In this document: in pieces, positions 1 through 37,681 of the stretch | How the letters are laid out: every line of letters begins with the position of its first letter | Position numbering within the stretch: the first letter of the stretch is position 1 | Source of the DNA: a virus | IMG/VR virus record: IMGVR_UViG_3300026512_000035 | Coordinates: 1 to 37,681 of that record | DNA: 37,681 bases | Strand: one strand, 5' to 3' | The notes under the pieces: model-generated | The model's input: the letters and a program-made list of their open reading frames with translations, nothing else | Database searches by the model: none | What the model was told of the DNA's origin: nothing | Made by a program: the position numbers and the translations under genes

Positions 1-265
1 ATGTTATAGTAACAGGTGGTATTTTTACATTTAAACCCATTTTGTAAAAAGCACTGTTAAGGGTGTTTTGATAATCTCTAATCACTTTAAAAGACGATTT
101 GTTAAGGGTGTTTTGATAATCTCTAATAGCATAAATAGCACTAATACTAAAACTTCCACCACCGCCATTACCCCCACCACTTCCACTAAAAAGTGTGTTT
201 AAAGTGTTATCAAAATTAAACCAATCATCAAAAAGATAATCCAACTCGCCCTTAATCAAATTCAA
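1..265 (-). CDS. Tail/fibre-region protein, cut by the window start
   Basis: The frame opens at a TTG (263-265) directly after an in-frame TAG. AAAGG lies 7 nt upstream, which supports TTG as the start, 10 nt after the stop of the preceding gene. The 88 visible residues have an acidic start, a Gly/Ser-rich hinge (about residues 28-38) and two copies of IRDYQNTLN encoded by a near-identical 26-bp direct repeat (57-82 and 101-126). No family was recognised. Its place downstream of the YadA-like fibre gene in the late operon suggests a fibre or baseplate accessory protein. The C-terminus is outside the window. Confidence 0.6.
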   Translation of the reverse strand, partial: MNLIKGELDYLFDDWFNFDNTLNTLFSGSGGGNGGGGSFSISAIYAIRDYQNTLNKSSFKVIRDYQNTLNSAFYKMGLNVKIPPVTIT

Positions 266-275
266 CTAAAAGCCT

Positions 276-1058
276 TTATGTCGCAAAATAAGTCTGTCTG
301 TTTTCTACTTCTACACCCCAAGCAATAGTCGTACTTGCTTTACCTGTTGCTTTCAAAGTCAATGTAGGGTTTGTAGCATCATTTGTACTTGTTATATCAA
401 AAGCCCAATCAGCATCATCTTTTACTATATCGTCGTTTGTATCACTATCTATTGTAACATTACCGGCTGCATCAACTCTAACGATCAACTTTCTCTCAAA
501 AATCCATTTTGTAGAATAATCATCTTTTATAGCTTCACACTTAACTATTATATAATTTAAAGATTTTATCCATAAGGCGATAGGAAAATAAAAATTAGTT
601 TGAGTATCATCGGTAGTTTTAATTAAATCAAAATGTTTCAAATTTTGTTTTGTTGTGCTATCGTTAGGATTACCTAATCCAAAAGCTTGGCTCATTGGTT
701 GTTTATTTTCAAAATTCCCACCAAAAGCCTGGCTATACATACCACTTGCAGTACAAGTATCTCCAAAAGCATAACTATACACACCACTTGCAGTACAAGT
801 ATCTCCAAAAGCTAAACTACAATCTCCACTTGCAGTACATTCATATCCAAAAGCTAAACTATAATCTCCACTTGCGGTGCAGTTACTTCCTATACATATT
901 TTGCTTTCACTCCCCTGTTGAGTTACGGTAGTACCATCTGTTTTCAAACCAATGCTATCTGCAATTAAATCAAGGTTGTCATCTAATTCTTTTTTAGTTA
1001 AACTACCTGCATAGTCGTCATAATCCCTAAAATGTTTTAAGTCATCTTTTATTGCCAT
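276..1058 (-). CDS. Tail fibre protein with YadA-like head repeats
   Basis: 260 residues. Residues 1-50 are a charged N-terminal segment that could attach to the tail tip. Residues 60-115 are four tandem 14-residue units of the form CTASGxYSxAFGxx, followed by a degenerate SQAFG. This SxAxG repeat is the left-handed beta-roll signature of trimeric adhesin heads (YadA/Hia type), which phages also use in fibres. The C-terminal ~130 residues look like a beta-rich tip domain. Every unit begins with Cys, which is unusual for this fold. The gene sits in the distal-tail operon 3 nt after the upstream gene. A role in host binding is inferred. Confidence 0.65.
   Translation of the reverse strand: MAIKDDLKHFRDYDDYAGSLTKKELDDNLDLIADSIGLKTDGTTVTQQGSESKICIGSNCTASGDYSLAFGYECTASGDCSLAFGDTCTASGVYSYAFGDTCTASGMYSQAFGGNFENKQPMSQAFGLGNPNDSTTKQNLKHFDLIKTTDDTQTNFYFPIALWIKSLNYIIVKCEAIKDDYSTKWIFERKLIVRVDAAGNVTIDSDTNDDIVKDDADWAFDITSTNDATNPTLTLKATGKASTTIAWGVEVENRQTYFAT
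714..881 (-). repeat. Four tandem 42-bp repeats in the fibre gene
   Basis: Four in-frame 42-bp units encode the 14-residue CTASG...AFG repeat of the fibre protein. The DNA copies are very similar, with one stretch shared almost unchanged between units (ccacttgcagtacaagtatc on the plus strand). Copy number could change by slippage or unequal recombination. Confidence 0.85.
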
Positions 1059-1060
1059 AA

Positions 1061-1711
1061 TTATTTCCTTTCATACCAAATATTTAATCTAAACTCATCG
1101 GTAGGCTCTTCCATAGCCTCTGTATAAGCACCCACCACTTGTTTCAACCACAAACCAACATAATCAGTTATCTCATCAAAAAATACCGTACTACAACCGT
1201 TGTATCCAACATCAATAGTTTTATCAGTCCAAATTTTAAATGTTATTTTATTTGTATCAACATTCTCAACCTCCATCATAGTAATTCTATCATCGTTGTT
1301 ATAAAATGTAACTCTATCATCAATTTTTACAAAATCACTCACATCTCTATCTGCGGTTATTTGCTTGTTTGTACTATCAACATTAGTTATAATAAAACCA
1401 CCGTATAATCTAAAATTACTTTTATCCAAATCATGCTCAACTTCACTATTGCTACCTGCTTTACCGATATAAACCTCTTCAGTAGGAGATATAGTAGTTT
1501 TTGCAATATCTATACCAACGGTTATAATATCTTCATCAGTTTTAGCATAAAACTTAAACCACCTCTCTCCGCCTGTTTCTGCTGTATAAGGTCGCACATG
1601 AGGTATAAAACTATGCAAAACCCCTGTTTCTATTTCAGTAGTAGTTATATCCCCGCCATTTACTGTATCATCAAACTCATCATATGTACTTCTATAAAAC
1701 TTTATCATCAA
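1061..1711 (-). CDS. Distal tail / baseplate protein, function unknown
   Basis: 216 residues, acidic, predicted mostly beta, with no signal peptide or membrane segment. It starts with two Met codons and ends in NIWYERK. It lies between the 125-residue tail gene and the fibre gene in a tightly packed operon, so it is very probably a virion protein of the tail tip. No named family could be assigned from sequence alone. Confidence 0.6.
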   Translation of the reverse strand: MMIKFYRSTYDEFDDTVNGGDITTTEIETGVLHSFIPHVRPYTAETGGERWFKFYAKTDEDIITVGIDIAKTTISPTEEVYIGKAGSNSEVEHDLDKSNFRLYGGFIITNVDSTNKQITADRDVSDFVKIDDRVTFYNNDDRITMMEVENVDTNKITFKIWTDKTIDVGYNGCSTVFFDEITDYVGLWLKQVVGAYTEAMEEPTDEFRLNIWYERK

Positions 1712-1722
1712 CTAATCCTTTT

Positions 1723-2100
1723 TTACACATAAGCCATTTTTATAGTAGTTTTATACCACTCACTACCTTCATACAAAGGCTCAGCTCGTATAACCTCTTT
1801 CTCTTCAAGTCTAAATCTAACTTTAACCAACCCACCATCAGCAGTAGTTAAATCAACTCTAACCTCTAAATCATCTGCTAAAGTTGCAATTTTATTAACT
1901 GTATCAAGTTTTAACCAACCACTTTCTTTGCTATCTAAAGTTAAATTGTTTGCATTATCTCGTCTAACACTCTCATATACTATTTTACTACCACCAAGAG
2001 TGTTAAAAGTTATAGCCTTTGCATTTTTTACTTCAAAACTCTCAACTATAAAAAGAGGATTATCTAAAACAATACTTCCTATTTTTTTAACTCTTATCAT
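1723..2100 (-). CDS. Small tail protein downstream of the tape measure
   Basis: 125 residues, beta-rich. Its ATG shares one base with the tape-measure stop (TAATG), so translation is probably coupled. In siphoviruses the gene after the tape measure usually encodes the distal tail or first tip protein. That role is likely here by position, but no diagnostic motif is visible. Confidence 0.6.
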   Translation of the reverse strand: MIRVKKIGSIVLDNPLFIVESFEVKNAKAITFNTLGGSKIVYESVRRDNANNLTLDSKESGWLKLDTVNKIATLADDLEVRVDLTTADGGLVKVRFRLEEKEVIRAEPLYEGSEWYKTTIKMAYV

Positions 2101-5100
2101 TACATAGCCCTTTTCAAATAACTTGATAATGCCTTAGCAGTAGCTTCATCGCTTTGCATAGCAAAACTTGCACCATCCGGGAATTTGAAGTTAATATTTG
2201 TAGTATCTCCACTTGGAGTATTCACACTTGGTATATCCCCTACATATCCGCCGGTCGCAAATCTCGGCAGTTTTATAGAGTTTATGCTATGTAATAGATC
2301 AGCCCCAAAGTGTTTAACTGCTTCTTTTCTTATTATGAATTCTCCGTCTTCTAAAAGTGCTAAATTTCGATCTCCACCACCATATCCACTAAGCAATCCA
2401 CCTGTTGCAAACTTAGGTAATTTATAAAATTTATGTATAATAGAAGGTTTATCGCTTATTAATTGTTCATTGTACCATCGTTTAAACTTTTCATTATATG
2501 TTGTTTTTTTACCATCAGCATATGACAAAAATCCATTTTGTTCTGCCCAATAAGCAGACGGATAATTGTAACTCCATGTATTATAGCTCATCTCCATAAG
2601 TTTTTGATAAGCGGAAGAGTTGTCAAGAAACTTTATTTTTTTTAATTTTTCAAAATAATCTTTTAACTTGTCTAAATCATAACTATTTTTTACACCATAA
2701 GGCTCATTAATACCTATATCATCAAACTTCTTTTCTATCTCATCTTTATAATATTCAACTTCATCAAGATACTTTTTAAGAGATAATTTTGCATTGTTTA
2801 ACTTTTCATTATATTTTTCAAGTCCACCTATGGATTTTTTATAGCTATTTTCATAACCTTTAAGTTTAACTTCATAAGCGTTATACTCATCTTCACTCAT
2901 AGATTTATTTTTTACACTATTTTTTAGATTTTCCTCTTTTTCTAAAATTAAAGCAGATGCATCTCTTTTACTTTTTACTTCATCAAGCATAGTTTGAAAT
3001 ATTTTTCTAAATTTATTAGGCATATCATTTGCAAGTAATTTTTCAAGCTCTTTTATCAAATCATCCCAACTACCGCTACTACTACCGCTACTATTGTTAC
3101 TCGAATTATCATCTAATTGCTGTATAAGTTTTTGAGGATTTTTTATTTCTACCAATCCGCCTGTTGCAAATTTAGGTAAAAGTTTATTATTTAATCTATA
3201 TAAAAAATCATCTCCATAATGTTTAACTGCATCTCTTTTTATTACAAACTCGCCTCTTGTTAAAAGTGCAGGCACATCATCTTTATCGTTAGGATCATAC
3301 CCACCTATTCGCCCTATTTTTCTTGTAAAACTACCGGCAAACCCACCTTCTGCATGTCGCTCAATCTTCCTAACATATATTGTATGAACAGACGAAGTAT
3401 TTTGTTTTAATTTGTTTATCACACTAAAAGCTTTATTTGCATCTACTTTTACGGTTAGAACGGTAGAGATAGGCTTTTTAAGCATTTCAAGGCTCTTTTT
3501 CGCTTCTCTGTCATCATCTCTTATCTTAAATGTTATAGGCTCTTTACCCTTACCTTTAACCGTTTTTATATCTTTATTCGCCTCTTTAGTATCTGCTGCA
3601 ACTTTCGCTTTTACAGGAGTTTTTTCAAAATTGTTTATTGCATTTTTAATTTTCTCTTTGGCTTTTTTATATTCAGGATTTACCTCTATGGATATTGTAT
3701 TACCTTCAGTTTTATTTATAAACTTCTCTATTCCAAAATCAGCAGGGGTGGTATCGGCTGTAATTTTTAATGTATGTCCATTTATCGTTAAAACAGTATC
3801 AAGTTGTTTTACCTTTCTAAGAGCATCGCTTGTGTCCATATTGATGCTTTTATTCTCTTTTGCCTTTTTATCAAGAGATTTTATCTGAGCATCAAGCGAT
3901 TTGATAGAATTTTTAGCAGCAGATACATCTATATTTATCTTTTTGCCTGTTTGAGCCTCAAGTAATCTTTTTTCTATCTCAAGCCTTTGTAACTCAAGGC
4001 TCATTTGTGCTTTTGTAGCTTCAAGCTGAGTTTTTAAAATCGCCTCTTTTTCGGCTTCAAGCTCTATGGCTTTTTGTTTCTGCTCTTTGTAGTATGTATC
4101 GTTTAATTCTCTTAGCTTTTCAAGTCCGCTTATAGCTACTTGGTTGCTTTGCTCTTTACTAACTATAACCTCGTTATTTTGTTTTATCTCTGTATTTGCA
4201 AGAGATGAAACGATATCCTCATACTTTTGCATATATCTTTTTGCATCTTCAAGCTCTCTATTTTTTAAAGCTTTTTTAGCTTTTGATAGTGCTATCTCGG
4301 CTTGTTTTTGTTTATCGACATACTTGTCATAGTCGCTATATCCGCTTATATTTAAAGAGTGAATTTTGTCATTTATATCCTCGATAGATGCTACTCTTTG
4401 CCTATCTATCTCTTTTAGCCTGTTTTGTAAATCCTTTCTAAGCTGATAGATTTTATCGGTTAAACTCTTTTCACTGTTTTTTAGTTTTTCGATAGTTGCG
4501 GTATGCTCTTTTACCCTTTTTTTATAATATTTCTCATCCTCTTTGGAGAGCTTATTAACCTCTTTTTCGGCTGTTTTAGCTGATGTAGCTACCTCTTCAT
4601 AGGGTTTTATTGTGCTTAATTTTTTAAGATCATGCGATAGCTTCTCGTTTTCCAAAGTTAAGGTTTTTATGTTTGCTGTTGCTTCTATGGAAGTATCACC
4701 GCTTTTTTTTATGCTCTCTATGCTTTTATCGTTAGCTTCTATAAGAGATTGTATCTTTTTTTCAAGTTCGTCTATCTCATCTTTTGTTAGCTTATAGCTT
4801 CCCTCTTTGTTAAAGTCGGCTTGAGCTTTATTTAATTTTGCTTGAATGTCCGTAAACTCTTTCGTGCTTTCTTGGAGTTTCTTTGTCTGTTTGTTTGTTT
4901 TCTCGATACTCTCTTCCCATTTGTCAAAAGCATAGTTTATGCCTTCTATAGCAACAGTTAGTGCAAGAAGTGCAGCATTTGCTTTGCCAAGAGAGATGAT
5001 AGCGGTTTTTAAGAGTTTAAAAGAGGTTATAAGCTTCGCTAATGCCCCCTCGCTCAAGAGTATCTCGGCTGCCATTTTTGTCCCCATAACCGCCTCGATA

Positions 5101-6338
5101 ATACCCATAACCTTTTTAAGTCCGTATATGGTAGCCGTAAGCTCTACGATACCTTTTATAAGCTCTTTATGCTTTTCATAAAACTTATCGCTTGATGATA
5201 TAACTGCGGTAAATTTCTTCGTTATATTGGTTAGTGCGGGGAGCAAATCTTCCCCTATCGTTATAGCCAATCCCTGCAAAGCACTCTCAAAGGCTTTTAT
5301 CTTCCCCCACAAATCATCAGTCATAACCTTGACTTTTTTGGTCGCCAATCCTGAGGAATTTTCTATCTTTTTAAATAACCTCTGGTAATCACTTCCAACT
5401 TTATCTATCAAAGTAGTAGCGGTTTTTAGAGTTTCAAGCCCAAAGATATCTCTTAGATATGTAGCTTTTGCTTTTGCACTCATACCTTTTAGTTTTTCAT
5501 TAAACTGTAAAAGGATATTTTGAAGTCCTTTAAAATTACCCTTGCTATCATAGATAGTTATCCCAAGCTTCTTTATCGCATCCTTGGCTTGTCCTGCCGG
5601 AGCAGATAGCTTTGCCAACATAGCCGATAGCCCCGTACCGGCAAGAGTTCCTTTTATACCTCCATTTGCCAAAGTTCCTATCGCTGCGGATGTTTCTTCT
5701 AAAGAAACTCCAAGAGCATGAGCCTCCGGAGCTACCATTTTCATGGCCTCCCCCATCTCTGGGATAACCATATTTGCATTTGTAGTGGTAGCAGTCATGA
5801 CATCTACCACTTTGTTTGTATCTTTAGCTTTTATGTTAAAACCGCTCAAGATATTACTTGCTATATCCGCCGCATCCCCAAGAGAGGTAGATCCTACGGC
5901 AGCAAGGTTTAATACATCTTTTGTGGAAGAGAGTATATCGTTTGTCTTATATCCTGCCATTGCAAGGTAATTCATACCCTCTGAAACTTGAGAGGCTGAA
6001 AATATAGTAGTTTTACCAAGTTTTTGGGCTTCGGCTTTTAGTTTTGCCATATCTTCGGCAGTTGCCCCGCTAATAGCTTGTAACTTCGATATAGAGTGCT
6101 GAAAGTCCACTATCGTATCAACTGCACCCTTGACCGCTTGAAAAGCCACAAAAGCATGAGCCATATCTTTTAGTCTGTTTGCATACCCCAATAGAGTTTT
6201 GTCGCTATTTTTGACGGTTTTATCGCTTCTTTGCACTCCGTCAGAGAATTTTTTTATCTCGGTTTTAAGCTTCTTTATCTCCTCAAGAGCCTTTTTAGTA
6301 TTTGCGGATATTTCGATAGTTAAATCGCTCTTTGCCAT
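2100..6338 (-). CDS. Tail tape measure protein (TP901 family)
   Basis: 1412 residues, the longest gene here. Residues about 75-340 hold the PhageMin_Tail/TP901 core: the ISGATAEDM segment, a KTTIFSASQVSEGM stretch, and the conserved NMVIPEMGEAMK and GIKGTLAGTGLS motifs. A hydrophobic segment (about 395-470) and long charged coiled coils (about 480-900) follow. The C-terminus carries two copies of a GEFxIxKxAVKHxG motif (near residues 1030 and 1335) and several FATGG motifs, common at the end of tape measures. The protein sets tail length. At roughly 0.15 nm per residue the tail would be near 0.2 micrometre (inference). Downstream genes follow without a gap. Confidence 0.95.
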   Translation of the reverse strand: MAKSDLTIEISANTKKALEEIKKLKTEIKKFSDGVQRSDKTVKNSDKTLLGYANRLKDMAHAFVAFQAVKGAVDTIVDFQHSISKLQAISGATAEDMAKLKAEAQKLGKTTIFSASQVSEGMNYLAMAGYKTNDILSSTKDVLNLAAVGSTSLGDAADIASNILSGFNIKAKDTNKVVDVMTATTTNANMVIPEMGEAMKMVAPEAHALGVSLEETSAAIGTLANGGIKGTLAGTGLSAMLAKLSAPAGQAKDAIKKLGITIYDSKGNFKGLQNILLQFNEKLKGMSAKAKATYLRDIFGLETLKTATTLIDKVGSDYQRLFKKIENSSGLATKKVKVMTDDLWGKIKAFESALQGLAITIGEDLLPALTNITKKFTAVISSSDKFYEKHKELIKGIVELTATIYGLKKVMGIIEAVMGTKMAAEILLSEGALAKLITSFKLLKTAIISLGKANAALLALTVAIEGINYAFDKWEESIEKTNKQTKKLQESTKEFTDIQAKLNKAQADFNKEGSYKLTKDEIDELEKKIQSLIEANDKSIESIKKSGDTSIEATANIKTLTLENEKLSHDLKKLSTIKPYEEVATSAKTAEKEVNKLSKEDEKYYKKRVKEHTATIEKLKNSEKSLTDKIYQLRKDLQNRLKEIDRQRVASIEDINDKIHSLNISGYSDYDKYVDKQKQAEIALSKAKKALKNRELEDAKRYMQKYEDIVSSLANTEIKQNNEVIVSKEQSNQVAISGLEKLRELNDTYYKEQKQKAIELEAEKEAILKTQLEATKAQMSLELQRLEIEKRLLEAQTGKKINIDVSAAKNSIKSLDAQIKSLDKKAKENKSINMDTSDALRKVKQLDTVLTINGHTLKITADTTPADFGIEKFINKTEGNTISIEVNPEYKKAKEKIKNAINNFEKTPVKAKVAADTKEANKDIKTVKGKGKEPITFKIRDDDREAKKSLEMLKKPISTVLTVKVDANKAFSVINKLKQNTSSVHTIYVRKIERHAEGGFAGSFTRKIGRIGGYDPNDKDDVPALLTRGEFVIKRDAVKHYGDDFLYRLNNKLLPKFATGGLVEIKNPQKLIQQLDDNSSNNSSGSSSGSWDDLIKELEKLLANDMPNKFRKIFQTMLDEVKSKRDASALILEKEENLKNSVKNKSMSEDEYNAYEVKLKGYENSYKKSIGGLEKYNEKLNNAKLSLKKYLDEVEYYKDEIEKKFDDIGINEPYGVKNSYDLDKLKDYFEKLKKIKFLDNSSAYQKLMEMSYNTWSYNYPSAYWAEQNGFLSYADGKKTTYNEKFKRWYNEQLISDKPSIIHKFYKLPKFATGGLLSGYGGGDRNLALLEDGEFIIRKEAVKHFGADLLHSINSIKLPRFATGGYVGDIPSVNTPSGDTTNINFKFPDGASFAMQSDEATAKALSSYLKRAM

Positions 6339-6354
6339 TTTTTACCTTTTTTGC

Positions 6355-6360
6355 TATAAT
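6355..6360 (+). promoter_or_regulatory. -10 box for the lone membrane-protein gene
   Basis: TATAAT preceded by TTTTTTGC in the gap upstream of the tape-measure start. The ATG of the plus-strand gene is only 6 nt downstream, so a transcript from this box would be leaderless or nearly so. Confidence 0.4.
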
Positions 6361-6366
6361 TTTGCT

Positions 6367-6603
6367 ATGTTCAATCTTATATTTTCACTCGGCAATGCAC
6401 TTTATTATTTTATACTCTTTTTTATAGCCTTGCTTGGTATATCAACTTTTTTAAATTTAGACTTGCATATACTCTTTTGGTTTTTGCCCATATATTTTAT
6501 AATTATGCTTTTTAGTATAAAGGATATACTGTATAGAGTTGTTTTAACGATTGGGCTTATCAGCTCTTTTCTTATACTATATCTTTCGTATTTACCTGCA
6601 TAA
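6367..6603 (+). CDS. Small integral membrane protein, candidate moron
   Basis: 78 residues starting MFNLIFSLGN and ending at TAA 6601-6603. There are three hydrophobic segments (about 8-27, 33-49 and 57-75), so it should sit in the inner membrane. It is the only plus-strand gene inside the leftward head-tail operon, has its own TATAAT and no Shine-Dalgarno sequence, and its end overlaps the convergent chaperone gene by 12 bp. That arrangement is typical of a moron, a gene expressed from the prophage. A role such as superinfection exclusion is possible but unproven. A minus-strand ORF across the same bases is basic and looks like the shadow. Confidence 0.5.
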   Translation: MFNLIFSLGNALYYFILFFIALLGISTFLNLDLHILFWFLPIYFIIMLFSIKDILYRVVLTIGLISSFLILYLSYLPA

Positions 6604-6819
6604 AAGCTCATCATCGCCCATTTCCTCCTCATCTTTTATAAACTTGAAAAAATCCCCGTCTTTAGCATAGTAAGCCACCCTCAAAGCAGTTGCAACGGCT
6701 TTCATATGCTCTTTTATACTCTCATTTATCTCTTTTAAAGCCTCTTTAAAAAAGCCAAGACCGTAAAGCTCGGGGGAGCGGTGGTTGTATCTTATAAGCA
6801 TACAAACACCCTTTATCAC
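6592..6819 (-). CDS. Second tail-assembly chaperone gene (GT/T-like)
   Basis: 75 residues if the GTG at 6819 is used, or 69 from the ATG at 6799-6801, which has AAGGG 7 nt upstream. It lies directly upstream of the tape measure and overlaps the previous small gene by 4 nt (GTGA). Two small overlapping genes before the tape measure are the usual siphovirus tail chaperone pair, often joined by a -1 frameshift. The five-G run before the first stop would permit this. The assignment is by position, with no sequence signature. Confidence 0.5.
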   Translation of the reverse strand: MIKGVCMLIRYNHRSPELYGLGFFKEALKEINESIKEHMKAVATALRVAYYAKDGDFFKFIKDEEEMGDDELLCR

Positions 6820-7085
6820 TCCCCCTTGTCGATACTGCCTCCTTTCTTATCAAAAGATAGATGATCTTTGTTTAACTCTATAAAAGCCTCATTTATCTTG
6901 TTTAAAGCCTCTATGGATATTTTTTCAAACTCATCTTTACTTAAACTACAACAGTCAAAAAGCATATCATCATTGCTTTTATACTCCCCATTTGCTATCT
7001 TTGTGAGATTGACAGGAGTTATTTCATACACTTCGATACTCTTTTCGTCAAACTTTATAGTTTTACTCTTTCTAAATAAATTCAT
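6816..7085 (-). CDS. First tail-assembly chaperone (G-like)
   Basis: 89 residues, acidic, starting MNLFRKSKTIKF, with AAGGAG 5 nt before its ATG. It stands between the tail tube and the tape measure, where lambda G-type chaperones are encoded. Size and charge fit a protein that holds the tape measure during tail assembly. Its last codons read AAG GGG GAG TGA, a possible slippery site into the next gene. Confidence 0.55.
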   Translation of the reverse strand: MNLFRKSKTIKFDEKSIEVYEITPVNLTKIANGEYKSNDDMLFDCCSLSKDEFEKISIEALNKINEAFIELNKDHLSFDKKGGSIDKGE

Positions 7086-7121
7086 ACAACTCCTTTAAAA
7101 AGAGTGCGGTTTCCCACACTC

Positions 7122-7880
7122 TTAAGCTACCATAACGGTTTCTATAAACTGTTTTCCATCAGGTTTGGTTGAGTCTTTTAAGACTTTTCCTTTAAAGCTT
7201 AAAGAGGTTAGATTGTCCGTACTCTTTAGAGCATAATCCCCATCAAGTGAGAGCTGTATTCTGTGTATCGTAGTTTGCTTTGCTTTTCCCACCTGCGGAT
7301 GAGATATAAACCTCAAAGCCACTTCTCTTGAAACTTTATCAAGTGCGGTAAAATCAACCCTATTTATCGCCGCATAGTCAAAATCCACCTTTATATCCTG
7401 CCCTACCATAGCTGAGTTTTCGGCTATCTCTAACTTTCCAAACTCACTATCTACACTATAGTCCGTTCCCTCTACCGCTTCGGTATCGTTTGAACCATAA
7501 GTAACAACTACATTGCTGACTTTCAAATATCCAAGCTCATAGATATATCCACCTTTAACTGCGGTAAAAGCCATATCCGTAACACTCCCTGCAGCTTGAG
7601 AAGTTTCATTATAAGTTCCTCCAAAAGCCATAGCAAGGATTTTCTTGTTTAAGTCCTCAGTTGTAAAACTAACCTCAGAACTAACCTCTTTTACCACTTC
7701 CAAGTCCGTTACAAGAGTGGAGCTTTCTGAGTTCTTATGCTCCAGCTTGTCGCTTGAAAAATTTATCTTAAACTCATTTGTAGCTCCAAAATATCTAAAG
7801 TTATCCTCATCACTCATCTTGATAAAAAGCTCACCGCCTCCAAGAGTGTAATTTTCCGTAAAATTTCTATTTACTGCCAT
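7122..7880 (-). CDS. Major tail tube protein
   Basis: 252 residues. The N-terminal half has the features of phi13/gpV-like tube proteins: TENYTLGGGELFI, then the acidic KLEHKNSES segment and EVSFTTEDLNKKILAMAFGG. It sits after the major capsid gene and before the chaperones, as expected. The central region (about 105-160) resembles an inserted beta domain. It forms the hexameric rings of the non-contractile tail. No sheath gene lies beside it. Confidence 0.85.
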   Translation of the reverse strand: MAVNRNFTENYTLGGGELFIKMSDEDNFRYFGATNEFKINFSSDKLEHKNSESSTLVTDLEVVKEVSSEVSFTTEDLNKKILAMAFGGTYNETSQAAGSVTDMAFTAVKGGYIYELGYLKVSNVVVTYGSNDTEAVEGTDYSVDSEFGKLEIAENSAMVGQDIKVDFDYAAINRVDFTALDKVSREVALRFISHPQVGKAKQTTIHRIQLSLDGDYALKSTDNLTSLSFKGKVLKDSTKPDGKQFIETVMVA

Positions 7881-7890
7881 TTATCTCTCC

Positions 7891-8886
7891 TTAGTTTGTT
7901 ACGATAGCAATGAATTTTTGTTGCTTCGCTTTTAGTTTCATGCTCCAATTTGCACTTGCTTTCAAATCCGCCAAAGTCGGGTTCATAGCCGTTTTTGTAT
8001 AGCTAAAACCGATAGGGTGGAGTGTAAAGCCTTTTCGGCTGATTATCTTGCTATCTCCGGCACCTTTACCGCTTAATGGGTTTCTATACACTTCTAAAGG
8101 AGGCATCTCACTACCAAGGCTTTTATCCGCATAAGCAAACATACCTCTTTGGGCGATTACGGTAGTGTATTTTTTCTTGTTTGTCCCGTCTGCTACCGGC
8201 AATAAGTCGTTTACGGTTATCTTATAGTTTCCGTAAACCTCGATAGGATTTGCCCCCTCTTGTGCGGGCTGTATGGTATCTATCAAATTTGCCTTTTTCA
8301 AATCGCCGTAAACTTTAGAGTGTATAAACATCTCTTGGAATTTATCCTGCATATCTCCCATTTTGCTTATACCGTCCACGATAACAGAACTATCAAGCAC
8401 TACATCAGGCTTATCCGTACTATCATCCGCCACATCAAGAGTAAGATCACTCCCAGCTTTAGCGGCAAGTCCAATAATAGTTGCTATAATCCTTCTTTGT
8501 AAATCCCTGCCCCAGTAGTTACCTATCACATCTCTTATCACTTTTGCAGGGTCGCTATCTCTTGCCAATAGTTGTGCCATATGTGCAAAACCATAAGCAT
8601 TGCTATACATTCCTACAGTAGCCCACATACTCGCCCACTGTAGTTTTTTGGTAGTAATCTCATCATCGCTATCGTCCATACCTTCAGGCTCACTATAATC
8701 AGGCTCATCGATATATGGTAATTCAAATTTTGTCCCTGCTTCACTTGCATTTACCAAAGCTTGTAGCTTTGTATCTTGCACCAAAAGCCCACTGTTTAAC
8801 ACATTTTGCATTTCCGGTGCAGCTATAAAGTCATCACTACTCCACAACTCCGCCTGAAATAAATCTTCAAGTTTTACTTTTGCCAT
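7891..8886 (-). CDS. Major capsid protein (HK97 fold, gp13-like)
   Basis: 331 residues. The layout matches major capsid proteins of the SPP1 gp13-like group: an N-arm with FQAELWSSDDF, a QDTKLQAL region, a central MFIHSKVYGDLKK stretch, and a C-terminal GFTLHPIGFSY...NPTLADL segment. It follows the scaffold gene by 11 nt. There is no obvious N-terminal delta domain, consistent with the separate scaffold protein upstream. Confidence 0.85.
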   Translation of the reverse strand: MAKVKLEDLFQAELWSSDDFIAAPEMQNVLNSGLLVQDTKLQALVNASEAGTKFELPYIDEPDYSEPEGMDDSDDEITTKKLQWASMWATVGMYSNAYGFAHMAQLLARDSDPAKVIRDVIGNYWGRDLQRRIIATIIGLAAKAGSDLTLDVADDSTDKPDVVLDSSVIVDGISKMGDMQDKFQEMFIHSKVYGDLKKANLIDTIQPAQEGANPIEVYGNYKITVNDLLPVADGTNKKKYTTVIAQRGMFAYADKSLGSEMPPLEVYRNPLSGKGAGDSKIISRKGFTLHPIGFSYTKTAMNPTLADLKASANWSMKLKAKQQKFIAIVTN

Positions 8887-8897
8887 TTTTTACCTCT

Positions 8898-9515
8898 TTA
8901 TTTATTTAGCATTGCCAATTTTTGAGCGGTTAGGCTATCTTTTGCAAAATTGCCTCCGTTTTTTTCCGTACCGCTACCGCCTTGCCCTTTAGACTTCAAG
9001 AGGTGGGCTTTATCCTCAAAAAAGCTCTTAAGCCCTTCTTCCAAGTCAAGGAGACTATCCCCTTTTTTAAATTTCAAGTTATCGTCTTTAAACTCTACAA
9101 GATTTCTGATATAACTTGAAACAAGCTCTTTATCTATCACTTCATAGTTTTGCAAAGCCCTATCTATACCGCTTTGTACCTTTAAAGCTCTGTTCTCTTT
9201 AGAGATATTCTCAAGGTTTGCTTGTAGCTCTTGGATTTGAGTTCTCTCTTTTTCAAGCTCTTTTACAAGCTCACTTTTCCCCTCATCTTTTGCTTTTTGT
9301 ATCTCTTTGTCAAAATTGGATAGTTTAGCCTCAAGCTCCTCTTTTGTCTTAGAGATACTTTCATAGTTTTTGTTTAAATCCTGATATTTAACCCTCCAAG
9401 ATGCACTCTCGTCCCTTAGCTTTTTAAGCTCTAAGCTTATTTCTGCATCCAAAGCTTCCGCTGCCTCTTTGCTTATCTTCCCTGCCTCAAGCAATTGTTG
9501 AAGTTTTACAAACAT
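8898..9515 (-). CDS. Capsid scaffolding protein
   Basis: About 205 residues. Residues 15-115 are an almost continuous charged coiled coil, followed by an LQNYEVIDKELVSSYI segment and a Gly/Lys-rich tail ending in SLTAQKLAMLNK. This is the plan of phage minor structural GP20-type scaffolds. The first ATG (9519-9521) directly abuts AGAGGA, whereas the second (9513-9515) has GAGAGG at a proper distance, so 9515 is preferred. The major capsid gene lies directly downstream. Confidence 0.8.
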   Translation of the reverse strand: MFVKLQQLLEAGKISKEAAEALDAEISLELKKLRDESASWRVKYQDLNKNYESISKTKEELEAKLSNFDKEIQKAKDEGKSELVKELEKERTQIQELQANLENISKENRALKVQSGIDRALQNYEVIDKELVSSYIRNLVEFKDDNLKFKKGDSLLDLEEGLKSFFEDKAHLLKSKGQGGSGTEKNGGNFAKDSLTAQKLAMLNK

Positions 9516-9557
9516 TTTCATTCCTCTCGAATTTATTTTGAAACATTATCGCTTATC

Positions 9558-9590
9558 TTTTCACTATTTTTTTCCAAAAGATAGTGAAAA
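9558..9590. repeat. 10-bp inverted repeat between divergent head operons
   Basis: TTTTCACTAT at 9558-9567 is repeated inverted as ATAGTGAAAA at 9581-9590, with a 13-nt loop containing a T run. It lies in the only gap between the leftward scaffold gene and the rightward connector gene. It could be a regulator site, a small hairpin or a scar of the inversion. A clear promoter is not visible here. Confidence 0.5.
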
Positions 9591-9625
9591 AACCTCATAA
9601 AATCAAACAAAAAAGGCTTAAAAAA

Positions 9626-9916
9626 ATGAGATATGAGTATGATGATAGCTTTGTAGTCTCCTCAATGGAGGATATACTCGAAAAAACAGAAAATGAGGCT
9701 TATATTGAAATTACCGACAAGCTCGGCATAAGTGATGAGTATTATATAGAAAAGCTCACAAAAGCCAAGGTTTATATGCTACTTTGTAGAAAACAGCTTG
9801 AAAGTGAGGGAATGAGAGATAAGTTTGATGCTTATAAGGCTGATTTTGATTTTTATCTAAGAGAGTCAAAGTCGTCCATAGGCGGGATAGGCGGTATGGC
9901 TGTGGGGAGAGGATAA
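9626..9916 (+). CDS. Head-tail connector protein (gp36/adaptor-like)
   Basis: 96 residues from the ATG at 9626, with AAAAAAGG about 9 nt upstream. A longer frame from 9584 adds 14 very basic residues and is less likely. Largely helical, with an AKVYMLLCRKQLESEG stretch. It leads a tight plus-strand run of connector, tail-terminator-like, gp10-like and portal genes, which supports an adaptor role at the portal-tail junction. The family assignment is tentative. Confidence 0.55.
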   Translation: MRYEYDDSFVVSSMEDILEKTENEAYIEITDKLGISDEYYIEKLTKAKVYMLLCRKQLESEGMRDKFDAYKADFDFYLRESKSSIGGIGGMAVGRG

Positions 9917-9917
9917 G

Positions 9918-10301
9918 ATGATAGACACATATCCATACCTTGTTATGACAAAAGAGGCTATCATAGATACAAATCTTTTCAAATCTGTAAAAATAGGACT
10001 TGAAAAAGGGGCAGACAAAGCGATAAATTGCCCTTTTGCAAGAGTAATAGTTGAAGATATGGAGTATAAAGGGGTGCTAACTACGGTAACATTGGAAGTT
10101 CTCATAGTGTTTGATACCAAAAACGATATTGAAAAATTATACAGTGAGTTTTTAACTGCATCAAACAAGGTTATCGACTCTCTTTTTAAGATGCCTTGCA
10201 AGGTTGAGCTTTTAAATACCATAACCGATGAGGATAGACTTGCAAACTTCAAAGCCGGTATGGTTAGATTTAAGATAAAAGATTTGATAGCAAAACAATG
10301 A
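9918..10301 (+). CDS. Tail terminator / gp37-like head-tail joining protein
   Basis: 127 residues. Alternating beta and helix (YKGVLTTVTLEVLIVFD, then a helix, then VRFKIKDLIAKQ) fits the small alpha/beta joining proteins encoded between adaptor and gp10-like genes. GAGAGG lies 5 nt before its ATG, and its stop overlaps the next start (ATGA). The role is inferred from neighbours and fold pattern. Confidence 0.5.
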   Translation: MIDTYPYLVMTKEAIIDTNLFKSVKIGLEKGADKAINCPFARVIVEDMEYKGVLTTVTLEVLIVFDTKNDIEKLYSEFLTASNKVIDSLFKMPCKVELLNTITDEDRLANFKAGMVRFKIKDLIAKQ

Positions 10302-10750
10302 GGATAACCGTAACAAACCCACAAAAAACCCTTGAGAAACTCTCAATAATAGATAAAGAGTTAAGCTCTAAAGCTATAGAGAAGACAACAGTAGCAGCAT
10401 ACAAAAACTTAAGATTTTTTGCAAAACCGCACTATCAAAAGAGATCTGCCCTTGAGAGGAATATAGACTATAGGCTAAAAAGCCAAGCTGGTATCGTATA
10501 CATAAAAGATAGAAATATGATGGTAGATAGCAAATACGGAAGATTAAACTATATCTTATTTGTCTTAAAGGGGACAAAGCCTCATACTATAGTTCCTAAA
10601 GATAGAAAGGTTTTGAGATTTAAAAGTTTAAGCGGATTTGTTTTTGCAAAGAGAGTGCGGCATCCGGGCTACAAAGGGGATGATTTTGTGCATAAAGCTA
10701 TAAAGAAAACTTTTGAAGAACTTGATAAGATACTAAAGGATATAAGATGA
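10298..10750 (+). CDS. HK97 gp10-like tail completion protein
   Basis: 150 residues, strongly basic. The C-terminal half carries the gp10-like pattern: YILFVLKGTKPHTIVPKDRK, an aromatic-rich strand, then HPGYKGDDFVHKAIKKTFEEL. These proteins complete the tail end that joins the head. Its start overlaps the previous stop and its stop overlaps the portal start, both as ATGA, so the four genes are translated as a unit. Confidence 0.7.
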   Translation: MRITVTNPQKTLEKLSIIDKELSSKAIEKTTVAAYKNLRFFAKPHYQKRSALERNIDYRLKSQAGIVYIKDRNMMVDSKYGRLNYILFVLKGTKPHTIVPKDRKVLRFKSLSGFVFAKRVRHPGYKGDDFVHKAIKKTFEELDKILKDIR

Positions 10751-12027
10751 CATTTGAACAGTGCAAAAAAGAGTGGAGTTTTGCCGATGAGGCGATAAAC
10801 GGAGATGGGGGATTTTTAAACGGCGGATATATAGACAAATATCCAAGAGAGAGTGATACAAAGTATAAAAAAAGACAAGAGATAGCTTATTATACCAACT
10901 TTTTTGCTTCAAAAGTAGATAGATACATAGGCTATCTTTTCAAGCAGTCTCCGACAAGAACTACAAAAAACGATATGATAAAAAGAGTTTTTGATGATTG
11001 TAACAATAAGGGCGATTCTATGGATGTCTTTATCTCCTCTTTCGCTAAAAGAGCTAAAGCAAGAGGTAGCGGACTGATACTTGTAGATATGCCAAAAACT
11101 TTACCAAGTACACTAAAAGAGCAGTTAGACAATAGAGCTTTACCCTATCTTGTAGAAATACCGCCTCAAAGCATAGAAGAGTATAAACTCGATAAATTCG
11201 GTAGGTTTGAGTATGTTATCATAAACGATACCATAGTAGATGAAAAAAATGACAAGATAAACATAACAAGATATTACGATACAAAAAGTTGGATGGTAAA
11301 GGATGAAAACGATAGAGTGCTTGATAGCGGAGAGTATAGCATAGGGGTTTGCCCTGTTTTGATATTTTCTGAAAGCGGAGAGTTCCCAAGCACGGGAGAG
11401 TTTACTCAGATCGCATCACTCTCAAAAAGACATTACAACCTTAAAAGTGAGCTTGATGAGATACTAAGAGGTCAAACTTTCAGCTTCCTTGCCATAGAAA
11501 CAAACCAAAGCCAAAATGAGGGTATAACTCTATCGATAGACAATGCCATAACCCATCCTGTCGGTACAAAGCCTCCTGTTTTTATAGCTCCTCCCGCTGC
11601 ACCTGCCGAGATATATCAAAAAGAGATAGCTAAGATTGAGGAGATAATAGACAAGATAGCTTATGATGTATCCACAAACCAAAGTAAAGAAAGCGGTATC
11701 GCATTATCTATCAAATTTCAAGGTTTAAATTCATCTCTTGGTAACTTTGCACTTAGGCTAAATGACTTGGAGAGCAGGATATTTGATGTAATGTGTCGTT
11801 TTCTTGGGGCAAGTAATGATGTAACCGTTTCTTATCCTAAAACCTTTGACATCATAGATATAGATAAAGAGATAGCTACTTTGAGTGAGATGAAAGATAT
11901 AATAACCTCTCCGACATATTTCAAGTTAAAAGCTCTTCAAATCATCTCAAACGATTTAAACACGATAGACCCTGATGATTTTGCCAAGATAGAGAGTGAG
12001 ATAGAGGATAGTTTTAAGGAGACTTGA
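10747..12027 (+). CDS. Portal protein (DUF4055-like)
   Basis: 426 residues. The start has an acidic GGYIDKYPRESDTKYKKRQ segment and a YYTNFFASKVDRYIGYLF helix, as in DUF4055 portal proteins. A helical stem follows and a wing region contains GVCPVLIFSESGEF. It forms the dodecameric DNA gate at the capsid vertex. Here it lies on the plus strand after the connectors, whereas portals usually stand between terminase and scaffold on the same strand. It ends 20 nt before the -10 box of a structured RNA. Confidence 0.75.
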   Translation: MTFEQCKKEWSFADEAINGDGGFLNGGYIDKYPRESDTKYKKRQEIAYYTNFFASKVDRYIGYLFKQSPTRTTKNDMIKRVFDDCNNKGDSMDVFISSFAKRAKARGSGLILVDMPKTLPSTLKEQLDNRALPYLVEIPPQSIEEYKLDKFGRFEYVIINDTIVDEKNDKINITRYYDTKSWMVKDENDRVLDSGEYSIGVCPVLIFSESGEFPSTGEFTQIASLSKRHYNLKSELDEILRGQTFSFLAIETNQSQNEGITLSIDNAITHPVGTKPPVFIAPPAAPAEIYQKEIAKIEEIIDKIAYDVSTNQSKESGIALSIKFQGLNSSLGNFALRLNDLESRIFDVMCRFLGASNDVTVSYPKTFDIIDIDKEIATLSEMKDIITSPTYFKLKALQIISNDLNTIDPDDFAKIESEIEDSFKET

Positions 12028-12046
12028 AAAAGATGAAAAAATAGGC

Positions 12047-12052
12047 TATAAT
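12047..12052 (+). promoter_or_regulatory. -10 box of structured RNA A
   Basis: GCTATAAT placed 20 nt after the portal stop. The predicted start near 12059 coincides with the outer stem of the RNA. There is no convincing -35, as is common in Campylobacterota. Confidence 0.6.
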
Positions 12053-12058
12053 TTTATT

Positions 12059-12160
12059 AGTAGGAGCAAGAGCAGGTGGAAATAATCCGTCTTGCCACCG
12101 ATGGGGGGCTTAAGACCTAAGTCGCCATTATGGGAGGGTGACGGTCTCCCCTTGCTTCTA
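12059..12160 (+). ncRNA. Structured pseudoknotted RNA A
   Basis: The stretch folds as a closed four-way junction. Outer stem P1 pairs 12061-12070 with 12151-12160 (10 bp, one G-U). Hairpin 1 is GGTGG/CCACC (12075-12079/12095-12099). GA follows, then hairpin 2 (TGG...CCA, 12102-12127), the linker TTAT, and hairpin 3 GGGAG/CTCCC (12132-12136/12146-12150). The loop of hairpin 1 holds CCGTC (12087-12091), complementary to GACGG (12140-12144) in the loop of hairpin 3. RNA B has the same plan. There is no U-run after P1, so the end may be processed, or the RNA may be the leader of the methyltransferase mRNA 40 nt on. I do not recognise a known family. Confidence 0.7.
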
Positions 12161-12200
12161 AAATTAAAACTTCCAATCTCCAAAAGTTAAGGGATGATTT

Positions 12201-13175
12201 ATGACTATAGGTTCACTGTTTGCAGGAATTGGCGGGATAGAATTAGGCTTTATGCAAAATGGATTTGATGTTTTATGGGCTAATGAAATAGATAAAAATG
12301 CAACAATTACCTATAAATCAAACTTCGATCATATACTTTATAACTGCGATATCAAAGAATTAGATGAAAAAAAAGTTCCAAAAGTGGATATACTTACTGC
12401 CGGCTTTCCTTGCCAAGCATTTTCTATAGCTGGATATCAAAAAGGCTTTAGCGATAAAAGAGGGAATATATATTTTGAAATACTTAGATTTATAGATGAA
12501 ATAAACCCACAAGTTATATTTTTAGAAAATGTAAAAAATCTAAAATCCCATGATAAAGGCAATACATACAAAGTTATCATTCAAACCCTCACCCAAAGAG
12601 GATATCACATAAAAGACAAAGTGCTAAATAGTCGTGATTTTGGTATTCCTCAAAATAGAGAGAGGATTTACATAGTAGCTTTCAAGAATAAAGATATTTA
12701 TAATAATTTTACCTTCCCAAAGCCAATAAAATTAAAAAAATCTATTAGAGATTTGTTAGATAAAGAAGTAGATAGTTATTTTTATTATAACAATAGCAAA
12801 TATTATGAAATACTCAAACAAGAGATAAAGAACAAAGATACTATCTATCAATGGAGGAGAGTATATGTTAGAGAAAATAAATCTAATGTATGCCCAACTC
12901 TTACCGCAAATATGGGAACTGGCGGACATAATGTCCCAATCGTCTTAGACGATAAAGATATAAGAAAACTAACCACAAGAGAATGTGCAAGATTTCAAGG
13001 ATATCCAGATAGTTTTGTATTGCCAAATCTTGCAAAATCTCATCTGTATAAACAGATAGGAAACTCTGTATCTGTCCCCGTAATAAGTGCTATTGCAAAA
13101 GAGATTAAAAAGGCTATCATATGTGCAAATACATTGACGAACTTAAAAAATGTAACTACAAAAAAAGTTGCATAA
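12201..13175 (+). CDS. DNA (cytosine-5) methyltransferase
   Basis: 324 residues, with all core motifs in order: FAGIGG (motif I, residues 7-12), GFPCQAFS with catalytic Cys71 (IV), ENV 109-111 (VI), QNRERIYIVA 151-160 (VIII), the target-recognition stretch with TLTANMGTGGHN, RECARFQGYP (IX) and GNSVSVPV (X). It transfers a methyl group from SAM to C5 of cytosine within a specific site. The target cannot be read from sequence. AAGGG lies 7 nt before the ATG. The partner nuclease gene overlaps its end. It may protect phage DNA or form a restriction-modification pair. The cassette is more AT-rich than the portal gene, suggesting transfer. Confidence 0.93.
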   Translation: MTIGSLFAGIGGIELGFMQNGFDVLWANEIDKNATITYKSNFDHILYNCDIKELDEKKVPKVDILTAGFPCQAFSIAGYQKGFSDKRGNIYFEILRFIDEINPQVIFLENVKNLKSHDKGNTYKVIIQTLTQRGYHIKDKVLNSRDFGIPQNRERIYIVAFKNKDIYNNFTFPKPIKLKKSIRDLLDKEVDSYFYYNNSKYYEILKQEIKNKDTIYQWRRVYVRENKSNVCPTLTANMGTGGHNVPIVLDDKDIRKLTTRECARFQGYPDSFVLPNLAKSHLYKQIGNSVSVPVISAIAKEIKKAIICANTLTNLKNVTTKKVA

Positions 13176-13858
13176 AAAAAATTGCTGAAAAATATAATAT
13201 AAGCCAAGCCAACCTTTATAAATATTATCAAACAAGATTTTTTGAAGATATCGCAAATAAGATAAATTTAGAACATTTATCAAATAAAAATATAGATGAG
13301 ATACAAAGTCTTATTAAGGATGATGAGCTAAAAAAAGAGTTCAAATTTATAAAGACGGATTTAAAAAAAATTCTAAAAAAATCACTCTATATTGCATTAA
13401 CAAACGGTTTTAGCACCAATATAAACCACATAGAAAGCGGTATAATGACTGCAAATGCTGGAGATAGTGCCGAATTTATCTTTGTTGCCCGTGCAATTTT
13501 AGCCGGGTTTAATGCAAGTAGTGTAGATGTTAGAAGTAGTAGGTATGATGCTATAGTTGACACAAATGGAACACTCTTAAGAGTACAAGTAAAAGGGATA
13601 TCTACAGGGAATGTGATTAGTTTTAAAGATAGAGATAGGGGTGGACGGGGCATAGATTATCATCATGATAGAAATAGAGGTAAAAGGATAACTTCAAAAG
13701 ATTGTGATGTATATGTAGCAGTTGATAAACAGATAGGAATATGCTATATTATCCCAATGAGCTGGGCTGATAAACTAAACGATGATGAAGTAAAATCAGT
13801 TCCATTGTCAAAGTTAGAAGATTTTAAAGAGAAATGGGATATTTTTAAAGAGGGTTGA
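13121..13858 (+). CDS. PD-(D/E)XK endonuclease, likely restriction partner
   Basis: 245 residues. Residues 17-40 form a helix-turn-helix (IAEKYNISQANLYKYY). Residues about 112-160 carry the nuclease core: AGDSAEF with Glu118, SRYDAIVD with Asp143, and RVQVKG with Gln156/Lys158. A DCDVYVAVDKQIGICYIIP strand follows, as in the PDDEXK_5 (I-Ssp6803I-like) group. It starts 55 nt inside the methyltransferase gene in another frame, with AAAAAGG 7 nt before its ATG. Context makes a type II restriction enzyme most likely. A homing-type nuclease is the alternative. Confidence 0.75.
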   Translation: MCKYIDELKKCNYKKSCIKKIAEKYNISQANLYKYYQTRFFEDIANKINLEHLSNKNIDEIQSLIKDDELKKEFKFIKTDLKKILKKSLYIALTNGFSTNINHIESGIMTANAGDSAEFIFVARAILAGFNASSVDVRSSRYDAIVDTNGTLLRVQVKGISTGNVISFKDRDRGGRGIDYHHDRNRGKRITSKDCDVYVAVDKQIGICYIIPMSWADKLNDDEVKSVPLSKLEDFKEKWDIFKEG

Positions 13859-13877
13859 TTTTTGTATAGATGTGTGA

Positions 13878-13883
13878 TATAAT
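13878..13883 (+). promoter_or_regulatory. -10 box of structured RNA B
   Basis: GATATAAT placed 20 nt after the nuclease stop, the same distance as at RNA A after the portal gene. Transcription should start near 13890, at the foot of the outer stem. Confidence 0.6.
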
Positions 13884-13889
13884 ATTGAC

Positions 13890-13983
13890 AAGAGATGTGA
13901 AAGGCGGAAAGGGTTTTACCCACCGGTAGTGCCGCCGATGGTTACGACCAGTATGAGAGGGGTTACCGGCTCTCCACATCTCA
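13890..13983 (+). ncRNA. Structured pseudoknotted RNA B
   Basis: Same plan as RNA A with different bases. P1 is GAGATGTG/CACATCTC (13892-13899/13975-13982). Hairpin 1 is GGCGG/CCGCC (13903-13907/13932-13936) with a small inner hairpin (GGGT/ACCC). Then come GA, hairpin 2 TGGT-tacg-ACCA (13939-13950), the linker GTAT, and hairpin 3 GAGAG/CTCTC (13955-13959/13970-13974). The pseudoknot is CCGGTA (13923-13928) with TACCGG (13964-13969). Hairpin 3 runs straight into P1, as in A. The last bases overlap the stop codon of the convergent MuF-toxin gene, so this RNA is not the leader of any downstream gene. Confidence 0.72.
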
Positions 13984-15417
13984 AATAATTCTTATATATC
14001 CTTTTAAATTTGCTTCTTTTATATATCCAGCAGTTTTTATTAATGTGAGTTGTTTATATTTTTTATCATTTGAATTTGTATCTACAACTATTTTTACAAT
14101 ATCTTCGCATTTATCTTTATTTTTGCAAAAAAGCAAATTTAATTTATTTTTATCATCATCGAAATATACTTTTGATATTTTTAAAATATTTGGTATATTT
14201 AAAATATCTCCATCACTTAACCCTGCACCACGCTTTTTCTTACTATCTCTTGATAGATGCGATAAGCCTTTTGAAGTTAGATAAATTTCTTTTGTATGTA
14301 TCGGTATATCTCTTTTTTCTAAGAATTCAACAACTCTATCTTCAAGTGTTCCTACAGCTATCTTATTTTTTGTAAGTTTTTTAGAGGATTTTACCTCTTG
14401 TAGCATATTTTGCAAATCCATTTTATTATTATACCCAAACTCATCCACATACCTTTTTATCGGATACTTCGGTCTTATCGTGTTAAATATCTTCTCTATA
14501 TCCTCCCCACTTTTAAACCTGCCAAGCATCGCATTAGTGGCAAGTATCTCTTTTTGCTGTCGTTCGCTAAAACCTCTCATAGTGTCGTTTACCGCATCTT
14601 TCCAAGGTTTTTTTTTGCCTTTTATATCTCCGTGATAAGGCTCATAGTAGCAGTGACAAAAAGGGTGCATAGGTAAAGTTCTCATATCCTCTTTTTTTAC
14701 TACACCTCTACCGTATCCTATATCAAGATTTGCATAAAAGTCACAAATATCGGTTTTTGGATGAGATGAGCTAAGTCTGTATCTTACAAATTCCACTCTG
14801 TCGTCGCTTAGGTACTCAAAAGCATCTTTTCGCATAGCCTCCCTTTGTGTTTCGGTATCGGCTATCCTTGTAGCATAGTATCTAAGCTTTTCATAGTAAA
14901 CATTATTCATATACTTTTGCAAAGCTCTTCTGTTTATACTCTCAAGCTCTTTCATAAGTCTTTCATAGGTAAACTTCAAACTTCTTGTTTTTATCTTCTC
15001 TATCTGTCTGATAGCCTCCTCATACTCTCCGCTCTCTATCGCCTTGACAAGATACTTAGGGAATGCTTTTTCCGACTTCATAAACTCTTTTCTAAAGCCG
15101 TATCCCTCATAAATTTCTTTTGCTATAGCTTTATAGGTTTGCTTTTTGATGTTTGCTTTTTGGAGTATAGATGTTATTTGTTTGCTTAAATGTTTCGCAT
15201 TTTCATACAAAAGTGTGCTTATATCTACCTCCCTATCAGGCATAAGAGAAACCCCTCTTTTTTTCATCTCTTTTATTATCTCCTCTTGCACTTTTTGGTT
15301 AAAATCTCCCAATTTCTCCTTTACAAAAGCCTCTATCTCCTTTTTGCTTTTTAGTCTCAGCTTGGCTATCTCATCCATAACCTCTTTTGCTATCTTCTTT
15401 ATCTTTTTATTCATCAA
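13981..15417 (-). CDS. MuF-type head protein with C-terminal toxin-like domain
   Basis: 478 residues. Residues about 140-260 are the Mu F/SPP1 gp7 head-morphogenesis domain: RIADTETQREAM, then SSSHPKTDICD and the closing MHPFCHC. Residues about 365-478 are a separate domain with HLSRDSKKKRGAGLS, an INIP-like turn, then VYFDDDKNKLNLLF and a final strand. This resembles the phage-linked Barnase/EndoU/ColicinE5-D/RelE-like nucleases (PBECR) found at the ends of MuF proteins. The DNA coding for residues beyond about 340 is more AT-rich than the rest, suggesting the toxin was swapped in. The toxin may be delivered with phage DNA (inference). No immunity gene was identified. Confidence 0.7.
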   Translation of the reverse strand: MMNKKIKKIAKEVMDEIAKLRLKSKKEIEAFVKEKLGDFNQKVQEEIIKEMKKRGVSLMPDREVDISTLLYENAKHLSKQITSILQKANIKKQTYKAIAKEIYEGYGFRKEFMKSEKAFPKYLVKAIESGEYEEAIRQIEKIKTRSLKFTYERLMKELESINRRALQKYMNNVYYEKLRYYATRIADTETQREAMRKDAFEYLSDDRVEFVRYRLSSSHPKTDICDFYANLDIGYGRGVVKKEDMRTLPMHPFCHCYYEPYHGDIKGKKKPWKDAVNDTMRGFSERQQKEILATNAMLGRFKSGEDIEKIFNTIRPKYPIKRYVDEFGYNNKMDLQNMLQEVKSSKKLTKNKIAVGTLEDRVVEFLEKRDIPIHTKEIYLTSKGLSHLSRDSKKKRGAGLSDGDILNIPNILKISKVYFDDDKNKLNLLFCKNKDKCEDIVKIVVDTNSNDKKYKQLTLIKTAGYIKEANLKGYIRII

Positions 15418-15691
15418 AAAGCCCTTTTCTCTCCGCCGTTATTACTCTTATGCGGCTTTCACTCTTTTCGTACATTCTTGATAGTCTTTTAACCGCTTCG
15501 GCTCTTTTTAGCCCCATATCAATCATTTGCTTATACATATCTCTTATCCTCTCATACTCCCCTCTTTTCTTTCGTATGTATATCCTCCACCCCTCAAACC
15601 TCTCTATAAGCTTTTTTATCTTTTTGTCCTCTATTCCCACCTCTTCGGCGGTTTTAGTTATATAATACTCATTTGCTTCTATCATAGCCAT
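15407..15691 (-). CDS. Small HTH protein, Mor-like by pattern
   Basis: 94 residues between large terminase and the MuF gene, overlapping both by about 10 nt. GWRIYIRKKRGEYERI followed by a helical stretch ending in SESRIRVITAERKG recalls the C-terminal half of Mor/C activators (G-x-IYIPKG, then HTH), but the match is weak and the usual activator position is different. It may instead be a small terminase or packaging accessory. Confidence 0.45.
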   Translation of the reverse strand: MAMIEANEYYITKTAEEVGIEDKKIKKLIERFEGWRIYIRKKRGEYERIRDMYKQMIDMGLKRAEAVKRLSRMYEKSESRIRVITAERKGLFDE

Positions 15692-16875
15692 TCCAACTTG
15701 AAAGATTTTGTTTTGCCGCTTTTTTTGATGTATGGGGTTAATGAGTATCTAATCGCATCCATTGCATCGTCATTTGCTTTTAGAGGCTCATCAAGGCTTT
15801 TTTCATTCTTATCCGTTTTCCAAACATACAGACCTATCTCTTTTCTTATATTTGTGCTTCTTTTTGTTATGTGAATATTGAAACTTTTTACGGTGTTGAT
15901 ACCCTCAAATACACTCTTATTGGCTTTTTGTATGTCAAACCCAGCATCTTGCCATTCGCTTATGAGATCAGGTCTTGCACTATCCCCAAAGCCTCTTATT
16001 CTTTTAGCCCAAGGGATATTTTTCAAAGCCCACTCCACCACCTTAGGATTGTCCCATTTCCTATCATAAAAAAGCTCATCTACATACAAATCCCTTTTAT
16101 CTATCCTTATATGCACTATCGCAAAGGGGTGGTTATAACCAAAGTCTATACCTATAAACTCATCCTCAAAATACTCCGGCATCTCATCAACTGTTTCATA
16201 ATCCTCATAGATAAGCCCCTCAAGAGTTCCCCATCCCCCAAGTGCATATATTTTGTAGTAGTGGGGATTGGTTTTCTTTATCTCCCGCATAGTCTTTTCA
16301 TACTCTTCATCTATAAAAGGATTGTCAAGATAGGTGGTTTTCAAGACATACATATCGTCTGTAGGCGGTTCGTCTATGAAGTATTTTTTTACCCAATTTT
16401 CGGCTGAAACGGGGTTAAATGTAGATATGATTTGTTTATAGTTGGCGGTTTTGCCTCTAAGTCTTAAATTCAACTGTTCATAATCTTTCCTCTCCAAATC
16501 TGTCGCCTCTTCTGCCCATATTCCAGTTATATCAAAGATAGATTTTAATTTCTCTCTGTCATCAAGTCCGCTCAAGATAATTTGATTGCCGTTTAGTTTG
16601 CACTCAAAGCTCATATTTGTTTCGTTTATTTTAAATTCACTATCAAGGTCAAGATCGGATATGATTTTTTTTAAGAGGTTAAAGACACTTATCCTAAGAG
16701 TTTTAGCCACTTTTCTAACTACTAAAAACCTATGAGGAGTTTCACTTAGAGTTCTTATAATGATTTTCTGTGCGGCGGTATAACTCTTCCCGCTTCCAGC
16801 TCCCCCGTACAAAACCGCATGTTTGTTTTGGCAGGTTAAAAACTCTTTAAATACTTTTGCAACTTTAAGCTTCAA
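15682..16875 (-). CDS. terL: Terminase large subunit
   Basis: 397 residues. The ATPase domain has Walker A GGAGSGKS (24-31) and a Walker B ending in WAEEAT (120-125), with STFNP as the coupling motif. The nuclease domain shows acidic residues in IGIDFGYN (Asp244), GFGDSARPD (Asp298) and NDDAMDAIRY (Asp370/373), the PBSX/Terminase_3 pattern. It cuts and pumps DNA into the procapsid through the portal. It overlaps the small subunit gene upstream by 11 nt and the 94-residue gene downstream by 10 nt. Confidence 0.95.
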   Translation of the reverse strand: MKLKVAKVFKEFLTCQNKHAVLYGGAGSGKSYTAAQKIIIRTLSETPHRFLVVRKVAKTLRISVFNLLKKIISDLDLDSEFKINETNMSFECKLNGNQIILSGLDDREKLKSIFDITGIWAEEATDLERKDYEQLNLRLRGKTANYKQIISTFNPVSAENWVKKYFIDEPPTDDMYVLKTTYLDNPFIDEEYEKTMREIKKTNPHYYKIYALGGWGTLEGLIYEDYETVDEMPEYFEDEFIGIDFGYNHPFAIVHIRIDKRDLYVDELFYDRKWDNPKVVEWALKNIPWAKRIRGFGDSARPDLISEWQDAGFDIQKANKSVFEGINTVKSFNIHITKRSTNIRKEIGLYVWKTDKNEKSLDEPLKANDDAMDAIRYSLTPYIKKSGKTKSFKLEWL

Positions 16876-17428
16876 CTATCTCCACCTTTATGGTTTTGTT
16901 TTCGATCTGATTGTTTTGGATATTTACCTGTTGGCTAAACCTCGGCACTACCCCGATAGTCTGCCCCGCCTTGTCTATTGCATCAACTAAACTTTTTAGC
17001 TCCCTTGGGTTTAGTTTCCTTTCGACAACTCTTATCTCTCCCATTTCTCCGCTTACTGTCGCTATCTCTTCGACTTTACCGTCTTTTAGGGTTTCTCTTA
17101 TCTTTTCAGCCGCCGTTAGCTGTAGAGAGTGGATATATTCCTGATAGTTGGTTATCTCTCTTATGGCTCTGTCAAACTTTTGAGGGGGGACTTTTGTTTT
17201 CCTTTCTGTTTCCTTTAAAAGCTCAAGTTTCGTTTTGTTTCTTTTTTCTATCTCAACAAGCTCTGCGGTTACCTCCGCATCTATCTTACTCCACCCGTCT
17301 TTTTTCGCTTTTTTACTTATGCTACTCTTTGCCACCCCATACTTTTTTGCCAAAAGTTCAAGTGTATAAACTCCTGTAACAAAGTCCGCTTTTACATCTT
17401 CCCACTGTTTTTTGCTTAACCTTGGCAT
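16865..17428 (-). CDS. terS: Terminase small subunit
   Basis: 187 residues from the ATG at 17426-17428, chosen because GGAAGGA lies just upstream. A longer frame begins at 17449. The N-terminal HTH (YTLELLAKKYGVAKSSISKK) should bind the packaging site. The middle is a helical oligomerisation region, and the C-terminus is Asn/Gln-rich and would contact the large subunit. Position directly before terL confirms the role. Confidence 0.85.
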   Translation of the reverse strand: MPRLSKKQWEDVKADFVTGVYTLELLAKKYGVAKSSISKKAKKDGWSKIDAEVTAELVEIEKRNKTKLELLKETERKTKVPPQKFDRAIREITNYQEYIHSLQLTAAEKIRETLKDGKVEEIATVSGEMGEIRVVERKLNPRELKSLVDAIDKAGQTIGVVPRFSQQVNIQNNQIENKTIKVEIVEA

Positions 17429-17652
17429 TTTATCCTTCCAAGCAAACAATTAAGTGTCTGCACCTTTGCAAAAGCCGGTATATCTTCACTAAGGGTAGAG
17501 AGCCAATATCTAAAAAGCTTGTTGTTATAATATTCACAAAGCTCTTTATAGCTCATCCTCTCCTCGTGAGGGGGTATATCAAGAGTGTAAACTTCTTGAT
17601 TTAATTTTATCTCCTCTCTTGCTTTCATGATAGCCTCTCCAAATTTCATCAT
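17416..17652 (-). CDS. Hypothetical protein upstream of terminase
   Basis: 78 residues with no recognised domain. It starts with two Met codons after AGGGAG, and the second (17647-17649) has the better spacing. It overlaps the DUF1064 gene upstream and terS downstream, so it belongs to the same leftward operon. It has an amphipathic helix and an SLLGRIKCQG-type C-terminus, with two Cys. Function unknown. Confidence 0.55.
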   Translation of the reverse strand: MMKFGEAIMKAREEIKLNQEVYTLDIPPHEERMSYKELCEYYNNKLFRYWLSTLSEDIPAFAKVQTLNCLLGRIKCQG

Positions 17653-17984
17653 ATCTCCCTAAAGTCAATATCCCTGTACTTCGATAAAAACAACTTTCTC
17701 TTAAGCTTATAAACTTCCGTTTTATGCCCCTTTACATCCTCTACGATAGCTTTGCCGTTTTGGATATAGCTAAAATCCGCTATGTAGTAAACGGCTCTTT
17801 GAACCTCTCCTTTGTATCTAAACTTCGACTGCAAAAGATACTTAGGCTGAAGTTTTAGATCGGTTATCGCCTTTGCCCTCTCAAGAAGTTTTAACTCTTT
17901 GTACCTCCTTGCCTCTTTCTTGCTGTCGAAGTTTATCCCGTCGATAGCTATCTTTTGGTTGTGGTATTTATTTTGTCTCATCAA
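17649..17984 (-). CDS. DUF1064 nuclease-like protein
   Basis: 111 residues. The family pattern is clear: NKYHNQKIAIDGINFDSKKEA at the start, then RRYKELKLLERA, LQPKYLLQ, YYIADFSY and VEDVKGHKT. DUF1064 has a PD-(D/E)XK fold; here the Glu of KKEARRY, Asp of ADFSY and ExK of VEDVKG supply the likely catalytic set. Members are thought to resolve or trim branched phage DNA before packaging. It sits between the replication and terminase genes. Confidence 0.85.
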   Translation of the reverse strand: MMRQNKYHNQKIAIDGINFDSKKEARRYKELKLLERAKAITDLKLQPKYLLQSKFRYKGEVQRAVYYIADFSYIQNGKAIVEDVKGHKTEVYKLKRKLFLSKYRDIDFREI

Positions 17985-18153
17985 TGCATCTTTTAAACTT
18001 TTTTTTGTAATCTCTCATAAGCTCTAATGTTTCCTCAAGCCTGCCGGTTAGCTTCTCGTTCTCTTCTTTTAGTTTTTTGTTTTCTCTATACAGTCGTAAA
18101 TTTCTTTCTTGAACTGTTGATATCTTGTTGAGCATCATCGTTTCTTTCGTCAT
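17968..18153 (-). CDS. Small coiled-coil protein
   Basis: 61 residues, almost entirely one charged coiled coil (NRLRLYRENKKLKEENEKL-like heptads, residues 15-55). It ends by overlapping the DUF1064 start. Only its operon position and heptads can be stated. A partner protein in replication or DNA processing is possible. Confidence 0.5.
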   Translation of the reverse strand: MTKETMMLNKISTVQERNLRLYRENKKLKEENEKLTGRLEETLELMRDYKKKFKRCIDETK

Positions 18154-18570
18154 CTAAGCCGCCTTTCCGTCATAGTCATAGAAACTTACCTCTACGGTTC
18201 TATCTTCGTTTACTGAGTGCTTTAAATGCCTGAAAGTTATGATGCCCTTGATATAAAAATCTTTCGGCTGAAATCTCCTCTCATAAAACTTTTTTGCAAA
18301 AGAGAGAAAATTTTTATCCTTGAGGTAGGGGTTGAAAAACTTTGCCACATCTCCGTCTTTTTTGATGATATTTTTAACAGTTTCGACAAGTTTAAGTGGC
18401 AACTCCTCATAGTCATTTTTTTTGTTTAGCTTTATCTCGACTATAGCATTATCCACCATTTTCCCCGTAAAACCTGAAAATCTTGAGATAGCATCATATG
18501 CCAAGCTTATCGCCTCTATCTCTCCTTTTGGCTTGTTTAGCTTATTTGCGGTTTTTATTATCAAGTTCAT
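18154..18570 (-). CDS. Hypothetical replication-region protein
   Basis: 138 residues, Lys-rich with mixed helix and strand, ending in a VEVSFYDYDGKAA strand. It overlaps the replication gene stop by 4 nt (ATGA), so it is co-translated with it. In lambda this place holds the helicase loader P, but it is short for that and no motif is visible. Confidence 0.5.
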   Translation of the reverse strand: MNLIIKTANKLNKPKGEIEAISLAYDAISRFSGFTGKMVDNAIVEIKLNKKNDYEELPLKLVETVKNIIKKDGDVAKFFNPYLKDKNFLSFAKKFYERRFQPKDFYIKGIITFRHLKHSVNEDRTVEVSFYDYDGKAA

Positions 18571-19502
18571 AATCTCACCCTCTTTGTTAAATCTCTAAGT
18601 TTGTTTTGAAACTCTTGTTTGTTTGCCGGTTCTATTTGCTTCGGGATAGGCTCAGGAGGAGAATAATTCTCTTTTTTTGCGGTTATCTCTAAGAGCTTGT
18701 AACTGTCGTCGCCTTTTTTGACTGCGAATTTTTTATCAAGCGAAAGATATATATCTTCTCCTGAAAAGCTTTTTGCAAGTATGGGAGATGATACACTCTG
18801 TCCGTACTGCTCTTTGTTTCTCAGCCAAGTATTATAAGCTCTGCTCCAGTTTTTAAACTTTGAGCCTACCGAACAGTGATAATCTTTAAAAGCCTCAAAA
18901 CTATCTGCACTGTCTTTGCTTATAGCATATGCATACAGTCTGTCTTGATACTCTTTGCTTAAAGCTTCAAAAGAGAATTTTTTTGAGAGTGAAAATGAAA
19001 AATTTTTGATTTTTTGTGAAAAAGATTTATCTTTTTCTTTTTTCTCTCTGTTAGTAGTCTCTGTAGTAGTCTCTGTAATTAAATTATTATTCTTATATAG
19101 TTTGGACGATTCGTCCGATACAGTTTGGACGATTTGTCCTGTACAGTTTGGACGATTCGTCCTAACTTGTTGGGATGTTTCGTCCGAACTTGCTTGGATA
19201 CTATTTTCATATAGCTGCCAATCTATATGATAATAAGTTTTTGCGGGGATTCCCTCTCTTGTAATAGTTAAAAAGTTAAGCTTTTTAAGTACTATTTTTG
19301 CCGTTTTTAACTCTCTTTCACTCAGCATAGTCTCTTCCATAAGTTCGCTATCAGTTTTAAAAAATTTGTCTTTTTTGCTAAACCAATACATCATTTGTGA
19401 TAGCAATATCCCCGCCGTTGTGCTACCTGTAAGTTGTCTATATATCGGATAGTATGCTATTGGTCTTTGGTTTAATTGTTGTAGTATTGCTTTATTCATC
19501 AT
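18567..19502 (-). CDS. Replication initiator, lambda O-like, with internal origin
   Basis: 311 residues. Residues 1-100 form a winged-helix domain (RQLTGSTTAGILLSQMMYWF, then a DSELMEETMLSERELKTAK recognition part). Residues about 105-160 are a Ser/Thr/Asn/Gln-rich linker encoded by the iterons and AT-rich DNA. Residues about 170-240 resemble the helical domain of phage replication proteins (YAYAISKD...KNWSRAYNTWLRN). As in lambda, the linker DNA carries the origin, so the protein would bind its own gene and recruit helicase. Confidence 0.75.
   Translation of the reverse strand: MMNKAILQQLNQRPIAYYPIYRQLTGSTTAGILLSQMMYWFSKKDKFFKTDSELMEETMLSERELKTAKIVLKKLNFLTITREGIPAKTYYHIDWQLYENSIQASSDETSQQVRTNRPNCTGQIVQTVSDESSKLYKNNNLITETTTETTNREKKEKDKSFSQKIKNFSFSLSKKFSFEALSKEYQDRLYAYAISKDSADSFEAFKDYHCSVGSKFKNWSRAYNTWLRNKEQYGQSVSSPILAKSFSGEDIYLSLDKKFAVKKGDDSYKLLEITAKKENYSPPEPIPKQIEPANKQEFQNKLRDLTKRVRL
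19053..19098. other. AT-rich part of the replication origin
   Basis: Two tandem 12-bp copies of AGTAGTCTCTGT (19053-19064 and 19065-19076) are followed by a run of almost pure A/T ending in TTATATAG. It abuts the iterons on one side only, as the DNA-unwinding element does in the lambda origin. Confidence 0.55.
19099..19208. repeat. Origin iterons, 23-bp period
   Basis: Three near-identical 18-bp units (AGTTTGGACGATTCGTCC) start at 19099, 19122 and 19145. A fourth with 14 of 18 matches starts at 19168, and a decayed fifth at 19191, all exactly 23 bp apart. Each good unit contains the palindrome GGACGA-T-TCGTCC. The period is not a multiple of three, so the repeats are DNA sites rather than protein repeats. 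Confidence 0.85.
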
Positions 19503-19503
19503 C

Positions 19504-19986
19504 TCACACCTCTTTTATGATCTCTTTTAAAAGAGCATTTATCCTCTCGGCTTCATTTATCTCTTTTAGTATCGCTCTCTTCTCTTTCTTGTCTATGATG
19601 CCGTCTGAAATGGACATCTTTACACACTTAAACAGATCTCCGCTTTTTATATTCGCTTTGTCTGCCGTTTCATCTATATCCCCTATATTGCATCTTATCT
19701 TTTGCTTTTCTACTAAAACCATATCAAACTCTTCGGCTATGGTTTTTAGTATCTCGTTGTCTTTTGTGATATAAGTTATCATCAGAAGTCTATCTATGCT
19801 AAGCGGATGAGAGTCGCAATTCGGGTCCATCTGCTTATAGAGATAGCCTTTTGTGGTTCCAAGCTCTCTTGCCACATCATTGATGTTTTTGTTGGTTTTT
19901 TGCATATATCTTTTTATAACCTTTTGAACGGTTTTATATACCGTCCCCCACTCTCTTTCACTCTCTCCAAAAATATCTTGTAACAT
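19504..19986 (-). CDS. CP76/CII-like phage regulator
   Basis: 160 residues. Residues about 30-100 match the Phage_CP76 (CII-like) pattern: NINDVARELGTTKGYLYKQM, DPNCDSHPLSIDRLLMI, then a helix ending in EEFDMVLV. The first part is an HTH. The C-terminal 60 residues are charged helices. It ends 2 nt before the replication gene start and probably controls early transcription or lysogeny. An 11-bp inverted repeat stands upstream. Confidence 0.7.
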   Translation of the reverse strand: MLQDIFGESEREWGTVYKTVQKVIKRYMQKTNKNINDVARELGTTKGYLYKQMDPNCDSHPLSIDRLLMITYITKDNEILKTIAEEFDMVLVEKQKIRCNIGDIDETADKANIKSGDLFKCVKMSISDGIIDKKEKRAILKEINEAERINALLKEIIKEV

Positions 19987-20015
19987 TTTACATCTCCTTT
20001 TTATCCTATTCTAAA

Positions 20016-20068
20016 GTGTCCTTTCGGTACGATATAAGCGACAAAACAAAATCAATACGAAAGGACAC
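20016..20068. promoter_or_regulatory. 11-bp inverted repeat between divergent genes
   Basis: GTGTCCTTTCG (20016-20026) returns as CGAAAGGACAC (20058-20068), separated by 31 nt, in the gap between the leftward CP76 gene and the rightward 82-residue gene. The second arm overlaps the ribosome site of the latter. It may be an operator pair or an RNA hairpin that hides that site. Confidence 0.55.
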
Positions 20069-20074
20069 ATCACA

Positions 20075-20323
20075 ATGGACAACTCATTTAAAGACACTTT
20101 CACCTCTGAAAGAGAACTTTTCAAAGCTATGGTTATAAAAACATCTTTTATAACTTCTGTCATAAGCCTCGAACAGCAAAAAGGAGCAAAGCTTTCTTCT
20201 AATGAGATTGAAGAAATCTATAAAAGAGCCTTTGCTCTTCACGACACATTTTCCGACTGTGTCAACAACCATGTTTCCAAACATAAAGATCACAAAGATC
20301 ACAACAGTTTTTCCGACTGCTGA
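20075..20323 (+). CDS. Small hypothetical protein with His/Asp-rich tail
   Basis: 82 residues. A helical body (KAMVIKTSFITSVISLEQQ) is followed by a C-terminal stretch rich in His, Lys and Asp and two copies of FSDC encoded by the direct repeat ttttccgactg. GAAAGGACA lies upstream of the ATG. It is divergent from CP76 and convergent with the next gene. Function unknown; the tail could bind metal. Confidence 0.5.
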   Translation: MDNSFKDTFTSERELFKAMVIKTSFITSVISLEQQKGAKLSSNEIEEIYKRAFALHDTFSDCVNNHVSKHKDHKDHNSFSDC

Positions 20324-20526
20324 ATCCCATCTAAAAAACCTCTTAGATATTCTATCTCTTGCGTATCTAAGGGGAACAACTCATAAAACTCAAGATTTTC
20401 ATATATAAAATCTATCTTTCTTTCAAAAGAGATAGGCTTATGGGTTATTCGGTATCTATCCGGACGCTTCCTGAACTCTTTTGTTTTTTCCAATATATGC
20501 TCTATCTTCTCCTTTTTATTTTTCAT
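20299..20526 (-). CDS. Small basic hypothetical protein
   Basis: 75 residues, basic start MKNKKEKIEHIL, helical throughout. AGGGGG lies 4 nt before the ATG. Its end overlaps the convergent 82-residue gene by 25 nt. Its ribosome site (GGGGGCAGTATGAAAAATAA) resembles that of the 58-residue gene at 20949, hinting at duplication. Function unknown. Confidence 0.5.
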   Translation of the reverse strand: MKNKKEKIEHILEKTKEFRKRPDRYRITHKPISFERKIDFIYENLEFYELFPLDTQEIEYLRGFLDGIQQSEKLL

Positions 20527-20550
20527 ACTGCCCCCTTTTACATTTTATGT

Positions 20551-20556
20551 TATAAT
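20551..20556 (+). promoter_or_regulatory. -10 box, TATGT-TATAAT type
   Basis: TATAAT preceded by TTTATGT. The same ATGT-TATAAT string recurs before the second repressor (22007) and the integrase (29396), suggesting a phage-specific promoter type. Confidence 0.55.
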
Positions 20557-20567
20557 GCTATCCTGCT

Positions 20568-20788
20568 ACCGCACCAAGAAAGGAACGATATGGACAAAAA
20601 AGATATTTTTAAAACTTTAGAAAAGTCAACACTTGGTATCACTTCAGATACACTCGAACAAATAGCATCCCAATATGCTTTACACCAAATCAAAGACATC
20701 AAAGAGCCTGAAAAAGCCGCTAAACAGTTTAAAAAACTTGTAAAGCGATTTATAGACTCATACAAATAACTACTACTTTTGGTGCGGT
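20568..20788. repeat. 10-bp inverted repeat flanking a small gene
   Basis: ACCGCACCAA (20568-20577) and TTGGTGCGGT (20779-20788) are perfect complements on either side of the 59-residue gene. The right arm also lies in the last codons of the convergent 58-residue gene. Confidence 0.6.
20590..20769 (+). CDS. 59-residue hypothetical protein
   Basis: Starts MDKKDIFKTLEK at the ATG 20590-20592, with AAGGA 5 nt before. All helical, charged, ending in KRFIDSYK. Its mRNA should begin near 20563. ACCGCACCAA at 20568-20577, just before the ribosome site, is exactly complementary to TTGGTGCGGT at 20779-20788 just after the stop, so the message can close on itself. Function unknown. Confidence 0.55.
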   Translation: MDKKDIFKTLEKSTLGITSDTLEQIASQYALHQIKDIKEPEKAAKQFKKLVKRFIDSYK

Positions 20789-20949
20789 GGTTTCTCATTT
20801 TTTCTTAAACTCCGTTCAAAAACCGTCCAAAATGCACTATCCAATAAAAAAGCTTGATAAAATACAACTTTTTCATCCTCTGTTAGACTGTTTACAAAAT
20901 CAACAACTTTATCTACAACATCAACCGTTATATCTTCTTTATTTTTCAT
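20773..20949 (-). CDS. 58-residue hypothetical protein after the Cro-like gene
   Basis: Begins MKNKEDITVDVVDKVVDFVN and ends in PPHQK, acidic and helical. AGGAGG stands 4 nt before the ATG, and the start overlaps the stop of the Cro-like gene (ATGA), so it is translated with it. It is likely an early leftward-operon protein. Function unknown. Confidence 0.6.
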   Translation of the reverse strand: MKNKEDITVDVVDKVVDFVNSLTEDEKVVFYQAFLLDSAFWTVFERSLRKNEKPPHQK

Positions 20950-21215
20950 ACTGCCTCCTGTCTATTGGGGTTATCCTCTGCACTTGATGGTTTTTGTGCA
21001 TCTTTGTTAATATTTTGTTTAAGATAGGAGTTATCCGATTTGCTCTGTAAATAGGCTTTAATGTCAAGCCAAGCATCAAGAGGTATGTCGAACTTAATTT
21101 TTAGTTCGATAGCTTTAGTCATTGAGGGTTTTGCTCTTCCGCACATTAATGACTTTATAGTGTCAACAGAATAACCAATTTGCTTTAATGAATTTTTTAA
21201 ATATTTTCTTTTCAT
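20946..21215 (-). CDS. Cro-like transcription regulator
   Basis: About 89 residues from the ATG at 21213-21215. A frame from 21233 adds six residues inside the operator and is less likely. The first half holds a short HTH: LKNSLKQIGYSVDTIKSLM followed by GRAKPSMTKAIELKIKF. The C-terminal third is polar and probably disordered. It is divergent from the first S24 repressor across a set of AAGTGTA operators, the classic cro/cI layout. It lacks a clear ribosome site, so the message may be leaderless. Confidence 0.65.
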   Translation of the reverse strand: MKRKYLKNSLKQIGYSVDTIKSLMCGRAKPSMTKAIELKIKFDIPLDAWLDIKAYLQSKSDNSYLKQNINKDAQKPSSAEDNPNRQEAV

Positions 21216-21220
21216 GGTGT

Positions 21221-21291
21221 AAGTGTATAACATCTACACTTATATAAAGATTAAACAAGTGTAGTTTAGCAACACTTTATAAGTGTATAAT
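21221..21291. promoter_or_regulatory. Repressor operators and promoters, right side
   Basis: Three dyads lie between the Cro-like and repressor genes. AAGTGTA-7nt-TACACTT is at 21221-21241. AAGTGT...ACACTT is at 21257-21277. ACACTT-3nt-AAGTGT is at 21272-21286. The last overlaps the TATAAT at 21286-21291 that would serve the repressor gene. A leftward promoter for the Cro-like gene must lie within the same sites. Confidence 0.75.
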
Positions 21292-21314
21292 AATAATTCT
21301 TTGAAGGAGAGATT

Positions 21315-21998
21315 ATGAAGCTTATAGCTGATAGACTGTCATCTGCAATTAAAGAGAGAGGCTTTTCAAATGCTGATATTGTAAATATTTTATCAAAAGA
21401 TTACAATATAAATATATCAATAGATACTGTAAAGTCATATAGAAGAAAAAATGGCAAAAATATAAATCCATCAACACAAGTTATAACAGCTTTATCAAAA
21501 ATCCTCCATGTAAGTACCGATTATCTTTTGGGAGTTGATAGCGATATAAAACCAGTTAGAAAGATACCAATAGTCGGCACGGCTTCTTGCGGTGGTCCTG
21601 ATATGAACCATCTCCAAGAGATAGATAGATACTGCTATTACGGCGGAAATAACTACAACCCTCAAATGTATGCCCTCATAGCAAACGGAGATAGCATGTC
21701 GCCTGAAATAGACGACGGAGATGAAGTTATATGCGATCCTCTCGACAGAAATATAAATAATGGAGATATAGTGCATTATAGACTTTATAATGAAAGTGCT
21801 ATAAAGATATATTTTAAAGACGAAGATGCAAACATTATCCAACTTATCCCCTATAACCCAACTAAAGAGTTCAAAGTAAAAACCATAAGGCTTGATGACA
21901 GCGAAGCCCAGTTTTTGGAGATGAACAAAGTAGTAGCCATTAATAAGTTCAAAAACAGTTCAAGAGCCAGACGATTGCAGATGATAGGAAGGATTTAG
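21315..21998 (+). CDS. CI-like repressor with S24 (LexA-type) peptidase
   Basis: 227 residues. The N-terminal HTH (residues about 5-72) contains FSNADIVNILSKDYN and ISIDTVKSYRRK. The C-terminal S24 domain has the self-cleavage site Cys92-Gly93 in TASCGG, the nucleophile Ser127 in NGDSMSP and the base Lys164 in SAIKIYF. It should keep the prophage silent and cleave itself when RecA is activated. GAAGGAGA precedes the ATG, and its promoter overlaps operators. Confidence 0.9.
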   Translation: MKLIADRLSSAIKERGFSNADIVNILSKDYNINISIDTVKSYRRKNGKNINPSTQVITALSKILHVSTDYLLGVDSDIKPVRKIPIVGTASCGGPDMNHLQEIDRYCYYGGNNYNPQMYALIANGDSMSPEIDDGDEVICDPLDRNINNGDIVHYRLYNESAIKIYFKDEDANIIQLIPYNPTKEFKVKTIRLDDSEAQFLEMNKVVAINKFKNSSRARRLQMIGRI

Positions 21999-22006
21999 AA
22001 TTATGT

Positions 22007-22012
22007 TATAAT
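22007..22012 (+). promoter_or_regulatory. -10 box of the second repressor
   Basis: ATGT-TATAAT just after the stop of the first repressor gene, giving the second repressor its own start. The AAGGAG ribosome site follows. Confidence 0.5.
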
Positions 22013-22036
22013 AATTCCTCTAAAAAAGGAGCTATT

Positions 22037-22984
22037 TTGTTTGACAATAAAAAATTTACTAAAATTATCAAAAAATCTAATTATACAAGTGCTAAATTGT
22101 CTAATGAACTAATGAAAATAGGTGTAAAATTAACCAAAAATTCCATAGATAGCTATCGTAAAGGTGGTATTAAAAACCCACCTATTGATAAATTATCAGC
22201 TATAGCAGATTTGCTAAATGTAGATGTAAGTAACTTTTTTAATATTGGCGACAAAACCTATATAAAAATCTTAGGATTAGCCTCCCACGGACTTTCTCCG
22301 AATGATACTTGCCAAACATCAGATAATATGTTAACTTTTGGAGAGAAGCTTAAAAAAGCCAGAAAAGATAAAAAAATTTCACAAGAGAAATTAGCAAAAA
22401 TGATAGATGTAAATAGAGTAGCTATATCAAATTATGAACAAAATAAAAATACTCCAACACTAACAAATCTAAATAAAATCATAAAAGCATTAGAATTAGA
22501 CCCTGGTTACTTTGGTTCAAACGACAAAATTCAAGTAAAAAAAATAAAAATCGTAGGATTAACCTCCTGCGGGCTTCCTCTGCCGGATATCTATCAGGCA
22601 TCGGACGAATTTGTCTATGTAAGCGAAGATATATACTCCCCCGATATCTATGCTCTTAAATGTTGTGGGGATAGCATGTCTCCGGAGATAGAGGACTCGG
22701 ACACAGTAGTATGCAAACCGGTAAACGGCATAGACGATCTCAAAAACGGCGATCTTGTGCATTATACCCTGCAAAACGAAAGTGCAGTAAAGATATATTA
22801 TCGTGATAATGACAACTTCTTTATCCAATTTATCCCTTACAACAAAAGCGACGACTTCCGCACCATAAATATAAGGCTTGACGGAGAGAAGATCCACTAT
22901 CTAAAGATAGCGAAAGTGATAGCCGTCATCAAACAAAACATAAACAACCGCCAAAGCCGCCTAAAACTTGCCGGAGTTTTGTAG
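22037..22984 (+). CDS. Second S24 repressor with two HTH domains
   Basis: 315 residues from a TTG start, with AAGGAG 6 nt before. Residues 1-70 are one HTH like that of the first repressor. Residues 76-96 are a leftover of an S24 cleavage loop (GLASHG). Residues 99-160 are a second, canonical XRE HTH (ISQEKLAKMIDVNRVAISNYE). Residues 168-315 are a full S24 domain with cleavage site Cys178-Gly179 (GLTSCG), Ser213 (CGDSMSP) and Lys252 (SAVKIYY). Residues 76-96 align with 170-190, so the gene looks like a fusion of two repressor genes with most of the first peptidase domain lost. Confidence 0.85.
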   Translation: MFDNKKFTKIIKKSNYTSAKLSNELMKIGVKLTKNSIDSYRKGGIKNPPIDKLSAIADLLNVDVSNFFNIGDKTYIKILGLASHGLSPNDTCQTSDNMLTFGEKLKKARKDKKISQEKLAKMIDVNRVAISNYEQNKNTPTLTNLNKIIKALELDPGYFGSNDKIQVKKIKIVGLTSCGLPLPDIYQASDEFVYVSEDIYSPDIYALKCCGDSMSPEIEDSDTVVCKPVNGIDDLKNGDLVHYTLQNESAVKIYYRDNDNFFIQFIPYNKSDDFRTINIRLDGEKIHYLKIAKVIAVIKQNINNRQSRLKLAGVL

Positions 22985-23014
22985 AATATCAACAAATCTT
23001 TACTCTAATTTTGG

Positions 23015-23020
23015 TATAAT
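23015..23020 (+). promoter_or_regulatory. -10 box of the 39-residue gene
   Basis: TATAAT preceded by TTTTGG, 20 nt before the ATG. It gives the two coupled genes downstream their own promoter after the repressors. Confidence 0.5.
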
Positions 23021-23040
23021 CTTTTCATGAGAGGTAAATT

Positions 23041-23160
23041 ATGAATAGAGAAGATTCAATCTTTGATGATGTTATATCCCCATATCAGGAGTTAATAGCT
23101 TATGAAACTCTATGGATGAGAAACGGGGCGACATTGAAAACTTCAGGAGACAACAGATGA
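23041..23160 (+). CDS. 39-residue leader-type protein
   Basis: Starts MNREDSIFDDVISPYQ at 23041 with GAGAGG 6 nt before. It ends at TGA, overlapping the next ATG (ATGA). The text SPYQELIAYETLW looks like the start of a larger protein, so it may be a truncated remnant or a short coupling peptide. No function recognised. Confidence 0.45.
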   Translation: MNREDSIFDDVISPYQELIAYETLWMRNGATLKTSGDNR

Positions 23161-23825
23161 AAAATCCGGCGAAAATCATATATACTTTTGTTCTATCCAT
23201 AGATAAAAATTCTCGTAATACTTCTACAATGATAGAAGCATATAAGACGATATTTGGGGTAAATAATATATTCCAAGTATATGAAAGATTGCATATCATT
23301 GACAACCAAATAGCACTGCTTGAAAAGATTCTTGAAAATTCAGGCAAACTGCAAAACTATAAAAATATGATAAGAGATACAAAAAACCTCGTTCATATGG
23401 TAAATCTAACCCAATCCCCGCAAGGGATAAAACAAATCATATCAAATATAAAGCCTTTATATATGGTATTGGCTGATGCTTTATGGGATAGTGTGGATGT
23501 AAAAGAGGATATAGATAGTGTTATAAAAGATATCGACGATTTTATAAAGAGTGTCAAAGCCTCAAGCTCTCTTAAAAGCAAAGAGAAGATCATTATCGTA
23601 AAGGTTACAAACAATCTTAAAGAAGCACTTGAGCTTTATCAGATAGGCGGATACGATAGACTTATAGAAGCACTTAAAACCTTTGAGTGTTTTACAAAAG
23701 ATGACAAAAAGGCTTCGTCCATCTATAAAAAAATAGAGGCTTTCATGGATAAAGCCTCAAAGGTAAAATCCGGCATAGAAACCTTGGAATATTTTAAGAC
23801 TGCTTTGATAAGTCTTTCTTTATAG
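23157..23825 (+). CDS. Hypothetical helical protein, immunity region
   Basis: 222 residues from the ATG at 23157-23159, chosen over an upstream Met because AGGAG lies 7 nt before and the start overlaps the previous stop. All helical, with heptad-like stretches (about 50-80 and 115-150). No signal peptide or membrane segment. As a gene beside the repressors it is probably expressed in the lysogen and could act in superinfection exclusion, but this is only by position. Confidence 0.55.
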   Translation: MKNPAKIIYTFVLSIDKNSRNTSTMIEAYKTIFGVNNIFQVYERLHIIDNQIALLEKILENSGKLQNYKNMIRDTKNLVHMVNLTQSPQGIKQIISNIKPLYMVLADALWDSVDVKEDIDSVIKDIDDFIKSVKASSSLKSKEKIIIVKVTNNLKEALELYQIGGYDRLIEALKTFECFTKDDKKASSIYKKIEAFMDKASKVKSGIETLEYFKTALISLSL

Positions 23826-24030
23826 CCTTTTTAACAAACTCCCAGTCTATATCTTTTTTGCCGGTGGCAAAGTCTATAACATTTCTTATGTCGATGATAT
23901 CCAGTATGATCATATCAAATACCCTTATCCATTTCTCATCAACACTCGCACCGTTTTTGTCATGTCTTAACTCATCTTTTAACTTTTGAGCTACTTCGTC
24001 AAGCTCCAGTATCAACTCTTTCATACTCAT
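23794..24030 (-). CDS. Small acidic hypothetical protein
   Basis: 78 residues from the ATG at 24028-24030, with AAGGA 7 nt upstream. Helical (MKELILELDEVAQKLKDEL). It is leftward, convergent with the 222-residue gene, which it overlaps by 32 nt. A TATAAT on the minus strand (24060-24065) lies upstream, next to an operator half-site, so it is probably repressor-controlled. Confidence 0.5.
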   Translation of the reverse strand: MSMKELILELDEVAQKLKDELRHDKNGASVDEKWIRVFDMIILDIIDIRNVIDFATGKKDIDWEFVKKAIKKDLSKQS

Positions 24031-24059
24031 AACCTCATCCTTTCTCAAAAATTTTATAG

Positions 24060-24137
24060 ATTATAGCATAAAAAAGTAAAAAAGTGTATTAATAATACCC
24101 TATTTAAGTTATTATTAAGTGTATTTATATTACACTT
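24060..24137. promoter_or_regulatory. Repressor operators, early rightward/leftward control
   Basis: AAGTGTA-7nt-TACACTT at 24117-24137 has the same 21-bp form as the operator at 21221. A lone AAGTGTA sits at 24082-24088, and an AATAATA/TATTATT dyad between them. A leftward -10 (ATTATA on the plus strand, 24060-24065) is flanked by the half-site, and the full operator overlaps a TATATT that could be the rightward -10. One repressor therefore probably controls both immunity ends, like lambda oL and oR. Confidence 0.7.
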
Positions 24138-24145
24138 TCAATATC

Positions 24146-24492
24146 GAAACGATTAAAACCGTTTCAAGTTCTTTAGTAAGCACTTCCATGAGGAGTAGGA
24201 AGACAAAAAGGAGTGTTATTCTCTCCTGTCGTCTTTATATTCGGGGACACCTTTAAACTTCCCTCCGGAAGTTTTGGGAGTGCTTACAAGTTTTTTTAAC
24301 TTCCCCCTTGCCGTCCGCGGCCACGGTAAGGCACTTTTTTAGTGATGTTGGCAAAGTCTTTCAAAAAGCTCGGAGACGGGAGCTAAGACTATTTATAAGG
24401 ACGCACACGGAGTTGACTCCTTGCTCCACCTTCCGAAATGCAACCGCAGATAGAAAATCTCTTCATTTTAAGTGTGCGTCCCTGTAAATAGT
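24146..24492 (+). ncRNA. Long structured leader or RNA before early genes
   Basis: The 458 bp between genes at 24030 and 24507 hold operators, then about 350 nt of stacked RNA folds. A GAAACG/CGTTTC hairpin is at 24146-24165. A 12-bp closing stem pairs 24176-24187 with 24276-24287 around two inner hairpins (AAGAC/GTCTT with AGGAG/CTCCT; AAACTTCC/GGAAGTTT). A GTCTT-AGCTC/GAGCT-AAGAC hairpin lies at 24356-24389. The last stem pairs 24388-24395 with 24485-24492 and 24399-24408 with 24472-24481 (18 bp) and ends just before the ribosome site of the first early gene. No ORF is present. It may be a regulatory leader, an antitermination element or a free RNA. Confidence 0.6.
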
Positions 24493-24506
24493 TTTAAGGA
24501 AAGCAG

Positions 24507-24722
24507 ATGCAAAAATATTTTTGTGCAAAAGTAAAATTTAAAGATCACAGCAATGTTCATACCGACTTAAAAGATAAAGAGTTTTGCTTGTTGGGATACA
24601 CAGACAATGCTATCGCATTAATCGAATGGGACAAAAGAGGAGAATATACCTTTGATTATTACACGGCAAGTTTAAAAGACTTGATAATCCTTGAACAATA
24701 CGAACTAAAGGCAAGCAGATGA
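24507..24722 (+). CDS. Early hypothetical protein
   Basis: 71 residues, first gene after the structured leader, with AAGGA before the ATG. Beta-rich with VKFKDHSNVHTDLKD and several aromatic residues. It overlaps the next gene by 4 nt (ATGA). No family recognised. Confidence 0.55.
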   Translation: MQKYFCAKVKFKDHSNVHTDLKDKEFCLLGYTDNAIALIEWDKRGEYTFDYYTASLKDLIILEQYELKASR

Positions 24723-25003
24723 CAAGAGAAGAAGCTTTTGAGTATATATTTCAAAATGATAAATCTTTCTATGAAGATATTAATATTAAAGTAGATGATA
24801 ATGGTAATATTGTTTATAAAAGGATAATTAAACATTTATATCTGCATAGAGTAAAAAATTTAATTAATAAAATATTTGATGATTTTGAAAAACAAAACAG
24901 TTGCGGCGGGTGTAAGAATAAACCAAAAAAGGGAGACAACTATCCTATGAAATGTGGAGTGTGTAGAAGGTTTTATGGGGATATGTATGAGTATGAAAGT
25001 TGA
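24719..25003 (+). CDS. Small protein with Cys4 zinc-ribbon-like end
   Basis: 94 residues. The N-terminal 55 residues are helical. The C-terminus has CGGC (62-65) and CGVC (79-82), spaced like a zinc ribbon, ending in FYGDMYEYES. It probably binds DNA, RNA or a protein through the zinc site. It is a member of the early operon. Confidence 0.55.
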   Translation: MTREEAFEYIFQNDKSFYEDINIKVDDNGNIVYKRIIKHLYLHRVKNLINKIFDDFEKQNSCGGCKNKPKKGDNYPMKCGVCRRFYGDMYEYES

Positions 25004-25020
25004 AAGGAGAGTAAATTAAA

Positions 25021-25422
25021 ATGAAAGAGATTAAATTTAGAATTTGGGATAAAAGAAGAAAAATGTTTGCAAAACAAATAACTACTTTTAAGTTTGATAG
25101 AGAAGGAAATACAAACTTAGTCGTCTATTTAGATAAGACAAACAAGACAAGAGAAATAATTGAACAAGAAAAAGTTTATACTAACGAATTTGAACTTCTA
25201 CAATACACAGGGTTAAAAGACAAGTTAGGTGTGGAGATTTACGAGGGAGATATTGTTAAATGTGAAAAAAATGGAATATGGGTAATTCGTTTTGATAATA
25301 GTTGTTTTAAAGCATTTGGGGCTTGTAAAAAAACTAAAACTTTAGTTGTTCCACAAATTCAATATAAAATTTTTGAAGTAATTGGAAACATACATAAGAA
25401 TAAGGAGTTGTTAAATGTTTAA
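25021..25422 (+). CDS. YopX family protein
   Basis: 133 residues with the family marks: MKEIKFRIWDKRRKMF at the start, ELLQYTGLKDKLGVEIYEGD in the middle and FEVIGNIHKNKELL at the end. YopX proteins are common in phage early regions. Their molecular role is not known. GGAG precedes the start by about 13 nt. It overlaps the next gene by 8 nt. Confidence 0.85.
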   Translation: MKEIKFRIWDKRRKMFAKQITTFKFDREGNTNLVVYLDKTNKTREIIEQEKVYTNEFELLQYTGLKDKLGVEIYEGDIVKCEKNGIWVIRFDNSCFKAFGACKKTKTLVVPQIQYKIFEVIGNIHKNKELLNV

Positions 25423-25651
25423 AGTATTAGATAAAGTGTGCGAGCCACAAAGAGCCACTAAATACAGCAGTTCAGTTGATTTATTTGCGAGAGAAAGTGT
25501 AACGATAGGTGCGGGAGAAACACAAAAAATCCCACTTGGGGTTAAAATAGACTTAGAAAAAATAAAAAAAATTACTCCAAATTATAATGAAATAGTTAAA
25601 TATTATGAAGCAATGATGACAAAAAAACTACACAAGGAGGATAAGATATAA
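25415..25651 (+). CDS. Truncated dUTPase-like protein
   Basis: 78 residues. Residues 1-48 follow the start of trimeric dUTPases: KVLDKVCEPQRATKYSSSVD (motif 1 region), LFARESVTIGAGE, then KIPLGVKI. Motifs 2 to 5, including the active-site Ser, Asp and Tyr segments, are missing, replaced by about 30 helical residues. Full enzymes have about 150 residues. It cannot hydrolyse dUTP alone; it may be a remnant or a regulator built on the dUTPase fold. Confidence 0.6.
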   Translation: MFKVLDKVCEPQRATKYSSSVDLFARESVTIGAGETQKIPLGVKIDLEKIKKITPNYNEIVKYYEAMMTKKLHKEDKI

Positions 25652-25653
25652 AA

Positions 25654-25735
25654 GGGGCGAAGTAGCCAGCTCCGCCCCACAAGTCGGTTAAAATGATTTT
25701 AGCAAATAATAGATAGCTAAAGATATATAACCGAC
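25654..25735 (+). ncRNA. Two nested hairpins after the dUTPase-like gene
   Basis: GGGGCG/CGCCCC (25654-25659/25673-25678) starts 2 nt after the stop codon. Then GTCGGTTA/TAACCGAC (25683-25690/25728-25735) encloses TTTAGC/GCTAAA (25698-25703/25716-25721). No U-run follows, so these are not plain terminators. The 185-nt gap up to the next gene has no other feature I can support. A cis-acting RNA signal within the early transcript is likely. Confidence 0.5.
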
Positions 25736-25836
25736 AAAAGCATAAGATAGTGGCTAACTACCTATATGCAACTTAGACATTTCCGATGGCACGATGATAG
25801 CATAAAAAGATTAAGAAATCGTTAAAAGGAGTTAAG

Positions 25837-25995
25837 ATGAATGCAAGACTTGAGTACCGCATAGTTCAAGTGGCTATAAGAGGAGGTATGACGACTGTTG
25901 GCGAACTGCTCTCATACCTCCAAGGCGGGGTCATAAAAAACCCTAAACGACATTGTATCAAAAAATACAGATTTAAGCTACTAAGAGGAGATTGA
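25837..25995 (+). CDS. 52-residue basic protein
   Basis: Starts MNARLEYRIVQVAIRGGMTT at 25837 with AAAGGAG 5 nt before. It contains a possible HTH (TTVGELLSYLQGG) and a basic end (KKYRFKLLRGD). It could bind DNA. It is followed after 1 nt by the next small gene. Confidence 0.55.
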   Translation: MNARLEYRIVQVAIRGGMTTVGELLSYLQGGVIKNPKRHCIKKYRFKLLRGD

Positions 25996-25996
25996 C

Positions 25997-26167
25997 ATGA
26001 GTAGTGGTGAATGGCAAATAATGATTTATACATTATGTTTTGCAACTTTCATATGGGTTTTAGTGGTCTCTTTTACAACCATAAAGGAGGACAAAAAGAT
26101 TTATAAAGATAGCGACTGGGTTATTGATATCGTAAATGGAAAACCCGTCAAGAAGGAGGTGAGATGA
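25997..26167 (+). CDS. 56-residue single-pass membrane protein
   Basis: MSSGEWQIMI, then one membrane helix (about residues 8-27), then a charged cytoplasmic tail. AGAGGA lies 5 nt before the ATG, and its stop overlaps the next start (ATGA). Function unknown. Confidence 0.55.
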   Translation: MSSGEWQIMIYTLCFATFIWVLVVSFTTIKEDKKIYKDSDWVIDIVNGKPVKKEVR

Positions 26168-27411
26168 GAAAAGAGATCATAAGCGGATTTGCAGGGCTGA
26201 CAGGCACTCCCAAAGAGGCATTTTTTAGAAGTATAAAGGTCCAAAACAAAGCTAAACAGTGGAGCATATCTCCGGTAAGGATAGAGTTTAAAGAGGGGAA
26301 TATCGTAGAAAACTCTAAGGAAGTTGCAAAAATGGTGGACTTGATGAAGTCTTGGGCTGGAAATGAGCTAAAAGTAGAGGATACATCCATATTAAAAGAG
26401 GATGAGGAGATATCAAGAACCATATACGAATGGTTTAAGGGTAGCAGGATACAGATAACCAAACCTCTTGATGAGATAAAAAGAAACTTTACCGCTCTTG
26501 AAAAAGAGATAAAAGTCATAACGGACTCTTTTAAGCAAAGACAAGATGAGCTAAAAGAGGAGATATACAAAGAGAGAGAGCAAAAGATAAGAGAGTATAT
26601 AGAAGAGAGCAATGAGCTACTAAAGCAGGAGGAAAATCTCGAAGTCGATCTTATCTCTTTACTTGATGACTATATACAAAGAAAGAGAAAATTCGGCATT
26701 TTAACCTCAAAAGGAGAGCTACAAAAGGCGATTAAGGGCGAGATAGACAGGAAGATAGAGGAGATAGTAAAACCTATCAGAGAGGAGAGAGAAAGAGCAA
26801 AACAAAAAGAGAACGACATAAAAAGGCTTACCTATGATCTGGAGGATATAAAGACAACCGGAGAGGTCGAAGAGCTTAAGGAGATAAAGAGAAAATTATC
26901 TATGAAGTTAAGCTCCGTAGAGGATATATACCCTTGTGCGGTCCAAGAGGCAAAAGTGGCTCTAAACTCAAAACTCTCTCTTATAGATGCAAACATAAAA
27001 ACCGCAGAGTACGAGAGAGAAAAAGAGCAACTTATCAAAAACGAAGACTCACTTATCCAAAAAGCCAAAGCGATAAAAGAGCTTTGCAAAAAAGATGATA
27101 TAGCCTCTTTAAAGACAAGCCTCGATGAGCTTAGAGAGCTTAGAGACAGGGCGGAACTATCCGAAACGATAAATAAGATAGACAAGATAGGTATAGAGGT
27201 AAAAGAGACTCTTACAGCACTAAAAGCTAAAAAGATAAGAAAAGAGGAGCCGGCAAAAGAGAGTGCTTTAAAAACCTTTTATATCCCTCTTGATGAACTT
27301 GAGGTACTATCCTCCATACCGGTAAAAGCCGAAAATGAGCAAAAGGCAAAAGAGGAATTTATAAAACTCTTTAAAAAACAGCTTGATTTTATGACATTAA
27401 GGAGCAAATAA
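26164..27411 (+). CDS. DUF1351-like coiled-coil protein of the RecT module
   Basis: 415 residues. Residues about 60-330 are long charged helices (IKRNFTALEKEIKVITDSF, then many E/K/R heptads), and the C-terminus is a small ALKTFYIPLDELEVL domain. Size, coiled coil and position right before recT match DUF1351 proteins, which accompany phage single-strand annealing proteins. It overlaps recT by 1 nt. Confidence 0.6.
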   Translation: MRKEIISGFAGLTGTPKEAFFRSIKVQNKAKQWSISPVRIEFKEGNIVENSKEVAKMVDLMKSWAGNELKVEDTSILKEDEEISRTIYEWFKGSRIQITKPLDEIKRNFTALEKEIKVITDSFKQRQDELKEEIYKEREQKIREYIEESNELLKQEENLEVDLISLLDDYIQRKRKFGILTSKGELQKAIKGEIDRKIEEIVKPIREERERAKQKENDIKRLTYDLEDIKTTGEVEELKEIKRKLSMKLSSVEDIYPCAVQEAKVALNSKLSLIDANIKTAEYEREKEQLIKNEDSLIQKAKAIKELCKKDDIASLKTSLDELRELRDRAELSETINKIDKIGIEVKETLTALKAKKIRKEEPAKESALKTFYIPLDELEVLSSIPVKAENEQKAKEEFIKLFKKQLDFMTLRSK

Positions 27412-28391
27412 TGAGTACAGCCGTAGCGATATATGCACGAAGAAGAGAGGAGCTTAAAAAAGCGATAGAGAAAAACAGAGAGTTACTTGGTGCCTTACCG
27501 CCAAGGAAACAAGAAGAGTTTAAGAAAAATTTTGTCGAACTTGCAAATAATGACTATCTCTTAAACAATACAAATATCAATCTTGTCGTAAAACTTGCGA
27601 TAGACCTTACAAAAATAGGACTTGACATCAATCCTTTCAAAAAAGAGGTCTATATCGTGCCTTTTGAAACGAAGATAAACAATCAAAAGATGATGGTCCC
27701 ACAAGCTATCATCCCCATGAAAGGAATACAAGAGATATATATCCAAGCCAACTTTTTGCTAAAAGTTTTCAAAGTGTGGGACATAGGCGACGGCATAGTA
27801 AAGAGCGAAGCCGATATGAGCTACAAAGAGCTTAGCCTTATAGATGAAACCGATAAAAAGTTTAGAGATAACTACTTCATAGGGTTTGATGTGAAGCTTA
27901 TAGACCTAAAAGGTGATCTACCGGAACAAAGGCAGTTTGTGAGCTACAAATATGCAAAAAGTGTCGTGAAAAATATGAAAGTCCCCGAAGAGTTCTACCT
28001 CGAAGGGCTGGTACACAAAGCAGTAAGAAAAGCATCAAGATATTTTGTGATACCTAAAGAGAGGATGAAAGATATAGTTGATGAAACAGAGACGGCAAAC
28101 GAAACCCTGATAAACGAAAAAGAGATCGAACCTCTACCAAGCAGGACCACAAAACCAAGCGACCCTCTTTTACTACAAAAGCAAAAACAGGAGAATATGC
28201 CAACAGCGAAAGAGGTTGTAAAGGAAAAAGAGAGGATAACGGTAGATACCTTTAGAGAGCTATACAAAAGTTTATCAGCCGAACAAAAAGGGGAGTTTTT
28301 AGGTCTAACGGAGGGAGTTGATCTAAATAGTTTAGGCGAGGAGGATTTGGAGAGTTTTTACAGGGAGGTAAAAGAGCATGTGGGAGCTTAA
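27411..28391 (+). CDS. RecT-like single-strand annealing protein
   Basis: 326 residues. The RecT core is visible: ELANNDYLLNNTNINLV, then AIDLTKIGLDINPFKKEVY, IVPF, and a central strand-rich part ending at a KAVRKASRYFVIP helix. The C-terminal ~80 residues are a variable linker and tail. It anneals single strands during recombination. The gene overlaps the exonuclease gene by 14 nt, forming an annealing protein/exonuclease pair. Confidence 0.75.
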   Translation: MSTAVAIYARRREELKKAIEKNRELLGALPPRKQEEFKKNFVELANNDYLLNNTNINLVVKLAIDLTKIGLDINPFKKEVYIVPFETKINNQKMMVPQAIIPMKGIQEIYIQANFLLKVFKVWDIGDGIVKSEADMSYKELSLIDETDKKFRDNYFIGFDVKLIDLKGDLPEQRQFVSYKYAKSVVKNMKVPEEFYLEGLVHKAVRKASRYFVIPKERMKDIVDETETANETLINEKEIEPLPSRTTKPSDPLLLQKQKQENMPTAKEVVKEKERITVDTFRELYKSLSAEQKGEFLGLTEGVDLNSLGEEDLESFYREVKEHVGA

Positions 28392-29172
28392 AAAGATAAG
28401 CGATGAGGAATACTTTGGGATAGGGGATATAGATATCTCCACCCCCAAAGAGCTTGTAGTAAGTGCCTCGTTTTTAAAGGATGTGTATAATAGGGGGTTA
28501 TATGAAGTTTTGCTTTTTGATAAAGAGATAGACGATAGCACAAGAAAAAACTTTGATATAGGCAAAAAGCTACACTCCTATATACTTGAAATGAGCGAAT
28601 TTGATAAAAAATACTACATGAGTGATATAATGGATCCGCTTGAGGATAGAGAGCTTTTAGAGACAAGTGAGGCTACCTTTTTGGAAGCGATAAGAAAAGA
28701 GTGTGCTTTAAAGTTCCCGCATCTTCTTGATGAAGTGGGAGCGGAGGTAGTGATAACCGGAGAGATAAACGGTGTAAAGGTAAAAGCCAAGTTAGACAAG
28801 ATAGCGATAGACGAAAATAGCAAGAAGATATATATCTACGATCTCAAATCAACCTCTATCCCCATGGGGAGTGTCAGCAGGGACAAGAGAGGCGAACCGT
28901 GGGAGATAAAAAGAGTTATAGATATGTATCACTATGATTTGCAGATCTATTTTTACAAACTTCTTGCTCAAAAGTGGGCTTATGCGATCTTTGAAAAAGA
29001 TTTTGAGGCGGAATGTTTTTTGGTATTTGCAAGTAAAGCCGACAAAAAAGTAAGAAAGATAAGGCTATCTTCAAAAACACTGCAAAGAGGCGAAGAGAAG
29101 TATATATCGGCTTTTGATGAAGTTTATAGCTTTGTGCATTACAACCTTGTAACAGATGAGCTTGTAGCATAG
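28378..29172 (+). CDS. RecE-like PD-(D/E)XK exonuclease
   Basis: 264 residues. The phage exonuclease pattern is present: ISTPKELVVSASFLKDVY at the start, FDIGKKLHSYIL (the conserved G..H helix), VKAKLDKIAID (catalytic Asp), IYDLKST (D-x-K) and YHYDLQIYFYKLL (motif with Tyr/Gln). It should degrade one strand of double-stranded ends to feed RecT. It lies directly after recT. Confidence 0.8.
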   Translation: MWELKKISDEEYFGIGDIDISTPKELVVSASFLKDVYNRGLYEVLLFDKEIDDSTRKNFDIGKKLHSYILEMSEFDKKYYMSDIMDPLEDRELLETSEATFLEAIRKECALKFPHLLDEVGAEVVITGEINGVKVKAKLDKIAIDENSKKIYIYDLKSTSIPMGSVSRDKRGEPWEIKRVIDMYHYDLQIYFYKLLAQKWAYAIFEKDFEAECFLVFASKADKKVRKIRLSSKTLQRGEEKYISAFDEVYSFVHYNLVTDELVA

Positions 29173-29184
29173 GAGGGTGCTACT

Positions 29185-29400
29185 ATGTGGGCTAAAAAGC
29201 GAAAACTTAAAAAAGTGATAGATATATCCGACAACACGATAAGAAGACTCATAAAAGAGGGGCATCTAAAAAAAGGGGTGCATTACGGCGAGTTGCCCGG
29301 AGTTAAAGGAATTTTCTATAACATCACGGAGATAACAAAGCTTTTGATGTCCCCTACCCCTACAACCGCAGAAAGGCTACTCGATGAAATCATGTTATAA
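29185..29400 (+). CDS. xis: Excisionase-like small HTH protein
   Basis: 71 residues, basic. It has a winged-helix pattern with SDNTIRRLIKEGHLKKGVHY and an aromatic GIFYNITEITKLL wing. AGGAGGG lies upstream of the ATG. It is next to the integrase, which makes a recombination directionality factor most likely. Confidence 0.65.
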   Translation: MWAKKRKLKKVIDISDNTIRRLIKEGHLKKGVHYGELPGVKGIFYNITEITKLLMSPTPTTAERLLDEIML

Positions 29401-29416
29401 TACCTTGAGGGTGCAT
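29396..29416 (+). promoter_or_regulatory. Integrase promoter with 12-bp repeat
   Basis: ATGT-TATAAT (TATAAT 29396-29401) lies at the end of the excisionase gene. TTGAGGGTGCAT follows at 29405-29416, at the expected start of transcription. The same 12-mer occurs inverted beside the attachment site, so Int or Xis may bind both. Confidence 0.5.
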
Positions 29417-29431
29417 GATGTAGAGGATATT

Positions 29432-30532
29432 ATGGCACATATCAAATCAAGGAGGACAAGCAAAGGAGTTAGGAGGCTCTATATAAGGTATTTTGTAAAT
29501 GGGCAGGAGAGAACAAAATCCACAAAGCTTGAAGATACCCCTAAAAACAGAGCCTTTTTAAAGAGTGAGGTTTTACCCGTTTTAAAAGAGAGGATAGCAA
29601 GCGGGTATTATGAGAGGGATAAGCTAACGGTTTTGCATTATGCAAAAGTCTATCTAAGAAGCAAAGAGCATCTTAAAACCTACTTTGAGATACAAAGCAG
29701 AGTTGACAAGATACTCAAGATATTCGCAGATAGAGAGATAGCGGATATAAAAGTGTATGAGTTAAGAGAGTGGATAGGGGGCATAAAACTATCGCCCAAA
29801 ACTCTCAGGACCTATGTTACAGATTTTAGAGGGATATTTGAGCTTGCATTCCAAGACGAGCTTATAGATGTAAACCCTTTTGACAAGATAAGATTGCCAA
29901 AGCACGAAAAGGGAGAGATACAAAGGTTTAGCGACGAAGATATGCTAAAAGTTTTACAAAAAGCTCCTCTTGAGCTAAAAAATTATTTTGGTATAGCTTT
30001 CTTTACCGGAATGAGATCGGGGGAGATCATAGCTCTAACGATAAGCGATATAAACTTTGAAAAAAGATATATCAATGTTACAAAGGGCATATCAAAGGGG
30101 ATTATCGGCACCCCCAAGACAAAAGCAAGCATTAGAAAAGTGCCGATACTTGATGATGCATATCCTTATCTAAAATCACAAGTCGAACTTGCTATAAAAA
30201 AGGGAAGCTTGTATCTTTTTAGCAAAAAAGACAAACAACCCTATAGAGACATAAGCTCTTTAAACGCCAAGCGGTTTCTGAGGCTTATCGGGGTACAAAA
30301 TAGAGTCTATGACACAAGACACACTTTTATATCCAAGATGTTAAATAGCGGAAAAGTAAAACTGTTAGAATTAGCCCAAATGGTGGGACATACAAACCCA
30401 CAAATGATACTTACCGTTTACTCAAAATATATCCAAAGTGAAGCGGTAAGTATCGATCTAAATATTGAACTGTCCCCTGATAGAGGGTACATTTCAGGGT
30501 ACAGCGAAAACCTTAAAGCCTATAAGTTTTAA
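29432..30532 (+). CDS. int: Tyrosine integrase
   Basis: 366 residues from the ATG at 29432 (GAGG 5 nt before). A longer frame from 29384 overlaps the excisionase gene and the promoter. The N-terminal arm and core-binding domains are followed by a catalytic domain with TGMRSGE (first Arg), the beta-hairpin Lys in TPKTKAS, DTRHTF (His/second Arg), MVGHTNP (His) and the Tyr nucleophile in LTVYSKY. It recombines attP with attB in the host initiator tRNA gene, whose 3' half lies 41 bp downstream. Confidence 0.93.
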   Translation: MAHIKSRRTSKGVRRLYIRYFVNGQERTKSTKLEDTPKNRAFLKSEVLPVLKERIASGYYERDKLTVLHYAKVYLRSKEHLKTYFEIQSRVDKILKIFADREIADIKVYELREWIGGIKLSPKTLRTYVTDFRGIFELAFQDELIDVNPFDKIRLPKHEKGEIQRFSDEDMLKVLQKAPLELKNYFGIAFFTGMRSGEIIALTISDINFEKRYINVTKGISKGIIGTPKTKASIRKVPILDDAYPYLKSQVELAIKKGSLYLFSKKDKQPYRDISSLNAKRFLRLIGVQNRVYDTRHTFISKMLNSGKVKLLELAQMVGHTNPQMILTVYSKYIQSEAVSIDLNIELSPDRGYISGYSENLKAYKF

Positions 30533-30573
30533 TTATATATTTTTTAAAATCCCAAAATTTAGGGCTTTAAAAT

Positions 30574-30618
30574 TGGTTGCGGGAGGAGGATTTGAACCTC
30601 CGACCTTCGGGTTATGAG
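30574..30618 (-). other. Attachment site core: 3' half of initiator tRNA-fMet
   Basis: On the minus strand the 45 nt read from the anticodon loop CTCATAA through CCCGAAGGTC, a T-arm with GGTTCAAATCC, and CCCGCAACCA. This is the 3' half of an initiator tRNA-Met(CAU). The 5' half is absent: the bases upstream do not form a tRNA. Integration here would restore a full host tRNA gene. It lies just after int. Confidence 0.85.
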
Positions 30619-30657
30619 TGCGATTTAATCGCTTTTATTGCTAAGCTTAAATAAAAA

Positions 30658-30669
30658 ATGCACCCTCAA
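30658..30669. repeat. Inverted copy of the integrase-promoter 12-mer
   Basis: ATGCACCCTCAA is the exact reverse complement of TTGAGGGTGCAT at 29405-29416. It is 40 bp beyond the tRNA core, a normal place for an arm-type Int or Xis site. The rest of the 207-nt gap up to the next gene is AT-rich, with a weak CCC/GGG hairpin after int. Confidence 0.55.
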
Positions 30670-30739
30670 ATATGCTCAAACAAAAAATATTTTTATAGCA
30701 ATTTGGATATAATTATATTATGAAAGAAAAAGGAAGGAT

Positions 30740-31222
30740 ATGAAAAACTTTTCACTATGTGACTTTTACAAAGAACTTGATATTTTATTGAAACAGTATG
30801 ATAAACATATAACCACAAATGAAGATAAAGCAAAATTAGATTTTGAGAATTGGCTAACAAATAAGACAAATAAAGAGAATGCAAATCTAAAAAAAGCCAT
30901 AAAAGATTGGTTTATACAAGAGCATATCAACACAAATAGAGATTTGTTTGGAAATGGATACAATAGCATAATGACTGGATATGTTAAAAATAAATATTGC
31001 AATATAGTTAAAGAGGTTTGTAATGAACTTGGGATAACTCAGAAGGAGTTGGCTGAGAGGTTGGGAGTGAATGATGGAACGATTAGAAAATGGGCTACAC
31101 AAACAGAACCACCTGGTTGGGGGGTAAAATTTTTAGAGCTTTTGCTTGAGAATAAAAAGATTAAAGAAAAATACGAACTTTTTAAAAAAGCTTTTGAAAT
31201 GATAGAAAAAGCAAGGGGGTAA
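30740..31222 (+). CDS. XRE-family HTH protein
   Basis: 160 residues. Residues about 90-115 are an HTH (ELGITQKELAERLGVNDGTI followed by RKWATQ). The N-terminal 85 residues are helical and may dimerise. AAGGAAGG lies before the ATG and a TATAAT some 30 nt upstream. A strong terminator overlaps its stop. It may control the next promoter, which carries four direct repeats. Confidence 0.65.
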   Translation: MKNFSLCDFYKELDILLKQYDKHITTNEDKAKLDFENWLTNKTNKENANLKKAIKDWFIQEHINTNRDLFGNGYNSIMTGYVKNKYCNIVKEVCNELGITQKELAERLGVNDGTIRKWATQTEPPGWGVKFLELLLENKKIKEKYELFKKAFEMIEKARG

Positions 31223-31248
31223 CATTTTGTTACCCCCTTTTGTTCTTT
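31215..31248 (+). terminator. Intrinsic terminator
   Basis: GGGGGTAAC (31215-31223) pairs perfectly with GTTACCCCC (31229-31237) over a 5-nt loop, followed by TTTTGTTCTTT. It includes the stop codon of the HTH gene. Confidence 0.9.
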
Positions 31249-31366
31249 AAAAATACAAAAATATTATAAAATTATATCTAAAAGTGATATTTGCTATTGA
31301 CAAGTGTTCTCTAAAATGATATAATTCTCTCATAAATGTTCTTAAAAGGAACATTGTTCTTTAAAA
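31241..31366 (+). promoter_or_regulatory. Consensus promoter with four direct repeats
   Basis: TTGACA (31297-31302) and TATAAT (31320-31325) are spaced by 17 bp, a full sigma-70 consensus and the best promoter in the window. Four copies of TGTTCTnTAAAA lie at 31241, 31305 (inside the spacer), 31337 (one base shorter) and 31355. AATGTTC/GAACATT also forms a dyad just downstream of the start. The copies are likely sites for a repressor, possibly the HTH protein upstream. Confidence 0.7.
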
Positions 31367-31394
31367 GAGGATTGTTAAGTTTGGTTTTTTGTGG

Positions 31395-31400
31395 TATAAT
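31395..31400 (+). promoter_or_regulatory. Second -10 box, 6 nt before the ATG
   Basis: TATAAT with a T-rich upstream stretch. The ATG at 31407 is 6 nt on, the same spacing as at 6355/6367, so a leaderless message is possible. Confidence 0.45.
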
Positions 31401-31406
31401 CAGACT

Positions 31407-31592
31407 ATGAAAAAAGAGACACTAAAAGAGAGTGGAAAATATATCTTAGACTTATCTAAGATTGTGATAGCTATGGCGGTTATCACACCGTTTGTAAAAG
31501 ACAGCCATTTTGAGATAGCACCGCTTATCATAGCTGGTGCTTCGTCTTTGGTCGGACTTTATCTTATCAACAAAGGAGCTAAAGATGAGTAG
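31407..31592 (+). CDS. Small membrane protein (holin-like)
   Basis: 61 residues from the ATG at 31407. A longer reading from a TTG would include the -10 box. After a charged start (KKETLKESGKY) there are two hydrophobic helices (about 13-27 and 36-53) joined by a short loop, and a charged end. This resembles small holins or host-acting membrane proteins. It overlaps the next tiny gene by 8 nt. Confidence 0.55.
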   Translation: MKKETLKESGKYILDLSKIVIAMAVITPFVKDSHFEIAPLIIAGASSLVGLYLINKGAKDE

Positions 31593-31686
31593 CTTAACGA
31601 TTGCTTCACTGCTTATACTTGCTTTTGCAGTAGGTATAGCCATATATGCAAACATGACATCAAACAAGGCACACCACAACCACTAA
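31585..31686 (+). CDS. 33-residue membrane peptide
   Basis: MSSLTIASLLILAFAVGIAI is one membrane helix, followed by a short polar tail with KAHHNH. AAAGGAG lies 6 nt before the ATG. It is co-translated with the gene before it. It could be a holin partner or a toxin-like peptide; no proof in sequence. Confidence 0.5.
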   Translation: MSSLTIASLLILAFAVGIAIYANMTSNKAHHNH

Positions 31687-31692
31687 ACTAAA

Positions 31693-31729
31693 ACAATCCT
31701 CTTTTGCAAAAACTAAAAAAGGGGATTGT
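31693..31729 (+). promoter_or_regulatory. Hairpin hiding the antirepressor ribosome site
   Basis: ACAATCCTCTTTT (31693-31705) pairs over 13 bp with AAAAGGGGATTGT (31717-31729; one G-U). The right arm is the Shine-Dalgarno sequence and touches the ATG at 31730. The left arm also pairs perfectly with AAAAGAGGATTGT at 31363-31375, near the start of the longer transcript. Confidence 0.65.
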
Positions 31730-32434
31730 ATGAAGATAATAAAGTTTGAGGATGCACAGTTGCATCTGCAAGAGGATAAAAATCACGAATTTTTGCTAAC
31801 CAATAAAGAGGTAGCATTAGGTTATGGTATTACAACACAAAATATCAAAGTGACAAAAGATAGACATCAAGACGAACTCATCGAGGGAAAACATTGGGTA
31901 AAAAAAGTTATCCAGACAAATGGTGGTAGGCAAAAAGTAATCCATTGGACAAAAAGAGGCATCATAAGACTTGGATTTTTCATAAAATCACAAAGAGCCA
32001 GAAAATTCCGTGATTTTATAGAGGATTTAACACTAAAAGAGCTTGACAAAAGATTGTCTATTTATGCAATCTCCGGCTACAAATCCCAAATATCACAAAA
32101 AAACAAAAAGATACAGAAGCTTTTAGAGTATAAAGATAGTTTAGAGCAGTGTAAATATTTTTATCTTTTGCAAGAAAAAGAGCTTAAGGACTTAAAAAAA
32201 GAGAATGAGAAGTTAAGAAAAATGCTTATAGACAGGCTTTTGATAACGGATAAAGATAAAACGGAGTCTTTAAGATGCATAAGTATATCTGAGTTTTCCG
32301 AAATGCTTGACGATATAGGGTATGAATTTGAGAGCAGATCGGCATCTATCTTGAAAAATGCAAAGAAACTTTTAAGCGATTTGGCAAGAGATACCGTGAT
32401 AAATATGCATAGAAAGATAGCGAAAACCGCCTAA
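31730..32434 (+). CDS. Phage antirepressor-like protein
   Basis: 234 residues. The N-terminal ~110 residues resemble phage antirepressor/regulatory domains: FLLTNKEVALGYGITTQNIK, EGKHWVKKV, VIHWTKRGIIRLGFFIKSQR. A coiled coil (about 125-165) and a C-terminal helical domain (SISEFSEMLDDIGYEF) follow. It may inactivate a repressor. Translation looks controlled by a hairpin over its ribosome site. Confidence 0.6.
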   Translation: MKIIKFEDAQLHLQEDKNHEFLLTNKEVALGYGITTQNIKVTKDRHQDELIEGKHWVKKVIQTNGGRQKVIHWTKRGIIRLGFFIKSQRARKFRDFIEDLTLKELDKRLSIYAISGYKSQISQKNKKIQKLLEYKDSLEQCKYFYLLQEKELKDLKKENEKLRKMLIDRLLITDKDKTESLRCISISEFSEMLDDIGYEFESRSASILKNAKKLLSDLARDTVINMHRKIAKTA

Positions 32435-32467
32435 AATAGTTGGCGAATTTTACTATAATTATAGAGT

Positions 32468-32911
32468 TTACAACTTATGCCTAAAATAAAATGCTATAAG
32501 CCCGATTAGCCCCGCCGTAACAAGGCTCACGACTACTCTAAAAAGCACCTTGTTAGGTATGTCTTGTAGCTCTTTTAAAGATTGGGAGTTCTCATTAACC
32601 CTATTGTCAAGGTTATTTATAACACTTTCATAATGCTTTAACTGCTCCTCTCTTTTTGCTATAAAAGCCGAGAGTGCATTACAACCGGTGGCATTTTGAC
32701 AATGTTCTATGAATGTTAGCCTATTTTCCGCACTATCTATCCTCTTATGTACTCTTTTATTGCTATCATCCATCCTCTGCTCAAAGTTCGCCAACTTCTC
32801 CAAAAGCAACTCTATTTTTCCAAATGAAATAGAAAAATCACTTTTTAACTTATCAAGTTTCGTATCAAAATTTAGTAAAGACTTTTTTACAAATTCAAGA
32901 TCATTGTCCAT
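32468..32911 (-). CDS. Coiled-coil protein with C-terminal membrane anchor, end of lysis cassette
   Basis: 147 residues from the second Met (GGAG 7 nt upstream). Residues 1-115 are coiled coil with heptads and one CQNATGC pair, and residues about 122-142 are a membrane helix ending FYFRHKL. This is the shape of XhlA-like lysis proteins. It follows the spanin genes. A 33-nt gap with a CTATAATTATAG palindrome separates it from the convergent antirepressor gene. Confidence 0.55.
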   Translation of the reverse strand: MDNDLEFVKKSLLNFDTKLDKLKSDFSISFGKIELLLEKLANFEQRMDDSNKRVHKRIDSAENRLTFIEHCQNATGCNALSAFIAKREEQLKHYESVINNLDNRVNENSQSLKELQDIPNKVLFRVVVSLVTAGLIGLIAFYFRHKL

Positions 32912-33200
32912 CTGCATTCTCCATTTTTTTTATAATCTTCATCCTCTCTTGACAATCTTTTGCATATTGCCATAACTTTATAATGTATATAGCTACTTCA
33001 CTTTGCATTTTCATCTTTTTCATCTTTTTTATCTTCGGCATAGGTTTTATCTCCAACAACTCTTTAGGTAGTTTATCTCTTTTTATGATCACTTTTTGAA
33101 CGGTTACCACTTTCGGCGGTAGAGGTTTGCAACTTCCACAACCGATTAAGAGTATCGGTAAGAATAGGGGCAACAATCCCGTCATCACTCTTTTTAACAT
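32901..33200 (-). CDS. Outer-membrane spanin lipoprotein (Rz1-like)
   Basis: 99 residues. The signal peptide ends in a lipobox (PILLIGCGSC, Cys about residue 21). A Pro-rich PLPPKVV stretch follows, then a Lys/Met-rich helix. The gene starts inside the Rz-like gene and overlaps it by 128 nt in another frame, the nested Rz/Rz1 layout. It would join the inner spanin to breach the outer membrane. Confidence 0.75.
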   Translation of the reverse strand: MLKRVMTGLLPLFLPILLIGCGSCKPLPPKVVTVQKVIIKRDKLPKELLEIKPMPKIKKMKKMKMQSEVAIYIIKLWQYAKDCQERMKIIKKMENADGQ

Positions 33201-33543
33201 ATCTTATCCTCTCTTTTATAGCGGTTATAGCTACCGCTCTTTTTATATCTTTATCTCTTTTTATCTTCAAAAGTTTTATCTCTTGTTTGTATTTTTTTAT
33301 ATTTTTTTCAAAAGTTCGAATATTTTCCTCGTTTGTGTCTTTAAGCTTGTTTATCTGTTTTACGAAGTCCGCCTCTCTTTGCCTCATAATAGTTAAATCT
33401 CTTTTTAATATAGCCCTATCGCTTTGCAATTTAGTATAAGTGTGGTACCCGTACCCCACTATTAACAAAAGCAATAACCCCAAAGCTACATCTATAAGGA
33501 TAGATGACTTTACCTTAAAAATTCCGTTTATTATGCTCCACAT
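33073..33543 (-). CDS. Inner-membrane spanin (Rz-like)
   Basis: 156 residues. One N-terminal membrane helix (IDVALGLLLLLIVGYGYHTY) is followed by a periplasmic coiled coil (about 37-110). Size and topology match i-spanins. Its start shares one base with the transglycosylase stop (TAATG). Confidence 0.75.
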   Translation of the reverse strand: MWSIINGIFKVKSSILIDVALGLLLLLIVGYGYHTYTKLQSDRAILKRDLTIMRQREADFVKQINKLKDTNEENIRTFEKNIKKYKQEIKLLKIKRDKDIKRAVAITAIKERIRYVKKSDDGIVAPILTDTLNRLWKLQTSTAESGNRSKSDHKKR

Positions 33544-34133
33544 TACCAGTACCTATATCTTTTACTTTGCATATAAGCATATCTTCGCCCATACATAAAA
33601 ACTTTTACACTATACTCATAATTTATATCACAAGCATTTATAGTTTGTCCGTTTTTGAACCTTATCACTTTTCTTTTGCAAAACAACCTTGCTATATCGT
33701 GTGGCACTTCTCTTATATGTAGTTTTTTTCTTGCTTTTGCTATCTCTTTATTTACAAGACTGCCACCATTATAAACCTGATAAGCTACCCACAAATGAGA
33801 GCTATAAGCTTGTTTCTTACAATTTTTCATGATGTATGCTTGAGCTTTTAGCTGATGTTTTACAGAAGATAGAGTATATATGTTTTTCTTAAACAGATAA
33901 TTTTTCCACACTCTAAAGGTTATCTGAGCCAATCCTTGTGAACCAACTCCGTCAAGGCTTATTATATCCCTACATCCGCTCTCTTGTTTTATTTGCCCCA
34001 CACCATACCAATAGGGATAGTCTATACCAAAGACTTCGTAGTGTGCAAGTTTTACATCCTGTATATAGTTATGGCATCTATCCGCCCATAGCATAAGCAT
34101 AGATGATAACAATATAAAAAACAATCGCCACAT
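33543..34133 (-). CDS. Lytic transglycosylase-type endolysin
   Basis: 196 residues. An N-terminal signal (FFILLSSMLMLWA) precedes an SLT domain with GVGQIKQESGC (catalytic Glu about residue 51), GVGSQGLAQIT and AYQVYNGG. It cuts the peptidoglycan glycan strand. Having a signal peptide, it could reach the periplasm without the holin. It lies between holin and spanins. Confidence 0.8.
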   Translation of the reverse strand: MWRLFFILLSSMLMLWADRCHNYIQDVKLAHYEVFGIDYPYWYGVGQIKQESGCRDIISLDGVGSQGLAQITFRVWKNYLFKKNIYTLSSVKHQLKAQAYIMKNCKKQAYSSHLWVAYQVYNGGSLVNKEIAKARKKLHIREVPHDIARLFCKRKVIRFKNGQTINACDINYEYSVKVFMYGRRYAYMQSKRYRYW

Positions 34134-34341
34134 ATAATCCCCCCGTTAATTTTATATTATCCCAATTTACTTTTGGGAATAAAAGCTTTCTTGCTATATG
34201 AGCATGTAAAATTCCCGCACTTACCAACATAGCTTTTAAAGATAAAAGCTGCAAAGGCGGTGGGATATGAGTATATTGATGTATTGCAAAAAAACAAACT
34301 ATCAAAACAAAAAGTGCGATATCTGCCCATACTCTTTTCAT
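34078..34341 (-). CDS. Holin
   Basis: 87 residues with hydrophobic segments at about 5-21, 30-46 and 65-83 and a charged loop KLLFPKVNWDN, fitting a three-helix (class I) holin. It overlaps the transglycosylase start by 56 nt, and its own start overlaps the small gene before it (ATGA). It would time lysis by forming membrane lesions. Confidence 0.65.
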   Translation of the reverse strand: MKRVWADIALFVLIVCFFAIHQYTHIPPPLQLLSLKAMLVSAGILHAHIARKLLFPKVNWDNIKLTGGLYVAIVFYIVIIYAYAMGG

Positions 34342-34493
34342 GCTTTTTCCTTAAACTGTGTTCTTTCTTTATGCTCACCTTTCTTGCCTATGTTAAAACT
34401 CTCAACCGGTCTATGATACCCCATAACTCTTGTATAAACCGTACATTTAGTTCTTTTACTCTCAATATTCTTTAAAATTTCTTCTTTTGTCAT
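34338..34493 (-). CDS. 51-residue protein like the C-terminus of NrdD
   Basis: Starts MTKEEILKNIESKRTKC and continues TVYTRVMGYHRPVESFN, then a Gly/Lys/Glu-rich end. The C-x-VYxRVxGYxRPVxxxNxGK pattern is the segment near the C-terminus of anaerobic ribonucleotide reductases (NrdD), here standing alone. One Cys is kept. ATGA overlaps tie it to the genes on both sides. Function as a separate protein is unknown. Confidence 0.65.
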   Translation of the reverse strand: MTKEEILKNIESKRTKCTVYTRVMGYHRPVESFNIGKKGEHKERTQFKEKA

Positions 34494-34888
34494 TTTATAC
34501 TCCCCGCTATTTTGGTGATATCCCCTTGTCTTTTAAATATCCTTTGCACCAGTTTGCCCCCCTGTTTAGAAAATTGCACATCAGCCAAAGTCTGAGTATC
34601 ATCAAAAACTTGTATCATGCCCTCTATCATATCTCTATCTTTTATCTTTGCTTTTGAGGTTTTAGGCATAACTTCATACATTCTTTTAACAACACTCATA
34701 AGTAAAGATATGAGCTTTGCATTATCTGCAACACTATCAGGTATGTCAAATACCTTCTCTTGTATCTCTTCTCGTATCTTTGCTTTTTTAAGATTGTCAT
34801 ATTCGTCGTATGTCGGAGTTTCTCTCACTACTCTTTTAAAGTGCAATCCGTCGTTACTTTTCATAACCTCTTTTATCTCAAATTTCAT
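34490..34888 (-). CDS. Hypothetical tail-region protein
   Basis: About 132 residues, with two adjacent Met starts (34891, 34888). Mixed charged helices and a C-terminal QFSKQGGKLVQRIFKRQGD stretch. It lies between the LamG protein and the lysis cassette, where fibre-assembly or tail-tip accessory genes occur. No motif recognised. Confidence 0.5.
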   Translation of the reverse strand: MKFEIKEVMKSNDGLHFKRVVRETPTYDEYDNLKKAKIREEIQEKVFDIPDSVADNAKLISLLMSVVKRMYEVMPKTSKAKIKDRDMIEGMIQVFDDTQTLADVQFSKQGGKLVQRIFKRQGDITKIAGSIK

Positions 34889-36066
34889 CAAGCATCCTTT
34901 TTGTATAAATTTGAAGTAAACGGTGTGAGTATTTGCATACCGCTTTTAGGGGCAATTAATTTTCTTTGTATAACTCTCCCCTCTTTTCCTAATGTTGCAT
35001 AAACTGTTGTGAATTTAGACCCGTCATAAGTCGTTGTTTTAGGGGTTAATTCGTTAAAGCTTGCATCTGTTATATCTGCTTCGGTAGCCTCTATTGCTAT
35101 GCTTACAGACGGCAGCTGTTTTTTAAAGGCTTTTGTAGGAGGATTTTCAAGATTAGCCGAAGAAATATCTCCAATATATTTTACTTTTTGTTCTTTATAG
35201 AGTTGTTTTACTTCATCATCTGTTAAAGCACGGTTGAAGATACGGACTTGGTCAATGAGGTCCTTAAATCTATAGTTATTATTAGACCCCCATCCTGCTA
35301 TGTGCAAGTCAACATTTTTAATTGTTGCACTTGAAGATTTTATTGATCCTTTTTTTTGAGATAAATTTTGTTTTATACTATTAATATACATTGTATCACC
35401 ATAATTTCCGGTTTTAAAATTAACTACTATATGTAACCACTTATTAGCATATTTAGATGTTGGAAAATCAATTCCATATCTGTCATAATTACCTGTATTC
35501 CAGCAGAAATAACCATCATCTGATATATATAATTCATATCTATAAAATCCAATAGGCATTTCATCATAGTTTCCATTCCAATACATCCAAAAACTAATCC
35601 ATAATTCATCTAAATTTGTATTAATCTTGCCACAATTAATCTCACTGCTTCCATTAAATTTAGCTACTTTTCCAAATTTCCCATCTTCATATGCTTCTGT
35701 TCCACCCCAAGTTCCATTGTGATTACTACTTAAATCTTCAGCAGTTTCGTTATCAAAAGTGTATGTCGCAATACAGCTATTATCATTAAATACATCAAGT
35801 GTTTGTGTGGTATCTATCGTTCCTGTTGTTACAGAACCAAGTTTTGTTTCAGCAATATTGTTATTTGTATCTGTCAACAGCACTTCATCATTTTCAGTTA
35901 ACTTCTTTACACTTTCTAACTGTGTGTTAGTAGTAGTATCAAGTAAAGGTATTTCATTAGGTACATAATTTACTGTCGTATCTGTAACTTTTGCAAAATC
36001 AGTATCTCCACTATCTTGTATAACCTTTTTTTCAATATACACTGCATTATCTTTTATCGCTTTCAT
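34888..36066 (-). CDS. Tail fibre protein with LamG-like lectin domain
   Basis: 392 residues. Residues about 98-292 are a concanavalin/LamG-like jelly roll: CIATYTFDNETAEDLSSNHN, GKFGKVAKFNGSS, WISFWMYW, DTMYINS, and the closing LIDQVRIFNRALTDDEVKQL. The N-terminal part is repetitive and Thr/Asn-rich, suited to a shaft or tail anchor. The last 90 residues are beta-rich. It probably binds surface sugars of the host. Confidence 0.75.
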   Translation of the reverse strand: MKAIKDNAVYIEKKVIQDSGDTDFAKVTDTTVNYVPNEIPLLDTTTNTQLESVKKLTENDEVLLTDTNNNIAETKLGSVTTGTIDTTQTLDVFNDNSCIATYTFDNETAEDLSSNHNGTWGGTEAYEDGKFGKVAKFNGSSEINCGKINTNLDELWISFWMYWNGNYDEMPIGFYRYELYISDDGYFCWNTGNYDRYGIDFPTSKYANKWLHIVVNFKTGNYGDTMYINSIKQNLSQKKGSIKSSSATIKNVDLHIAGWGSNNNYRFKDLIDQVRIFNRALTDDEVKQLYKEQKVKYIGDISSANLENPPTKAFKKQLPSVSIAIEATEADITDASFNELTPKTTTYDGSKFTTVYATLGKEGRVIQRKLIAPKSGMQILTPFTSNLYKKDA

Positions 36067-36075
36067 TTATGCTCC

Positions 36076-36537
36076 TTAATATTCAAAACCATCATTGGTA
36101 TCTTCATTCGCCTGAAAATCACTATTATTTATGCTTCCGTCAGCCACCACTGGCACATCCATAACGGTTATATCCGCCGTTGCCGTATCACTTCTCGTTT
36201 TACCAGCTTCAACCGCATAACAAGACACGGTAAAACTTGTATCGCTATCCACTTCTTTAGTTGTCAAGGTCGCCGTACCGCCCGATACGGCTATATCTCC
36301 TGCATCACTTGCAAAAAAGTATTGAGTGTTTTCTTTATAGTTTGTTATTGTTATTGTTACATTGGTATTTTCATTTGCACTACTTGGCAAAGAAAGAGTA
36401 GGATATTCAGACATCAAAGAGATAAACTCATTATGGACTTTTGCACTACTCCAAGTAGTCGTAGAGGATATTTTACTGTCGTCTATGCTTGTGTTTCCGC
36501 TACTGCCACCAACGGGAGGATAAGTTATGCCATTCAT
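36076..36537 (-). CDS. Tail protein with Ig-like domain
   Basis: 153 residues. Residues about 45-128 have an Ig-like beta sandwich pattern (TLSLPSSANENTNVTITI, AVSGGTATLTT, DTATADITV). The Ser/Thr-rich N-terminus starts MNGITYPPVGG. Ig-like domains often decorate phage tails and aid attachment. It lies between the 80-residue gene and the LamG gene. Confidence 0.6.
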   Translation of the reverse strand: MNGITYPPVGGSSGNTSIDDSKISSTTTWSSAKVHNEFISLMSEYPTLSLPSSANENTNVTITITNYKENTQYFFASDAGDIAVSGGTATLTTKEVDSDTSFTVSCYAVEAGKTRSDTATADITVMDVPVVADGSINNSDFQANEDTNDGFEY

Positions 36538-36538
36538 G

Positions 36539-36781
36539 TCATACTCCTACATTGTCTATAGCTATATAGGATATGCCGGATTGGGACTTAACCCATACAG
36601 TATCGCCCCCTGTGTAGTTAAAATATTCTAACTGTTTTAACAAAAACCCACTTTGAGGGTTGTCCCCGTCTTTCGCAGTCGCTACTTCTATGCGGTTTAC
36701 TCCAACATTTTGTAAAACTACTGCCTCACCGTTTGAAACCTTTTGCCAATCTGCCTCTATTTTTAAAGATGTAGTAGCCAT
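36539..36781 (-). CDS. Small tail-associated protein
   Basis: 80 residues, all beta. KIEADWQKVSNGEAVVLQNV and DTVWVKSQSGISYIAI recall small phage virion decoration or tail proteins with this spacing. It is separated from the upstream genes by a 180-nt AT-rich gap and ends 1 nt before the Ig-like gene. Confidence 0.5.
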   Translation of the reverse strand: MATTSLKIEADWQKVSNGEAVVLQNVGVNRIEVATAKDGDNPQSGFLLKQLEYFNYTGGDTVWVKSQSGISYIAIDNVGV

Positions 36782-36839
36782 TTTGAGCCTTTATTTTTCT
36801 TTTATGATAGAGGATAATTTTTCTATTTTTTGCCAAAAT

Positions 36840-36971
36840 TTAAAAAGAAAGAGTAGAAAGTTTTGTAGTAACCAAATTTTTATTTTTTATTTTTATGATT
36901 TTTTTATATGATTTATTTTTCTTAGATTGTCTTATATTTTTTTGTATTAAAGTGTTGAGTTCTTTAATCAT
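36840..36971 (-). CDS. Possible 43-residue Lys-rich peptide
   Basis: Opens at the ATG 36969-36971, overlapping the previous stop by 8 nt, with GGCGGT nearby. It is very Lys/Asn/Ile-rich, as expected of random AT-rich DNA, so it may not be real. Apart from this, the gap 36782-36963 shows only A/T runs. Confidence 0.25.
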   Translation of the reverse strand: MIKELNTLIQKNIRQSKKNKSYKKIIKIKNKNLVTTKLSTLSF

Positions 36972-37317
36972 ATCGCACCGCCTTAATCTTAGTTTTAACA
37001 TATCCATCTTTAAAATAATGACTTATGCCTTTTATAATAAACCTTGTTTTCGTTAAATCTTTCGGTATTCTGTATGTAGGGGCATGAACTTCTATAATGT
37101 CATTAGGTCTTAAAGGTGCAAAATAGGTACTAAATTCAACCACTTGCTTATCATATCCAAACTCTAAAAATTCACTTATTGCTCTTAATGTAGCAGTAGT
37201 ATTTGTTGTTATAAAATTATCCGTTATCTCTTTACTTTCGCCATCTCTATCTATTTCAAAAACTCCACTATAAATAGCCGGTGGATTTTCTTGTATCTCT
37301 TGTGATTTTATTAGCAT
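36964..37317 (-). CDS. Baseplate / tail-tip protein
   Basis: 117 residues, beta-rich. It has PLRPNDIIEVHAPTYRIP and a closing FIIKGISHYFKDGYVKTKIK strand pair, like the last part of tail-hub or gpD-type proteins. It lies after the LRR gene in the distal-tail operon. A structural role is likely; no exact family assigned. Confidence 0.55.
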   Translation of the reverse strand: MLIKSQEIQENPPAIYSGVFEIDRDGESKEITDNFITTNTTATLRAISEFLEFGYDKQVVEFSTYFAPLRPNDIIEVHAPTYRIPKDLTKTRFIIKGISHYFKDGYVKTKIKAVRYD

Positions 37318-37327
37318 TGTTTACCCT

Positions 37328-37681
37328 TTATAAATATAAGTGTCCATTTGCATTTGCGATAGGGAATAAATCATTCCTAATATGGTCTTTGTAATCTTCT
37401 GTAAAATTGTTATTTCTTAAGTAAATGTATATATTATCATTATCTAAATTACCTATTGTATCGGGTAGAGTTGTTAAATTGTTAAAATCTAAATTTAAAT
37501 ACTTCAAACTACTTAAATCACCTATTGTATCGGGTAGAGTTGTTAAATTGTTAAAATCTAAATCTAAATACTTCAAACTACTTAAATCACCTATACTGTC
37601 GGGCAGAGTTGTTAGTTGGTTACGATATAAATATAAATACTTCAAACTACTTAAATTACCTATTATATCGGGTAAAGTTGT
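37328..37681 (-). CDS. Leucine-rich-repeat protein in the tail-fibre region, cut by the window end
   Basis: 117 residues are visible and the frame is still open at the edge. At least three and a half LRR units of 23 residues (LSSLKYLxLDFNNLTTLPD, then xIGD/N) are followed by a capping segment (YKDHIRNDLFPIAN). The units resemble plant- or Leptospira-type LRRs. LRRs bind proteins, so a host-binding or adaptor role on the tail is possible. The start lies outside the window. Confidence 0.7.
   Translation of the reverse strand, partial: TTLPDIIGNLSSLKYLYLYRNQLTTLPDSIGDLSSLKYLDLDFNNLTTLPDTIGDLSSLKYLNLDFNNLTTLPDTIGNLDNDNIYIYLRNNNFTEDYKDHIRNDLFPIANANGHLYL
37446..37681 (-). repeat. 69-bp tandem repeats of the LRR gene
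   Basis: Near-identical units start at 37446, 37515, 37584 and 37653, and the last is cut by the window edge. The first two differ at only a few bases. An assembly could break or collapse at such repeats. Confidence 0.9.

Follow-up and report, generated by a model that had tools for sequence, protein, structure and literature searches.

Antitermination by RNA alone has been described for HK022 and for a small group of put sequences, in which the put RNA acts on the zinc-binding domain of the RNA polymerase β′ subunit so that termination is suppressed. Two lambda leaders offer further points of comparison: the N leader, which consists of nutL and an RNase III hairpin, and the pR′ leader, or 6S RNA, which ends at the terminator tR′ and belongs to the late promoter and the Q protein. 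The put element of HK022 is about 70 nt long, consists of two stem-loops, and is present on both early transcripts in mutually similar copies, putL and putR (PMC9378689).

The sequence compared here with these systems (the window) is the 37,681-nt IMG/VR virus record IMGVR_UViG_3300026512_000035 which, judged by its gene content, is a temperate phage of Campylobacterota. The nearest relatives of its integrase are those of the Nitratiruptor phages NrS-1 to NrS-5, one structural protein has 55–56% identity to NrS-1 and NrS-2, and the terminase resembles, among others, those of Helicobacter pullorum prophages. Two S24-type repressors (21315–21998 and 22037–22984) are flanked on one side by a leftward unit containing cro, CII-like and replication genes and on the other by a rightward early unit, whose last genes are RecT, an exonuclease and the integrase. 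Adjoining the integrase is a tRNA-Met 3′ end (CAT anticodon, 30577–30615), likely the attachment (attP) core; a segment near it also matches the relative L005. Other features of the window include a stretch (31345–31607) with 67% DNA identity to NrS-2 2805–3065, upstream of an antirepressor-like gene, and a dUTPase-like gene (25415–25651) that is shortened to 78 aa, compared with 180 aa in the relative L009, and is followed by a structured 500-nt stretch. Iteron-like GTTTGGACGATTCGTCC repeats at 19100–19230, within the O-like replication gene, form the top-ranked fold in a regression-based 150-nt scan of the window and mark a probable replication origin.

In a pattern scan of the 37.7-kb window, perfect copies of the operator AAGTGTA-N7-TACACTT were found only at 24117–24137 (plus strand) and, at the leftward early promoter, at 21221–21241 (minus strand). 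Each is accompanied by a weaker copy 35–36 bp away (at 24082 and 21257); the one on the rightward side (24082–24102, plus strand) has two mismatches and is 35 bp from its perfect partner. The regions flanking the two perfect operators are also similar to each other over 100 bp. Such paired exact operators are the arrangement expected of two repressor-controlled early promoters, and the −10-like TATATT at 24126–24131, inside the rightward operator, is the candidate −10 of the rightward early promoter. On the leftward transcript, a cro-like ATG lies about 5 nt past the putative start, so there is no leader; on the rightward side, a promoter of the same type leads into a leader of 369 nt (24138–24506, plus strand). 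Next comes the first gene of the rightward early (recombination) operon (24496–24722 with its ribosome site, plus strand; AAGGA at 24496–24500, ATG at 24507), whose 71-aa product belongs to an unknown family, is not Arg-rich, and yielded no convincing relatives, viral scan included. The extent given in the initial annotation, from the repressor operator to the first early ribosome site, is thus borne out at both ends.

The leader is strongly structured and untranslated, as that annotation had proposed. Its minimum free energy corresponds to a z-score of −7.0, with none of 150 dinucleotide shuffles equally stable, and the slightly larger interval 24100–24520 gave −7.5. Both halves are significant by themselves (24146–24340, z −5.5; 24366–24506, z −5.2), the plus strand folds better than the minus strand (z −7.0 versus −4.9), and the main helices have predicted mean pair probabilities mostly between 0.8 and 1.0. 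The longest ATG frame within the leader has 22 codons, and none of the frames has a usable Shine-Dalgarno sequence. None of 4227 Rfam families matched the leader at its gathering threshold, the best chance scores falling far under the thresholds, and identities as a group I intron, retron, pRNA, tmRNA or riboswitch were rejected for lack of such a match; likewise, no tRNA or tmRNA gene was found, and no split gene or reverse transcriptase was noticed.

From 5′ to 3′, the plus-strand RNA is predicted to form a hairpin with the stem GAAACG/CGTTTC (24146–24165, pair probability about 1.0); a four-arm domain, D1 (24176–24287, z −6.0, 0 of 500 shuffles as stable), in which a 13-bp closing stem (24176–188/275–287) encloses arms at 24193–24242, 24243–24252 and 24255–24274; a small hairpin, AAGTT-TTTTT-AACTT (24288–24302, probability 0.88); a hairpin resembling an intrinsic terminator (24306–24340); a hairpin with the stem AGCTC/GAGCT (24367–24384, probability 0.84); and a long hairpin, D3 (24385–24495; z −5.2 for the interval 24366–24506). 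The helices of D3, of 13 and 10 bp (24385–397/483–495 and 24399–408/472–481), are separated by one bulge, and its end abuts the AAGGA ribosome site; judged by its length, D3 may be an RNase III-type substrate. The closing stems, put at 12 and 18 bp in the initial annotation, are 13 and 13 + 10 bp long.

The terminator-like element, which had escaped the initial annotation, comprises a 9-bp hairpin with five GC pairs (24306–24331), a CAC spacer and a run of six U residues. We scanned the whole window for an uninterrupted U6 behind a hairpin with a minimum of 8 bp and four GC pairs, and this was the only plus-strand site found in 37.7 kb; only 0.3% of shuffled leaders contained one. The scan returned one other site, on the minus strand just past the stop of the minus-strand gene 23794–24048, which is where a true terminator should be placed. 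The element at 24306–24340 thus combines a GC-rich hairpin with a U tract in the manner of an intrinsic terminator, but with a 3-nt spacer and moderate stability (z −2.1), and transcription may well terminate there. When the growing transcript was folded prefix by prefix, D1 formed first and the terminator next (stem probability about 0.96); none of these folds showed an antiterminator pairing in competition with it. A classical two-state attenuator is therefore not predicted, and read-through would require a change in the polymerase or an additional factor.

One proposal of the initial annotation did not withstand scrutiny. The loop of the AGCTC/GAGCT hairpin, GGAGACGG (24372–24379), had been singled out there since it holds GACGG, which could pair with CCGTC at 24311–24315. 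The complementarity is present, but it is no more than chance would give: of the shuffled leaders, 68% have one or more 5-mer complements of this loop, and the leader has three where 1.3 are expected. Moreover, four of the five bases of CCGTC are already paired in the terminator stem (probability 0.92–0.96). We therefore rejected this loop pairing.

How closely does the leader resemble the described systems? Like HK022 put, it is a structured RNA placed close behind an early promoter and ahead of a terminator, and a family search recognized no antitermination protein among the early genes scanned. In contrast to put, however, it is 369 nt long, has several domains and is confined to one transcript. 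A word-7 BLAST against putL and putR gave no match, while the control comparison of putL with putR was found at 3e-5, and no put match to the leader was seen in a phage collection that includes HK022. The unit of about 70 nt with two adjacent stem-loops is absent, the first unit of the leader being a 20-nt hairpin plus a 112-nt four-arm domain; nor is there a second copy on the leftward early transcript, where only an 18-nt AT-rich match was found. The suggestion that the region is a put-like signal is tenable as a way of working, but membership fails on sequence, size and second copy. With the lambda N leader it shares an early position and a long hairpin beside the ribosome site of the first gene, but no boxA or boxB was recognized by eye and the 71-aa first gene product is not an Arg-rich, N-like protein. 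As in lambda 6S/pR′, a promoter-proximal transcript of about 200 nt would extend to an intrinsic terminator upstream of an operon, but here the promoter is an early one and no Q was recognized in the window. The leader is of a known kind, the phage early leader, but it is unrelated in sequence and fold to the known ones.

Searches of phages, plasmids and 397 Campylobacterota genomes with the leader DNA revealed no homologue, and viral contigs yielded none either; two marginal genome matches were dismissed as chance on inspection. Two single-sequence covariance models of the leader, R3 and R2, also found none, and as such models reach only near relatives, this absence is weak evidence that the leader is unique. 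The R3 model gave two weak genome matches, with an E-value of 7e-4 that is expected by chance across 397 genomes; one of these, L041, was rejected, as its match is largely confined to the 5′ hairpin and its location is inside a ribosomal-protein operon. When the 5′ hairpin was used as a search pattern, it returned mostly a recurrent one-mismatch sequence, and the viral pattern match L064 was likewise rejected as chance. Viral scans with neighboring proteins (the first early protein, RecT and a repressor) reached no leader homologue, and of the two relatives obtained by structural-gene alignment, neither record contained a leader match.

The corresponding slot is occupied by a different RNA in the sister phages. 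In NrS-1, NrS-2 and NrS-4, the stretch that separates cro or the early promoter from the early recombination operon contains a structured element (minus strand; L002 13572–13662, L003 11104–11187, L004 11627–11714), which is also present in NrS-3 and NrS-5. A loop-pattern search identified further members in the viral contig L069 (about 550–655, plus strand) and at the genome loci L083, L085 and L087 (near 1500–1600, minus strand), as well as the NrS-1- and NrS-2-like copies L084 and L086. The element is thus found in Campylobacterota prophages in addition to the Nitratiruptor phages. Alignment of seven distinct sequences defined two stem-loops. The first loop is UUGGCAGGAGAGCAC with a single exception, L087, and the second, GGUAGCCGAGCCACGAC, is invariant, in part since the genome loci had been found by searching with it. 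Compensatory changes affect 11 of 24 stem pairs, and 96% of the alignment cells are paired, a value matched by none of 500 shuffles. Two stretches tested had no Rfam match, and the NrS leader RNA element is apparently an undescribed RNA. Downstream of the element comes a long hairpin, placed in NrS-4 and L069 immediately ahead of the first ribosome site, like D3 in the window; as the U tract after this hairpin varies from 0 to 5 U and is not conserved, the hairpin is not reliably a terminator in this family.

The window leader occupies the same slot, with operator/cro on one side and the early recombination operon on the other, and here too a long hairpin comes after a structured element. The two share no sequence, however, and the pair of stem-loops with conserved loops is found only in the NrS element: the window leader lacks the loops GGCAGGAGAG and GGTAGCCGAGCCACGA with their two covarying stems, nhmmer returned nothing, and the second loop is absent from the window even when up to four mismatches are allowed, the first giving loose matches only. 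By sequence, the window leader is not a member of the NrS leader RNA element family. What the element supports is that leader RNAs control early operons in phages of Campylobacterota, not that the window leader is its homologue; it raises the prior for such control in the phage group and says nothing direct about the window molecule.

Two additional sets of structured RNAs were observed in relatives. The most similar repressor found (45%) belongs to phage L009, which has two related long hairpins (2197–2284 and 3122–3202, plus strand) with compensatory stem differences, each shortly before an AAGGA-type site and the second just before an early ribosome site. Opposite the recombination operon, L004 (10570–10850), L002 (12510–12790) and L003 (10500–10790) have a strongly structured plus-strand transcript with an internal terminator and a Shine-Dalgarno sequence paired with an upstream anti-SD; it encodes a 26-aa membrane peptide, MEHISWLATFAYLMLAVGYILLAVTH, and has the appearance of a type I toxin-like mRNA.

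The reading that we favor, giving it an even chance, is that the region is a cis-acting leader of the early operon, with a promoter-proximal attenuator, read-through by way of the D1 RNA, and D3 as a hairpin for processing, stability or translation. Once repression is lifted, the leader of about 370 nt would be transcribed from the promoter that the repressor operator overlaps, yielding in order the 5′ hairpin, D1, the terminator hairpin with its U6, and D3 at the first ribosome site. The terminator would attenuate early transcription, releasing a short RNA of about 203 nt, and read-through into the operon would occur when the D1 RNA acts on the elongating polymerase, either alone, as put does, or together with a factor; D1 is given this role since the folds offer no alternative antiterminator pairing. 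D3 may then serve RNase III-type processing, stability or translation control, as in the lambda N leader. We infer this mode of action, including the promoter, termination, read-through, antitermination and the role of RNase III. What the analysis itself shows is the sequence, the predicted fold with its significance, the operator, the terminator-like signal and the lack of an ORF. The fold statistics, the operator pair, the ribosome-site boundary and the unique plus-strand terminator count in favor of a cis-acting leader, as do the sister-phage slot with its covarying RNA and long hairpin, and the L009 hairpin just before an early ribosome site. Against it count the absence of a leader homologue, the 3-nt spacer before U6 and the moderate stability of the terminator; the sister-phage RNA, which shares no sequence with the leader, supports the slot and not the molecule. 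Good support for the broader claim of the initial annotation, that of a regulatory leader, comes from its position, from the better fold of the plus strand, from its limits at the operator and the ribosome site, and from the terminator-like element inside it.

The main rivals are a discrete RNA of about 203 nt and a purely post-transcriptional leader. That annotation had also raised an independent RNA, and because of the terminator we retain this for the first 203 nt: a trans-acting RNA (24138–24340) would end at the intrinsic terminator, and the operon would be read through inefficient termination, a layout comparable to the lambda 6S/pR′ leader RNA. The compact fold and the uniqueness of the U6 terminator on the plus strand agree with this, and the 5′ end is predicted to pair with 24344–24350 if read-through occurs. 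However, no conservation turned up in any search, no target is obvious, and transcription from this one promoter must also read through to serve the early operon; we consider this alternative improbable. We are similarly doubtful that the leader acts only after transcription, with D3, and perhaps D1, being cut by RNase III or shielding the mRNA and its ribosome site, and with the terminator-like hairpin as nothing more than an mRNA stability element. The 23-bp D3 duplex directly before the ribosome site, and the similarly placed hairpins in NrS-4, L069 and L009, would fit a post-transcriptional role, but the statistically unusual U6 terminator and D1 would be left unexplained.

Far less probable is an element acting as DNA, such as a cruciform, a mobile hairpin or MITE, an origin or a packaging site. 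The 25-bp inverted repeat at 24384–24408/24472–24496 (88%) would suit such an element, but the transcribed strand folds better, no more copies occur in 397 genomes, phages or plasmids, and the iteron-like origin repeats are elsewhere, in the O-like gene. Least probable of all is a type I toxin-like mRNA or cryptic small-peptide gene like that opposite the recombination operon in NrS phages, for while NrS-1, NrS-2 and NrS-4 have the structured mRNA for the 26-aa membrane peptide nearby and the leader contains a basic 22-codon ATG frame at 24188, this frame lacks a Shine-Dalgarno sequence, and no frame in the leader combines a hydrophobic product with a normal start and normal spacing from an SD.

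Returning to the cis-acting leader, a bolder version, which we put forward only tentatively and think rather unlikely, is that the window leader and the NrS element are independently protein-free antitermination signals, exerting put-like control with unrelated folds. If true, put-like control would have evolved outside the coliphages, in phages of Campylobacterota, where phage regulation is little studied. If leader RNAs do control these early operons, they would provide new, testable cases in which an RNA reprograms the polymerase or gates lysogenic induction, and even if the window leader proves ordinary, the covarying element of the Nitratiruptor phages is a concrete conserved target.
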